From Deltaproteobacteria bacterium (lineage in GTDB: Bacteria > Desulfobacterota > Dissulfuribacteria > Dissulfuribacterales > QOAL01), in assembly GCA_027028245.1 (NCBI GenBank), contig JALVJO010000169.1, positions 1 to 54,352 on the forward strand: DNA of 54,352 nt, read 5' to 3'. The notes below the pieces were generated by a model. That model was given only the letters and a program-made list of their open reading frames with translations, did not search any database and was not told the DNA's origin. The translations under genes were made by a program, and so were the position numbers. This document shows, in pieces, positions 1 to 54,352 of this stretch. How positions within the stretch are numbered: the stretch's first letter is position 1; every line of letters starts with the position of its first letter.

Positions 1-2
1 CA

Positions 3-494
3 ACGGTTTGTCTCTTCTTTCTGGGGTACGCGGCTGCAGTCTTTGAGTCCAGTGCAGGCGCCTTTTTGCAGGTGGGACTTGTACGTCTGGACGCCCTTGC
101 TGCCCTGCTGTGCTGGTACAGTCTCAGACAGGACACCCTTTACGGGTCTATTTTCATCCTGCTGTTCAGCCTTCTGCTGTCCACCTTTTCTGTGCTTCCT
201 GTCTATGTATTTCCTCTTTCCTATTTGTTGGGTTTTTTCACAGTGCGTTATATTGCAGCAAACGTCCTGGAACTTGCTCCCTGGCAGATATATCTTATTA
301 CCGGGTTTGTGAGCATGGAAATTTCGGTTATTCAGCTGGTGGGAAGCGGCAACGCGGAGCTTGTGTGGCCCTGGGGACTTTTTCAGGCCATGGTCAATGT
401 TTTTACTGCACCTGTCTTCATGTTTATATTCAACAGGGCTGAGGCCCTTTTGAGGAAGCTCAGGAAGGAAAAAGGTGAACTTGCAGCCGGATAA
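3..494 (+). CDS. mreD: Rod shape-determining protein MreD, 5' truncated by window edge
   Basis: Hydrophobic multi-TM protein directly upstream of PBP2 and RodA; the reading frame is open to the window start, so the ORF-track TTG start at 66 is not the true start. Confidence 0.75.
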   Translation, partial: TVCLFFLGYAAAVFESSAGAFLQVGLVRLDALAALLCWYSLRQDTLYGSIFILLFSLLLSTFSVLPVYVFPLSYLLGFFTVRYIAANVLELAPWQIYLITGFVSMEISVIQLVGSGNAELVWPWGLFQAMVNVFTAPVFMFIFNRAEALLRKLRKEKGELAAG

Positions 495-2370
495 GAAATC
501 ACAAAAGCCCCCTGATACCAGGATAAGGCTCAAAAGATTTGACCAGCAGGGCGAGGAGTACAGAGTCAGGCTGGGTGTTTATGCTTCGTGGTTTCTGTTC
601 TGCTGTTTCTGTCTCCTCAGTGCCAGGTTGTGGTATCTTCAGGTGATGCAGGGCCCCTATTTCAGGGCCCAGTCAGAAAGAAACCGCATAAAATCAATCA
701 GGCTTCAGCCCTACAGGGGGAACATTCTGGACCGATCCGGAAGGCTTCTTGCCGGTGTGGAGCCGAGTTTCAATATCGGAATAGTGCTGAAAGACGCGGG
801 AGATATCGAAAGCCTTCTTCCAAGGCTCGAGCCACTCCTGGATGAATCCCCCATGAATGTGAGGATGAGGCTTGTGGCAGCCAAGGGCCAGCCTGCATAT
901 CTTCCTGTGATCATCAAGCGCAATGCAGACTGGGCGACTGTTGCCAGGATAGAGGCCAGGCTGTACGAGCTTCCAGGCGTGGTTGTGGAGGTGGCCCCTT
1001 CCCGCCAGTATCCCTATGGCAAGATTGCCCCGCATCTTTTGGGTTACCTTGCAGAGGTGAGTCTGGACCAGCTCAAAAGCGGGAAGTTCTCCCATGCAGT
1101 ACCGGGAGATCTCGTGGGTAAATACGGGGTTGAAGCAAGGTTTGAGCCCCTTCTTGCCGGTAAAAGCGGCTTTAAGAGGGTGGAAGTAGATGCAAAGGGA
1201 AGGATGGTGAGGGTGGTAGACGTGAAGTTGCCCAGAACCGGACAGGATCTTTCCCTTACCATTGATCTGGATCTACAGCTGGCTGCCGAGGAGGCACTGG
1301 CAGGCCGGCCCGGGGCAGTGGTGGCCCTGGATCCTCGAAACGGGCAGCTTCTGGTAATGGCAAGCAGTCCAAAGTTTGATCCTGCAATATTTGCCAATGG
1401 TCTGAGCAGCGAGGAATGGAAGGCCTTAAATGATCCGCTTCTTACCCCCCTGGTAAACAAGACCATTCAAGGGCAGTATGCCCCTGGTTCCACCTTCAAG
1501 ACCGTTATGGCAGCAGCCGGCCTCAACGAGCATGTTATCAGCCAGTATTCCACGTTTTTCTGCAGCGGATCCATGAAGCTTGGCAAGAGGAGGTTCAGGT
1601 GCTGGAAAAGGGGAGGGCACGGCAAGACCGACCTCTATAAGGCCCTGGTCCAGTCATGTGACGTCTATTTCTACAATACCGGTCTGAAACTGGGGGTAGA
1701 CCGCATTTCAAGGTATGCCTTCGGATTTGGCCTGGGCAAGAAGACCGGGATAGACCTGCCGGGAGAAAAAAGCGGAAGGGTGCCCACAAGGAAATGGAAA
1801 TACAGGCGTTTCAGGGAACCGTGGCAGAAGGGAGAGACACTGAACTATTCCATAGGCCAGGGATTTTTGGTTGTCACTCCCCTGCAGCTTGCCAGGATGA
1901 TATCGGCAGTGGCCAACGGCGGGACCCTATACAAGCCTGAATATGTCCTTGGCAGGCCGGCTCAACGCCAGGGCCGGGTTCCCGTTGAGCCACAGGTTCT
2001 GGCCATTATCAGGCATGCCCTGGAAGGCGTTGTGGCAGACAGGCACGGGACGGCTCGAAAATGCAGGATCCCTGGTCTCAGGGTTGCAGGCAAAACCGGA
2101 ACCGCCCAGGTTGTCAGGCAGTCCAAGAGGAAGCAGGATGAAAAGATGGCATGGAAATTCAAGGATCATGCCCTGTTCGTGGCATTTGCACCTGTGGAAG
2201 ATCCCCAGATAGCAGTAGCGGTAATAATCGAGCACGGCGGACATGGCGGCTCGGCTGCAGCACCTGTTGCAAGGGCTGTGATAGAAAGGTGGCTTCAGCT
2301 TAGAAGTCCCAAGCCTGCAACTTTTCTCGAGCGTACTGCTTCTGCAGACAGGGGTAAGCCCCGTGTTTGA
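475..2370 (+). CDS. mrdA: Penicillin-binding protein 2 (peptidoglycan D,D-transpeptidase)
   Basis: N-terminal TM; YAPGSTFK (SxxK), transpeptidase motifs and KTGTAQ; sits between mreD and rodA. Confidence 0.95.
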   Translation: MNLQPDKKSQKPPDTRIRLKRFDQQGEEYRVRLGVYASWFLFCCFCLLSARLWYLQVMQGPYFRAQSERNRIKSIRLQPYRGNILDRSGRLLAGVEPSFNIGIVLKDAGDIESLLPRLEPLLDESPMNVRMRLVAAKGQPAYLPVIIKRNADWATVARIEARLYELPGVVVEVAPSRQYPYGKIAPHLLGYLAEVSLDQLKSGKFSHAVPGDLVGKYGVEARFEPLLAGKSGFKRVEVDAKGRMVRVVDVKLPRTGQDLSLTIDLDLQLAAEEALAGRPGAVVALDPRNGQLLVMASSPKFDPAIFANGLSSEEWKALNDPLLTPLVNKTIQGQYAPGSTFKTVMAAAGLNEHVISQYSTFFCSGSMKLGKRRFRCWKRGGHGKTDLYKALVQSCDVYFYNTGLKLGVDRISRYAFGFGLGKKTGIDLPGEKSGRVPTRKWKYRRFREPWQKGETLNYSIGQGFLVVTPLQLARMISAVANGGTLYKPEYVLGRPAQRQGRVPVEPQVLAIIRHALEGVVADRHGTARKCRIPGLRVAGKTGTAQVVRQSKRKQDEKMAWKFKDHALFVAFAPVEDPQIAVAVIIEHGGHGGSAAAPVARAVIERWLQLRSPKPATFLERTASADRGKPRV

Positions 2371-3514
2371 CAAGAGTCTTTTACAGGATATGGACTGGTG
2401 GCTCTTGCTCAGTCTTTTCATTATCATGTTCCTGGGGTTTGTGAATCTCTGGAGCGCCAGTACTGCAGCCGGGTACCCCTTCCAGTGGAAACAGCTCCAG
2501 TGGTACCTGATAGGCTCCGTGCTGATGTTCGGGATGTTGGCATTCGATTATAGAAAGCTTGCTTCTTACTGGGTCCAGATCTATGTGCTCACCTTGATCA
2601 TGCTGCTCCTGGTGATGTTCATTGGTAAGAGCGTGTCAGGATCCCAGAGGTGGATTTCCCTGGGAGTCATAAATCTTCAGCCCTCAGAGTTTGCCAAACT
2701 CCTGATGGTCATAGTTATCAGCAGCGTTTTCGCCCAGGAAGACAAGGAACAGTACGGCCTTTCCGACCTGTGGAAGCCGCTTCTTCTTGTCCTGGTACCA
2801 GTGCTTCTTATTGTGAAGCAGCCTGATCTTGGAACAGGGCTTCTGGTACTGGGGATCTTTGCTTCCCTGGTTTACTATGCCAGGCTGAAATGGACTTCAT
2901 TCATAATAATACTCGGGATGGCGCTTGCGGCCTTTCCGCTCTTGTGGAAATTCATGAAGCCTTATCAGAGACGAAGGGTGGAGATATTTCTCAATCCCGA
3001 ATCCGATCCCTTCGGTGCAGGCTGGCATGTGCTTCAATCCAAGATTGCGGTGGGCTCCGGACAGTTAATCGGAAAGGGCTTCATGAAAGGGACCCAGGCC
3101 CAGTTGAATTTTCTGCCTGAAGTCCATACGGATTTTGCATTCTCTATTTGGTCTGAAGAATGGGGATTCGTGGGGGCTGTAGCTCTCATCGGTGTCTATT
3201 TTTTCTTCCTGGTCCGCTGTCTCTCCATTGCCCAGAATGCAAGGGACCGTTTTGGTTCCTTCCTGGTATTCGGCATTACTGCCATGATCTTCTGGCAGCT
3301 TCTCATAAATGTCTGCATGGTGCTGGGGCTCATGCCCGTGGTCGGCATTCCCCTGCCCCTGATCAGTTACGGGGGCTCGTCAGTCTTGACAACCATGGCG
3401 GGTGTGGGTCTAATTATGAACGTCAGGCTCAGAAGATCGCTGTTCCAGAGGAAAGAGGCAGGGAAGCCGAGACTGGGCTACCAAAAGGCTGCAGCAGGTC
3501 TCGGAAGCTCCTGA
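2363..3514 (+). CDS. rodA: Rod shape-determining protein RodA (SEDS family)
   Basis: Multi-TM SEDS protein; motifs QPSEFAKL, KQPDLGTGL, FSIWSEEWGF, GIPLPLISYGGSS. Confidence 0.95.
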   Translation: MFDKSLLQDMDWWLLLSLFIIMFLGFVNLWSASTAAGYPFQWKQLQWYLIGSVLMFGMLAFDYRKLASYWVQIYVLTLIMLLLVMFIGKSVSGSQRWISLGVINLQPSEFAKLLMVIVISSVFAQEDKEQYGLSDLWKPLLLVLVPVLLIVKQPDLGTGLLVLGIFASLVYYARLKWTSFIIILGMALAAFPLLWKFMKPYQRRRVEIFLNPESDPFGAGWHVLQSKIAVGSGQLIGKGFMKGTQAQLNFLPEVHTDFAFSIWSEEWGFVGAVALIGVYFFFLVRCLSIAQNARDRFGSFLVFGITAMIFWQLLINVCMVLGLMPVVGIPLPLISYGGSSVLTTMAGVGLIMNVRLRRSLFQRKEAGKPRLGYQKAAAGLGSS

Positions 3515-3562
3515 CTTGTCCTCATGCCTGATCAGGCTTCAGCACTAACTGCAGTACTAAGT

Positions 3563-3638
3563 GGGGGTGTAGCTCAGCTGGGAGAGCGCCACGTTCGCAA
3601 CGTGGAGGCCGCCGGTTCGATCCCGGCCATCTCCACCA
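3563..3638 (+). tRNA. tRNA-Ala (anticodon CGC)
   Basis: 76-nt cloverleaf read by eye: GGGGGTG/CATCTCC acceptor with G3:U70, anticodon arm CCACG-TTCGCAA-CGTGG, T arm GCCGG-TTCGATC-CCGGC, encoded CCA. Confidence 0.95.
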
Positions 3639-3675
3639 TCCTTTTGATTATCCAGATCTGCACAATAAAAAACAT

Positions 3676-4494
3676 ATGCTGCCGCAGGTTGATAAACCGT
3701 TGTCTTTTCAGAAACTGCCTCAAAAGGCCCTTTTAAAATACCATGCCCGGTTTGGCAGGTACGTAAGATCCTTTTTAAAAAGATCCCCACAGGATGCACC
3801 TGCCGTATCCCTGAAAATTGTGCACAGCCAGAAGGTCAGGCGCGAAATAGCTGATATAGCCAGGGCATCAGGGCTTTGCCGCAGGGATGTTATCCTTGCC
3901 GAGATAACAGGGCTGTTTCACGACATAGGAAGATTCGAGCAGTTTTTGCAATTTCATACCTTTAACGATGCTCAGTCCGTGGACCATGCCCTTTTGGGAA
4001 GACAGGTTTTGGAAAAAGAGGAGCTTTTGAAGGATTTTTCTGCAAAAGACCGAGATATCATACTGGATGCGGTATTTTTCCATAATAAACTTGTGTTGCC
4101 GGCGTATTTTAAGGGTCGAAAACTGACAATCTGCAGGCTGATACGAGATGCTGACAAGCTGGACATACTGCGGGTTTTTGATGAAATCTATAAAAAAGGC
4201 TCAGGCTGCAAGGCGGCGGACTTGGGCCTGCCAGAATCCCATGAGGTCTCGGAAAGTGTTTATAAAAGCATAATGCAGGAAAGGGTGGTGCAGTTTAAAC
4301 ATGTGCAAAGCGACCTGGATTTTCTTGTCATGAGGCTGAGCTGGCTCTATGATATCACTTTTCCCCGCACCCTGGAAAAGATCAGGGAAAGGGGCTACGT
4401 CGAAAACATGGCCCAACGGATACCAGAGGGCAGATGCAAAAAGGAGATATTAGACAAGATCCGGGGATACCTGGAAGAAAGGCTCTGCGGATAA
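3676..4494 (+). CDS. HD-domain phosphohydrolase family protein
   Basis: HD motif in LFHDIGRFEQF and conserved DADKLDILR. Confidence 0.75.
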   Translation: MLPQVDKPLSFQKLPQKALLKYHARFGRYVRSFLKRSPQDAPAVSLKIVHSQKVRREIADIARASGLCRRDVILAEITGLFHDIGRFEQFLQFHTFNDAQSVDHALLGRQVLEKEELLKDFSAKDRDIILDAVFFHNKLVLPAYFKGRKLTICRLIRDADKLDILRVFDEIYKKGSGCKAADLGLPESHEVSESVYKSIMQERVVQFKHVQSDLDFLVMRLSWLYDITFPRTLEKIRERGYVENMAQRIPEGRCKKEILDKIRGYLEERLCG

Positions 4495-4564
4495 ATTTCA
4501 TTTTTCCTCATATTTCACCTGGCTTGACGCGAAGCCACGATTTTGCAGGGGTAAATCTTAAGAC

Positions 4565-4831
4565 ATGGAAAAGAAAAAGGCAGCCTTTTACAACGTGATG
4601 TTTTTGATTATCGGGGCAGGGATCCTCATATTTCTTCTTATGGCCCCTCCGGAATCCACGGTAAAACTTCCCAGGGACAAGGATCATATTGCCTTTTATG
4701 ATATGCCCAGGAAGGAAGCAGAGAAGCACTGTTCCAAGTGTCATGGCAAGGAGGCGGGAAACCCCCTTCCGGAAAAACATCCTCCCAAATTCCGATGCCT
4801 TTTCTGTCATAAGCTGACCAAGGCATCCTGA
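4565..4831 (+). CDS. Small membrane-anchored diheme cytochrome c
   Basis: N-terminal TM helix followed by CSKCH and CLFCH heme-binding motifs. Confidence 0.75.
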   Translation: MEKKKAAFYNVMFLIIGAGILIFLLMAPPESTVKLPRDKDHIAFYDMPRKEAEKHCSKCHGKEAGNPLPEKHPPKFRCLFCHKLTKAS

Positions 4832-4846
4832 TTTCGTTATTTCATC

Positions 4847-5692
4847 GTGGAACTCTGGTACACTGAAAAGCATACTCCTGATGCCGGCATTACAATCAAG
4901 TGCCGGAAAACCCTCTTCAGCCGGCACTCGGACATTCAGCGGATCGACGTTTTAGAGACCAAGGAATTCGGCAGAATGCTGCTGCTTGACGGCCTGGTGA
5001 TGACCACGGAGCGGGATGAATTCTTTTATCACGAGATGCTGGTTCATCCTGCCGTGAATCTATCCCTGAGGCCCCCCGGCGAGGTATTGGTAATAGGAGG
5101 CGGGGACGGGGGGGCAGTCCGGGAACTCATGAAATATCCCTCTATCCGCAGAATAGTGCTCTGTGAAATTGATCCAATGGTGGTGGAAGTCAGCAGGGAG
5201 TTTCTCCCGGGTATTTCCTGCGCCCTTTCGGAAAACGACAGGCTGGAGATGGTATTCATGGACGGGGAAGAGTACGTGGGAGAAAATGAAGGCAGGTTTG
5301 ACCTGATCATCGTGGATTCATCCGATCCAATCGGAGCTGCCGAGATCCTTTTTACAGAAGGTTTTTACAAGAAGTGTTTGGAAGGGCTTTCTCTTGAGGG
5401 AATCATGGTAGTCCAGAGTGAATCACCAATCTATCACCTGCAGGTCATGAAACAGGTCAAGTATTCGCTGATTTCAGCAGGTTTTTCTCATGTCAGGTTT
5501 TACACTGCACCGGTTCCCACATATCCAGGTGGTTTCTGGTCCTGGGCTGCTGCCTTTAAAAATGACTTCAAAAACAGTGGGAACCGTTTTTTCCTGCCCC
5601 ATGAGGAGGTCGAGAGGCTTAAATTTTTTACTCCCGATATGCTTCGGTCCTGCTTTGTTCTGCCGGCTTTTCTAAAGAGGGAACTGGGCTGA
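4847..5692 (+). CDS. speE: Spermidine synthase (polyamine aminopropyltransferase)
   Basis: Start MELWYTEKHTPDAGITIKC (GTG), VLVIGGGDGG SAM-binding motif, DLIIVDSSDPIGAAEILFT. Confidence 0.93.
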   Translation: MELWYTEKHTPDAGITIKCRKTLFSRHSDIQRIDVLETKEFGRMLLLDGLVMTTERDEFFYHEMLVHPAVNLSLRPPGEVLVIGGGDGGAVRELMKYPSIRRIVLCEIDPMVVEVSREFLPGISCALSENDRLEMVFMDGEEYVGENEGRFDLIIVDSSDPIGAAEILFTEGFYKKCLEGLSLEGIMVVQSESPIYHLQVMKQVKYSLISAGFSHVRFYTAPVPTYPGGFWSWAAAFKNDFKNSGNRFFLPHEEVERLKFFTPDMLRSCFVLPAFLKRELG

Positions 5693-5721
5693 CCAGCCAT
5701 GTCAGTCGTGTGGTGGGGCAG

Positions 5722-6672
5722 TTAAAGTTTTACCGTCCTGTTTCTTCCCTCCTTCTTGGCCTGGTAAAGTGCTTTATCTACCCGGTTTACCAGCTCTTCA
5801 ATCCCCTCCGTGCGTTCTGCCTCTGTGAGACCGGCTGAAACCGTAATGGTCAGGCTTGTTTCAGGTTGTTTTACCAGGAATCTCAGTGCTGAAATCTTGT
5901 TTCTGATCCTTTCTGCTATCCCGTACGCCTCTTCGGCAGATGTGTGGGGCAGGATAAGCATGAACTCTTCCCCGCCATAGCGATATGCTGCGTCTGTTTC
6001 CCTGATTCCCTTTTTCAGGACGTCAGCCACCTTTTTCAGAACCTTGTCGCCCACCCTGTGGCCGCAGGTGTCATTAATGTTTTTAAAATGATCCAGGTCG
6101 AACATGATAAGGGAAAGCGGGTATTTATATCTCTTTACTCCTGCAAGCTCCTTTTTGAGGTCAGACTCGAAGGCCCTCCTGTTCAAAAGACCGGTCGGGG
6201 CATCAATTCGAAGTTTAGATCGAAGCTCTGCAATGATTTCGGTCTGTTTTTTCAGGCGTTCTTCCGTCTGTTTCGCCTTTGCCTCAAGGGTCTTGTTCTT
6301 GAGCATCAGGGAGGCTATTTCCTCCCTGAAAAGATTGTCCATGTCCTTTTCTTCCATGGACAAAATGGAGCTTTCCATTTCGCCTACGTGCTGTTTAGCA
6401 GAGGCCAGGAAATTGTTGACGGTGTCTTTGACCCCGCCGAGAACCTTGTCTGTTGCGTCCATAAAGGCTTGTATTGTTTCTGGTGAAAATGATTCAGAAC
6501 CTTCTTTTTTGAGGATGGACGAAAACTCCAGGGTTTTGGCCACTGCCCAGAATTCTTCAGTATAGGCCTCGGGCCAGGGCAGTTCTCCCCTGCTAACAAG
6601 CCGTTTCAAGGCAGTGCGTGCAGTCTGCGCCACCTGTTCAGCCAATACTGTAGCGGTTGTTTTCGTCTTCAT
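5722..6672 (-). CDS. GGDEF-domain diguanylate cyclase
   Basis: C-terminal GGDEF domain: LMFDLDHFKNINDTCGHRVGD and YGGEEFMLILP. Confidence 0.9.
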   Translation of the reverse strand: MKTKTTATVLAEQVAQTARTALKRLVSRGELPWPEAYTEEFWAVAKTLEFSSILKKEGSESFSPETIQAFMDATDKVLGGVKDTVNNFLASAKQHVGEMESSILSMEEKDMDNLFREEIASLMLKNKTLEAKAKQTEERLKKQTEIIAELRSKLRIDAPTGLLNRRAFESDLKKELAGVKRYKYPLSLIMFDLDHFKNINDTCGHRVGDKVLKKVADVLKKGIRETDAAYRYGGEEFMLILPHTSAEEAYGIAERIRNKISALRFLVKQPETSLTITVSAGLTEAERTEGIEELVNRVDKALYQAKKEGRNRTVKL

Positions 6673-6790
6673 CAGGCAGGTTGTGTTTTTCTGTTTTTCA
6701 ATTTTATCGAAAAAACACCCAAAATGCTAAAGCGCAATCTTGAAATTATGCATATCAGTCGGCCTGCGGGAGTCTTCCTGGATGCATGAA

Positions 6791-8587
6791 CTATCTCTTC
6801 TCGGACAGCTGTCCTTTTGAAGCAGCCTTGGTACATGGGCTGGGCGGGGATAGCGGATTCCAGTTTTTCATTACCTTGTCCTTAAAGGAGCTGTGGCAAA
6901 ATATGCAACGGCCGGCATTCAGTATGGCCTCAAGCTCAGCCCTGTCAAAGGGCCTGAGGTCTGGTCTTGATACGTTGACCAGTCTTTTTCCCTCCATGTT
7001 CACAAACCCGTCAAGTCTCGGCATGGTGTTGTCTCCTATTTTTCTTGAAGACGTTGCCGGGATGAAATGCCATCTGCCGTCCTTTCTTTGCAAAGAGCCG
7101 CTTCCCAGGCCGAGGACCCTGCTGTCTGCGTGGCATTCCATGCAGCTTCTGGACCTGGCATTTGTCGTATGGGGATCCATCCACGAGATGGTCATTCTTT
7201 GGTAATCGCCCTTCCAGTTCTTCCTTTCATCCAGAAAGGAAATGAAATCCTGTCAGCCAGGCACGAGGATCACTACCTCATCCCTACCTGTATGGGCCTG
7301 CCTTTTCACGCCCAGGGCAGGTGCCTCGTATCTCATGTATGATCTGAACTCCTGCCATAGGCCCGGAGTTTTCTTCAGGGAAAGCTTGTCCAGCTGCTCC
7401 CTGGACTTGTCATTTATAACGTGACACCCGTAACACTGGGGCACCCAGCGGCTGTGACACGACTGGCATGAAAGTCTCTGATGGGTCTTGTGTCTGCATT
7501 CATCCTGGAGGAAGGGATCAAGGGGATGAAGTTTTCCGTCATTTTTGCCCTTTAGGAAAAACACATCCTCCTTCTTTACAAGGTTGGTGAGAACAGGAAA
7601 TTTTGGTTTTTTCTGGTTTTCCTGGAAGATTTTTTGGAGCTTAGTTCTGCCTCCGTGGCAGGTAGAACAGGTTATTTCCAGCTGTTGTTCAAAGTGCGCC
7701 CTTTCCTTGCCATCACCCATGACCTCTTTCTGACTGTGGCAGTCTATGCATATCAGGCCCTTTTGGAAATGGACATCAGGGGAAAGCCTTTTGACAAATC
7801 TTCCATCGTGAAGCTGGTCTTCCGAAAAGTCCCCGTCCTGAAAGGGGGTGCCGTAGCCTTCGGCTTCATACATGCCCTGGTAGGCAAGGCCGATCCTGCC
7901 GCTTCTGTTGTGACAGCGCACGCAGTTTTCCATGGGAATATGCCTTGTGATGAAGGGATGATCAGGTTTTCTGCCGTTTTTTTGTCTTGGTGGCTTGTAA
8001 TAGTGGCAGGCCGTGCATCCTCCTCCCCTTTCTACCAGGAAGCTCGGCAGCCTGTGCCTTTCCAGCCACAGGTGGCAGGTTCCGCACAGTTTTCGGAAGT
8101 AATCCGTTGCCGGGCTGTCCAGGCCGGATTTTATCAGCTTTTCCACTGTGAGGTCTTCATTGTGGTCTTTGGTCTCTTTCCAATAGAAGCGAAGGGTGGT
8201 TATAATGCCCCTGTTTGTAGCCATGAGGGATTTTTTGGCCCTTTGTACCTGGTCCACGTGGCATCCTTCCTGGCCGCAGGTCCTGGAAGCTACGGCAAGC
8301 TCTCCGGGATTGTATATCATGCCCTTGTGTGCAAGTTCCGGCGTGCCTGCCAGGGGATCTCCAAGATGACATGAAAAACAGCCCAGGACTTTCCTGCCAT
8401 GGGCCTTGTCAGGTCTTTCATCATGGCAGGAAAGGCACATATCGATCTGGCCGCCTGCGGTTCTTGTCACCCTGGATGGGCTTTCAAGGGGTTTGGCCAA
8501 GCACTTGGAACAGCTCCAAAAGAAGGGAGCAAAACCTGTCAGGAGGATGATTAAAATGAAGGCAAAGAGAGTATGAAGGCCTTTAAT
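6791..8587 (-). CDS. Multiheme c-type cytochrome, candidate selenoprotein (in-frame UGA at 7253..7255, Sec approx. residue 445)
   Basis: Track ORFs 7253..8731 and 6791..7195 are in the same frame; the 19 codons between them are open. Signal-peptide-like N-terminus IKGLHTLFAFILIILLTGFAPFFWSC; 11 CXXCH motifs (CLSCH, CFSCH, CGTCH, CTACH, CVRCH, CIDCH, CSTCH, CQSCH, CYGCH, CMECH, CIFCH) plus one CX3CH (CGQEGCH). The ORF-track start lies inside a tRNA and is rejected; the start codon is uncertain (ATT at 8587 proposed). Confidence 0.8.
7220..7242 (-). promoter_or_regulatory. Candidate bacterial SECIS hairpin for the multiheme cytochrome
   Basis: Transcribed strand after TGA: CAGGATTTCA-TTTCCTTTC-TGGAT-GAAAGGAAG; 9-bp stem (one T-G), 5-nt loop with G at positions 2-3, loop starts 19 nt after TGA. 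Confidence 0.75.
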
Positions 8588-8630
8588 GGAACCGGATGCC
8601 TCAGGGAATGCCGAGCTGAACTTTTGAACG

Positions 8631-8653
8631 AAAAAGGGCAGCGTCCGCTGCCC
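8631..8653 (-). terminator. Rho-independent terminator after tRNA-Gly
   Basis: Minus strand GGGCAGC-GGAC-GCTGCCC-TTTTT. Confidence 0.75.
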
Positions 8654-8670
8654 GTACCTTTCAAAAAGAA

Positions 8671-8745
<75 letters not shown>

Positions 8746-8890
8746 CCTTCTGCTTTTTGGGCCTAAATAATAAGGAGCAGTTATTCAGGTGTCAAGAGGT
8801 ATCTGAAGGCTATGCACCGGAGTCCAGCGGACTTGCCGTTAAAAGGTAAGGGTTGTAAAAAATTTGTTGAATTGATACCTTATTTGCCCT

Positions 8891-9199
8891 ATGAAACGCG
8901 GCAGGTGGGAAGCAATTGACAGGGCGAGAAGGCTGCTGGGGCTCATGGAAAAGGCATCCAGGAATGAGATCAGGGATGCATATACCAGGGCATGTCAGCT
9001 GTGCCATCCGGACCGCTCCAAGTGTGAGGACAGCCAGGAAAAGATGGCGGAATTAAACGCAGCTTACAGGCTGCTTATGGAATATTCTGATGGATACCGA
9101 ATCAGCTTCCTGCCAAATGAGGACGGCATGAACGAAAGCGAATGGTGGTTTTTCCATTTCGGTCAGGACCCGATATGGGGTGGAAAAAAAGAGGATTGA
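8891..9199 (+). CDS. J-domain (DnaJ-like) protein
   Basis: Short protein with RRLLGLMEKASRNEIRDAYTRACQLCHPDRS; HPD motif. Confidence 0.8.
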   Translation: MKRGRWEAIDRARRLLGLMEKASRNEIRDAYTRACQLCHPDRSKCEDSQEKMAELNAAYRLLMEYSDGYRISFLPNEDGMNESEWWFFHFGQDPIWGGKKED

Positions 9200-9202
9200 T
9201 AT

Positions 9203-10420
9203 ATGGCTTTAGTGGTTCAAAAATACGGTGGCACCTCAGTGGCCAATTGCAACAGGATCAAGAGGGTTGCTGAAAGGGTGATCGCACGCAAGGAGGAAGG
9301 GGACGATGTGGTAGTGGTGCTGTCTGCCATGGCAGGCCAGACCAACTATCTTATAGACCTTGCCCTGGAAATGCAGGCACATCCTGATCCCAGGGAACTG
9401 GACGTGCTTTTATCCACCGGAGAGCAGGTGACGATTGCCCTTTTTTCCATGGCAGTCAAGGAAATGGGACAGGATGCCAGGTCATTTCTGGGATATCAGG
9501 TTCCTGTGGAGACAGATTCTGCCCACAGCAAGGCAAGGATTCAGAACATCCCCACAAGCAAGCTTCAAGAGGCCATAAGCAAGGGGATAATCCCGGTGGT
9601 GGCAGGGTTCCAGGGGGTATCCTCAACCGGCGATATCACCACCTTGGGCAGGGGCGGTTCGGACACAACGGCTGTTGCTGTTGCCGTTTCCCTGGACGCA
9701 GATGTATGCGAGATATACACGGATGTGGACGGGGTCTATACCACAGATCCAAATATCTGTCCCAGTGCCAGAAAGATAGAAAGGATCTCCTACGAGGAGA
9801 TGCTTGAGATGGCCAGCCTCGGGGCAAAGGTCCTTGAGATACGCTCGGTGGAGTTTGCAATGCGTTACGGTATGCCCATCCACGTAAGATCCAGCTTTAC
9901 AGGCACCCCGGGAACCATGGTTGTTAAGGAGGATGAATTAATGGAAGATGTTCTGGTCTCAAGTGTTACATACAGCAGGGATGAAGCCCGGATTACCATA
10001 AAGAAGGTTCCTGACAGGCCGGGTATAGCTGCGATGATATTCAACCCCATCTCGGACGCCAATATTATCGTGGACATGATAATTCAGAATACCAGGGCAG
10101 GAGACCTCACGGATATGACCTTTACCGTGCCCAAGGGGGACTTCGACCAGGCCATGTCGATTGTTGAGAAAACGGCCGAGAAAATAGGTGCGGAAAGTGT
10201 TGCAGGCGACAAGAATATTGCAAAGGTTTCCATCATAGGTGTAGGCATGAGAAATCATGCGGGTATTGCCAGCAGGATGTTCGATATACTTGCCAGGCAC
10301 AACGTCAACATCCTGATGATAAGCACCTCCGAGATCAAGGTCTCATGTATCATCGATGAAAAGTACACTGAACTTGCAGTAAGGGCGCTTCATGAAGGAT
10401 TTGGTCTGGATAAAAAGTAA
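9203..10420 (+). CDS. lysC: Aspartate kinase
   Basis: [33 protein letters not shown]-terminal ACT domains. Confidence 0.96.
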
Positions 10421-10475
10421 AACAGTTAATGGATCGGGCCGAAATGGCCTGGAGATATTTCAAGGCTGGTTTTAA

Positions 10476-12065
10476 ATGAACAAAAACATAGAAATCTATG
10501 ATACCACCCTCAGGGATGGCACCCAGGCGGAAAATTTCAATCTCTCCCTGGAAGACAAGATCCGGATTGCCCTCAAGCTGGACGAACTCGGTTTGGATTA
10601 CATAGAAGGCGGCTGGCCCGGCTCTAATCCCAAGGACCAGCAGTTTTTTTCTGAGATAAAAAACTACAGGTTTTCCAACAGCCGCATAGCAGCCTTCGGA
10701 AGCACCCACATGGCCAGGAACAAGGCTGAGGATGACCCTAACCTCAAGGCATTGGTGGCATCAGGTGCCCCGGCAGTGACCATTTTTGGAAAGAGCTGGG
10801 ACATACATGTTCGAGATGCCCTGAGAATAAGCCTTGAGAGAAACCTGGAAATCATCGAAGATTCCCTGAAGTACCTGAAACCCAGGGTGGAATGCCTTTT
10901 TTACGATGCAGAGCATTTTTTCGACGGCTTCAAGGCAGACCGGGATTATGCAGTAACCACCCTCAAGAAGGCAAGGGATGCCGGGGCGGAGTGCCTCATC
11001 CTTTGCGACACCAACGGCGGCACCATGCCTACGGAGATCGTGGAGATAATAAAACAGGTGCAAAGGGAGCTGGGCCAGGATGCAAGGCTGGGCATCCATT
11101 GTCACAATGACTCGGAGATGGCTGTAGCAAATTCGGTTCTTGCGGTAACTGCCGGGGTAAGCCAGGTGCAGGGCACCATGAACGGCTTTGGCGAAAGATG
11201 CGGAAACGCCAACCTTTGTTCCATAATTCCGGCCCTTGTTCTGAAGATGGGCTTTGAATGCCGTGCAGGAAAAAACCTCAAAAAGCTCACCAGTACTGCA
11301 AGATACGTTTACGAGATAGCAAACCTTGCACCCAACAAGTACCAGCCGTACGTGGGTGCCAGTGCCTTTGCACACAAAGGGGGAATCCACGTCAGTGCCG
11401 TTCAGAGAAACCCGGAGACCTATGAGCACATAAGACCGGAACTGGTGGGGAACGTTCAGCGCATCCTGGTTTCAGATCTTGCAGGCAAGAGCAACATCCT
11501 GGCCAAGGCCAGGCAGTTCGGCCTGGATCTTGACAGCAATGATCCCCTGGTCATGGAAATTGTATCCAGGCTCAAGGAGCTGGAGGCCCAGGGCTTCCAG
11601 TTTGAGGGAGCCGAAGCCTCCTTCGAGCTTCTCATGAGAAGGGCAAGCGGAACACAGAGAAGATATTTCGAGCTCCTGGGATTCAGGGTCTTTGACCAGA
11701 AGATGAAGGAAGACGAACCGCCCCAGGCCGAGGCCACCGTAATGGTCAGGGTAGGGGGCAGGATCGAGCACACAGCGGCCGTGGGCAACGGGCCGGTAAA
11801 TGCCCTGGATAATGCCATCAGGAAGGCCCTGGAGACGTTTTATCCCCAGCTGAGGGACATGAGCCTTGTGGATTACAAGGTACGGGTCCTGCCTGAAACC
11901 CCTGGTACTGGTGCAAAGGTCAGGGTGCTCATAGAATCAAAGGATGAAAAGGACAAGTGGGGCACCGTGGGCGTATCTCACGATATCATTGAGGCCAGCT
12001 GGCAGGCACTGGTAGATGGAATCTGCTACAAACTCCTCAAAAGCGAGGGAAAATCCCAGGAGTAA
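10476..12065 (+). CDS. cimA: (R)-citramalate synthase
   Basis: [45 protein letters not shown]-terminal LeuA-dimer-like regulatory domain. Confidence 0.93.
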
Positions 12066-12066
12066 A

Positions 12067-12447
12067 GTGAGGGTTCTTCTGGATCCCCTGGTGATGCTAT
12101 TTTTTGTGGTTTTGTTCATCTGCCTGGCTGCTATGAGCGACCTGTTAAGATGGCCCTTTCGTCAATCTCCAGGTTCCACCATGAGGCAGGTGGTTCAGGT
12201 CCCGGAAGACGCCCGGGCCTTTCTCTTTTTCAAAAGGGTAGATATCAACCAGCTTGGCATGGAAGGACTTGTCCTGATTCCGGGCATAGGCCAGGACACA
12301 GCACAAAAGATAATGGATTACAGGGACGTATTCGGCTTTATCCTGGATATTGATGAACTCCAGGTGCCCCAGGGGCCGCTTCGACAAAGCAGGGTGCGGA
12401 TTTTAAAACACTACTGCATGGCTGGAGAAAGCCGGGACAGCCTTTAG
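12067..12447 (+). CDS. Helix-hairpin-helix (ComEA-like) protein
   Basis: FKRVDINQLGMEGLVLIPGIGQDTAQKIMDYR HhH motif; N-terminal TM; likely GTG start at 12067. Confidence 0.7.
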   Translation: MRVLLDPLVMLFFVVLFICLAAMSDLLRWPFRQSPGSTMRQVVQVPEDARAFLFFKRVDINQLGMEGLVLIPGIGQDTAQKIMDYRDVFGFILDIDELQVPQGPLRQSRVRILKHYCMAGESRDSL

Positions 12448-12468
12448 ATTGGTGATGGAGTATAAAAC

Positions 12469-13251
12469 ATGACATCGAATCACGGTGCGGAAATAATAGC
12501 AATGGCAGGAAAGGGGGGGACAGGGAAGACCACCCTTACGGCACTTCTCATTAAATATCTCGTGGAGTCTGATCTTACCCCGGTGCTAACAGTGGATGCA
12601 GATGCCAATGCCAACCTCAATGAACTCCTGGGCCTGAAGGTGGATATGACACTTGGGGAAATAAGGGAGAGGATGAAGACAGAAACCCCCCAGGGCATGA
12701 CCAAAAACGAGTTCATGGAGCTTCATATAAACCAGGCAGTTATCGAGGCCAGGGGATTCGATCTGCTGGTCATGGGTCAGCCCGAAGGCCCAGGCTGCTA
12801 CTGCATGGCAAATTCCATCCTTGCTCAGGTGATGGAAAAACTTTCCAGGAATTACCGCTATCTCCTGGTCGACAACGAAGCGGGAATGGAGCATCTGAGC
12901 AGGCTGAATCTGAGAAAGATCCATACCCTCTTTGTGGTCTCGGATCCTTCAGCAAGGGGTGTTCTGACAGCAGCCCGTATAGCGGATCTCACCAAGTCCC
13001 TCCAGGTTGAGGTGAAGCAGAAGGTCCTGGTGGTGAACAGGGTTCCTGAAGATATCCCGGAAGCACTGGACAAGCATGTGAAACAAGCCGTTGCCAAGAC
13101 CGACCTGGAGTTCGGCGGCTACCTTCCGGCAAGCCAGGAGATCTTCCAGAAGGAGATGGCCCAGGAATCCCTGCTGGAACTTCCACCAGATATCCCTGTG
13201 GTAAAGGAAGCATTCGGAATCTTTGAAAGGTTTCTGGGAAGTGCTTCATAG
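12469..13251 (+). CDS. cooC: CooC-like MinD/ParA-family ATPase (CO dehydrogenase Ni-insertion type)
   Basis: AMAGKGGTGKTTLTALL P-loop; QPEGPGCYCMAN; LLVDNEAGMEHLSR. Confidence 0.85.
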   Translation: MTSNHGAEIIAMAGKGGTGKTTLTALLIKYLVESDLTPVLTVDADANANLNELLGLKVDMTLGEIRERMKTETPQGMTKNEFMELHINQAVIEARGFDLLVMGQPEGPGCYCMANSILAQVMEKLSRNYRYLLVDNEAGMEHLSRLNLRKIHTLFVVSDPSARGVLTAARIADLTKSLQVEVKQKVLVVNRVPEDIPEALDKHVKQAVAKTDLEFGGYLPASQEIFQKEMAQESLLELPPDIPVVKEAFGIFERFLGSAS

Positions 13252-13272
13252 AATGCTGCCGAACCAGCGGGT

Positions 13273-15822
13273 TCATCTGTAATGGATTATACCCCTTCTC
13301 AGGAGCAGCTTTTCCACTTCAACTGCTGCAAATACCATTAGTCCTGCAAGAATACACATGCCCATTTCTTGGAAAGAAAGGGCAGCTGTATGCATTATGG
13401 CCGAGATGCCAGGCAGGTAGATTACAGCAGCCTGTACGGCAGCAGTGATTGCAACTGTCAGGGTAAGGGGCAGATTGGAATAGAGTCCCTGTTTGAAAAG
13501 AGACATCTTTTCCGATCTTATGGCCATGACATGGGCCAGCTGGCAGAAGGCAAGGGCCGTAAATATCATGGTCTGCCAGTGGCCCCCGGTCTCAAGGCCT
13601 ATTTTCTGGATGCCGAGGCAAAGTGCAGTCACGAAGGGTGCCATCCATAAAAGATGCTGCCAGATGCCCCTGGCAAAGAGGCTTTCCTCAGGCGGCCGCG
13701 GGGGCCTTTTCATGATGTCATCTTCCGCAGGTTCTGCCACCAGGGCCAGGCACGGGGCCCCGTCGGAGATGAGATTGATCCAGAGTATCTGGATGGGCAT
13801 AAGTGGCATTGGAAGCCCCAGGAAAGGGGCCAGAAGGATTATCATTATCTCCGCCGTGTTGCTGGCAAGAAGATACTTGATAAATTTTCTTATGTTGTCG
13901 TAGATCCTGCGCCCGATTTCCACAGAGCGGACAATGGTTGCAAAATTATCATCCAGGAGTACAAGATCTGCTGCCTGCTTGGCAACGTCTGTTCCATTGA
14001 TGCCCATGGCAACCCCGATGTCTGCCTGCTTGAGGGCGGGTGCATCATTTACCCCGTCGCCGGTCATGGCTACTGACTGGCCAGCCTGCTGGAGTGCGGA
14101 AACAAGGAGCAGTTTCTGCTCAGGGCTGATCCTTGCATAAACCCTGGCCCTGGTGACAATATCTTTTAGTTCCTGCCTTTCCATGGCCGAAAGCATACTG
14201 CCGGTAACGGCCTGTCCCTCCTGGCCGCCTCCCAGGATTCCTATCCTTCTGGCTATGTTTACGGCTGTGCCGGGATGGTCTCCTGTGATCATGACCGGCG
14301 TAATACCTGCAGACTTACAGGTGGCAATTGCCCGGGGTACTTCTGGTCTTGGCGGATCCATCAGTCCTGCAAGTCCCAGGAAGGTCATATCCCTTTCTAT
14401 CTCTTGGAGGGATTCAGGCAACCGGTGGACCTGCCTGAAGGAAAAGGCCAGTACCCGGAGTCCTTTTTCCGTAAGGAGCCTGTTTATCTCCTCTGTTTTT
14501 TCCGTGTTGATATCACGGCATATTTCAGACACTGATTCCGTGCTGCCCTTGGTAAGTGCCAGGAAAGAGCCGGATGGCATGCGGTGAACAGTGGTCATCC
14601 GCATCCTTTGAGAATTGAAGGGGATCTCTGCCACTTTTGGATAGGCCTTTTCCAGGTCTTCCAAATCAAGGCCGAGTTCCTGAACCTTTGCCGTCAGCGC
14701 GGTTTCCGTCGGGTCTCCCAGGGGCCTTCCCTTTGAATCCCTTGAGACATGGTTGCAGAGGGCCAGGGCCAGTATGAATTCTTCCGGCAGCTTGCGGGCT
14801 TTTATTTTATTCCCGTTAGTATCTACCAGGATTTCCACCCTCATGCGGTTCTGGGTGATTGTCCCCGTCTTGTCCGAGCAGATATACGTGACAGAGCCGA
14901 GGGTTTCCACTGCGGGAAGATTCCTGGCAAGGGCGTTTTTACGGGCAAGCTGCCTTGCTCCAAGGGCCAGGGAGATGGTAACAACTGCAGGAAGTGCCTC
15001 TGGAACTGCCGCAACGGCCAGACTTACCGATGTAAGAAAAAGCTCCAGGATGTCCCGGCTGTTAACCAGGCCGGCAAGAAAGACCACAATGCTTATGGCC
15101 AGAACCCAAACGGTGAGCCTCCTGCCAAGATGATCAAGACGTCTCTGCAGGGGTGTCTTCTCGTCTCCGGCCTGTTCCAGGAGGTTTGCAATACCTGCAA
15201 AACGGGTACGGGTGCCGGTTGCCTTGACTATACCCACACCCCTTCCGTTAACTGCCACCGTACCCATAAAGAGCAGATTTTCTTCATTATGGGATTCCAG
15301 GATTGAAGCAGGCACCTTGTGTGCCGGGATGGATTCTCCCGTAAGGACAGACTCGTCTATGCGAACATCACTTCCCTCAAGGAGCAGTATGTCTGCCGGA
15401 ACGATGTCTCCGGCCTCGATTACCACCACGTCCCCTGGTACCAGGGCAGCTGCCGGAATCCTTCTGGAACTGCCGTCTCGTATGACAAGGGCAGTGGGGG
15501 CGGCCATTTTCTGAAGGGCCTCCATGGCCCTTTCTGCCCTGTATTCCTGGATGAAACCTATTATTCCGTTAATTAACAGGATCAGGATGATGGCCAGCCC
15601 GTCATGAATCTGGCCAAGCGCCATGGACACAGCAGCACCTGCCATGAGAAGAAGGATCAGGGGGCTTTTAAACTGCGACAAAAGGGAGGACAGGGGAGAT
15701 CTTTTTCCAGGTTCCGGCAGTTCATTTGGCCCGAATTGCCCGAGAAGCTTCAGGGCTTCTTTTTCGGAAAGACCCTGTTTCAGGTAAATATCGGTTGCAT
15801 AAGCTGCCTTTTCAGCATTCAT
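13273..15822 (-). CDS. Cation-translocating P-type ATPase (P2A/Ca2+-type)
   Basis: CSDKTGTITQNRM, TGESIPAHK, MITGDHPGTA, MTGDGVNDAPALKQADIG. Confidence 0.93.
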   Translation of the reverse strand: MNAEKAAYATDIYLKQGLSEKEALKLLGQFGPNELPEPGKRSPLSSLLSQFKSPLILLLMAGAAVSMALGQIHDGLAIILILLINGIIGFIQEYRAERAMEALQKMAAPTALVIRDGSSRRIPAAALVPGDVVVIEAGDIVPADILLLEGSDVRIDESVLTGESIPAHKVPASILESHNEENLLFMGTVAVNGRGVGIVKATGTRTRFAGIANLLEQAGDEKTPLQRRLDHLGRRLTVWVLAISIVVFLAGLVNSRDILELFLTSVSLAVAAVPEALPAVVTISLALGARQLARKNALARNLPAVETLGSVTYICSDKTGTITQNRMRVEILVDTNGNKIKARKLPEEFILALALCNHVSRDSKGRPLGDPTETALTAKVQELGLDLEDLEKAYPKVAEIPFNSQRMRMTTVHRMPSGSFLALTKGSTESVSEICRDINTEKTEEINRLLTEKGLRVLAFSFRQVHRLPESLQEIERDMTFLGLAGLMDPPRPEVPRAIATCKSAGITPVMITGDHPGTAVNIARRIGILGGGQEGQAVTGSMLSAMERQELKDIVTRARVYARISPEQKLLLVSALQQAGQSVAMTGDGVNDAPALKQADIGVAMGINGTDVAKQAADLVLLDDNFATIVRSVEIGRRIYDNIRKFIKYLLASNTAEIMIILLAPFLGLPMPLMPIQILWINLISDGAPCLALVAEPAEDDIMKRPPRPPEESLFARGIWQHLLWMAPFVTALCLGIQKIGLETGGHWQTMIFTALAFCQLAHVMAIRSEKMSLFKQGLYSNLPLTLTVAITAAVQAAVIYLPGISAIMHTAALSFQEMGMCILAGLMVFAAVEVEKLLLRRGIIHYR

Positions 15823-16151
15823 GGTGACCTAAAATGGGCAAAATCCAGGCCGGAAAGCTGATTCAGATATTTATGGATGTACGGGCATCTTTCCATGAGC
15901 CGGTTCCTGAAATGTCCCTTGCCTGAAATGTTTTTAATAAGGGCCTTTTCGCCAGGCTGCATATCGGAAATGGTCATGTTCCTTGTCCAGGTTGAAAGCA
16001 GGGAAAGATCATCAAAAAATCCACAACAAGGGCCTCCTGTTTATAATGTCGTCAGGAAGATTCTAACCGCCTGGTGAGGCCCTGCAAACCGTTCTTGAAA
16101 AAAATGAATTCGTGCATGCTGCCAGGTGTCAGCTAATGAAGACATGTTTTT

Positions 16152-16405
16152 TCTCCCTTGCTGCCGGGAGCATTCCCAGTTTGTTCCTGGACGAAAAAAG
16201 CAAGGATCGGTGCATTTCTTTCAAGGTTCACCAAGCCGCTGTGCAGATTTCAAATTCTTCTCGAATACAGACATTGTCAATCTCAGCGACTTGGCTACGG
16301 TTGAAGTTGGCTTCCTTGTGGTGAAACCTTTCAAGAAACACTCCTTCCTTGCCAATGGTGCAAATGAGGAACAAACGGGGAATGCTCCCTTGCGGGCAAG
16401 GGAGG
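16152..16405 (+). repeat. Dispersed long-inverted-repeat element, copy A (MITE-like)
   Basis: Core 16166..16389 begins GGGAGCATTCCCAGTTTGTTCC and ends GGAACAAACGGGGAATGCTCCC. Similar outer segments (TCTCCCTTG / CAAGGGAGG) extend it. Core is closely similar to copies B and C. Confidence 0.85.
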
Positions 16406-16549
16406 AAAGTCCGGGCAGAAATTAATGAGATTACATTAGGGGAGTAGATGCATTTTGAATTATCAATGGACAATCCCGCTTACCAGACGCATATTATATT
16501 CTGAAAGGTCTTAAAAACTGATAATCCGGGAAGGCGGGAGAATTTAAAC

Positions 16550-17728
16550 ATGAAGCCGGAAAATCATACGGCCAGGATAATAGCAATAATGGAAAGATTT
16601 GCAGAAGAGACGGGGCTTTATCCCCCTGCCTCTTCTCCGAAGCGGTATCTTTGGACCGATTCCTTTGCAGTATGCAACTTCCTTGAGCTCTTCAGGCGGA
16701 CCGGAGACAGGAAATACAGGGATCTTGCCCTTCGTCTTGTTGACCAGGTGCATTTTGTCCTGGGCAGGTTCAGCAGGGAAGATCCGAGAAACGGCTGGAT
16801 CAGCGGCCTTGAAGATGAAGAGGCCAGGGAGCATCCCACCATGGGCGGCCTGAGGATAGGAAAGCCGCTTCTTGAGCGCGGGCCGGATGAGCCCTTTGAT
16901 GAACGTATCGAGTGGGACAGGGATGGCCAGTATTACCATTATCTCACCAAATGGATGCACGCACTGAACAGGGTCAGCAGGGTGACCGGGGACATCAGCT
17001 ACAACCGCTGGGCAATCGACCTGGCAAAGACAGCCCACGCCGCTTTCACCTATACCTCTCCCATTGACGGCAGAAAACGCATGTACTGGAAGATGAGTGT
17101 GGATCTTTCCAGGCCCCAGGTGTCGTCCATGGGGCAGCACGATCCGCTGGATGGATATGTTACTTACTGCGAGCTGGAGATGTGCGGCCCCATGGAACTT
17201 ATGAAGGCCGGTCAGTATCCGGACCTTTCGGCAGAAATACGGGATATGGCCGGCATCTGTCAGGGCATGGATCTTGTTACTGATGATCCCCTGGGAATCG
17301 GCGGGCTGCTTTTTGATTCCTGCCGCCTGGCACAGATGATCCAAAGCGGCTATTTGAAGGACGTGGCACTTCTTGTGAGCCTTCTCAGTGCTGCTGCAGA
17401 AGGACTTAGATATTTTTCCGGGACCAATCTTTTGAATATGCCGGCGGAACTGAGGCTGGCCTTCAGGGAAGAGGGACTTTCCATCGGGCTCCACGGCGCA
17501 GAAAAGGTGGATGCCCTGGCGCGCGAGGAAGGGTCCCCGCTTGTTCAGGATCCGAATTTTTCCTCAGTCCTCGGCAGATTAAGGGAATATTTGGGCCTGG
17601 CAGAAGGCATAGAAAGGTTCTGGCTCAGGCAGGAGAACCAGACGGTGCAGACCTGGCTTGAGCATGAGGAAATAAATGCAGTCATGCTGGCCACAAGTCT
17701 CGGGCCGGAAGGTTTCCTGTTGATTTAA
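16550..17728 (+). CDS. Conserved hypothetical, possible six-hairpin glycosidase-like (alpha/alpha-toroid) protein
   Basis: Full-length 392-aa ORF with helical segments such as LALRLVDQVHFVLGR and YYHYLTKWMHALNRVSRVTGD resembling glycosidase-like superfamilies. Confidence 0.55.
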   Translation: MKPENHTARIIAIMERFAEETGLYPPASSPKRYLWTDSFAVCNFLELFRRTGDRKYRDLALRLVDQVHFVLGRFSREDPRNGWISGLEDEEAREHPTMGGLRIGKPLLERGPDEPFDERIEWDRDGQYYHYLTKWMHALNRVSRVTGDISYNRWAIDLAKTAHAAFTYTSPIDGRKRMYWKMSVDLSRPQVSSMGQHDPLDGYVTYCELEMCGPMELMKAGQYPDLSAEIRDMAGICQGMDLVTDDPLGIGGLLFDSCRLAQMIQSGYLKDVALLVSLLSAAAEGLRYFSGTNLLNMPAELRLAFREEGLSIGLHGAEKVDALAREEGSPLVQDPNFSSVLGRLREYLGLAEGIERFWLRQENQTVQTWLEHEEINAVMLATSLGPEGFLLI

Positions 17729-17982
17729 CCCTGGGGATGTATAACTGGCTTGTGTTTCAGCCTCAATGGTGTAATATGCTGCCACCAGTAAATGAAAGTC
17801 CAGGTTTAACTCCAAGAAATCCGTTTCAAATACCTTAGACCAAGAGATTTGATCAGAACCGGGGTTGGCTTTAAAGGCCTCGTATCCTGCACCAAATGCC
17901 GGGGGGAGGGCAATAACCTTTTTGTCGTCTATTCCCGGCTTGCTTATTGAAGCAGGCGGCCGGGCTTTGTTCAGGAGGATGA

Positions 17983-19773
17983 ATGAAACAGGAATATATC
18001 AGGAACGTGGCCATCATTGCCCACGTGGATCATGGCAAGACCACGCTGGTAGACCAGCTTTTCCGCCAGAGCGGGATGTTCCGGGAGAATCAGGAGGTGG
18101 CTGAACGCCTCATGGATTCCATGGATCTTGAAAGGGAAAGAGGGATCACCATTGCATCCAAGAACGGTGCTTACTCCTACGGTGATTACAGGATAAACAT
18201 CATAGACACCCCGGGACATGCAGATTTCGGAGGCCAGGTGGAAAGGGTGCTGCGCATGGCAGACGGTGCACTGCTGCTGGTGGATGCCCAGGAAGGCCCA
18301 ATGCCCCAGACGTTTTTCGTGGTCAAAAAGGCCCTGGCGGCAAACCTGCCCATCCTGGTGGTGGTGAACAAGATAGACAAGGATGCGGCACGCTGCGACT
18401 GGTGTGTGGACCAGGTGTTTGACCTGCTTGCCAGGCTTGATGCTCCCGATGAGACCCTTGATTTTCCAGTGGTATACGGTTCTGCAAAGCTTGGCTGTAT
18501 GGTCTCTGACCCGGAGGAAACACCTGTTCCCGGAAGGGGCATGGAGCTTGTCTCAGAGATGATATTAAAACATGTCCCTCCTCCCACGGGAGACCCTGAA
18601 AACCCCCTTCAGCTGCAGATCAATACCATAGATTATTCGCCTTATCTGGGCAGGCTCGGTATCGGGAAGCTTGTCAACGGCACACTCAGCATCAACGATT
18701 CAGTGGTGGTGGCAAGAAGGGACGGAAGCATAGGGCCTGTAAGGATTACCAAGATCTTTGGTTTCCAAGGCAACAGGCAGGTTCCCCTGGAAAGGGCATT
18801 TACAGGCGATATTATAGCAGTGGCAGGCATGGAAGACGTTACCGTGGGGGTGACCTTCACAGACCCGGAGGACCCTAGGCCACTTCCCCTTATAGAGATT
18901 GATCCCCCTACGATTTCCATGAATTTCATTCCCAATGATGCACCCTTTGCCGGGCAGGACGGCCGGTTCGTGACATCCCGGCACCTGGAGGAGCGGCTTG
19001 CCCGGGAGACACTGGCAGACGTGGCCCTTCGTGTTGAGCCCCTGGCGGAAGGAGTGGGTTTTAGGGTTTCGGGCAGGGGAGAGCTTCATCTTTCCATTCT
19101 CATAGAAAAGATGAGAAGAGAAGGGTATGAATTCCAGGTTTCCAGGCCCAGGGTGATAATGAAGGAAGAGGACGGCCGCACACTGGAACCCTACGAGGAA
19201 CTTACAGTGGACGTGGATGAGAATTACCAGGGAGCAGTCATTGAAAAACTAGGCAGGCTTAAGGGCGTGCTCGAGGACATGCAGGTGGAAAACGGCATGG
19301 TACGCATGGTATTCAAGATCCCCACCCGGGGCCTATTGGGCTATCGCTCCCAGTTTCTTACAGATACCAGGGGCATGGGAACAATGAATTACGTGTTTTC
19401 ACACTGGGGACCTTATGCCGGGGAGATACAGAACCGAACAAGCGGGGTCATGATAGTAAAGGAAAACTGCACCAGCGTGGCCTATGCCCTTTTCAACCTC
19501 CAGGACCGCGGCAAACTCTTCATAAGACCGGGTCAGGAGCTTTACAAGGGGCAGATAATAGGTGAGCACTGTAGGGCATCAGACCTTGTGGTGAATCCGG
19601 CCAAGGGAAAGAAGCTGACAAACATGAGGGCCTCGGGCTCCGACGAGGCAGTGGTGCTTTCGCCTCATCTTGAGATGACCCTTGAAGACTGCATTTCCTA
19701 CGTGAACGACGATGAGCTGGTGGAGGTAACCCCCAAGGCTGTAAGGCTAAGAAAGCCCCTTGGGTGCCATTAG
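17983..19773 (+). CDS. typA: Ribosome-associated translational GTPase TypA/BipA
   Basis: NVAIIAHVDHGKTTLVDQL, ERERGITIASKN, DTPGHADFGGQVERVL, EF-G-like C-terminal domains. Confidence 0.96.
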   Translation: MKQEYIRNVAIIAHVDHGKTTLVDQLFRQSGMFRENQEVAERLMDSMDLERERGITIASKNGAYSYGDYRINIIDTPGHADFGGQVERVLRMADGALLLVDAQEGPMPQTFFVVKKALAANLPILVVVNKIDKDAARCDWCVDQVFDLLARLDAPDETLDFPVVYGSAKLGCMVSDPEETPVPGRGMELVSEMILKHVPPPTGDPENPLQLQINTIDYSPYLGRLGIGKLVNGTLSINDSVVVARRDGSIGPVRITKIFGFQGNRQVPLERAFTGDIIAVAGMEDVTVGVTFTDPEDPRPLPLIEIDPPTISMNFIPNDAPFAGQDGRFVTSRHLEERLARETLADVALRVEPLAEGVGFRVSGRGELHLSILIEKMRREGYEFQVSRPRVIMKEEDGRTLEPYEELTVDVDENYQGAVIEKLGRLKGVLEDMQVENGMVRMVFKIPTRGLLGYRSQFLTDTRGMGTMNYVFSHWGPYAGEIQNRTSGVMIVKENCTSVAYALFNLQDRGKLFIRPGQELYKGQIIGEHCRASDLVVNPAKGKKLTNMRASGSDEAVVLSPHLEMTLEDCISYVNDDELVEVTPKAVRLRKPLGCH

Positions 19774-19827
19774 CATGGTTTTAGCCCGGGAAAAAGAAGG
19801 GGCCTGTAACAAAGTATATTCGGCTTT

Positions 19828-20508
19828 TCAGCAGGTCAGCTTCTCCAGGGCCATGGCGGCGGCATCTGCCACGGAGATTTCCCTTAGTTCCATATCAAGG
19901 TAGAGCTTGAACATCCTCCTGTCAGAAAGCATGTTCGCTATTTCATCGCAGAATTCCTTTTTGCCTGCAAAGCCCAGGGCAAGGGCTGCAAGGGCGCGTG
20001 ATTCTGCATCATTGTCTTTGAGATAATCCTTTACCAGCCTGGCACAGTCTATTTCATTGAATATGTCCGGGCGGCTCTGGGCAAGGCGCATCAGGCCCCA
20101 TAGGGCGCCGCGTCTCAGGGGCAGGTATTCAAGGTAATTTCCCTCTTCCCAGATGTAGGAAAGGAGTATGCGGCTGTATTCTTCTGCCAGGACGGCGTTA
20201 TTGGCCATTGCCTCTGCCATTGCCTCTGGAGCGCCCCAGCCAATGCCTCCGGATTCATCATTGAGGCTCCACATAAGCCTTCTCATGATGATCCTGGCAT
20301 CTTCCATCTCGGCGCCTGCGATCCTGTTCATCACCCTGCCAAAGGCAGTAAGGGCATGCCAGCGCTGAAGGGAGTCTGTCTTGTAGAAGGTCTGTATGAG
20401 GGGCTGAACCACCTTTTTAGGCGGTACTGTCTCGACGAATTCAAGAAGGTGCAGGAGATCGCCATCTTTCAGGATGGCCTTGACCTCCTGCCTTATTTTT
20501 CTGCTCAT
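19828..20508 (-). CDS. DVU0298-like HEAT-repeat-type protein
   Basis: SGGIGWGAPEAMAEAMANN and HEAT-like helical repeats, resembling a family seen in sulfate reducers. Confidence 0.65.
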   Translation of the reverse strand: MSRKIRQEVKAILKDGDLLHLLEFVETVPPKKVVQPLIQTFYKTDSLQRWHALTAFGRVMNRIAGAEMEDARIIMRRLMWSLNDESGGIGWGAPEAMAEAMANNAVLAEEYSRILLSYIWEEGNYLEYLPLRRGALWGLMRLAQSRPDIFNEIDCARLVKDYLKDNDAESRALAALALGFAGKKEFCDEIANMLSDRRMFKLYLDMELREISVADAAAMALEKLTC

Positions 20509-20509
20509 A

Positions 20510-20839
20510 TCAATCCATTGGTTCCATTTCCTTGCCGCAGCAAAGGGGGACCGGCTGGCCTGCTTGGCAGTTCATGTACTTGTTGCATACTGAACAATAA
20601 TAAGTGCATTCCCTTTCCACTGTCTTTTCCTGGGAATAGGTGGTGGCACCGCCCTTTACCCCCTCTATGTGGAACCTGGCTACCTTGTCGTGACCGGGCA
20701 CGAAATTGCCCATGGGCACTATCTTTTTGTTGTCGCCGTAACAGTCAACAACCACCTTCCACAATACTTCCAGGGATGCCTCTTCCTGGGGAGATTCAGG
20801 CGTGAACTCCACCACATTTCTGTCAACTTCTATCTTCAT
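20510..20839 (-). CDS. Hypothetical protein with C-terminal desulforedoxin-like Cys motif
   Basis: C-terminus YYCSVCNKYMNCQAGQPVPLCCGKEMEPMD (CX2C...CCG) resembles the desulforedoxin pattern. Confidence 0.6.
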   Translation of the reverse strand: MKIEVDRNVVEFTPESPQEEASLEVLWKVVVDCYGDNKKIVPMGNFVPGHDKVARFHIEGVKGGATTYSQEKTVERECTYYCSVCNKYMNCQAGQPVPLCCGKEMEPMD

Positions 20840-20859
20840 AACTACTGCAGCTCCGTTGT

Positions 20860-22062
20860 TTACTGGTTGTCTACCGCTTCCTTGACCTTTTCACCCATGA
20901 GTTTTCCAAGCTCCCAGCATTTCTTCAGATCATCATGGGTTGGCACATACTTGACCTTTATTCCTTCATGGATGAGTTCGAATTTCATCTCTTCCATGGC
21001 CTTGTTCATGTGTTTCACAGATTCACCGCTCCAGCCGAATGAGCCGAATGCTGCGCCGAGCTTCCGGGCTGGTCTCAGGCCCTTCATGTACATGAGGTAT
21101 CCGGCCATGCGCGGGAGCAGCCCGTTATTCAGGGTGGGACACCCAAGGCATATTCCCTTGGCATCCAGGAGTTCGGCCATTACATCGCTTCTATGGTTGA
21201 CGCTGAGATCCAGCAGCTGCATGCTCGTTCCCGTGGATTCAATGCCATCGGCAACAGCCTTTGCCATCATCTCGGTGGAATGCCACATGGTGTCATAGAC
21301 CACCAGGGCCTTCTTGGCTGCCTTGTGGCTGGACCAATCCCTGTATGCCTGGAGTATCTTGTCGATGTGGGTGCGCCAGATTACCCCGTGGTCCGGGGCT
21401 ATCATGTCTACTTCAAGGCCGATTTCTGCCACGTGATCCAAGAGCTTTCTCACCTGGGGCGAATAAAGGTAGAGGATGTTGGCGTAGTATTTCTTGGCCT
21501 GATACATGAGCTCGGAAAGATCCACCTCGTCATCGAATCGTTCACTGGTGCCCAGGTGCTGGCCGAATCCGTCCTGGGAGATCAGGAGTTTTTCTTCCGG
21601 GATGTACGAAAACATGCTGTCAGGCCAGTGGAGCATCCTGGTTTCCATGAACTGGATGGTCCTGTTGCCCACTGGGATGGACTCATTGTTTTCAATGATA
21701 TGGTAGGGCCAGTCCGGCTTGTGAAAATGCGAAAGCAGGTTCTTGTGCCCCATCTTGGAGCAGATGATCTTTTCAGGCTTTACCATCTCCACGATCTTGG
21801 GCAGGGAGCCGGTATGATCCATTTCCACATGGTTTACCACGATGTAGTCTATCTTTTCAGGGTCGATAACCGTCCTGATCCTGTGCACCAGGTCTGAACA
21901 GAGGTTGTGCTTTACTGTGTCAAAGAGCACGTTCTTTTCGCCGAGCATAAGATAGGCATTATAGGTGGAGCCGCGGTAGGTGGAATATCCGTGAAAATCC
22001 CTGACCAGCCAGTCCACTGCGCCGACCCAGAAGATGTCTTTTTTAATCTCATAAACTTGCAT
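20860..22062 (-). CDS. A-type flavodiiron protein / rubredoxin:oxygen oxidoreductase
   Basis: Metallo-beta-lactamase diiron ligands NHVEMDHTG and DHG plus C-terminal flavodoxin domain (VVYDTMWHSTEMMA); adjacent rubredoxins. Confidence 0.92.
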   Translation of the reverse strand: MQVYEIKKDIFWVGAVDWLVRDFHGYSTYRGSTYNAYLMLGEKNVLFDTVKHNLCSDLVHRIRTVIDPEKIDYIVVNHVEMDHTGSLPKIVEMVKPEKIICSKMGHKNLLSHFHKPDWPYHIIENNESIPVGNRTIQFMETRMLHWPDSMFSYIPEEKLLISQDGFGQHLGTSERFDDEVDLSELMYQAKKYYANILYLYSPQVRKLLDHVAEIGLEVDMIAPDHGVIWRTHIDKILQAYRDWSSHKAAKKALVVYDTMWHSTEMMAKAVADGIESTGTSMQLLDLSVNHRSDVMAELLDAKGICLGCPTLNNGLLPRMAGYLMYMKGLRPARKLGAAFGSFGWSGESVKHMNKAMEEMKFELIHEGIKVKYVPTHDDLKKCWELGKLMGEKVKEAVDNQ

Positions 22063-22086
22063 AGCTGTTTCTCCTTGTAGCAAACA

Positions 22087-22248
22087 TCAGTCTGCAGGTT
22101 CAAACTGGTCCTTGGAGGCTCCGCAGATAGGGCATGTCCAGTCGTCCGGAACCTTTTCAAAGTCCGTCCCGGGCTCAACTCCGTTGTCCGGATCGCCGTT
22201 TTCAGGGTCGTATATATATCCACATACTGAACATCTGTATTTTTTCAT
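22087..22248 (-). CDS. Rubredoxin (canonical CX2C)
   Basis: Not in ORF track (53 aa): [53 protein letters not shown]. Confidence 0.97.
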
Positions 22249-22328
22249 GGTGTTGTCCTCTCTTTTTTTAAGTTTTTTATTTCAAGGGGCAGAGGGCAGG
22301 CCCATCCGGGCCGCCCCCTGCAGCTGGG

Positions 22329-22556
22329 TTATGCATTCGCCTTGGCTTCGGCATTTTCCTCTGCCACGGAACCCGGGCCTGCCAAGGGCTTGAACATGGC
22401 CTTGGAGGCCCCGCAAATCGGGCACTTCCAGTCATCAGGAAGGTCCTCGAACTTGGTTCCCTTGGGAATTTTACCCTTTCTGTCCCCCTTGTCAGGGTTG
22501 TAGATATAACCGCAGTTAAGGGTCTGGCACTGATACATTTCTTCAGGTGTTGCCAT
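22329..22556 (-). CDS. Rubredoxin type II-like (CX4C first site)
   Basis: [46 protein letters not shown]. Confidence 0.92.
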
Positions 22557-22607
22557 CTTCTTTCTCCTTGCTCTGTTTACGGGTTCTTCTGGATATTCAT
22601 GTCTCTT

Positions 22608-23123
22608 TTAGGCAGCAGGCATGGGGATTGGAAGGGCCCTCTGGCCAAGTTCCCTATCCACCATGAAAAGGCCGCCGCCTTCTTTTGCACCGGCGAGCTT
22701 CAGTTTCTGGACAACTCCGCTGGCCGAGGCCTCCTCTTCCACCTGTTCGCTTACAAACCACTGCAGGAAGATCTGGGTGGCGTGATCCTTTTCCTCAATG
22801 GCCAGGTTCATGAGGTCATTTATGAGGCTTGTGACCAGCTGCTCGTGTTCATAGGCATGTTCAAAGACGGCCAGTGCAGAGTCCCACTCCTTTTGGGGGG
22901 CCTTTATGGTATCAAGCAGTACCCTGCCGCCCCTTTCTATGACAAAGTCATAGATCTTCATGGCATGTATCATCTCTTCCTGGGTCTGAGCCTTCATCCA
23001 GTTGGCACAGCCTTCCAGGTCGACGCTTTCAAAATAAGATGCCATGGAAAGATAGAGATAGGCGGAATACATCTCTGCGTTGATCTGTTTGTTCAGGGCC
23101 TTTTCCATTTTTTCACTCAACAT
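22608..23123 (-). CDS. Ferritin
   Basis: [46 protein letters not shown]; four-helix ferritin pattern. Confidence 0.93.
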
Positions 23124-23128
23124 GGCCT

Positions 23129-23503
23129 TTAGCTCCTCCAGAGTCCGTGGAGATTGCAGTAGGCCCTGGCAGTCACCTCTGTGGCATCTGTGCAGAAGGA
23201 GGCTTCAGGAGCATCTCCGGGTTTCAGGAATAGGCGCTGTGAAACGTCACCTGCAACCAGCTCTATCCATTCTATATAATGCTTGTCTTCCATGGGATGG
23301 GCCGCGCTTCCAACCTTGACCTTGTAGCCTTTGTCCGTCTTTTCCACCACAGGAACGTGTTTTTCCTGGGCTGCATCAGTGGAATTTTCGCTCATAAGAG
23401 TCATGTCCTGTCCGCAGCAGACCAGGGTTCCGCCGCCTTCGTGAACCATTTCCACCATGTTTCCACAGATCTCGCACTTGTATACTTCCATCTTTTTAGT
23501 CAT
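23129..23503 (-). CDS. dfx: Desulfoferrodoxin (2Fe superoxide reductase)
   Basis: Start ATG 23503 ([18 protein letters not shown]); desulforedoxin domain with [28 protein letters not shown]. Confidence 0.95.
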
Positions 23504-23625
23504 TGTCTTTCTCCTTTTTTCGCGGTTTTTTAGACCGAAACACCACGGCCCCGTAAATCTCCGGGCCTGCGATGCGTGATATTTTTGGGGGATAAGGGGT
23601 GCCTGCCTGACACCCCTGTGTCTTC

Positions 23626-24072
23626 TTAAATAACGTTTACCTTGACAGACTCTCCTGTCCAGGTGCCGTGCAGGTTGCACCGGATGACGGCTCTCAGTTC
23701 AGAAGGAGCCTGCAGCCTTATCCTGAAACATCCGTCAGGAGAGGTGATTCCACCTGCCTGGTTGTCGATTTCACTAACCTCTTTTCCATTGACAAGGAGC
23801 TTGATCTCGTCAATCCAGTGACCAGGGGTTGAGGGATGTGGAATCATGAAACCCACCTTGACCCTTACATCGAACCATTCGTCTTTTTTTGCCTGTGCAG
23901 GCGCTTCGACCAGCGGAACGTGTTTCTTCTCAAGGGTCGAGGGATTCTTGGGATCCTTAAGGGTCTGGGGAGGCTGATCCGTATCTGCACGCCCTGTGGC
24001 CGGCAGAACTGCCAAAGACATGGCAGCCCCGCCGATTATTGCCGTGTTTTTTAGGAATTCGCGTCTTTTCAT
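23626..24072 (-). CDS. Exported (Tat-type) superoxide reductase-like protein
   Basis: N-terminus [29 protein letters not shown] (twin-Arg); SOR ligands [25 protein letters not shown]. Confidence 0.85.
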
Positions 24073-24088
24073 TTTTGTTTTATCCCTG

Positions 24089-25423
24089 TCATCTTACGTT
24101 CAGGTTAATTTCAGTGCTGTTTACAAGTATTGGTGCGTACTCGCTTTCCGGCAGCTTGAAAAATTCGCCTACCGAGCTTGGTATCTGGCTGTAATACAGG
24201 TTCGCCTTGATGGTCAGTTTCCCCTTCAAATCCGCCGGAATGGTCCAGCTGTAGTCTTCAGTCACGGTCTCCTTGGGTTTGATCCTGTAGTCAACAAGGG
24301 TGTTGTCCTTGGTATACCACTGGCAGATCGTCATGCGGCCCTTGGGGTCGAAGAAGGGGTGCCTGAAGATCCTGGCCCCGTCAGGTACGTTTCCGTCCCT
24401 TTTCAGGCCCTTGAAATCCTTGATTTCCATGATCTCTCCAATGGCCTGGTATGCCATGGCCGAGGAGTCAGCGATGGTGTATTCTTCACCCTTGAATCCC
24501 TTCTTGGAAACAGGTACAGGGTATTTCTTGCCGTTTGCATCCACTGCCCATACTTCTAACCACAGCATGCGTTCCTCAGTAGAGCCCGAAGGTATGGGAT
24601 GGCCGGCCTTGCCGTTAAAGAGCTTTGCCTGGAACTTGACGGCTTCTCCAGCCTTGGCTTCCCCTGGTGCCCCTTCGATCTTGAGGTCAACCGCTCCTGC
24701 AAGCTGTGTTGCAGAGTGGGAACCCAGGAATGTGTGGTGTGCCACATCCTTTCTTTCCTTGCCGCCTCCGGCAGACTTACCAGGGGCCTTGGGCATGTGG
24801 CAGTCCTGGCAAACCCTACCTTCCTTGGCGTAGGGCCCTTCTTTCCATTCCCTGTAGGTGGCCTTTACCCATGCACCGTATGGGCTCTGCTCGTCATGGC
24901 AGGTAGCACACATCTCAGCACTCTTGTGAAATTCACTGTATGCCGTCTTGTGCATGGGGGATACAGCATCCTTTCTCGGGCCTCGTTTTAGGTTTCCAGG
25001 CTCTATGTTGAAGCTGAAATTAAAGGGAACCTTTTCAGAGGTGCCGGTTATGTTGTGGCAGACCTCGCAGGATACCCCTTCATTGGCCCTTGTGTCCTGA
25101 TGAGCCGGTTTTGGCGGAATGTCCCCTGACAGAAAGGCAAGTGGGCTGTGACATGCTATGCAGCCGGCCTTTACGCCTGCCACCTTTTCGAGTTTCTGGG
25201 AATGGGGCAGGGCAAGCTTGAAATACTCCACCTGGTCCCACTCATGGGTATAGCTTTTTGACATGAGGGTGTCCTTCCATTCCTTGTAGATCTGCCTGTG
25301 GCACATGCCGCACTTCTTGGGTTCTTTGAAATCGGCATATTTGCAGCAGCCCATCTTGGCTGCAAATGCCGCGCAGGGCAGAGCCAATAATAAAGCTGTC
25401 AGAATCGCAAGTTTTCTTAGCAT
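24089..25423 (-). CDS. Pentaheme cytochrome c554-family protein, periplasmic
   Basis: Signal peptide MLRKLAILTALLLALPCAAFA; CGMCH, CIACH, CEVCH, CATCH, CQDCH; C-terminal Ig-like region. Confidence 0.87.
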   Translation of the reverse strand: MLRKLAILTALLLALPCAAFAAKMGCCKYADFKEPKKCGMCHRQIYKEWKDTLMSKSYTHEWDQVEYFKLALPHSQKLEKVAGVKAGCIACHSPLAFLSGDIPPKPAHQDTRANEGVSCEVCHNITGTSEKVPFNFSFNIEPGNLKRGPRKDAVSPMHKTAYSEFHKSAEMCATCHDEQSPYGAWVKATYREWKEGPYAKEGRVCQDCHMPKAPGKSAGGGKERKDVAHHTFLGSHSATQLAGAVDLKIEGAPGEAKAGEAVKFQAKLFNGKAGHPIPSGSTEERMLWLEVWAVDANGKKYPVPVSKKGFKGEEYTIADSSAMAYQAIGEIMEIKDFKGLKRDGNVPDGARIFRHPFFDPKGRMTICQWYTKDNTLVDYRIKPKETVTEDYSWTIPADLKGKLTIKANLYYSQIPSSVGEFFKLPESEYAPILVNSTEINLNVR

Positions 25424-25501
25424 CTTTCCTTCCTCCATTTTTTCCTGGTGTTGTTGAACTTCCCGGTTCTTCAAACGATGAAAAGAACCGGGTTTAACCT
25501 T

Positions 25502-26095
25502 CTATTTGGCGTGCTTGGCCAGGTATTCTGCAACACCTTCTGCAGTGGGCTTCATGGCCTCTTCACCGGGCTTCCAGTTTGCAGGGCAGACCTCGCCTAC
25601 GGATTCGTGGTGCTGAAGTGCTTCGAGGATCCTGAGGGCCTCGTCAAAGTTCCTGCCCAGGGGAAGGTCGTTTACAAGGTTGTGCCTGATGATGCCTTCC
25701 TTGTCTATGAGAAACAGGCCGCGCAGGGCAATTCCGGCATCCTCCAGGAGCACGCCGTAAGACAGGGATATCTTCTTGTTAAGATCTGAAACCAGCGGGT
25801 ATTTTATGCGGCCTATGCCGCCCTTTTCCACGGGGGTCTGCCTCCATGCAAAGTGGCTGTAAGGTGAGTCCACTGATATTCCCAGCACTTCGCAGTTTTT
25901 CTCCTTGAATTTGTCGATTGCCTTGTCCAAGGCAATTATTTCTGTGGGTCAGACAAAGGTAAAGTCCAGGGGGTAAAAGAAGAGCAAGACGTATTTCCCC
26001 CTGTAAGATGAAAGGGTGACATCCTGTATGGAGTCATCAGGCATGACTGCTTGAGCTGTAAAATCCGGGGCCTCTTTGGTAACCATGGTACACAT
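25502..26095 (-). CDS. 2-Cys-type peroxiredoxin (AhpC/Prx), candidate selenoprotein with Sec49 at the peroxidatic position (UGA 25949..25951)
   Basis: Reading through TGA gives [63 protein letters not shown]...[14 protein letters not shown] Shine-Dalgarno upstream of ATG 26095. The ORF track starts only after the TGA. Confidence 0.92.
25917..25936 (-). promoter_or_regulatory. Candidate bacterial SECIS hairpin of the Sec-peroxiredoxin
   Basis: Transcribed strand ATTGCCTT-GGAC-AAGGCAAT: perfect 8-bp stem, GG in 4-nt loop, loop starts 20 nt after TGA. Confidence 0.85.
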
Positions 26096-26162
26096 GTTTT
26101 TCTCCTCCTTTTTTCCTTGTGCGTATTTTTCAAAACGATTTTTTTATTTTTATAAACATGGT

Positions 26163-26738
26163 TCAAAAGGTTTCAACCAGTGTCTCGAAGTATCCCTTGG
26201 GGTGTGCACAGGCAGGGCATTTTTCCGGGGGCTCGTTGCCTTCGTGCACATAACCGCAGTTTCTGCAGCGCCATTTCACAGGTGCATCCTTTTTGAAGAC
26301 CTTGCCCTCTTCGATATTCCGGGCAAGTGCATTGTAGCGTTCTTCATGGTACTTCTCCGCCACTGCAATGGCCTCCATGACGCAGGCGATTTCATTGAAA
26401 CCTTCTTCCCTGGCGATCTTTGCAAATTCCGGATACATGGATGTATGTTCATAGTTTTCTCCTTCTGCCGATGCCTTCAGGTTTTCCAGGGTGGTCCCGA
26501 TGGTGCCTGCGGGAAAAGCACCAACAATCTCCACTTCTCCTCCTTCCAGGAACTTGAACAGGCGCTTGGCATGTTCCTTTTCCTGGTTTGCCGTTTCTTC
26601 AAACACTGCGGCTATCTGCACGTAGCCTTCCTTCTTGGCCTGGCTGGCGAAATATGTGTATCTGTTCCTGGCCTGTGATTCCCCGGCAAATGCCGTAAGT
26701 ATATTTTTTTCCGTCCTGGTACCCTTGAGTGAAGCCAT
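26163..26738 (-). CDS. rbr: Rubrerythrin
   Basis: [39 protein letters not shown]-terminal rubredoxin domain [10 protein letters not shown]...[11 protein letters not shown]. Confidence 0.96.
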
Positions 26739-26786
26739 ATCTTGTCTCCTTTAACGTCTTGGTGTTTTCTCTTTATAAATGCTTTT

Positions 26787-27038
26787 TTACTGGGCTGCTA
26801 TTGACTTGCCCTTGTCCGTAACTTCGTATTTGCACCTGGCAGGGCTTTCTATCAGGCCCTTTTTCTTCAGGCTCTGAATCCTGCAGCTTACTGACTTTGA
26901 GGCAAGGCCTGTTGCTTCTGAAATTTCCTTGGTTGACACCGGCGAGTCCTTGGCTGCAACAGCCTTCAAGACCAGCTCCTGCTCCTCAGTGAGCTTGACA
27001 GCACCGTTGTCACCCTTGGATTTTCTTTTGCATGCCAT
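26787..27038 (-). CDS. Small winged-helix/HTH transcriptional regulator
   Basis: MACKRKSKGDNGAVKLTEEQELVLKAV...VSTKEISEATGLASKSVSCRIQSLKKKGLIE; ATG at 27038. Confidence 0.75.
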   Translation of the reverse strand: MACKRKSKGDNGAVKLTEEQELVLKAVAAKDSPVSTKEISEATGLASKSVSCRIQSLKKKGLIESPARCKYEVTDKGKSIAAQ

Positions 27039-27081
27039 TTTCACTCCTCCTGTTTTCAATTTTATAACATAAAAAAATATT

Positions 27082-27486
27082 TTAACTAAAAGTATTTTGG
27101 TTAATATTTTTCCTGTTGCGGCATTCTGGGCATATACCGCTGAATTCCACTTGGTCATCAATCACTTCATATCCGGAAGCATCTGAGATCATGGAATTTA
27201 GACGACGGCCCGGAATTGTTTTTACATCGGCAATTCTTCCGCACCTGATGCAGTGGATATGGTAATGGGGATGGGTGGCTGCATCGAATCGTTTCTGCCG
27301 GCCGCTGTATTCCAGTTTCTTGATTATTCCGGCCTCCGACATCTTTTCAAGATTCCTGTAGACCGTTGCAATACTGATCCTCGGCAGTCTCTGCTTGACC
27401 ACCAGGTAAAGCTCATCGGCAGTGGGATGGCTTTTGAGTTTTCGGAGCTCTTCTAGTATTATTTCTCTCTGGCTGGTCATTCTCAT
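27082..27486 (-). CDS. perR: Fur-family regulator, PerR-like
   Basis: MRMTSQREIILEELRKLKSHPTADELY...ISIATVYRNLEKM; HYHIHCIRCGRI and CPEC metal sites; first gene of peroxide/superoxide defence cluster. Confidence 0.9.
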   Translation of the reverse strand: MRMTSQREIILEELRKLKSHPTADELYLVVKQRLPRISIATVYRNLEKMSEAGIIKKLEYSGRQKRFDAATHPHYHIHCIRCGRIADVKTIPGRRLNSMISDASGYEVIDDQVEFSGICPECRNRKNINQNTFS

Positions 27487-27504
27487 TTGAATTGATTTCC
27501 TATT

Positions 27505-27519
27505 TGATAATGATTACTA
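27505..27519 (-). promoter_or_regulatory. Fur/PerR-box-like operator upstream of perR
   Basis: + strand TGATAAT-G-ATTACTA, close to the 7-1-7 TGATAATNATTATCA inverted repeat (5/7 on right half), just upstream of the perR start. Confidence 0.55.
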
Positions 27520-27592
27520 CTTTTAAATGAGAGTCAGAAATTTGTCAATAAAAAAGATTAATTTTATCCAAAAATTTTTAAAAGGGTGAGCC

Positions 27593-28024
27593 ATGGATTT
27601 TATCGTTAAGACCTTTCAGCTGGAAAAGGCCATGGAAACCGGGCCTGATATCCAGGACATTACGGATGATATTGCAGTTTCAGTTGAAAAAAGCCGAATC
27701 AGAGACGGAGTTGTGCATTTGAACGTAGTGGGATCCACCGGTTCCCTGACCACCATAGAGTTTGAACCGGGCGTGATAGAGGATCTCAAGGATGCTGTAG
27801 AACGCATGGCGCCCAGGGGTATGGACTACAAACACGAGCTTGCATGGCATGACGGAAACGGTCATAGTCATGTTCAGTCAGCGCTTCTGGGTCCGAGTAT
27901 CAGCATATGCGTGCACGGCGGCAGGCTTCAGCTTGGAACCTGGCAGCAGGTGGTAGTCATCAACCATGACAACAGGCCCAGAAAGAGAAAGATCGCAGTT
28001 ACTGTTGTGGGAGCAGCCGGTTAA
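27593..28024 (+). CDS. YjbQ-family (UPF0047) protein
   Basis: HVQSALLGPSISICVHGGRLQLGTWQQVVVINHDNRPRKRKIAVTVVG. Confidence 0.92.
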   Translation: MDFIVKTFQLEKAMETGPDIQDITDDIAVSVEKSRIRDGVVHLNVVGSTGSLTTIEFEPGVIEDLKDAVERMAPRGMDYKHELAWHDGNGHSHVQSALLGPSISICVHGGRLQLGTWQQVVVINHDNRPRKRKIAVTVVGAAG

Positions 28025-28059
28025 AAAGGCATAAGGAATTTAGGAAGAAAGACACCGTA

Positions 28060-29238
28060 ATGACCACTGAACATGAAGATATCTCCAGGGTCTTCCTGGA
28101 TGGAAAAGAGATCATCCTGCTTGGAACAGCTCATATTTCAAGGGAATCCGTGGATCTTGTGACAGAAACAATACAGCGGGAAAAACCGGACTGTGTATGC
28201 GTTGAGCTGGACAAGAGGCGCTATGACGCCATATCCCGGAAGGATCATTTTGAACAGCTTGATATAAAAAAGATCATAAAGAAAAAACAGCTTGCAACCC
28301 TCATGGCAAACATGATCCTGTCTTCCTACCAGAAAAAGCTTGGTGAGAAGATGGGGGTGCTGCCGGGAACCGAGCTTATCGAGGCGGCAAGGGTTGCCGA
28401 GGACCAGGGAATCCCTCTTGAGCTGTGTGACAGGGATGTCAGGGTCACTTTGCTCAGGGCCTGGAGGATGACACCGCTTTGGAAAAAGGGAAAACTCATG
28501 GCCAGCCTTCTCATGAGCCTCTTTGATGATACCGACATCACCGAGGAGAAGCTGAGGCAGCTGAAGAAGTCTGATGTCATATCTGAGCTCATGGCAGAGC
28601 TTGGAAGCGCCATGCCTGAACTCAAGAAGGTTCTTATTGACGAGCGCGATACCTACCTGTCCGAGAAGATCAAGCAGGCACCAGGCAGGAAGATTGTCGC
28701 AGTCATAGGCAAGGGACACCTTGAAGGCATTAAAAAGGCCATCATGGAAGACAGAACCGGGCTTCTGGAGGAAATATCAACCTTACCTCCCCTGTCTCCG
28801 GCATGGAAGGCTGCCGGCTGGTCCGTCCCCGCTGTCATCATCGGGTCTGTTGCGGTTATTGCCTTCAACAGGGGAGCAGAAGTTGCCGGAGACAATGTTC
28901 TCTACTGGATACTGGCCAACGGCATTGCCTGCGCCCTTGGAGCAGTGGCGGCCCTGGCACACCCGGCAACTGTGGCCGCAGCCTTTGCCGCAGCTCCAGT
29001 GACCAGTCTCACGCCTGTGATAGGGGCAGGATATGTCACGGCCTTCGTGCAGGCGCTCATGCAGCCGCCCCTTGTAAAGGAAATCCAGAACGCCTCTGCC
29101 GACATGGGAACTTTAAGTGGCTGGTGGAAGAACAACCTGCTCAAGGTGTTTCTTGCCTTCCTGCTACCAGGTGTGGGCAGCATGGTGGGCACATGGCTGG
29201 GAGGCTACAGGATTATTTCAAATCTTTTCCCCGGTTAG
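28060..29238 (+). CDS. TraB/PrgY-family membrane protein
   Basis: LLGTAHISRESVDLV, VCVELDKRRYDAI, VAVIGKGHLEGI, C-terminal TM helices. Confidence 0.88.
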   Translation: MTTEHEDISRVFLDGKEIILLGTAHISRESVDLVTETIQREKPDCVCVELDKRRYDAISRKDHFEQLDIKKIIKKKQLATLMANMILSSYQKKLGEKMGVLPGTELIEAARVAEDQGIPLELCDRDVRVTLLRAWRMTPLWKKGKLMASLLMSLFDDTDITEEKLRQLKKSDVISELMAELGSAMPELKKVLIDERDTYLSEKIKQAPGRKIVAVIGKGHLEGIKKAIMEDRTGLLEEISTLPPLSPAWKAAGWSVPAVIIGSVAVIAFNRGAEVAGDNVLYWILANGIACALGAVAALAHPATVAAAFAAAPVTSLTPVIGAGYVTAFVQALMQPPLVKEIQNASADMGTLSGWWKNNLLKVFLAFLLPGVGSMVGTWLGGYRIISNLFPG

Positions 29239-29248
29239 TCTTCCATCT

Positions 29249-30700
29249 TCACGCCGTGACACATGTTCTTTTCCTGGCCCTCAGGCTCGTGGCAGTGACA
29301 ACCAGCTGGCGGATTATCGAGGTCTTTTGGATTTCGTCGGGCTGGAACCTGCTGCCCATACTTTTATCAAGGATCAGACAGCCGATATTGGTTCCCTCTA
29401 TGACAAGGGGAGCCAGCAATATGGGTCTTGCCAGTACGTTTTCAGGCACACTGCCTTCCATGCCTGGCAGGTCCTTCCAGCAGAGGATGGTTTCTCTCTG
29501 ATGAATAAATGCATCCCTGAGTTCCCTGGCACAGCCTTCCAGGTGAAAGAAGAGTGTACGCTTCAACAGCCCGGCATGATCCCCCATGCCGAAGCCTGCG
29601 GAAAATCCGCGCCTGTCAGAAGAGACTTTGCAGAATATGATGTTTCCTGTGTTGATTACACGTCTCAGAATTTCTATGGCCAGAAGATATATCTGGTCAA
29701 GGCCTGTATCCATGCTGTTTATTGAACTCATCAAGTTCTGGACAAGTTCGGTAAAAAGTCTTTCTTTTTCAAGGCTGGACTGGAGCAGTGCATCTGCTTC
29801 CTTTTTTGCCTCCTGGCCGGTTTTTTCTGATATCTGAATTCCTGCCGGGGAAATTGCCGTAAACTCGGCGTGCAGCACGTCTTTGATGCCCGGGACGGTC
29901 TCTTTTGTCTCCTTCAATGCACGGCTCAGCACTCTATCAAGTGATTCTGTCTCGAGATGGTAATTCTTGGTTAATTCTTCCTCCAGTGAAATCAGTTCGT
30001 CCTCCGGGCCTCCGTTGTACCGTAAATTCACGAAAAGGGACACGTCCCTTGCAAGAGTGCGATATGCAGGAGTCGAACTGCCGGAGATGGAACCACACCC
30101 TTCCAGGTATCCTGCAAGGGTCTTCGGAAGTTTCCAGTGCCGGCACAGCTTGTAGCCGAGATCTCTTACCATCCGCTTTGCCTTCAGCCTGTCTTCGCTT
30201 TTTTTACTGGTCTCCAGCCCTTGTATCTCTGCCAGAAGCCCGGGGTTGCCTATGGCCATGGCGATCCTTGGAAGGTGCCTGAAAAGCGTGCAGATGAATA
30301 TCTCCTCGGGCTCGTAAGACCCGTATTCTTTGCCCATGGTCTGAGCAAGCCGGGCTGCCAGGAATGCCTTTCCGATCTCGGTTATGGCATCTTTACTTGC
30401 ATCTTCTCCCATGAGTTCCAGCACGGCCATGGAAAGTGCTATCTTTTTAACCGTGTTGAACCCAAGTAGTACCACGGCCTGAGTGACCGTTTTTATTTCC
30501 TTTCCAAGCCTGTTGTAATAAAAGGCGTTGACGGTTTGCAGCACCTTGTTTATAAGGCCGCAGTCATCTAAAATGATTACTGAAAGTTCGTGTGTCGAAA
30601 GCTCGTTGTCTTCTTCCAGCTGTATGAGTCTTCTTAAGGAAGCGGAAAGAAGGGGGATGCTGTCCAGTTTGTGTAGCTTTTTCAGCAGCGGCTTTTTCAA
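29249..30700 (-). CDS. HDOD-domain protein with GAF-like C-terminal region
   Basis: N-terminal LSVIILDDCGLINKVLQTVNAFYYN...TVTQAVVLLGFNTVKKIALSMAV typical of HDOD. Confidence 0.75.
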   Translation of the reverse strand: MKKPLLKKLHKLDSIPLLSASLRRLIQLEEDNELSTHELSVIILDDCGLINKVLQTVNAFYYNRLGKEIKTVTQAVVLLGFNTVKKIALSMAVLELMGEDASKDAITEIGKAFLAARLAQTMGKEYGSYEPEEIFICTLFRHLPRIAMAIGNPGLLAEIQGLETSKKSEDRLKAKRMVRDLGYKLCRHWKLPKTLAGYLEGCGSISGSSTPAYRTLARDVSLFVNLRYNGGPEDELISLEEELTKNYHLETESLDRVLSRALKETKETVPGIKDVLHAEFTAISPAGIQISEKTGQEAKKEADALLQSSLEKERLFTELVQNLMSSINSMDTGLDQIYLLAIEILRRVINTGNIIFCKVSSDRRGFSAGFGMGDHAGLLKRTLFFHLEGCARELRDAFIHQRETILCWKDLPGMEGSVPENVLARPILLAPLVIEGTNIGCLILDKSMGSRFQPDEIQKTSIIRQLVVTATSLRARKRTCVTA

Positions 30701-30878
30701 TTTTTAAGGGTCCTGTAAAACCTCAACGTATGGGCATGCTAATTAAGTATACCAGTCCCGGCCGTATACATGCGCAGTAAGCACTCACAGGATACCGCAT
30801 CTGTCCCGCAGAATAGAGTCTCCGTTTCCCGGCCGCTTACTATTATAATTATCGAAAGAAATCTGTTAGACTGTAACC

Positions 30879-31931
30879 ATGATACTGCAAGAGATGAAAA
30901 TAGCAGACAGCCTCCTGGAGAGCTGGAAGGAGATACAGCAGCCATCTGTTATTCATACGGCTGACAGGTGTCTGAAGGTAAACGAGGCGTTTCTTGACTT
31001 GTTCGGCCTGCTGCGGGCAGACAAGGCCGAAGACAGGTTCATGGCGGAGTTTATTTCCCCCTGGTCATCCTACCGTCCGCGAGTAGGGGTAAGACAGGCC
31101 CTCGGCAGGAGATTTGATGGTTCCAGCTTTGATGCCGAACTTGTCACCTGCCCCTTCTGCATTGTTGACCATGACCTGATCTACCAGAGCATTGTAAAGG
31201 ACATATCCAGGATGAAATCCTGGGAAGACAGGATGCTGCAGTCGGAAAGACTCACTGCAATGGGTAAACTTTCCGGAGAGATTGCACACGAGATAAACAA
31301 CCCCCTGGGAGGGATACTTCTTTATGCAAATCTGATAAAGGAAGATATGCCCCCTGGGCATGAAGCAGAGAAAAATCTTCAGAAAATCATCAAGCTTGCT
31401 GCAAAGTGCAGGATTATCGCCAAGGGGCTCCTGGATTTCGGACGTTCTTCATCCAGGGGTTATGCCCCTGTGGACCTGAATCACGTAATACACGAGATGT
31501 TTTCACTAATTGGTGATCAGCATATATTTTCAGAGGTAGATACGAAGCTCCACCTCGAGGACAGCCTGCCTCATCTTGTAGGTGACCGCGGACAGCTTGA
31601 ACAGGTGGTGCTGAATCTCATGATGAATGCCGCAGAGGCTATGGAAGGCAGGGGAGAACTCCTTGTAACCACCAGAAGCCTGAGAAAGCCTTCCAGGATA
31701 CAGCTTTTGGTGGAAGATACCGGGCCGGGGATTCCAGAGGAAAGCAGGGTGAAGATATTTGAGCCCTTTTACACCACCAAGCAGTCAGGCGAAGGCACAG
31801 GACTTGGTCTTTCCATAACCCACGGTATAGTTCAGCGTCACGGCGGCAGGATTTCCGTAGAAACCGGACGTCACGGCGGCGCCCTTTTTACCGTGACACT
31901 GCCCCTTGACAACACGGGGATGGATTCATGA
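30879..31931 (+). CDS. PAS-like sensor histidine kinase
   Basis: GKLSGEIAHEINNPLGGILLYANL H-box; NAAEAM N-box; DTGPGIPEE; GTGLGLSITHGIVQRHGG. Confidence 0.92.
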   Translation: MILQEMKIADSLLESWKEIQQPSVIHTADRCLKVNEAFLDLFGLLRADKAEDRFMAEFISPWSSYRPRVGVRQALGRRFDGSSFDAELVTCPFCIVDHDLIYQSIVKDISRMKSWEDRMLQSERLTAMGKLSGEIAHEINNPLGGILLYANLIKEDMPPGHEAEKNLQKIIKLAAKCRIIAKGLLDFGRSSSRGYAPVDLNHVIHEMFSLIGDQHIFSEVDTKLHLEDSLPHLVGDRGQLEQVVLNLMMNAAEAMEGRGELLVTTRSLRKPSRIQLLVEDTGPGIPEESRVKIFEPFYTTKQSGEGTGLGLSITHGIVQRHGGRISVETGRHGGALFTVTLPLDNTGMDS

Positions 31932-33310
31932 AGGACAGGATCCTCATAATAGATGACGACATGGCCATAAGGGATGGATGCTGCCAGGTCCTTTCCAGGA
32001 GCGGCAGCGAGGTAACCGAAAGTTCCACCGGTGCAGAGGGCCTGGAAAAGATGGATAGGTACGAATTTGACCTGGTGCTCCTGGATCTCAAGCTTCCTGA
32101 CTATCATGGCCTGGATCTCATAAGAAAGATTCGGGATCGAGACCCTGGTGTCCCCATAGTTGTCATAACCGGCTACGGGACCATCCAAAATGCCGTGGAG
32201 GCCATGAGGCTCGGCGCCAATGATTTCCTGCCCAAGCCCTTTGAACCAGATGAACTCAGGCTGATAGTGGGAAGAAATATTGCTGCCCACAGGCTCGCCC
32301 TTGAAAACCTCTACTTGAAGGAGGAGTTGAAACGGAAAGAAGGTGAGAAGCGAATAGTCGGCGGCAGCACAGAGATGGAGGCCCTTTTTGAACAGGTGGA
32401 AAGGGTGGCCCCCACGGACAGCACCATCCTCATTACCGGTGAAAGCGGTACAGGCAAGGGGCTGCTTGCCAAGTTTATCCACGAGCACAGCAGCCGGCGG
32501 GATTATCCCTTTGTCTCTGTTGACTGCTCGACCCTGGTTTCGACCCTCTTTGAAAGCGAGCTTTTCGGCCATGTCAAGGGAGCATTTACCGGCGCAGAGA
32601 CAAACAAGATCGGAAAATTCGAGCTTGCAAGTGGCGGCACCCTGTTTCTGGATGAAATCGGGAATGTAAGCCTTGAGCTCCAGGCAAAACTTCTAAAGGC
32701 CGTGGAGGAAAAGGAGATCAGCAGGGTGGGCAGCCACAGGATCACCAAGGTGGATGTGAGGATCATTGCGGCCACAAATAAGAACTTAAGGAGGGCGGTG
32801 GAAAGGGGCACTTTCAGGCAGGATCTCTTTTTCCGGCTGAACGTCGTGGCCTTGAGGACCCCGCCTCTCAGGGCAAGAAGGGGAGATATCCCTGAACTCG
32901 TGAGATATTTCCTGGAGGTCTTCGGCAAAAAATACAACCGACCGAGACTTGCCGTCACCCCGGCGGTCCTGGCGCTTTTTGAAGAGTACCGGTGGCCCGG
33001 AAACGTCAGGGAACTTGAAAATATCATGGAAAGACTGGTCATATTTGCCGGGGGAAATATAATCGACGTGGATGATCTTCCCCTGGCAGGGATAAGGATA
33101 GGTGAAAGACTCAAGAGGCAGTCTCGTGGCACCTCCGCTGGGGCAGCAGTGGATTCTCCCCCCGAGGATTTGAGCCTCGGGCTGGCAGAAAAAAGGCATA
33201 TCCTGGCGGTTCTTGAAAAGACCAGCTGGAACAGGAGCGAGGCATCGAGACTCCTGGGTATAGACAGGAAGACCTTGAGGCACAAGCTTAGAAAATGGGG
33301 AATGGAATAA
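31928..33310 (+). CDS. Sigma-54-dependent response regulator (NtrC family)
   Basis: REC domain, [24 protein letters not shown]-terminal Fis-type [27 protein letters not shown]. Confidence 0.94.
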
Positions 33311-34170
33311 CCTGCGATGTGGGCATAGTTGGATTCAACTGCTATCCTGAACTTGAATTATGTCTGGACAGTATTTACCAGGCAGAAAAGGATGCCCTCG
33401 GGCGGATTCACGTAGTTGAAAACAGCAGCATCGAAATCCCATCCCGCCTGAGGGAGAGCTTTCCGGATGTAGTCTGGAAAGAGAACAGGGAGAATATCGG
33501 GTTTGCAAGGGCATGCAACCAGATAATTTCTGAAACCGCTTCACCCTATATAATGCTTCTGAATCCCGACTGTCTGGTAATAAAGGGTTTTCTCCAAAGG
33601 GCCATGGAATGGCTTGAAGAACACTGCGACACCGCAGTCCTGGGGCCGAGGATTCTGGATTCCGACGGACAGGTTCAGGCATCTGCAAGGGCCTTTCCAG
33701 GGCTGCATACTGCCTTTTTTGGAAGGACCTCGCTTCTTACCAGGATTTTTCCAGCCAATGCCGTCTCCAGCAGGAATCTTACCGCGCGGTCCTGCCAGGA
33801 TGGGCCCAAGGAGGTGGACTGGGTTTCAGGGGCCTGCATGGTGGTAAGACGTTCGGCCATAAGGAAAGCCGGCCTCCTGGACGAGGGGTTTTTCATGTAC
33901 TGGGAGGACTGTGACTGGTGTACCCGTTTTCGAAAATGCGGCTGGAAGATCATATACCACCCGGGCATGGGGCCTGTCAGGCATGCTGCAGGAAGCTCCA
34001 GCACCAAGGTGCCCTTTTTGACGCATTTTCACTTTCACAAGAGTGCGGCAAGGCTTTATCTTAAATATGATACTACCCCCTTCAGGGTCGGCAGCCTGGT
34101 TGCAATTTCAGGGGCATTGTTGAGGTTTCTGATGTTGTTTCCCGGGGTTTTTCTCAAGCAGTACCGATAA
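33295..34170 (+). CDS. Glycosyltransferase family 2
   Basis: [58 protein letters not shown]. Confidence 0.88.
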
Positions 34171-34185
34171 CAAATAAAAAAGCCC

Positions 34186-36021
34186 ATGAAAAAACATGCC
34201 TTACTTATCGTTTCCCTTCTGTTGATAACGCACCTGGTCCTGCCAGGCAGGTGTCCGGGTGCCCAGGCCAGGTGGACAGTCATGGTTTACATGGCCGGAG
34301 AAAACAACCTTGCCCAGAGCCTTGAGGCAGACCTGGAAGAGATGAAGAGCGCAGGCTCTACAGATGATGTCAATGTTGTGGTGCAGGCCGATGTCGGCTT
34401 TTCCGGTCAATTCAGCTTTGCCGACGGATATACTCACAGGTTCATGGTCAGGCAGGGATGGCTGGAGGATTATCCCCTTGGATACAATGCCGACATGGCC
34501 TCTCCCAATGAGCTGGCCGCCTTTATCTCCTGGGCGGTTTCAGCCTTTCCTGCAGAGCATTACATGCTTGTGCTGTGGGATCACGGTCTTGGATGGATCG
34601 GCGGGCAGGAAAACGGGACAGGGGCTGAAAACGGGATGAGCGCGCCTGTCAGGGGCATACTGGAAGATGCCGGCTCCCATTCCTTTATGTCCCTTTCCGA
34701 GCTCAACCAGGCTCTGGCTGCTGCGGGAACCAGGTTTGACGTGATTGAATTCGATGCCTGTCTCATGGGCATGTGGGAGGTGGCCCATGCAGTAAAGGAC
34801 TGGTCGTCCTTTCTCACCTTTTCCCAGGCCACGGAACCTGCCAGCGGAGATCCCTACGGGCTGATACTTTCTGATATCATTTCACACCCATGGATGGACG
34901 GAAGAGCTGTGGCAGAAAAGATAGTGGATGATTATCTGGGCTTTTACCAGAATTCCGGCGTCATGGATCTAAGTGTCACCAAGTCTGCCGTTGACACCGC
35001 GTCACTTCAGGAACTAACTGAAAGGATCAACAGGCTTGCCGGTCTTATGAATGGTTCCTTTGAGGATATGAAGGACAAGCTTGTCGATATCAGGCAGGCT
35101 GTTCAGGCCTTTCCGGAGCTTCCGGGAAGTATAGATCTGGGTGATTTTCTTGCACGCCTTATTGAGGCAGGTGCAGGAGGTGAAATCCTGGCAGAGGCTT
35201 CGGCCCTGGAGGAGTTTCTTTACGACAGTGTGGTCATAAAGCATGGTTTTCATAATGCAGAATACGTCTCCGTGCTGGCCGGCTCTTCAGATCTTTCCGG
35301 CTCACATGGGTTGAGCATCTTCATGCCCCTTGGCAGGGAGCTTGTGCAAGGAGAGCTTGACCAGTATGCACAGGTTCAGGCAGTTCAGGAAGCGCCGGAT
35401 TGGCTGGAGTTTGTGCAGAAATTTTCCGGAGAGACAGGGTTGATACCTGATGAGGAGGCCGCAGAAGGTGGTTTCCTGCTGGGGGTTTACTGGAGCAGCA
35501 TCCCTCCGGGAAGCTTCGTGGCCGACCTGGACCTCTACGTTATAGAGCCTAGTGGGGTTTACTCCCCTTGGACAGGACATTCCACGCCAAACGGCTACTT
35601 TTCTCTGGATTCAGTCGTATCCGGCTTAGGCCTTGAGTATTATGCGGCAAGGCCTGTTGTCCGCAAGGGCATATATATTCCCGTGATAAACTACCGCCTG
35701 TCGGGTACATTCAATTCGTGGTGGCATGACCAGGTTATGGCTTATTTCTACTATGTGCCCCAATACGGCAGCCAGGAGGTCTACCAGGAAGGCCCGAGAT
35801 TCATGAGCCTTTTGAATCCCGCCCCGGATGATTGGGATGACCAGGTCTTGGAGCGCCTCAGCCGGAATTACTATTCGGACTGGTGGATCCCTGCCAGCAT
35901 TCAAAAAGCCCTGTCCAGGGCCTCCATTGAGGCCAGGCGCTGCTTCTGGGAAAGGATAAAAAGTATAAAGGGCAGACAGTCAGCAGGACAGGCCTTTAAA
36001 TCCTACGGCATGATACCCTGA
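34186..36021 (+). CDS. Secreted clostripain-family (C11) cysteine peptidase
   Basis: Signal peptide; WTVMVYMAGENNL; LVLWDHGLGW (His) and FDACLMGMWEVA (Cys). Confidence 0.88.
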   Translation: MKKHALLIVSLLLITHLVLPGRCPGAQARWTVMVYMAGENNLAQSLEADLEEMKSAGSTDDVNVVVQADVGFSGQFSFADGYTHRFMVRQGWLEDYPLGYNADMASPNELAAFISWAVSAFPAEHYMLVLWDHGLGWIGGQENGTGAENGMSAPVRGILEDAGSHSFMSLSELNQALAAAGTRFDVIEFDACLMGMWEVAHAVKDWSSFLTFSQATEPASGDPYGLILSDIISHPWMDGRAVAEKIVDDYLGFYQNSGVMDLSVTKSAVDTASLQELTERINRLAGLMNGSFEDMKDKLVDIRQAVQAFPELPGSIDLGDFLARLIEAGAGGEILAEASALEEFLYDSVVIKHGFHNAEYVSVLAGSSDLSGSHGLSIFMPLGRELVQGELDQYAQVQAVQEAPDWLEFVQKFSGETGLIPDEEAAEGGFLLGVYWSSIPPGSFVADLDLYVIEPSGVYSPWTGHSTPNGYFSLDSVVSGLGLEYYAARPVVRKGIYIPVINYRLSGTFNSWWHDQVMAYFYYVPQYGSQEVYQEGPRFMSLLNPAPDDWDDQVLERLSRNYYSDWWIPASIQKALSRASIEARRCFWERIKSIKGRQSAGQAFKSYGMIP

Positions 36022-36027
36022 ACCGAG

Positions 36028-37152
36028 GTGCCCGCAGTTCTGTACATGGAGGAATCCCTGAAGAGAAAACTGGCTGTTTATCAGCCTCTTATCGATGCTG
36101 CACCGGACATTATTCACATATTGTCTCCGGATATGCGCATAATACTGCGCAACAAGCGCAGCCGACAGTGGTTTCCGCGGCTGCGGATAGGTGAGCATTG
36201 CTACCGCGGGCTGCACGGTCTTGAGCACAGGTGTCCTCACTGCTCGGTGAGGAGGGTCTTTGAAGACGGCTGCAGGCATGAGCACGAATCCTCTATTGGA
36301 GAACAGCAGCACGGCAAGAAGATCATACTTCATTCCACGGCATCTCCGATTTTCAGCGAAGATGGAAAGATACTTGCTGCCCTTGAAATCCTGCGTGACA
36401 TTACCAAAAGGAAGCAGATGGAGCAGGAGCTCAGGGAAACTGCTGAAAGACTTGAGCGGGTAAACCGCATCAGGGAACTGCTTCTCCGCATGGTCCGCCA
36501 TGACCTCGGCACACCAGTGGGGGCCATCTTGAATACGGCTGAATATCTTCTGGAAGAACCTGAGCAGCTGGGCAGATTCAGGGAAGACATAGAAGACATA
36601 TATCAATGTTCTACCCATATCCTCCAGCTCATCCAGGATGCTGACTTGCTCTCCAAGGTGATGACTGCCTCCCGCCTGGTTTTCCAGGACATGGACATTT
36701 CCATGCTGCTTACGAGCATAATTCAGAAGCTGGAACCTGTATTGAAGCAGTCAGGGGTCAGTTTGGAAACACATATTCCACCCAGGTTGATGGTCAAGGG
36801 ACTGCCCATCCTGAAGACAGCATTCGAGAATATCCTGGTAAACGGGATCAAATATGGGGGCACCGGTGGCCGCTTGGTGCTTTCTGTCTGGGCGAACAGT
36901 AGGAAACTTTCCGTGGAAATAAAGGATTTCGGCCCGGGGATACCGGATGAATATAAGGAAAAGATCTTTGAGCAGTTTGAAAGACTTGCCACCGACACCC
37001 CGGGCACAGGGCTGGGACTGGTCATCGCCAGGCAGTCCGTGGGGCTTCATGGCGGTACCATAGAGGTCAGGGACAACCCTGAAGGCGGTGCTGTTTTCCT
37101 GGTCACTCTTCCCAGGGTGCCGGACGCAGTCTCTTGTTCGATAAACGTATAG
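36028..37152 (+). CDS. PAS-domain sensor histidine kinase
   Basis: PAS with Cys-rich CYRGLHGLEHRCPHCSVRRVF; H-box MVRHDLGTPVGAIL; GTGLGLVIARQSVGLHGG. Start may be ATG at 36046. Confidence 0.87.
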   Translation: MPAVLYMEESLKRKLAVYQPLIDAAPDIIHILSPDMRIILRNKRSRQWFPRLRIGEHCYRGLHGLEHRCPHCSVRRVFEDGCRHEHESSIGEQQHGKKIILHSTASPIFSEDGKILAALEILRDITKRKQMEQELRETAERLERVNRIRELLLRMVRHDLGTPVGAILNTAEYLLEEPEQLGRFREDIEDIYQCSTHILQLIQDADLLSKVMTASRLVFQDMDISMLLTSIIQKLEPVLKQSGVSLETHIPPRLMVKGLPILKTAFENILVNGIKYGGTGGRLVLSVWANSRKLSVEIKDFGPGIPDEYKEKIFEQFERLATDTPGTGLGLVIARQSVGLHGGTIEVRDNPEGGAVFLVTLPRVPDAVSCSINV

Positions 37153-37208
37153 ATTTTTACAATAGGATGAATAGGGCACACCTGTTGGTTTTATTTGATA
37201 TTTTGTTG

Positions 37209-37237
37209 TTGACATGGAAAATATGCTGGTCTAACTT
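37209..37237 (+). promoter_or_regulatory. Possible sigma70-like promoter of collagen-like gene
   Basis: TTGACA, 17-nt spacer, TAACTT (weak -10). Confidence 0.3.
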
Positions 37238-37345
37238 CAATTTTCGGCTGATACTGGGAGACGAGGGTTGATTCTCCTGGCCGATTTCTAAAAGTAAAGG
37301 CATTTTTATCAGGTATTTTAATTTTTCTGGACCGAAGGAGGGAAA

Positions 37346-38020
37346 ATGGCAGTTATTATTGCACTTGTAGCCATAGGGCTGAGCATTTTCGGTATCATGG
37401 CGTATCGTCAGATCACATCTCTTCGTAAAGAGATACAGGAGATCAGGGATGCCATAGCGTCTGGCGAACTTAGGGGCCCAAGGGGTGAACCAGGGCCTCC
37501 TGGCAGACAGGGACCTCCTGGTCCCAGGGGTGAAAAGGGTGAACCAGGTCCCCAGGGACCTCCTGGTGAACCAGGACCCAAGGGTGAAAAGGGAGATAAG
37601 GGTGAGCCTGGTCCGGAAGGGCCGCAGGGACCTCCGGGCGAACCCGGACCTCCAGGTCCTCAGGGCGAGCCTGGACCGCAGGGACCTCCGGGTCCGGAAG
37701 GACCACAAGGACCACAGGGCGAACCCGGACCTCAAGGACCTCCGGGACCACAGGGACCTCCAGGCCCAGAAGGACCTCCGGGACCCAAGGGTGAAAAGGG
37801 AGATAAGGGTGAGCCTGGTCCGGAAGGGCCGCAGGGACCTCCGGGCGAACCCGGACCTCCAGGTCCTCAGGGCGAGCCTGGACCGCAGGGACCTCCGGGT
37901 CCGGAAGGACCTCCGGGGCCCAAGGGCGAAAAGGGAGAACGTGGTCCGAGAGGACCCAGGGGCGCAAAGGGCGCTGCCGGCGGTAAGACTACGAAGACCA
38001 AGAAGAAGAAGGCGGAATAG
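37346..38020 (+). CDS. Membrane-anchored collagen-like (Gly-X-Y) repeat protein
   Basis: N-terminal TM, short coiled-coil-like [16 protein letters not shown], then about 56 uninterrupted GXY triplets, Lys-rich C-terminus. Confidence 0.93.
37574..37704 (+). repeat. Internal direct repeat unit 1 in collagen-like gene
   Basis: About 131 nt identical by eye to 37781..37911 (offset 207 nt = 23 GXY triplets). Confidence 0.85.
37781..37911 (+). repeat. Internal direct repeat unit 2 in collagen-like gene
   Basis: See 37574..37704. Confidence 0.85.
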
Positions 38021-38105
38021 TCCCTTAAGCCAACGCAGCTGACAGAAGGTGCCTGCTTCCTTAAGCCTTCTTCTGGAAGTCAGGCACCGCAGCTCAAAGA
38101 TTCAA

Positions 38106-38137
38106 AGCCGTGTCAAGAGATTGATGCGGCTCTTTTT
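38106..38137 (+). terminator. Rho-independent terminator after collagen-like gene
   Basis: AGCCGTGTCAA-GAGA-TTGATGCGGCT then TTTTTTATT. Confidence 0.8.
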
Positions 38138-40290
38138 TATTGGAGTTTTCCCTTCAGATTGAAGCTTCTGCCCCTGAACTTGGATGAAAGTGTTTTGAGA
38201 TTAGGGGGAAGCCTTGGAGGAATCCGGCTGTTCCCGGGAAGACGGCTGAAATCCAGTATCCATTTTTCTGCCCCTGCTTCCAGGAGTTCTTCCTGAAGGT
38301 CCAGTGCACTAAAAGGCGCCTTGGCAAACAGCCGGCCGGTATCTCCACATCCTTTCCAGAGGTATTTTTCGCCCCTTGTACTTGTTACAGGAACCTTTGA
38401 GTCATAGATCCTGTGTCTGAGGCGTGATGTGAAAAGAGGAATGAAACCAAACACGGAGAATAAAGCCCTTTCTCCGCAGGCCGAAAGCGCTTCATGCATG
38501 TTTGAAATGTCTGTTTCAATGGAGAAATGGCATATTGAGACACCAAGGGATTTTGCAGCCTTGATTGCCTGGGAATTTAGAATATTCATCTCATAGGAGC
38601 CGTAGAGGCTGGCCCGCCTGCCTTGCCGGTTTTGCCAAAAAAGAGTCAGGTGAGAAAGGTTTGAGACCTGAAAATTCCTGAAACCCTGCCTCATGAGCAT
38701 GTCTACCTGTTTTGCAGTCTCGCCGAGGCCCTTTTGAAACAACACTTGAGAAAGGGACCAGATGATTTTTTCCCTGGAAAGGGACTTGGGCAGTCTTCGT
38801 GCAATGGATCGAATGTTTTTAGGTGAAAGCTCAAGGATAACCGCCTTGACATCCAGTTTCCCCAGAATCCGAAGGTCATCAGCAGAGGAAAGCTTAAGGT
38901 AGATTTCCGGCCTTCCGGTCTTTTTCTTATGACGCCTGCCAGCCTTCCTGCCCCCGGAGACTTTCCTTGTTATTTCATCTGCTTTTTTCTGTGCCCTGGC
39001 AGGCATCTTCCATTTTTGGCCCATGCTGTCCCCGGCTGGCCTGCGCTGGGATTTGTTATCCACTTTTTCAGCAGATGAAGTCTTAAATACCAATGCTCCC
39101 GAAAGTCTTCGGCCTGCTTCCAAGGGTATGCGTTCAAGCTTGAAGGAGCTTTGTTTCCGTCTTCTTTTTACCTCAAGGCATCTTGAGGAAAACTGGAGAT
39201 CTTTTTCTGCTTTTACAACCCTGAGCATGTCACCGGGATCTATGGAGCCCGGGCCTGCAAGATGCAGCCATCCATTTTGGCCTCCGGAGATCCGGCCCAT
39301 GTATTGCCCGGTATTGGCGGTCCTGGTTGGAGAGATGGCTGAACGGGGATTTTCTGAAAGGAAATACCCGGTGGATGCAGGCCGTCCCATTGCCTTTTGG
39401 AGTATCTGCTGCGCCTTTTCCAACACGTGCTGGTAGGAATTTAGATCCGCATCAATGATCATCCTGTATGCCCGGGTGACTGCGGCCACGTAGTCCGCCG
39501 GTTTCAGGCGGCCTTCAATCTTGAGAGAGGTTATGCCCAGTCTTGCCAGTTCCGGCACAGTCTCCAGGCCGCACAGGTCATCCATGGAAAAAAAGGTGCC
39601 GGGTCTCCCCTTCCACGTATAGCGTCTCCTGCATGGCTGGACGCATCTTCCCCTGGTGCTCGAGCGTCCGCCAAAGTAACTGCTGAACAGGCACATTCCA
39701 GACATGGTAAAACACATTGCCCCGTGTATGAATACCTCCAGTTCAGCTTGGCAGGTCCTGGTTATGGATGCGATCTCCTTCAATGTCAGTTCCCTGGCAA
39801 GGACTACCCTGGAAAAGCCCATGCGTTCTGCCGCCTGAACACCGGCACTGTTGTGAATGGTCATGAGGGTGCTGGCATGCAGCCTGAGCCCGGGAAAGTA
39901 CTTGCGGCAGATGCGCCATACACCAAGATCCTGGATGATCAGCGCATCCACCCCCATTTCCTCCATTGCGGCAAGAAGCCTGACGGCCTGTGGGATTTCC
40001 GCCTCCTTCATGAGGGAATTCAGGGCAATGAATATCTTTCTGCCCCTGGAATGTGCGGTTTCGGTTAATTGCCCGATTTCACCAATGGAAAAATTTTTGC
40101 CGTAGGCCCTGGCATTTAAAATGGCCGGGCTGCAATAGACTGCATCAGCCCCGTTTTCCATGGCAGCATAAAAAGAGTCATGGTTTCCGGCTGGTGCCAG
40201 GAGCTCGGGTTTGACAGGCAGACGCTTAAAGGGCCTTTTGCGTTTTTTATTTCTGCGATGCTTTATGGTTTTCCTCTTGAATACAGACAA
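38137..40290 (-). CDS. Peptidase U32-family protein
   Basis: ELLAPAGNHDSFYAAMENGADAVYCS...FIHGAMCFTMSGMCLFSSYFGGRSSTRGRCVQPCRRRY. Confidence 0.92.
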   Translation of the reverse strand: MSVFKRKTIKHRRNKKRKRPFKRLPVKPELLAPAGNHDSFYAAMENGADAVYCSPAILNARAYGKNFSIGEIGQLTETAHSRGRKIFIALNSLMKEAEIPQAVRLLAAMEEMGVDALIIQDLGVWRICRKYFPGLRLHASTLMTIHNSAGVQAAERMGFSRVVLARELTLKEIASITRTCQAELEVFIHGAMCFTMSGMCLFSSYFGGRSSTRGRCVQPCRRRYTWKGRPGTFFSMDDLCGLETVPELARLGITSLKIEGRLKPADYVAAVTRAYRMIIDADLNSYQHVLEKAQQILQKAMGRPASTGYFLSENPRSAISPTRTANTGQYMGRISGGQNGWLHLAGPGSIDPGDMLRVVKAEKDLQFSSRCLEVKRRRKQSSFKLERIPLEAGRRLSGALVFKTSSAEKVDNKSQRRPAGDSMGQKWKMPARAQKKADEITRKVSGGRKAGRRHKKKTGRPEIYLKLSSADDLRILGKLDVKAVILELSPKNIRSIARRLPKSLSREKIIWSLSQVLFQKGLGETAKQVDMLMRQGFRNFQVSNLSHLTLFWQNRQGRRASLYGSYEMNILNSQAIKAAKSLGVSICHFSIETDISNMHEALSACGERALFSVFGFIPLFTSRLRHRIYDSKVPVTSTRGEKYLWKGCGDTGRLFAKAPFSALDLQEELLEAGAEKWILDFSRLPGNSRIPPRLPPNLKTLSSKFRGRSFNLKGKLQ

Positions 40291-40322
40291 TTGGGAAGGG
40301 CGAGGTTTTTAAGTAAAGGGTA

Positions 40323-41096
40323 TCAGTCCAACAGTTTCCTGACAACATCCTCGAGTTTTCTGAAGTCTGTGGACATTTCTTCGGCCCTGTTCCTTTTTTC
40401 GCCTTCCAGGTACCTTGGCCCGAAATACAGATTGATTCGTATCCCCCTCTGCCGACAGTAGCTTTCCAGGGACCACTTGGTCATGCTTCCTGTCAGGAAC
40501 GCCCCGACCTTGGCTCCCCATTGGAAATGAGGGCCGTCTCCTCCGCTGTCTCCGATAATCATTATCCTGTTGAAGGAAACTCCGTGGATTGCGGCTGCAC
40601 GCTTTGTATTAATTGATTTATCAGTGATCTCGTGTAGTTCGTAGATTTCTTCAGGGTCAGTTCTTGATGGGTCAAAACGGATTCCAGGATGGGCAGAAAG
40701 GGCAGGGATGCTCGGCAGCAGGCCCTTGGCAAAAACACGTTGGAAAAAACCTATGGAAGCCGTGGTATTTATCATGAAGAGCACAGAGTTTTCACCGCAC
40801 CAATTCATAAGCTCCGGGACCCCTTTGTAGGTTTCAAAATGGCTGTCAAGGTAGGCATCCATCTCGCCGATGGTCAGGGGGGCGGGCATGAGTTCCCTGA
40901 GTCTTGAAACGGCTTTATTCAGCGTGATTCTGTTGGATGTATACTCCCGGAAGATATCTCCAAGTCTGGGCCCAAGCTCGGGATAAGCAAATATAATCGG
41001 GTCGAAGGGCCCCATGGGTGAGAGGCATTCGTTCCAATCAGTGGAAATAAGGGCTGAATACCCGACCTTTTCACTTTCTGGTTTTATGTTTTTCAT
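40323..41096 (-). CDS. HAD-like hydrolase
   Basis: STDWNECLSP motif-like N-terminus and IIGDSGGDGPHFQWG. Confidence 0.65.
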   Translation of the reverse strand: MKNIKPESEKVGYSALISTDWNECLSPMGPFDPIIFAYPELGPRLGDIFREYTSNRITLNKAVSRLRELMPAPLTIGEMDAYLDSHFETYKGVPELMNWCGENSVLFMINTTASIGFFQRVFAKGLLPSIPALSAHPGIRFDPSRTDPEEIYELHEITDKSINTKRAAAIHGVSFNRIMIIGDSGGDGPHFQWGAKVGAFLTGSMTKWSLESYCRQRGIRINLYFGPRYLEGEKRNRAEEMSTDFRKLEDVVRKLLD

Positions 41097-41337
41097 TTTC
41101 CTGCGGGTATATTAGCAATTATCAGAAGCTTTTGCCATTTAAAAGCCCTGGCAACATCTTTGGGTTCAACCAGGTCCCAGGCACCTGTGACCTTTCAGCC
41201 GCCTTTCCTCCATTGTGCGAAATTTAAGTTATTCTCAGGTTAAGGCCGATTCTGGAAATAACAAGGATGATGAGCAGAAACAGGCAGGAAGGCCTGTATC
41301 ATCTTTATTCAAAAAAACATGCCAGGGAAGGCTCAAT

Positions 41338-42405
41338 ATGAAGATTACAAGTTCATCCATTAAGCTTGGTTCTGAAACCTCTGCACTCGAACACCACGAA
41401 CGACGCGAATCCCTCACCCTCTGGACAGCAGGCAGGCGGCAGTTGCCCCATGGAGGAATAAATCCTGAACAGGCGGCCCATGCTGGTTTGGGGCAGGATG
41501 GCGGAAACGATCCGCCAGTCACTGTTTCCCTATCCAGTAAGGCAGCACGGGCAAGGCCTGTTCCAAAATGTGCAAAAGTTCAGTCTGCCAGACCTTCTTC
41601 CATTGATCAGCTGAAGCTGGATATCCTCAAGGCCCTTATTGAAAAGCTTACGGGAAAAAAGATCAAGGTTACCACGCCTGATGAAATCATGTCGCCGGCC
41701 GATGCTGCCGGAGAATCCCAAGACCAGGAGGTTTCCTCTGGATTTGCCATGATATACGATTCCTATGAATCACATTATGAATACCAGGAAATGACCTTTT
41801 CGGCCTCTGGTTCCATAACTACCGAGGACGGCAGACAGATAGAATTCCAGGTTGACCTCAACATGACCAGGGAGTTTTACAGTGAACAGCATGTTCAGAT
41901 CAGGGCCGGAGATGCCCTCAAGGATCCCCTTTCAGTAAATTTTTCTGGCAATGCAGCTGAACTTACCTCCACCAGGTTTTCCTTTGATATAGATGCCGAC
42001 GGCAGAAGTGAACAGATAGCCTTTGTGAGGCCGGGTTCCGGATTCCTGGTGCTGGACAGGAACATGGACGGCAAGATCAATGACGGAAGGGAACTTTTCG
42101 GAGCCATGACAGGCAACGGCTTTACCGAACTGGCAGAATTTGACGCAGACGGCAACAATTTCATAGATGACAATGACCCCATCTACCACAGGCTCCGCAT
42201 CTGGGAAAAAGACAGGGAAGGAAACGACCACCTTCTTGCCCTGGGGCAGGTGGGTATCGGTGCACTTTATCTTGGAAGTGCAGATTCTGCCTTTGACTTG
42301 AAGGACCAGGAGAACAACCTTCTGGGAAGGATCGGCTCCACGGGCCTTTTCATTCGAGAAGACGGCACAGCCGGGACAATCCAGCAGCTCGACCTGGTGG
42401 CCTGA
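41338..42405 (+). CDS. Protein with EF-hand/dockerin-like Ca-binding loops
   Basis: DIDADGRSE, DRNMDGKINDG, DADGNNFIDDND; ATG at 41338 preferred over track start. Confidence 0.65.
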   Translation: MKITSSSIKLGSETSALEHHERRESLTLWTAGRRQLPHGGINPEQAAHAGLGQDGGNDPPVTVSLSSKAARARPVPKCAKVQSARPSSIDQLKLDILKALIEKLTGKKIKVTTPDEIMSPADAAGESQDQEVSSGFAMIYDSYESHYEYQEMTFSASGSITTEDGRQIEFQVDLNMTREFYSEQHVQIRAGDALKDPLSVNFSGNAAELTSTRFSFDIDADGRSEQIAFVRPGSGFLVLDRNMDGKINDGRELFGAMTGNGFTELAEFDADGNNFIDDNDPIYHRLRIWEKDREGNDHLLALGQVGIGALYLGSADSAFDLKDQENNLLGRIGSTGLFIREDGTAGTIQQLDLVA

Positions 42406-42488
42406 TCCTAAAAGGGTGATTTACGTCACCTGGAATGCCCTTCAATGTTCAAGGCCTGACATGCGCATATAAGATGAAAGCGCCTCTT

Positions 42489-42709
42489 GACAATCCCGGT
42501 TTGTCCCAGCCATTTATGCCACTGGCAAGGAAGGTGTGTTTTAAAGGTTTCACCACAAGGAAGCCAACTTCAGCCGCACTCAAGCCGCTGAGATTGGCGA
42601 TGTCTGTACTCGCGAAGAATTTGAAATCTGCAAAGCGGCCTGGTGAACATTGAAAGAAATGCGCCGATCCCTGCCCTTCCGTGTCCAGAGGGAAACAGGG
42701 AATGCTCCC
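42489..42709 (-). repeat. Dispersed long-inverted-repeat element, copy B (MITE-like)
   Basis: Reverse complement begins GGGAGCATTCCCTGTTT and shares the core TGCAGATTTCAAATTCTT...GAAGTTGGCTTCCTTGTGGTGAAACCTTT with copies A and C; distal end degenerate. Confidence 0.82.
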
Positions 42710-42780
42710 AATCAAATTCTGGTTGACAAGGGAAAAATCCCGGCGGAAAGGCGCTTTTCCGGTATTGAGAAAGCGTTTTT

Positions 42781-44091
42781 TTATGTTGCGCCTTCTCTTC
42801 GGGAAAGGCGGGGTGCAGTGTCTTTTTCAATGCGGTAAATGATGGCAGCGCCGCAGGAATCGCTGAAGACATTTACGCTTGTCCTGCACATATCCAGGAC
42901 CCTGTCCACCACCAGCAGGGGTGCGATGGCCTCGGCGGGCAGGCCTATGGTCCCAAGTATAACGGCAATGGCTACCAGGCTTGCTGCAGGTATCCCTGCC
43001 ACTCCTACAGAAGTAAGAAGCGCAGTGAGAACCACGGTGAACTGCTGAGCAAAGGAAAGATGAAGCCCGTAGGCCTGGGCCAGGAACATGGCTGCAACGC
43101 ATTCATACAGTGCCGTACCATCCATATTGACTGTGGCCCCAAGGGGAAGAACAAACGAGGTGATCCGGTTTGGGATCCTTGCTGTCTTTTCCAGGCATTC
43201 CATTGTCACAGGCAGTGTTGCCGAGGAAGATGCCGTTGAAAATGCAGTTACCAGGGCAGGAAGCACGGCCTTTGAATGTTTCAATGGATTTATACCCCAG
43301 GATATCAGTAGGGCAGGCAGTGTGATCAGGCTGTGCAGGGCAAGGGCAGCGATGACCGTGGTGAAAAACCAGGCAAGGGAAGAAAATGCCGACACTCCTG
43401 TGGAGGCTGTCACTCCTGCCACCAGGCCGAATATGCCTATGGGGGAAAATTTCATGATCCATTCGGTCATCAGCATCATCACCTTGAAAAGTCCGTCCCA
43501 GAACCGGGTAACTGTTTGAATGGCCCGTTCTGTTCGAAGCCTCAGAAGAGCGAGCCCGGAAATGACCCCGAAAAATATGATTCCAAGCATCTGTCCTTCT
43601 GCCGCTGCCTTGAAGATATTGGTGGGGATCATCCTCAGGAAGACGTTGGCCAGCTCTGAACTGTGGTGACTGCTGATTTTTTCCACTACTTCCTGTGACA
43701 GGCTGTCAAGTCCCAGGTCATGACCAACCGGCAGGCCGTCTATGAGGCCGGGTTTAATCAGCTGAACCAGGAAGAGACCGGCAAGAATGGCTGCAAGGCT
43801 GGTAACCATGTAATAGACAATGGTGAAGGCCCCCATGCGGCCCAGTTCCTCCCCGCTTTTCATCCCTGTAACACCGGTGATAATGGATGAAAGTATCAGG
43901 GGGACGATGATCATCTTAAGGGCATTGATAAAGGCCGTTCCCAGGAAATGGTATACAGATTTAAGAGGAATTCCTGCCAGGGCTGCATCCGGGCCCAGAA
44001 AGATTCCGCATGCGGCCCCAAGCAGCATGGCTGCGGCTATCTGTATGTGAAGCGGCGGAAGTCTTTTGAGAAAGGAACCACGTGTTTTCAT
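42781..44091 (-). CDS. Dicarboxylate/amino acid:cation symporter (DAACS family)
   Basis: FSTASSSATLPVTMEC, LGATVNMDGTALYE, C-terminal DRVLDMCRTSVNVFSDS. Confidence 0.93.
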   Translation of the reverse strand: MKTRGSFLKRLPPLHIQIAAAMLLGAACGIFLGPDAALAGIPLKSVYHFLGTAFINALKMIIVPLILSSIITGVTGMKSGEELGRMGAFTIVYYMVTSLAAILAGLFLVQLIKPGLIDGLPVGHDLGLDSLSQEVVEKISSHHSSELANVFLRMIPTNIFKAAAEGQMLGIIFFGVISGLALLRLRTERAIQTVTRFWDGLFKVMMLMTEWIMKFSPIGIFGLVAGVTASTGVSAFSSLAWFFTTVIAALALHSLITLPALLISWGINPLKHSKAVLPALVTAFSTASSSATLPVTMECLEKTARIPNRITSFVLPLGATVNMDGTALYECVAAMFLAQAYGLHLSFAQQFTVVLTALLTSVGVAGIPAASLVAIAVILGTIGLPAEAIAPLLVVDRVLDMCRTSVNVFSDSCGAAIIYRIEKDTAPRLSRREGAT

Positions 44092-44173
44092 GTATATTTT
44101 ACCTGTCAGAAGTGCTCATCTGATAGCATGGCTGCTCCGGCTCCGCCCAGGAACAGCTGGTTCCGGCCCCGGT

Positions 44174-46015
44174 TTATATGACGCCATGAAGGGATCTGCC
44201 CCTGGCTGACAGCTCATCCACCCGCCTTGATACAGCCGGGTCTTCAACCAGAGGAGGGGCATGGTGGGGCTTCATGCGTGCATCTATCACAAGGGTCCTG
44301 CCGCATCCCCAATGCTTATATTGGCAGAAACTGCCTGTACCGTAAATGTCATGGGATGGATTGGACCTGGTAAAGGTGACCCATAGGAAGTTTGCCAGGT
44401 TTCGTGCCGTGAACCTGGAGTCGTCTGCTATCACCACCAGGGGTATGGAGTCGGATTTCAGCGAACCCTCAAGGTGTTCTGTTAAAATGCCAAGTTTGAC
44501 CTTTTCTTCCCTGTAGGATGAAAATGGTGGCCCCTTCATTACCAAGACACCAGGCATTGCCGGCATGGCGTCGGAAAAGCCCCGGGGCAGAGACAGGTCA
44601 TCTGGAACAGCAGATGCAAGGATTCTTTTTTTCTCACCTGCTGCTGCAACCACCAGCTTTGATCCCCGGTTGAGACCAGTACCCGTGTAATCAAGGGTGT
44701 CTATGGTGGTTCTCGTCTGGAAGTGGAGATCCCTGGACCAGTCAACCCTTTCCAGTATGTGGACAAAAAAATCATCCACCCTTTTTATATCAAGCTCCGG
44801 GTTATCCTCTTTTGCTGCAATAAAGAGATACTTTGCCAGGGAGCACTGGCCGAAACCAAGTAATGCATTTGCAATTGTAAGAAGTTCCATGGGTTCGCGC
44901 TGCCTGTAGGGAACGTATCTTTCGCTTCCAATGGCCAGGAGCAGCGGGTGTACTCCTGCCTCGTCCACTGCATGGATTGAATGGAGGCCGGGTATCTCTG
45001 CAGGTACAACAGGTGCGGTTATTTCATGTATGAATTTTCCGAACACGGTGTCTTCCTGGGGCGGTCTGCCCACGGCGGTAAAAGGCCAGATGGCATCCTT
45101 CCTGTGAAAGACCTTATGGATTTTCAGGTATGGAAATTCATGGACCAGGCTGTAATAGCCCAGATGGTCTCCAAAGGGGCCTTCCGGCAGGGTCCTTTTG
45201 GTATCAACCGTGCCGGTTATGCAGAAATCTGCTTCTGTTGATATGCAGAAGCCGTCCCTGTAGCTGTATCGAAATCTCCTTCCTCCCAGCATGCCGGCAA
45301 ACATCAGCTCTGAAATGCCCTCGGGAAGCGGCATCACTGCGGCCACCGTGTGGGCCGGCGGCCCTCCCACGAATATGCTGACCTTCAGTGGAAGGCCCTT
45401 TTCCAGGGCCTTTGCATGATGAACTCCTATGCCTCTGTGGATCTGGTAATGAAGACCTGCTTCCTGGTCCGGCATGTACCTGTTTCCCGAGATCTGTATC
45501 CTGTACATGCCGAGGTTTGAGTGCATCACCCCTGGTTTTTCCGGGTCTTCAGAATAGACCTGCGGCAGGGTGATGAATGCCCCGCCGTCGTCCGGCCAGC
45601 CCGTGATCTGAGGAAGGGATGAGAGCCTGCCTGCACGTTCCAGAACCGGGCCGGTGCCTACTTGAAGGGGCAGACAGGTCAGGGCAGTACGGGGAAGGGC
45701 GGCCAGCCTGAGCAAACCGTCCAGGCCCCTGATTTCTGAAAGGGCGTCTGCCTTGAACCTCATGAAGGATTTTACCCGCTCGAGGGAGTGCCTGAACAGG
45801 AATTCGCACCGCTCCATGGTGCCGAAGAGGTTGCAGACCGCCTTGAAAGTACACCCCCTGACCCTTTCAAAATAGATGGCCGGGGCCCCTGCAGCATAGG
45901 CCCTGCGCTGGATTTCCGCCATCTCAAGATGGGGTGAAACCTCCTCTCTGACCCGCACAAGATGGCCATGTTTTTCAAGGTCCAGAAGGCAGTCCCTGAG
46001 GCTTTTGTATACCAT
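44174..46015 (-). CDS. UbiD-family decarboxylase
   Basis: DCLLDLEKHGHLVRVREEVSPHLEMAEIQRRAY; GMYRIQI; EGPFGDHLGYYS; FVGGPPAHTVAAVMPLP. Confidence 0.93.
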   Translation of the reverse strand: MVYKSLRDCLLDLEKHGHLVRVREEVSPHLEMAEIQRRAYAAGAPAIYFERVRGCTFKAVCNLFGTMERCEFLFRHSLERVKSFMRFKADALSEIRGLDGLLRLAALPRTALTCLPLQVGTGPVLERAGRLSSLPQITGWPDDGGAFITLPQVYSEDPEKPGVMHSNLGMYRIQISGNRYMPDQEAGLHYQIHRGIGVHHAKALEKGLPLKVSIFVGGPPAHTVAAVMPLPEGISELMFAGMLGGRRFRYSYRDGFCISTEADFCITGTVDTKRTLPEGPFGDHLGYYSLVHEFPYLKIHKVFHRKDAIWPFTAVGRPPQEDTVFGKFIHEITAPVVPAEIPGLHSIHAVDEAGVHPLLLAIGSERYVPYRQREPMELLTIANALLGFGQCSLAKYLFIAAKEDNPELDIKRVDDFFVHILERVDWSRDLHFQTRTTIDTLDYTGTGLNRGSKLVVAAAGEKKRILASAVPDDLSLPRGFSDAMPAMPGVLVMKGPPFSSYREEKVKLGILTEHLEGSLKSDSIPLVVIADDSRFTARNLANFLWVTFTRSNPSHDIYGTGSFCQYKHWGCGRTLVIDARMKPHHAPPLVEDPAVSRRVDELSARGRSLHGVI

Positions 46016-46144
46016 TTAAATCTCCTTTTAACCTGGATGATTCACTTTTAAAGTCCTGGCAGCCGTTTGACTGAAGGTCTGGATGCGGCTATCATGCCCT
46101 TTGCCCGTGTGGGAAACATAATAACAGATTTAAAGGGGATTTTT

Positions 46145-47074
46145 ATGAATTCACAAAGGATGATGGTCCTGATCTCCGTGATCCTGTTCACTGTATCCAT
46201 GGCGGCATTCTACGCCGATTCTGTGGTAGATGCACGTGCCAGGGGAGGCGGGCGGTCCTTTGGAAGCTCCAGGAGTTTCAGCGGTTCAAGGTCTGCTATA
46301 CGTCCCTATACTGCAAATCCTTCGAGGCGTGTCGGTGCGCGGGGTGGCAGCAGTTTCCTGAGAGGGCTTGGAGGGGGCCTTCTCGGCGGTTTCCTGGGCT
46401 CCCTGCTCTTCGGCAGCCTCGTGCATGCGGGAGGAGGCATAGGGGGCTCTGGTATAGGACTTTTCCAGCTTCTTATCATCGGGGGCATCGGGTATTTTTT
46501 TTACAAGAAATTTTTTTCAAGGCCTGGAAACAGCGCCAGGAGTCCCGGCATAGGCCCTGGCGACGGTTATGGAGGACAGTCGGGATACAGCACGCCTCCA
46601 CCACCTCCGGGCGGCACAGTCGGCACCATAGATGCACCGCCTCCAGGCGGCTTTTCGAGTCATTCAGCCTTCAACCAGGAAGAGATCAAGGAACTGGCAC
46701 AGGACATCTTTTTCAAGGTACAGGCCGCATGGATGCGCAGGGATCTGGATGCAGTCAGGGATCTTCTGGGCCCTGAGCTCCTTGCCCAGTACCAGCAGGA
46801 ATTCCAGGACATGAAGGCAAGGGGAATAGTAAACCGCCTGGAAAATATCGCTGTCAGGAATGTTGAAATCGTGGATCACGGCAGGGAGTCAGGTTTTGAG
46901 TACGTAAAGATCAGATTTAATGCCAACCTGCTGGATTATTCCGTGGAAGAGGCCAGCGGCAGGGTGATAGATGGCAGTAACAGGGAGCCTGTCAAGTTCC
47001 AGGAGGTTTGGACCCTTGCAAGGCCCGAGGGTACCGCTGAGTGGAAACTTTATGGTGTTGAAGAGATTTCCTGA
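46145..47074 (+). CDS. Tim44-like domain membrane protein
   Basis: Gly/Arg-rich N-terminus with TM region, C-terminal FFKVQAAWMRRDLDAVRDLLGPELLAQYQQEFQ...; ATG at 46145 preferred. Confidence 0.85.
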   Translation: MNSQRMMVLISVILFTVSMAAFYADSVVDARARGGGRSFGSSRSFSGSRSAIRPYTANPSRRVGARGGSSFLRGLGGGLLGGFLGSLLFGSLVHAGGGIGGSGIGLFQLLIIGGIGYFFYKKFFSRPGNSARSPGIGPGDGYGGQSGYSTPPPPPGGTVGTIDAPPPGGFSSHSAFNQEEIKELAQDIFFKVQAAWMRRDLDAVRDLLGPELLAQYQQEFQDMKARGIVNRLENIAVRNVEIVDHGRESGFEYVKIRFNANLLDYSVEEASGRVIDGSNREPVKFQEVWTLARPEGTAEWKLYGVEEIS

Positions 47075-47083
47075 CCCTTTGGT

Positions 47084-48091
47084 TTAGATAGGTGCCAGGT
47101 GTCTCAGCTGGTACACCTGCCTGAAAACCTCGGGAGATATCACGGTATCCCAATGGCCGAAAGCCCTGGCTGCGGCCCAGAATAGGAAAAGAACTGCCAG
47201 GCAGCCAAGGGGAATGAGGAAAACAGGGGCATTTTTTCCAAGGGGCAGGCCTGGTATAAGACAGTTCTTTTCCGGGCAGCGGGCAACGCATTCCATGCAC
47301 CCTATGCATTCTGCAGTGCGTACAGTCTTCTTGCTGGTAATCCTGATGGAAGACGGACAGGCCTTTTCGCACCGCAGGCAGCCGGTGCAGTGGTTTTCAT
47401 TTCGTCTTATCTGAACGGGTCCGATTATGGCCAGGATGCCCAGAAGCGCACCGTAGGGGCACAGATAGCGGCACCAGAAATTCCTCAGAAAAAACGATAT
47501 GATCACCAGGGCCAGGATGACTGCCATGGATACACCGGAAGGGGAGAGAAAAAACTGGAGCATCTCTGCATCTGCAGCCATGTTGTAAGGGGAGGATATG
47601 AAGGCCGCTGCCTGTTCCGGATCCATCTTCCAAAAAATAAAATAGAAGAAAAACCCTAGCAGCAGGTATTTGAGGCCCAGCATTGGGATGTCAACCCAGG
47701 CAGGAAGCCGCAAAAGAAGGCCGGTCCTTCGAGATAATTTTTCCACCAGGTTTGAAAATGCCCCTATCGGGCAGATCCAGCCGCAGAATCCCTTTCGAAA
47801 CAAGAATGACATGGTCATTACGGCCATCAATATGGTAAGTCCAGCAGGGTGAACCGGATCAAAAGTGCCTGTTAGTATAAGCTGTTTTAAACCTACAAGG
47901 GCGCTTATGGGAAGAAATGCCTCAACAGCAGGGGGCCTTGGTGTGTAATGAGTGCTCCGGCCCGATGCCCAGATAAAAAATTCGAAAAACTGCCATCCGG
48001 TCCATATGGAGAAGGTGAAAAAGGCGGTCTGGATTAAATGTCTCACCACGGGGATGATGGCAGCTGGTATGTGGGGCATTTTTATCTTCAT
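47084..48091 (-). CDS. NapH-like polytopic 4Fe-4S ferredoxin-type membrane protein
   Basis: GFCGWICPIGAFSNLVEK, FWCRYLCPYGALLG, CTGCLRCEKACP, CIGCMECVARCP. Confidence 0.9.
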   Translation of the reverse strand: MKIKMPHIPAAIIPVVRHLIQTAFFTFSIWTGWQFFEFFIWASGRSTHYTPRPPAVEAFLPISALVGLKQLILTGTFDPVHPAGLTILMAVMTMSFLFRKGFCGWICPIGAFSNLVEKLSRRTGLLLRLPAWVDIPMLGLKYLLLGFFFYFIFWKMDPEQAAAFISSPYNMAADAEMLQFFLSPSGVSMAVILALVIISFFLRNFWCRYLCPYGALLGILAIIGPVQIRRNENHCTGCLRCEKACPSSIRITSKKTVRTAECIGCMECVARCPEKNCLIPGLPLGKNAPVFLIPLGCLAVLFLFWAAARAFGHWDTVISPEVFRQVYQLRHLAPI

Positions 48092-48217
48092 GATAAACTC
48101 ATGGTAGTTTCTCTAAATGGGAAACTCATTGATCTAAGTCATGTTGCAGAGGACAGGTATTCCGGTATTTCCAAATATGGTGTATGTTTTTTCCAACCCC
48201 TCATCAAGGAGAAGATC

Positions 48218-49012
48218 ATGTCATTTCGTCCCAGGACCATCTTGCTGATCTGCAGCATTTTCCTGCCCCTGCTTTTTTCATCTGTCAAGGCTGCCGAAGT
48301 GTCTTCCAGCGTGGAGCCGGAAGCAGACAAGGTATTGAGGCAGATGAGTGATTTCCTGAAGGCCCAGAAGCATTTCGTGATTCGGGCTGAGACGTCTTAT
48401 GAATCCATGCTTGATTCAGGACAGAAGCTGACTTACCTGAACCAGATCACCACATACGTCAAGCGGCCGAACAGGCTTTATATCCACAGGACAGGCATGG
48501 TACGAAACCAGGAGATATTCTACGATGGTTCCAGTCTCACGTTATACAGCAGAAACAAGAACATGTATGCATCTGCAAAGGTCCCCGGGACCATTGATGA
48601 AATGCTGGATTATGCTACTCAAGTCCTCAACCTGCCGGCACCGGGCGGAGATCTTTTTTATTCCCACGTGTACGAGGGCTTGATGTCGGACGTCTTGTCA
48701 GGGATATACGTTGGCAAAAACAAGGTCAACGGTGTCTTGTGTCATCACCTTGCTTACCGAGGTGCTGATGTGGACTGGCAGCTCTGGGTGGAGGCAGGCG
48801 ATAAGCCTATTCCAAGAAAATACATCATCACTTCCAAGTGGACTACAGGTGCCCCTGAGTACAGCCTGACCATCTATGAATGGGATTCTGAAAAGGTCAT
48901 TCCAGAGGAAAGATTCCATTTCAAGGCACCTGAAGGGGCGCTCAGGATCAGGTTTCTTTCAGAAAAAGAGGTCAAGGACATTAAAAGAAAGATAAAGGAG
49001 CGCCAGAAATGA
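48218..49012 (+). CDS. DUF2092-type secreted protein
   Basis: Signal peptide; VLRQMSDFLKAQKHFVIRAETSYESMLDSGQKL...VDWQLWVEAGDKPIPRKYIITSKWTTGAPEY. Confidence 0.8.
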   Translation: MSFRPRTILLICSIFLPLLFSSVKAAEVSSSVEPEADKVLRQMSDFLKAQKHFVIRAETSYESMLDSGQKLTYLNQITTYVKRPNRLYIHRTGMVRNQEIFYDGSSLTLYSRNKNMYASAKVPGTIDEMLDYATQVLNLPAPGGDLFYSHVYEGLMSDVLSGIYVGKNKVNGVLCHHLAYRGADVDWQLWVEAGDKPIPRKYIITSKWTTGAPEYSLTIYEWDSEKVIPEERFHFKAPEGALRIRFLSEKEVKDIKRKIKERQK

Positions 49013-49407
49013 AATACTTCGTTATAATTCTTGCTTCCGCTGCCGTATTCTGCACCGCCTTTTTTCTGGATTCCGTTGATTTCAGTTCAAATGATGTGTT
49101 GATCATGTCCCAGGCCAGTGCCTATTATTACGGCACCGGAAGGAGGGTGGCCCGGAGGACAGCCAGGAGGACTTCAAGGCGTGTAGCCAGACGCCACAAC
49201 TATTACGGGGGAGCAGCTGTAGTAGCGGCACCGGTAGCGGTAGCCGCAACCGGTGTTGCCGTGGGAGCCACTGTGGTTAGTCTGCCGTCAGCATGCAGCA
49301 GCGTGGTTGTAAATGGTGTCACTTATTATAACTGCAGCGGGACCTATTATCAGCCGGTCTATGACGGCCCAAACCTGGTCTATGTAGTGGTGCAGCCGCC
49401 CCTGTAG
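49009..49407 (+). CDS. Small secreted Arg/Tyr-rich hypothetical protein
   Basis: Signal peptide, RRVARRTARRTSRRVARR segment, C-terminal GVTYYNCSGTYYQPVYDG; overlaps upstream stop codon. Confidence 0.7.
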   Translation: MKYFVIILASAAVFCTAFFLDSVDFSSNDVLIMSQASAYYYGTGRRVARRTARRTSRRVARRHNYYGGAAVVAAPVAVAATGVAVGATVVSLPSACSSVVVNGVTYYNCSGTYYQPVYDGPNLVYVVVQPPL

Positions 49408-49475
49408 CCCTGCTGCCCGTACCCGGGGCAATGCGTCAGGTATTGTTCTGCATGCCCTTGTTCTATGTTTGCGGG

Positions 49476-49709
49476 GGGAGCATTCCCCGTTTGTCCCCGG
49501 ACGAATAATGGCGAGGAATGGCAAGGAAGGTGCATTTCTTTCAAGGTTCACCAAGCCGCTATGCAGATTTCAAATTCTTTTGGAATGCAGACATGGCCAA
49601 TCTCATCGGCTTGACTGCGGCTGAAGTGGGCTTCCTTGTGGTGAAACCTTTCAAGAAACACCCTTTCCTTGCCAGTAGCACAAATGGGAGACAAACTGGG
49701 AATGCTCCC
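49476..49709 (+). repeat. Dispersed long-inverted-repeat element, copy C (MITE-like)
   Basis: GGGAGCATTCCCCGTTTGTCCCC ... GAGACAAACTGGGAATGCTCCC; core closely similar to copies A and B; flanked by GTTTGCGGG / GTTTGCCGGG. Confidence 0.87.
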
Positions 49710-49743
49710 GTTTGCCGGGTTATTTCGACTGGTAAGGTGAAAA

Positions 49744-50208
49744 TTAAATGTCCTCTTTTTCATCCTGCCTGCACAGCCTGTCATCTCTTTCCCTCATGAG
49801 CCAGTAAACAAGTCCCAGGGCAAGCAGTACCGTTGCAAGAGAAAATATGGTGATGGCAGGGGTGGCCTTGATGTCCAGGATGATCATCTTTCTGCTTATG
49901 GCCAGTATTGCAATGAGAAGCACCGTCTTTACCTGGACTATGCTTTCCTGGTCCACGATTACCTTTACAATGGAGTGCTTGAATTCCAGGGCGATCAAAA
50001 CGATCATGATCATGCCGAAAAGGGCCTTGAAGGACTTGTGCTCCAGGGGGTCGATGCCCTTTTCCAGGAAGAAGGCAAAGATGTGGTATCCCAGCTTGTA
50101 GGTGGCACATATGATTATGAGTGCCACAAAAAATGAAAGAATTATGCAGATGACCTTTTCAAATTTTTCGTAAAAGCTGAGAAGTTTCCATTCTTCTGAA
50201 AGTTTCAT
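49744..50208 (-). CDS. PsiE-like (phosphate-starvation-inducible E family) membrane protein
   Basis: Four TM helices; FGMIMIVLIALEFKHSIVKVI...VQVKTVLLIAILAISRKMIILD. Confidence 0.82.
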   Translation of the reverse strand: MKLSEEWKLLSFYEKFEKVICIILSFFVALIIICATYKLGYHIFAFFLEKGIDPLEHKSFKALFGMIMIVLIALEFKHSIVKVIVDQESIVQVKTVLLIAILAISRKMIILDIKATPAITIFSLATVLLALGLVYWLMRERDDRLCRQDEKEDI

Positions 50209-50234
50209 CTATTTTCTCTCCCAAATGTCCCTGT

Positions 50235-51005
50235 TTATCCTTTGATTTCCATGTGGAGGCTGTGCAAACAGTCCCTGAAGGCCCTAAGCAGGGGAAATTT
50301 TGAGTTCTGCATCAGGGTCTTGAAGTCTCCTGATTCGACTATCTCTCCCTGGTCAATCAGTATTATCCTGCGGCAGAGACTGGAGACCTCAAAGGGATCA
50401 TGGCTTACGAGTATGGTGGTTATTTTGTGAGCCGCTGTCAAAACTTTAATCTTGTTTATGATATTGCTTTTTATCTCCATGTCCAGTCCACTGAAGGGTT
50501 CGTCCAGCAGAAGATAGGCAGGGCGGGCTGCAAGTGCCCTGGCCAGGGCAAGTCTTTGCTGTTCACCCCCGGAAAGCTGTGCGGGATATCTCTTTGCCAG
50601 GTGACTGATGCTGCACATTGAAAGGCTCTCCATGGCTTTTCTGGCGGCATCTTTATCCTTTCCAAGGCCGAGCCTGACGTTTTCTTCTGCAGTTAAATTC
50701 GGCCACAGGGCAAGGTCCTGAAATACCATGGAGATCTGTCTCTTACTGGCAGGCACCTCTATAGCTCCGTCCCTGGAAACCAGCCTTTTGTCCAGAAAGA
50801 TCTTTCCCTGGTCGGGAGGTTCAAGGCCTGCCATTATCCGAAGAAGCGTGGATTTGCCGCTGCCTGACGGGCCGAGAATTCCCCAGCTTGCATTCGGTTC
50901 TATCCGGCAGGAAATGTCCCTTAGAACTGTTTTACCGCCGTAGACCCGGCTTACATTTTCCAGTTCAAAGCCCTTGATGCCTTTCATGTTCTCCGATTCA
51001 TCCAT
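50235..51005 (-). CDS. ABC transporter ATP-binding protein
   Basis: GPSGSGKSTLLRIMAG, LSGGEQQRLALARALA, LLLDEPFSGLD. Confidence 0.94.
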   Translation of the reverse strand: MDESENMKGIKGFELENVSRVYGGKTVLRDISCRIEPNASWGILGPSGSGKSTLLRIMAGLEPPDQGKIFLDKRLVSRDGAIEVPASKRQISMVFQDLALWPNLTAEENVRLGLGKDKDAARKAMESLSMCSISHLAKRYPAQLSGGEQQRLALARALAARPAYLLLDEPFSGLDMEIKSNIINKIKVLTAAHKITTILVSHDPFEVSSLCRRIILIDQGEIVESGDFKTLMQNSKFPLLRAFRDCLHSLHMEIKG

Positions 51006-52534
51006 AATTTATACGTCAGGAAAAAAAGAGCCGAGGCAGAGACAAGATACAGCAGGCAGAGCTGTGCAACGAGGCTTTCCGGGGCATTGGCCATGATGGT
51101 AAATATGGCAAGGGGAAGGTTCTGTGCTCCCGGCGGGTGAATAAGAAGCACGGTTCCCGTATCGGCTGCGGAAAGAAGAAGTGCCAGGAGAAATCCCGTC
51201 ATTATGAACACCGATGCCAGCGGGGCCAGCACCCTTATTAAAAATTTTCCCAGGCTGATTCCATGTATTTCAGCCGCAAAGGACCATGATTGCGGCATCT
51301 GGCTGAAAAATCTGGCTGCAAGGACGGCCGGTACCGGGAAGAGATGAATACCCTGGGCCAGGCAGACTGCCATGGGTCCCCTGAAGATAAAATCGGCCCA
51401 GGCGGGCGTCCTTGTGCCTGCATATACAAATCCCAGGGCCGTGAGGGCGGCAGGCAGGGAAAAGATAAGCAGCAGACAAACCATTCCGGCTAACCGGGTA
51501 TCGGGACGTCGGCCCATGAAGAAGCCTGTCATAAAACCCAGTATAGTGGCGGTTGTTGCAGAACCTGCAGCATAAAACATGGTGTATCCCCATGTCCTTG
51601 AAAGGGTCGTGCTGATTGCCTGCATGTCCGGTCTTGAAAGGGCTGGAAAAAGAAGTCCCGCCAGGGGCAGGAGAACCAGCAGCAGTGAGCAGGCACTGTT
51701 GAAAAGGATCGCTGCAGCCGACATGCTGCGGTGATAAGAGGCTTGAACCGGCCTGGAGGAAGTGGCAAGAAGTTCCATGGATCTTCTGCCCGCCGCTGTC
51801 AGTGCCAGGATGGCAAGAAAAAGGGTAGAGCCTGAGAGCATCAGGCACTGGAGGGCTGCAAGCCTCATGTCGTAGAGGGCTGAAAAACTAACAAGTATTT
51901 CCGATACCGCGGTCTTGATGCCAAGCCCCATGGCCGGCCCCGGGCTTGAAAGCATGAGAAAGGCGCCGAGACAGGCGGCAACTGCAGCTGGGGGCATGGC
52001 AAACCTGGCAGTAAGCCGGATAAGACCGCTTTCTCCCTGGGCCATTCTCACTGCATCGCACTGGCTGGCGCTCAAACCTGAACATGCAGCAATGGTTGAT
52101 GCTGCCACAAGGGGAAAGGTGACCATAGCGGTGATGAGAATGAATGCAGTTCGTCCGCTGTAAAGAAAGGATGTGAACCCTGGAAAAGAGGCCAGGCTGT
52201 TCATGCTCACCGCCCAGAGGAGGGGAGGGACCATTACCGGAAGGAAGAACAGGAACATGAAAAGCTTTCTGGCAGGGTATTCGTAAAGGGTATAAAAGAT
52301 CCCTGCCAAAAGGCCCAGGGCCAGTGCCAATGCCGCCCCTGAAAGGCAGATCAAGATGCTCTTAACGAGCAGCGGGAAAAAGCCCTGGAGCCTGGTAAAA
52401 AGATCCGAAGAAACGCTCTGCATTGCAGCATGCAGAAGCGCAACGGCTGGAAGAAAGGCTATGCAGGCAACGGACAATAGGCCTGTCATCCGCCACCTGC
52501 CGGGCCGTTCCAGGACTAAGGCAGAAAGGCTCAT
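50984..52534 (-). CDS. ABC transporter permease (ferric-iron/FbpB-like, fused)
   Basis: Multi-TM protein of 516 aa between ATPase and solute-binding protein. Confidence 0.85.
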   Translation of the reverse strand: MSLSALVLERPGRWRMTGLLSVACIAFLPAVALLHAAMQSVSSDLFTRLQGFFPLLVKSILICLSGAALALALGLLAGIFYTLYEYPARKLFMFLFFLPVMVPPLLWAVSMNSLASFPGFTSFLYSGRTAFILITAMVTFPLVAASTIAACSGLSASQCDAVRMAQGESGLIRLTARFAMPPAAVAACLGAFLMLSSPGPAMGLGIKTAVSEILVSFSALYDMRLAALQCLMLSGSTLFLAILALTAAGRRSMELLATSSRPVQASYHRSMSAAAILFNSACSLLLVLLPLAGLLFPALSRPDMQAISTTLSRTWGYTMFYAAGSATTATILGFMTGFFMGRRPDTRLAGMVCLLLIFSLPAALTALGFVYAGTRTPAWADFIFRGPMAVCLAQGIHLFPVPAVLAARFFSQMPQSWSFAAEIHGISLGKFLIRVLAPLASVFIMTGFLLALLLSAADTGTVLLIHPPGAQNLPLAIFTIMANAPESLVAQLCLLYLVSASALFFLTYKLWMNRRT

Positions 52535-53571
52535 GAATTCTTGTCAGTCCACTCCTTGAGAAAACCGTTCATGATCTTTTCCAGGGTGCCTGCAAGTTCC
52601 TGGTAGTCAACGTCCATGGTCTTTATTTCTTCGATGGGAGGAAACTGCTCTGGGCCCTTTATTCCCCGGCGCAGCGGGATCTGGGCAGCCTTGCTTTCTG
52701 CCAGCAGTTTTTCCGTATCCGGGCTCAGGAGGAAATCTATGAATCTTTTTGCCTCTTGTTCATGGGGGGCCTTCCTTATGAGTACAGCACAGTTGGGGAT
52801 CAAGAGTGTGCCCATGCCGTCCTGATCCGGGAAGACGAAACCCAGGGGAAGGCCCTGGGAAATTGCCACATTCACATCGTCCGAATCGGTAAGCCCTGCC
52901 AGACAGGTCCCCCTGGCCACGCTGTTCTTTACATCACCGTTTGATGCCAGGATTTTTCCGCCGTTTTCAGAAAAATCACGGAAGAATTTTTCCGCCCTTT
53001 CACTGCCAAGAACCTGGAACAAGGCCGCTGCGTGCATGGATGTAGTGCCGAAAAGCGGGTTTGCAATGCAGGCAGCACCATGGAAACGCTGATCATTCAG
53101 GTCGAATATGGAAGCAGGCCTTTTTTCCGCCGGGACCCTTTGCTTGTTGTAGATCAGCATCCGTGCCCTGGTGGAAAAACTGGTCCAGTAACCCTCAGGA
53201 TCTGAAAATTTTTCAGGAAGACCCCTGGCAGCAGGAGACTTGTATGGAGCAGCTGCGCCCTTTTTCTTGAGTACGGCAGCCCTTACAGGATCGCCGCTCC
53301 AGAATACGTCTGCAACCGGCCTGTCTTTTTCTGCTATGAGCCTGTTTAGAAGGCCGGTGCTCTTGGTCTCCTCTGTATCTGTTACAAGCCTGACCTTTAT
53401 GCCCGTCAGTTTCTGAAAGCGTTCTGCCACAGGTCTTGCAAATATGTCGTCCACTGAAGTGTAGACGACTACTTCCCCTTTTTCTCCCTGGCTGCTGCAC
53501 GCTGAGAGACAGCAAAGTGCCGGGACGCAGATGAAGAGCAGGAAGGTTCTCAAAATTATTGCAGCATTCAA
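52531..53571 (-). CDS. Extracellular solute-binding lipoprotein (iron(III)-type)
   Basis: Lipobox-like LCCLSAC; VVVYTSVDDIFARPVAERFQKLTGIKVRLV; ADVFWSGDP. Confidence 0.88.
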   Translation of the reverse strand: MNAAIILRTFLLFICVPALCCLSACSSQGEKGEVVVYTSVDDIFARPVAERFQKLTGIKVRLVTDTEETKSTGLLNRLIAEKDRPVADVFWSGDPVRAAVLKKKGAAAPYKSPAARGLPEKFSDPEGYWTSFSTRARMLIYNKQRVPAEKRPASIFDLNDQRFHGAACIANPLFGTTSMHAAALFQVLGSERAEKFFRDFSENGGKILASNGDVKNSVARGTCLAGLTDSDDVNVAISQGLPLGFVFPDQDGMGTLLIPNCAVLIRKAPHEQEAKRFIDFLLSPDTEKLLAESKAAQIPLRRGIKGPEQFPPIEEIKTMDVDYQELAGTLEKIMNGFLKEWTDKNS

Positions 53572-53576
53572 CCCGG

Positions 53577-54278
53577 CTATTCCTCCATCTTCACAGTAAG
53601 ATCATCAAATGAGGAGGCAGCATCGGCCTTGCTCCACATGCCTACTCCTCCCTCGTCAGGCAGGGTTGAATCCTTGACCTCAATCAGTTTCTTTCCATTC
53701 ACCCAGCCTGTGATCCTGTCATCCTTGGCTGAAATCTTGACGGTAAACCACTTTCCTTCCCTTATTCCCCGCACCCTGGCAGAGCCGAGCATCACCCTGT
53801 CGCCGTCCTTGACATAATAGATCCTGAAGTTGTCTTCCAGAGGGTTCATCCTTGCCACATAATAGTTCATCCTGTCCTTTACCCTCCAGATGGGTCCTCC
53901 ACCCTGGTCTATCCTGCCGCTGTCTGCACGGACCTTTACCTCTATGGAACCGTCCCTGAACCTGATCTCGTCGGACCAGCAGATGTTGAACTGGGAGCCG
54001 GATGGGGATTTTATCTCGGTTATCTTGAGTATATTCGGCCTTGAGGGAGCATCATGGTCCTGAATGACTGTCCAGACTGCGTCGTATTTTGATTTTCTGG
54101 TGGTTTCCACCCTGAATCCGGCAGGAAGCTCGGGATATTGATCAAAATTGATGATAAGAGTTTTATTCTCGCTGCCGTAAAGATCCTCTTTCTCATTGCA
54201 CATGCCCTGTGCCTGAAAAAGGCAGACCAGGATGAAAAGGGCCAAAAGACAAGTGATTTGATGCTTGAAAATCTTCAT
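53577..54278 (-). CDS. Secreted concanavalin-like/DUF1080-type protein
   Basis: Signal peptide; FRDGSIEVKVRADSGRIDQGGGPIWRVKDRMNYYVARMNPLEDNFRIYYVKDG...GWVNGKKLIEVKDS. Confidence 0.65.
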   Translation of the reverse strand: MKIFKHQITCLLALFILVCLFQAQGMCNEKEDLYGSENKTLIINFDQYPELPAGFRVETTRKSKYDAVWTVIQDHDAPSRPNILKITEIKSPSGSQFNICWSDEIRFRDGSIEVKVRADSGRIDQGGGPIWRVKDRMNYYVARMNPLEDNFRIYYVKDGDRVMLGSARVRGIREGKWFTVKISAKDDRITGWVNGKKLIEVKDSTLPDEGGVGMWSKADAASSFDDLTVKMEE

Positions 54279-54352
54279 GTTTTTCTCTCTTTCTCTTTGA
54301 AGTTTGTTGTTTAAGACGTATTAGACCATGGGGGACAGCGGCAAGTGATGCC

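Follow-up and report, generated by a model that had tools for sequence, protein, structure and literature searches.

A predicted selenocysteine-containing relative of the dodecaheme cytochrome ExtM, encoded across an in-frame TGA

A TGA codon at 7253..7255 interrupts an otherwise open gene for a multiheme c-type cytochrome, and the question raised by the locus is whether this codon ends the protein or is read as selenocysteine (Sec), and what role Sec might then play among the hemes. The window, by which we mean the whole stretch of 54,352 nucleotides analysed, comes from a genome of 2.86 Mb in 205 contigs (96% complete); a search for plasmid DNA returned no matches. On the minus strand, the TGA is the sole interruption of the frame spanning 6791..8587. 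It is followed on its 3' side by 19 sense codons in the same frame and then by the open reading frame 6791..7195, a linkage that the first-pass annotation had proposed and that we confirm on that strand. Read through the TGA to its end at TAG 6791..6793, the gene specifies a dodecaheme c-type cytochrome of 598 amino acids with residue 445 encoded by the TGA. The extent given earlier, with one frame across the TGA, stands with the correction that position 8587 opens an ATT codon. This ATT (8585..8587, minus strand) is the likely start codon, or else there is a base error at that place, as the stretch from the upstream tRNA-Gly gene to the signal sequence has no ATG, GTG or TTG start. ATG precedes a similar signal-like stretch in several orthologues, and the close relative L010 has an ATG nearby. 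The N-terminus of the read-through protein, KGLHTLFAFILIILLTGF, resembles an export signal as judged by eye, and the cytochrome is presumably exported with its heme attached. Its neighbours in the window are genes for a GGDEF protein, tRNA-Gly and aspartate kinase. The tRNA-Gly(GCC) gene (8671..8745, minus strand) lies directly upstream, a tRNA-derived frame likewise precedes the cytochrome in the relatives L010, L012, L014 and L024, and the cytochrome and tRNA-Gly genes may be co-transcribed.

Evidence on the meaning of the TGA comes from homologues, for which we searched 99 relative genomes; a profile scan of the contigs with an alignment as query added 80 loci from named sources, and a single-sequence query gave no matches. 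Orthologues are present in most genomes of the window's order and in a few beyond it. Nearly all close homologues in the 99 genomes contain exactly one in-frame TGA, at this column. In the alignment of 128 rows, which reduce to 107 distinct homologues once duplicates are removed, that column holds U in 61 rows, C in 67 and nothing else, and the 100 distinct orthologues divide into 42 with Sec and 58 with Cys. The expectation that homologues would run through the TGA position, and have only Cys or Sec there, is thus borne out. The surrounding residues read [V/T]PG-[U/C]-[Q/E]D, and PG-C-Q is found at the matching place in ExtM-related paralogues as well as in seven proteins scoring above the ExtM cut-off. 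With Cys at this column in paralogues and true ExtM alike, Sec appears to replace a Cys that is otherwise invariant across the superfamily. Tandem ExtM-like genes were also encountered (L053, L055, L204-L216; G060, G097 and others), in which one copy keeps PG-C-Q and the Cys is absent from the neighbouring copy (Tyr, Phe or no aligned residue).

Were the TGA a true stop, a ten-heme cytochrome would end there and 6791..7195 would be a decayed remnant or a separate gene, and standard gene finding does yield two open reading frames. Against this stands the conservation of the protein on both sides of a TGA that is shared by about 40 genomes. Among the Sec orthologues, the codons after the TGA show a median dN/dS of about 0.2, both in the 19 codons from the TGA to the next Met and beyond, and those upstream show 0.14, values that are rough with dS near saturation. 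The downstream Met is unconserved (R[M/L]T) and therefore not a conserved start; the two hemes encoded downstream would lack a signal peptide, and orthologues have Cys in place of the TGA. Conservation across the TGA excludes two genes or a pseudogene, supports the single read-through polypeptide that had been put forward, and leaves the stop-codon explanation scarcely credible. Other origins of the TGA were likewise dismissed. An assembly error is excluded by its recurrence in about 40 separately assembled genomes, including the one-contig genome G023 and the Thermosulfurimonas dismutans isolate L086, and an altered genetic code by the use of TGA as the ordinary stop of speE, the Ca-ATPase gene and other window genes, from which the code is standard. 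TGA 7253..7255 almost certainly encodes Sec.

The genome is equipped for such decoding. As the earlier proposal called for, it contains selA (614 bits), selB (346 bits), selD (369 bits) and a tRNA-Sec with the anticodon TCA (UCA). Its selD (L166, G000:C120:22500-24800) has its own in-frame TGA at the active-site position, SG-U-AAKIG, an independent sign that the genome uses Sec. A hairpin with a G in its apical loop had been noted just 3' of the UGA, and one is present: the SECIS-like element UUUCCUUUC[UGGAU]GAAAGGAAG (7220..7242, minus strand) has nine base pairs and a UGGAU loop whose second position is G, at a distance of 19 nt from TGA to loop. It also covaries among Sec orthologues. In 26 of these, its six-pair core forms 90.4% standard pairs and includes 14 doubly changed cells, compared to 5.0 +/- 1.7 in shuffles (none of 500 reached that number). 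Sliding the partner lowers the score. Counts of this kind are inflated by the kinship of the sequences, and covariation is therefore taken as support, not proof. Relative to synonymous shuffles, the hairpins of Sec orthologues are stronger than expected (16.5 vs 12.3) and those of Cys orthologues are not (9.8 vs 9.3); for the single gene, the comparison is not significant in most orthologues. Thermosulfurimonas-type Sec genes have the hairpin at a slightly different place. The hairpin at 7220..7242 is a putative signal for Sec insertion.

Regarding the history of the two forms, a tree of the 100 orthologues, rooted on five paralogues and built with the Sec column left out, places all Sec forms in one group of 44 rows from the window's order and Thermosulfurimonas-type bacteria. 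The sister group (56 rows), from Desulfobulbia including cable bacteria, is entirely Cys. Three changes of state suffice on this tree. Either Sec arose once in the Sec group or the common ancestor of the Cys group lost it, the support of 93 for the Sec group being from SH-aLRT only. The 44 rows include two Cys forms, L025 (in G027) and L037 (in G032), in which TGT replaces TGA and the SECIS-like hairpin is gone. Loss of the Sec machinery is excluded as the reason for these exceptions, for G027 and G032 both keep selA and selB. Among the named carriers of the cytochrome are lineages that disproportionate sulfur or oxidise sulfide: Thermosulfurimonas dismutans, Desulfocapsa, Desulfobulbus and cable bacteria (PMC4911364, PMC12998232, PMC11976967). 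This membership hints at sulfur chemistry and may only mirror phylogeny.

The claim of twelve hemes made in the first-pass annotation holds on counting: the read-through protein contains 11 CXXCH motifs and one CX4CH motif, ten before Sec and two after. From the N-terminus and all on the minus strand, these are CLSCH (residues 51-55, 8423..8437), CFSCH (70-74, 8366..8380), the CX4CH-type CGQEGCH (104-110, 8258..8278), CGTCH (168-172, 8072..8086), CTACH (191-195, 8003..8017), CVRCH (222-226, 7910..7924), CIDCH (280-284, 7736..7750), CSTCH (307-311, 7655..7669), CQSCH (374-378, 7454..7468), CYGCH (385-389, 7421..7435), CMECH (482-486, 7130..7144) and CIFCH (561-565, 6893..6907). The eleventh and twelfth are the two further motifs that had been assigned to 6791..7195, the C-terminal open frame of a gene finder that stops at TGA (minus strand). 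Outside the heme motifs, Cys364 (7496..7498, minus strand) is a candidate axial ligand. This position is Cys in 100 of 100 orthologues, His in true ExtM and Met or His in other paralogues, and the exchange of Cys, Met and His between families fits an axial heme ligand that changes type. Eleven candidate distal ligands can be counted for 12 hemes: seven His that are nearly invariant, the invariant Met122 and Met290, Cys364 and Sec/Cys445. Pfam cytochrome c7/c3 models match the read-through protein. In the AlphaFold model (mean pLDDT 77), residue 445 lies in a turn flanked by strands 436-443 and 448-452; Foldseek with this model found no match in the PDB at E <= 0.001, and the one hit of a PDB sequence search, cytochrome c-552 (3ubr), was weak and local. 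On balance, a location of Sec at or beside a heme is somewhat favoured.

A possible partner is suggested by gene neighbourhood and co-occurrence. In two cases, Thermosulfurimonas dismutans (L086) and G073 (L157), the cytochrome gene is directly preceded by a Rieske gene and a gene for a short cytochrome b; L112 and G021 also have cytochrome b immediately upstream, and G025 has it close by. The short cytochrome b resembles ExtP at 62-79 bits, below the cut-off. Cytochrome b is present in 37 of the 40 genomes that bear an orthologue, and in 34 of 34 such genomes of high quality. Among the 59 other genomes, it is found in eight of the order, mostly incomplete assemblies, of which at least two (G025, G040) carry an orthologue or a fragment; outside the window's order, genomes without an orthologue gave no cytochrome b match above 58 bits. 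Shared ancestry in part explains this co-occurrence, and the complex is for that reason kept as putative. In the window genome, the Rieske/cytochrome b pair is encoded on contig C167 (L165:5887..6282 and 5057..6019), away from the cytochrome gene. That the cytochrome gene stands alone in the window and that its context differs in Desulfobulbia both count against the complex; within the window's own order, no conserved operon was found and the neighbours differ. All considered, it is somewhat favoured that the cytochrome works with the Rieske/cytochrome b pair.

Based on the combined evidence, the best explanation is a joint one, to which we assign a probability of roughly 0.83: a single exported 12-heme Sec cytochrome that has a Rieske/cytochrome b partner and in which Sec has a redox or catalytic role next to a heme. 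UGA 7253..7255 would be decoded as Sec under the direction of the hairpin just 3' of it, giving one exported dodecaheme c-type cytochrome, a divergent ExtM relative in which the superfamily-invariant Cys of PG-C-Q would have become Sec. Together with the Rieske protein and the short cytochrome b, in a quinol complex whose c-type arm it would form, this cytochrome could exchange electrons between menaquinone and the periplasm, with one of the hemes next to the redox or catalytic site at which Sec445 would act. At the level of sequence, the coding of Sec and the complement of 12 hemes are established, and the first-pass view of a Sec-containing single exported multiheme cytochrome came through the sequence-level tests well.

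The role of Sec445 within this explanation can be conceived in different ways. In the bacterial selenoenzymes that have been characterised, the Sec residue is as a rule catalytic, a precedent that speaks against Sec445 as an axial heme ligand, that is, a natural selenolate ligation which tunes the potential and is not a substrate site. Such ligation would accord with a Cys/Sec invariant across the ExtM-like superfamily, including proteins with other tasks, with the tally of 11 candidate distal ligands for 12 hemes, and with position 364 being swapped in the manner of an axial ligand; we regard it as possible and on the whole doubtful. A better, yet still less than even, chance is given to Sec445 as a catalytic nucleophile, in a site next to a heme where sulfur or selenium species (polysulfide, thiosulfate, selenite) would react. 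This finds an argument in the sulfur-disproportionating or sulfide-oxidising carriers, for example Thermosulfurimonas dismutans (PMC4911364), and in the Geobacter ext cluster, which is linked with selenite and tellurite reduction via ExtI (PMC5877670). It has to contend with a distribution that may track phylogeny, with a 2026 survey of disproportionation genes that names no cytochrome (PMC12998232) and with the lack of a resolving Cys conserved across the superfamily. The cytochrome might instead be a mere soluble or membrane-attached carrier with no tie to Rieske/cytochrome b, and Sec a lineage-specific, near-neutral swap for Cys. The gene's isolated position in most genomes of the order would agree with that, as would the return of two lineages to Cys with selA and selB kept. 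Retention of Sec in 42 diverged sequences at high cost, and the constancy of cytochrome b in the high-quality genomes together with its adjacency in several lineages, tell against a mere carrier and make it an unlikely account.

Lastly, the findings would have consequences for annotation and for the physiology of these bacteria. Gene finders that take TGA as stop truncate the gene and drop its last two hemes, which probably makes the annotations of such genes in this group of organisms incorrect. The family is represented in cultured sulfur disproportionators and in cable bacteria, whose chains of electron transfer are only partly understood, and the close pairs of Sec and Cys orthologues, together with the two Cys exceptions, make the contribution of selenium to a multiheme cytochrome directly testable. 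A more specific and rather speculative proposal is that of an energy-conserving step at a Rieske/cytochrome b quinol complex in which the c-type arm is the 12-heme selenoprotein and Sec serves as a heme selenolate ligand or as a sulfur/selenium catalytic residue. If true, sulfur-disproportionating bacteria and their relatives would conserve energy by a step not known until now. In some relatives, a single gene cluster encodes the Rieske protein, cytochrome b and the c-type cytochrome, an arrangement reminiscent of bc1 and b6f; the putative complex would differ in that a 12-heme selenoprotein takes the place of cytochrome c1 or f.

A review of May 2026 lists 119 prokaryotic selenoprotein families and subfamilies (PMC13188914), and the only multiheme cytochromes found in its table are ExtKL and a member of the octaheme tetrathionate reductase family. 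The family described here is absent from those 119, and no description of it was found in the open-access literature; an earlier annotation in a database is possible. It would add a selenoprotein family to that 2026 inventory, as one of very few multiheme selenocytochromes. The tetrathionate reductase family octaheme cytochrome (TIGR04315) is also a multiheme c-type protein with a Sec form and has eight hemes; membership is rejected, as the window protein has no match to the model at E <= 0.01. ExtKL (GSU2937-2936; NF040886), a predicted Geobacter selenocytochrome, resembles the window gene in being an exported multiheme c-type cytochrome with a Sec TGA within, but belongs to a separate family with five hemes, compared to 12 in the window protein, and no NF040886 match was obtained at E <= 0.01. 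The best NCBIfam model is ExtM (NF040943), and weak matches to ExtN and ExtO cover residues 369-490. Membership in ExtM itself is excluded by a score of 281 bits against a cut-off of 800, and no ext cluster surrounds the window gene; the orthologues score 279-309 bits and true ExtM 970-1084 bits. A second ExtM-like gene of the window genome, L050 (G000:C102:53500-60500; 286 bits), has Cys in PG-C-Q and likewise no ext cluster around it. ExtM (GSU2935), the dodecaheme cytochrome of the Geobacter selenite/tellurite reduction operon, shares with the window protein the 12 hemes, an alignment over most of the length and PG-[C/U]-Q at the matching place, and in some lineages (L086, L157) the likeness extends to neighbouring genes related to ExtO (Rieske) and ExtP (cytochrome b). 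The window protein differs in having Sec for Cys and Cys364 for His. By its predicted sequence, it is a divergent relative that stands beside ExtM rather than in it, and what is new is the Sec variant of an ExtM-like dodecaheme cytochrome.

Follow-up and report, generated by a model that had tools for sequence, protein, structure and literature searches.

The hairpin that follows the in-frame UGA codon of a multiheme cytochrome gene in the window, i.e. the whole stretch of 54,352 nucleotides that was analysed, can with high confidence be regarded as a genuine bacterial SECIS element, the gene accordingly encoding the selenocysteine (Sec) form of a known cysteine-containing cytochrome family. 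This assignment follows from the exchange of UGA and Cys codons among orthologs, the covariation of the stem and the presence of the Sec machinery, and the UGA is very probably read as Sec. In the proposed mechanism, the UGGAU-capped stem on the mRNA would be recognised by SelB carrying Sec-tRNA, and the bound SelB would bring Sec to the UGA, so that translation would yield the complete secreted cytochrome with its 12 heme c sites. The Sec residue would be located in the turn VPG-U-QD, where it would take the place of the conserved Cys of the ExtM cytochrome superfamily. The features of the locus are listed in Table 1.

Table 1. Features of the predicted selenocytochrome locus (positions refer to the window).
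Feature	Positions	Strand	Basis or remark
Predicted Sec-containing ExtM-like dodecaheme c-type cytochrome	6791..8587	-	stop 6791-6793; start uncertain
In-frame UGA, predicted Sec codon (motif VPG-U-QD)	7253..7255	-	UGA/Cys conservation
Predicted SECIS 5' arm UUUCCUUUC (= TTTCCTTTC in base listing)	7234..7242	-	sequence, folding, covariation
Apical loop UGGAU of the predicted SECIS, with G as second and third base	7229..7233	-	loop conservation in Sec orthologs
Predicted SECIS 3' arm GAAAGGAAG	7220..7228	-	sequence, folding, covariation
Conserved C-terminal extension past the UGA, heme motifs CMECH and CIFCH	6791..7252	-	ORF reading, ortholog conservation
tRNA-Gly(GCC) gene immediately preceding the cytochrome gene	8671..8745	-	likewise precedes the copy in G012
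Diguanylate cyclase (GGDEF) gene, downstream of the cytochrome gene	5722..6672	-	

On the minus strand, the elements are arranged in the order TGA CAGGATTTCA TTTCCTTTC TGGAT GAAAGGAAG. The original prediction had described a 9-bp stem with one G-U pair and a UGGAU loop, and re-reading of the minus strand reproduced this hairpin and its coordinates exactly to the base, the remaining eight pairs being of the Watson-Crick type. Counted from the UGA, the loop begins at nucleotide 20, after a gap of 19 nt. It had also been proposed that spacing and loop size fit the rules for bacterial SECIS elements, and both indeed lie inside the published bounds. With respect to the bSECIS consensus (a 3- to 9-nt loop with G in its first two positions, spacing of 16-37 nt and MFE below -7.5 kcal/mol; PMC13188914), the cytochrome hairpin agrees throughout and represents an ordinary bSECIS without notable differences: the loop comprises 5 nt and carries a G within its first two positions, the apical loop is reached after 19 nt, the MFE of a 41-nt segment is -9.8 kcal/mol and the 9-bp stem falls within the range of 4-16 bp, with covariation in orthologs supporting the structure.

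The folding check that accompanied the original prediction returned the same stem, with an MFE of -14.2 kcal/mol when 51 nt were folded. The single-sequence z-score amounted to only -1.1 to -2.0 in comparison with shuffled sequences, so that folding alone is not convincingly beyond chance, and an Rfam scan provided tRNAs as the sole matches and none to a SECIS family. Strict hairpins of a comparable kind follow 18 of the 1958 TGA triplets (0.9%) in the window. Among the 18 in-frame TGAs that are flanked by long open stretches (60 or more open codons preceding the triplet and 120 or more following it), such a hairpin was detected at two, the cytochrome UGA and a peroxiredoxin UGA (25951-25949). 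The latter is followed by an 8-bp stem with a GGAC loop at a spacing of 20 nt, which agrees with the likeness between the two hairpins noted before. The hairpin by itself is suggestive, and the decision rests on comparison.

A search of genome contigs with the single protein as query resulted in zero matches, and a search with the alignment as query identified 391 relatives. The class to which the window belongs is probably Dissulfuribacteria, as suggested by a UBA3076 relative. In its 34 distinct Sec sequences, 86.1% of the cells of a 7-bp stem are paired versus 80.6 +/- 1.1% in shuffles, and changes on both sides of a pair occur in 16 cells versus 5.7 in shuffles. All controls with the partner slid by one to three columns were lower in pairing as well as in covariation. 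The exchanged pairs include U-A to C-G, C-G to G-C and C-G to U-A, and double compensatory changes are present in the hairpin. Moreover, the synonymous Phe codons TTT and TTC follow a facing A or G (22:0 and 0:7, respectively), although the independent compensatory events at this codon are few, numbering two to three. The loop positions U1 and G3 are invariant and G2 is nearly invariant in the 34 Sec orthologs. In Thermosulfurimonas and its relatives the register of the stem is moved a few nucleotides downstream with the pairing intact; the stems of this group are CUUUCC/GGGAAG, CUUUCC/GGAAAG and CCUCUC/GAGAGG, and the Leu codons CTT and CTC, as read off the table of stems, again follow A and G. 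Of 50 distinct Sec orthologs, 49 have a hairpin conforming to the bSECIS rules, as opposed to 13 of 55 Cys orthologs; the mean hairpin scores are 15.6 and 2.4, respectively. Most Cys orthologs have a weak hairpin or none. The original prediction had named the lack of stem covariation or conservation among UGA-containing orthologs as the finding that would speak against it; the prediction survived this comparison, as the stem covaries and the UGA is swapped only for Cys.

These data bear on the possibility that conservation of the peptide SFLDER gives rise to the hairpin as a side effect, the UGA being recoded or not without participation of the hairpin. The codons dictate much of the stem, and resampling of synonymous codons gave non-significant results in many single orthologs: p values of at most 0.05 were obtained for 36% of the Sec orthologs versus 0% of the Cys orthologs, and the median p value per Sec ortholog was 0.07 because most of the stem is already fixed by the coding of SFLDER. 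In several close relatives that use the Ser codon AGC the stem comprises just 5-6 bp. A constraint on the protein only is nevertheless very improbable, since synonymous changes at third codon positions are matched by changes in the partner base, the stem register varies between clades while the pairing stays, and SFLDER is missing from the Cys orthologs of the Desulfobulbales.

The UGA itself is kept in 37 of the 39 class genomes that have the site (36 identified by script and additionally G026, in which the Q after the UGA position is replaced by E). The remaining two genomes, G019 and G028, contain the Cys codon TGT, and the stem of G028 has decayed. The internal TGA is present in each of the 16 genomes of the family set that have a full ortholog, and outside the class the UGA is found in Thermodesulfobacteria, e.g. 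in Thermosulfurimonas dismutans (L152). The Desulfobulbales orthologs examined, belonging to Desulfogranum, Desulfocapsa, Electronema and Electrothrix, all carry Cys, as do a true ExtM protein (L106, 970 bits) and nearly all paralogs, including one in the same genome (C102). Cys homologs are thus aligned at the UGA, as is typical of selenoproteins. In a tree calculated by a quick method (LG+G4), in which several long branches were flagged, the Sec sequences form one clade with two reversions to Cys, corresponding to a minimum of three changes. The frame past the UGA is open for 153 codons, and the flanking sequence is conserved on both sides of the codon. The reading of the UGA as a true stop, resulting from a nonsense mutation or frameshift and leaving two genes or a decaying pseudogene, could draw on the standard annotation, which would end the ORF at the UGA, and on the window copy being without a canonical start codon, but the distribution of the UGA described above along with the conservation of 150 downstream amino acids and two heme motifs already refutes it.

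The deduced Sec machinery is present in the host. The genome containing the window encodes SelA (614 bits), SelB and SelD (both above the cut-off) as well as a tRNA-Sec (74.9 bits), the complete set expected for a selenoprotein-producing host. The selD gene (G000:C120:23164-24087) carries one internal TGA, which is consistent with a Sec-containing SelD. Each of the 19 genomes in the family set gave matches to SelB and tRNA-Sec, the tRNA-Sec exceeding the gathering score in 18. With respect to the Cys-containing G019 (L061), a tRNA-Sec match was not found at 1e-9 in a genome that is about 90% complete, and Sec use has possibly been lost there. Desulfogranum carries Cys at the site yet retains tRNA-Sec and a Sec-containing ExtKL, which indicates that loss of the machinery does not fully account for Cys. 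That the UGA is read as another amino acid such as Trp, or by unprogrammed near-cognate read-through, has nothing specific in its favour and is hardly credible, as Cys codons are the sole alternative to the UGA among orthologs and the host possesses SelA, SelB, SelD and tRNA-Sec along with a UGA in selD itself.

With the TGA translated as Sec, the predicted product is a secreted protein that has a signal peptide and 12 heme motifs (11 CXXCH and one CX4CH), ten of which precede the UGA and two of which follow it. An ATG, GTG or TTG start codon was not found between the tRNA-Gly gene and the signal peptide (8587-8670, minus strand); an in-frame ATT is located at 8587-8585, and the relative in G012 has an ATG. 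The window copy may contain a rare start codon or an assembly error. The best NCBIfam model is ExtM (NF040943) with 280.9 bits (E 1.7e-83), and only generic cytochrome c domains were detected with Pfam. The protein shares with ExtM the 12 heme c motifs, the overall homology and the sequence PG-C-Q around the Sec position, but it differs by the predicted Sec in place of Cys, by a score below the curated cut-off of at least 800 bits and by a location outside an ext cluster. A search of PDB sequences yielded nothing beyond a marginal match to cytochrome c-552 (E 0.095), and a Foldseek search with an AlphaFold2 model (pLDDT 79) gave no meaningful match (best E 0.54). In this model, the Sec site is placed in a beta-hairpin turn.

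The window copy stands alone between its tRNA-Gly and GGDEF neighbours, and an ext-type operon is absent here. In five genomes of or near Thermodesulfobacteria, a cytochrome b gene directly precedes the cytochrome gene, and in four of these it is in turn preceded by a small Rieske gene; these identities were tested with profiles in two genomes and carried over to the others by sequence similarity. This cytochrome b resembles ExtP (64-79 bits). Judging from this context in other lineages, the likeliest role, to which we assign about an even chance, is that of a periplasmic electron acceptor that would take electrons from a quinol-oxidising Rieske/cytochrome b module and pass them on. A tentative alternative is a cytochrome of selenite or tellurite reduction or of extracellular electron transfer, like ExtM of Geobacter, without a Rieske/cytochrome b quinol oxidase as partner. 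ExtM is the best-scoring model, and the Geobacter ext cluster that contains extM has been linked to selenite and tellurite reduction through extI (PMC5877670), but the score is far under the ExtM cut-off and the surrounding ext cluster is lacking. Since a Rieske protein and a cytochrome b are encoded in the Geobacter cluster too, alongside multiheme cytochromes (PMC5877670), both roles may be one.

Sec is proposed to act at or beside a heme, either as an axial ligand or through redox activity of its own, and not as one half of a disulfide pair. The Sec column represents the only non-heme Cys that is kept almost throughout the superfamily. A Sec-Cys redox pair was considered and rejected, as the other conserved residues, Cys335 and Cys556 (alignment numbering), are lost in paralogs that keep position 416. 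Outside the heme motifs, the candidates for distal ligands of the twelve hemes comprise seven His (six of them invariant, the seventh nearly so), two Met that are invariant and three conserved Cys/Sec residues, so that ligation of a heme by Sec is possible. In favour of Sec as the axial ligand of a c-type heme in this protein, the conservation of the column and its alignment with His, a common heme ligand, in one divergent paralog (L115) can be cited; this reading, which would amount to a natural selenolate-ligated heme, is given a low probability. We know of no natural Sec-ligated heme.

The cytochrome is a new Sec-containing family among the bacterial multiheme cytochromes, an unpublished or database-only annotation being possible. 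The 2026 inventory of 119 bacterial selenoprotein families includes the Sec cytochromes ExtKL and octaheme Otr and does not list an ExtM-like Sec cytochrome (PMC13188914). A literature search for Sec in ExtM-like cytochromes found none, the content of Haft and Tolstoy 2025 (PMC12013261) being taken from the 2026 review, and the words selenocysteine and Rieske are absent from the genome paper of T. dismutans. ExtKL (NF040886, cyt_C_like_Sec) is likewise a multiheme c-type cytochrome with a UGA-encoded Sec, but it has five hemes and Sec in the motif IPDG-U, and the window cytochrome did not match its model at E values up to 1. The Sec cytochrome of the octaheme tetrathionate reductase family (TIGR04315; PMC13188914) is also a multiheme protein, but again the window cytochrome was unmatched. 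The orthologs from Electronema and Electrothrix (L151, L157 and L167) are likely the same protein as the ExtM homolog described in cable bacteria (PMC11976967), and they differ from the window cytochrome in carrying Cys and lacking a hairpin that conforms to the SECIS rules. In Thermodesulfobacteria as well as in the class of the window, a conserved C-terminal region that carries two heme sites is lost from gene calls terminated at the UGA, and the natural Sec, Cys and reverted-Cys orthologs provide a ready set for asking what role selenium plays beside a heme.

Additionally, a divergent tandem ExtM-like paralog (L115:5793-7694, minus strand) contains His, a common heme ligand, at the Sec/Cys column (PRHQ), and the His of one of its heme motifs aligns with Ser. 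The second selenoprotein gene of the window (25502-26095, minus strand) encodes a peroxiredoxin with the UGA at the catalytic Cys (FTFV-U-PTE) and adjoins rubrerythrin and PerR-like genes; Sec-peroxiredoxins are a known family. Directly downstream, a gene without internal UGA (24089-25474, minus strand) encodes an ExtKL-like multiheme cytochrome that scores 72 bits with NF040886 (cut-off 250).

Follow-up and report, generated by a model that had tools for sequence, protein, structure and literature searches.

A family of about 70 MITEs in an uncultured deltaproteobacterial genome, probably mobilised in trans by an ISKra4-like transposase

Bacterial MITEs, for example Correia/NEMIS and ERIC, are short non-coding elements that are bounded by terminal inverted repeats (TIRs), flanked by target-site duplications (TSDs), present in high copy number and located between genes. 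The repeat family analyzed here is like them in all these features and unlike them in its TIR and core sequences, in its 8-9 bp TSD and in its ISKra4-like partner. The family is new, no earlier description having been found in the literature searched, and its kind is well known. ISKra4 is a group of prokaryotic Mutator-like transposases (p-MULT 4) whose elements have inverted and direct repeats; some of these elements carry extra genes beside the transposase, and several members, not all, insert upstream of sigma-A promoters (Guerillot et al. 2014, PMC3942029). Comparison with this group revealed three points of likeness: (i) the TIR of the family is found on elements encoding ISKra4-like transposases, (ii) the direct repeats are of 8-9 bp, and (iii) extra genes occur in the group. 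In contrast, the elements in the window encode nothing, the partner transposases score under the curated cut-off for ISKra4, and for the MITE, unlike several ISKra4 members, no preference for insertion upstream of promoters was seen.

The window, that is, the whole analyzed stretch of 54,352 nucleotides, is contig C169 of an assembly of 2.86 Mb (205 contigs, 96% complete). The original prediction described three homologous repeats with common termini in this window; all three are present, with blastn matches to the family across the genome (E-values down to 1e-119), whereas their limits stood only in part. Copy C was delimited exactly (49476-49709, plus strand, 234 bp). It has two intact TIRs, at 49476-49497 on the plus strand (GGGAGCATTCCCCGTTTGTCCC) and at 49688-49709 on the minus strand (reverse complement GGGAGCATTCCCAGTTTGTCTC), and it is flanked by a 9-bp TSD that reads GTTTGCGGG on the left (49467-49475) and GTTTGCCGG on the right (49710-49718), identical at eight of nine positions. 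Copy A occupies 16166-16389 on the plus strand (224 bp, both TIRs); the limits of 16152..16405 given earlier were too wide, the outer 14-16 bp on each side being a CCCTTGC/GCAAGGG flank outside the element. Its flanking octamers TTGCTGCC/TTGCGGGC match at only six of eight positions. Copy B lies on the minus strand at 42492-42709, with an approximate start that replaces the earlier one. Its outer TIR is intact at 42698-42709, whereas the second TIR is eroded past GGGA (about 42494) and reads ...GACAAACCGGGATTGTCAAGAGG, the common terminus being gone at about 42492. Termini common to all copies, as first described, are thus found in A and C but not in B, where the right TIR is not intact. The gene contexts agree with the ORF map: copy A is located between divergent genes (ORFs at 13273-15822 on the minus strand and 16550-17728 on the plus strand), and copies B and C between convergent ones. 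For annotators, the odd intergenic ORFs at the repeat sites are element sequence.

From three copies in one contig, many had been expected genome-wide, and both blastn and TIR pattern counts give about 70 in the 2.86-Mb MAG. The BLASTN search of copy C (49476..49709) against the full genome, which had been proposed as a check, produced dozens of strong matches. The genome contains the 12-mer GGGAGCATTCCC 69 times and its reversed control not once, so the repeats are not due to chance; the 20-bp TIR pattern, at three or fewer mismatches, has 138 matches versus one for its reversed control, and these ends correspond to about 70 elements. We extracted 54 copies with both TIRs, 53 of them 210-237 bp long and the remaining one extended to 494 bp by a nested insertion. 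Further inspected copies were truncated, split by contig ends, or additional full copies, and the unpaired TIRs examined all belong to truncated or contig-split MITEs; in one copy split across contigs C45 and C155, the 9-bp repeat GTTTGGTAC is still visible. The family consensus is 225 bp long with TIRs of 22 bp, and the copies diverge from it by 3-11%, which indicates a largely old family. The copies have no coding capacity, and almost all of them are intergenic. Rejoined ORFs of at least 150 codons were found at 10 of 42 insertion sites, compared with 82 of 210 random nearby positions; coding sequence is thus avoided. Gene-disrupting insertions, considered for an empty-site test, were rejected: among sites with good TSDs, the three longest ORFs obtained by rejoining are not gene-like.

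The TSDs were counted at 53 copies having both flanks, one further copy being excluded. At 39 of these sites, the element is flanked by direct repeats that are 8 or 9 bp long and differ at no more than one position (27 of 8 bp, 15 of them perfect, and 12 of 9 bp, 4 of them perfect), whereas randomly re-paired flanks gave a mean of 0.06 sites and a maximum of 2 in 2000 shuffles. For the same copies, with both flanks, no comparable signal was observed at 4-6 or 10-12 bp. The copies are therefore true transposition products of a staggered-cut mechanism. There is a weak and roughly symmetric target bias, with T favored at flank positions 2-3 and A at 6-7 (mild NTT...AAN). A simple consensus scan of 105 flanks revealed no positional enrichment of promoter-like sites, and no relative yielded an empty site, the congeners being only ~71% identical in genes; the TSDs take its place as evidence of insertion.

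The elements have 22-bp TIRs, 8-9 bp TSDs, no coding capacity and a mostly intergenic location, and in other genomes their TIR bounds or abuts ISKra4-like transposases. The MITE-like character that had been proposed is upheld by these TIRs and TSDs, by the roughly 70 dispersed, short and non-coding copies, and by the TIR-sharing transposase elements elsewhere. Very probably, the repeats are a MITE family of about 70 copies with a 225-bp consensus that was moved in trans by the ISKra4-like transposase of an element lost or unassembled here, and that may have needed its core in cis. An ISKra4-like DDE transposase (prokaryotic Mutator superfamily, p-MULT 4) would bind the MITE TIRs in trans and move the element, its staggered cuts leaving the 8-9 bp duplications. 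The source of this transposase would be an element that is now lost from, or unassembled in, the window genome, and two blocks of the core would be needed in cis for propagation, as suggested by the shared variants that avoid them.

The claim that the repeats are non-autonomous, with no transposase present, was borne out on the genome scale: no match to an ISKra4-type transposase or to DruA was found in the 96% complete genome, the PF14236 search having been made without a positive control. An autonomous partner with the same TIR in the same genome, usual for a MITE but not obligatory, was not found, and we infer that it has been lost or was not assembled. A transposase gene bounded by the same TIRs, as had been sought, was thus found in other genomes and not in the window's own.

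The TIR is common to ISKra4-like elements at five loci (L144, L169, L168, L139 and L190). In genome G010, from the window's own family, an element of 2462 bp between related TIRs (L169:747-3208) contains an intact 489-aa ISKra4-like ORF (3e-37) and a 297-aa DruA-like ORF (2.9e-38); its TIRs are identical to the MITE consensus at 18/20 and 16/20 positions. A Magnetococcales element has 2282 bp between two TIRs (L144:4145-6426) and encodes a broken DruA (PF14236, 2e-13) and a broken ISKra4-like transposase (NF033572, 1.5e-15 and 6e-12). These two best-preserved IS copies are themselves without a clear TSD. The transposase reading frame of a truncated copy in SeepSRB2 (G041, JAJSZR01, contig C139) ends inside the TIR, and the same transposase C-terminus (RCAxxNGT[F/Y]E) is located just inside the TIR in Geobacter (L139) and in another of the Magnetococcales (L190). 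The best NCBIfam match of the partner transposases is ISKra4, at 128.7 and 190 bits, under the 205-bit cut-off. Beyond the ~20 bp of the TIR, the MITE has no sequence in common with the identified IS elements, so none of them can have given rise to it by simple internal deletion. With each species represented by one genome, a scan found exact TIRs in MAGs of Desulfobacterota, Geobacter, Magnetococcales, Gallionella and Marinilabiliaceae, although some of the single exact matches, for instance that in Gallionella, may be due to chance. A viral contig (L274) also has a match, which falls within a phage structural-protein-like ORF and was dismissed as chance. With its TIRs and TSDs mapped and a likely transposase family assigned, this MITE family from uncultured sulfur-cycling bacteria is well documented, and a single TIR now connects MAGs of Desulfobacterota, Magnetococcales and Geobacter.

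The TIR also bounds other short elements whose 8-bp TSDs are perfect: one of 76 bp in a Desulfobulbaceae MAG, two of 109 bp and 267 bp in SeepSRB2, and one of 277 bp in Thermodesulfatator sp. MAG 87 (QOAL01). The latter genome contains dozens of relatives that have both TIR and core in common with the window MITE, the core being ~70-77% identical, whereas the elements of SeepSRB2 (264-267 bp and 109 bp) and the 76-bp element of Desulfobulbaceae share the 20-bp TIR and have other interiors, the cores of the 264-267 bp and 76-bp ones being unrelated to that of the window MITE. The same ends with different interiors indicate that one end sequence drives several miniature elements. At one locus of MAG 87 (L056; contig C53, 5402-7154), a core copy is at the center of a longer near-perfect inverted repeat that extends into the flanks and may be an assembly fold-back or belong to another repeat family.

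Two blocks of the core, consensus positions 59-75 and 136-167, are conserved. In copy C, they are located on the plus strand at 49543-49559 (AAGGTTCACCAAGCCGC) and 49620-49651 (consensus GCTGAAGTTGGCTTCCTTGTGGTGAAACCTTT). Variation per site is 0.9% and 1.5% in the blocks versus 5-12% elsewhere, TIRs included, that is, 4-8 times lower, and the blocks are largely kept in Thermodesulfatator MAG 87 and in the single decayed copy of genome G002. Variants found in at least two copies number 5 in 49 block sites and 144 in 176 sites elsewhere, whereas variants private to one copy (23 in blocks versus 116 elsewhere; 0.47 versus 0.58-0.73 per site) are not significantly reduced (p = 0.11). The contrast between the shared and private classes is significant (Fisher p of 2e-4) in a crude, tree-free test; homoplasy could inflate the shared class. 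Because shared variants avoid the blocks and private ones are not clearly depleted there, a cis need for transposition fits better than a host function; the blocks appear to have been under constraint in propagating source copies and, once inserted, to have decayed in a roughly neutral way. It can be suggested only tentatively that the invariant blocks make up a cis-acting site within the element, such as an enhancer or a site for a host factor or the transposase, that was selected in source copies; the element would then be more than TIRs around filler, and its core may be needed to out-compete other TIR pairs. The blocks are a small testable case of selection inside a non-autonomous element. 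A coding core was rejected: a reverse-strand frame looks protein-like in two genomes, but its substitutions have no third-position excess and it is broken in G002, and core substitutions follow no clear codon pattern, with frames interrupted between species.

The same conservation might be ascribed to host-level selection, if the repeats were hairpins of the REP/BIME or attenuator type, dispersed as regulatory or structured-RNA elements and not spread by a transposase; we consider this explanation unlikely. Folding is far stronger than in shuffled sequences on both strands (z of -6.3 and -7.0), but any palindrome folds stably in both orientations regardless of function. The inner stem is near-invariant across three congeneric genomes, with one position changed from G-C to A-U, a single pair switch, and the repeat has no match in Rfam; a structured RNA was rejected on these two grounds. 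The lower variability of the blocks and the avoidance of genes by the copies would suit such elements, whereas the private post-insertion mutations, not significantly reduced in the blocks, the precise 8-9 bp TSDs, the occurrence of the same TIR on short elements with unrelated cores, and its presence on transposase-bearing elements argue against them. An absence of copies elsewhere together with a lack of TIR-sharing transposons or empty sites, or else a match to a different known element class, had been named as evidence against the original prediction; copies are abundant, such transposons exist, and Rfam contains no match.

It is quite improbable that the MITE owes its mobility to IS256, ISLre2 or another DDE family that leaves 8-9 bp TSDs, and that its ends are convergent. 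TSDs of this length are common to several IS families of the Mutator superfamily, and a partner transposase also has a weak match to ISLre2; however, the TIR is identical at 16-20 of 20 bp to ISKra4-like-encoding elements in at least four lineages, and no transposase other than an ISKra4-like one was found adjoining it. Least credible, to the point of being nearly negligible, is a REP-type origin with movement by a RAYT/Y1 (IS200/IS605-like) transposase: each TIR tip is a small palindrome (GGGA-GCAT-TCCC) and the window genome has two Y1_Tnp matches, but Y1 enzymes leave no TSD, so the 8-9 bp duplications contradict such movement, and TIR-like sequence (at three or fewer mismatches) is absent from both Y1_Tnp loci.

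With movement by an ISKra4-like transposase as the preferred reading, the extra gene in the partner elements deserves a note. In three lineages, a DruA/DUF4338 gene lies upstream of the ISKra4-like transposase, within these same TIRs or next to them (L169:2245-3135 in G010, L144:5567-6334 and L168:3-482), which suggests that the DruA-like protein is a transposon accessory gene product in these elements. DruA-like proteins are named for the Druantia defence system. In the literature searched, no paper was found that gives the TIR string or that pairs DruA with ISKra4. In Thiodictyon, a DruA-like domain overlaps an ISAs1-annotated transposase; a few plasmid DruA-like proteins, one of them within an ISAs1-annotated transposase, were set aside as uninformative for the TIR of the MITE.

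The nested insertion in one MITE copy (contig C95, L040:1561-1815) is an unrelated repeat of ~255 bp with ends CCCGGAT.../...ATCCGGG and an apparent 5-bp duplication, TTGAA. This repeat recurs in the window genome and in G004 (L013:255-517, L007:1943-2079 and L112), and its G004 relative sits between GGGAAGCATTCCC-type ends.
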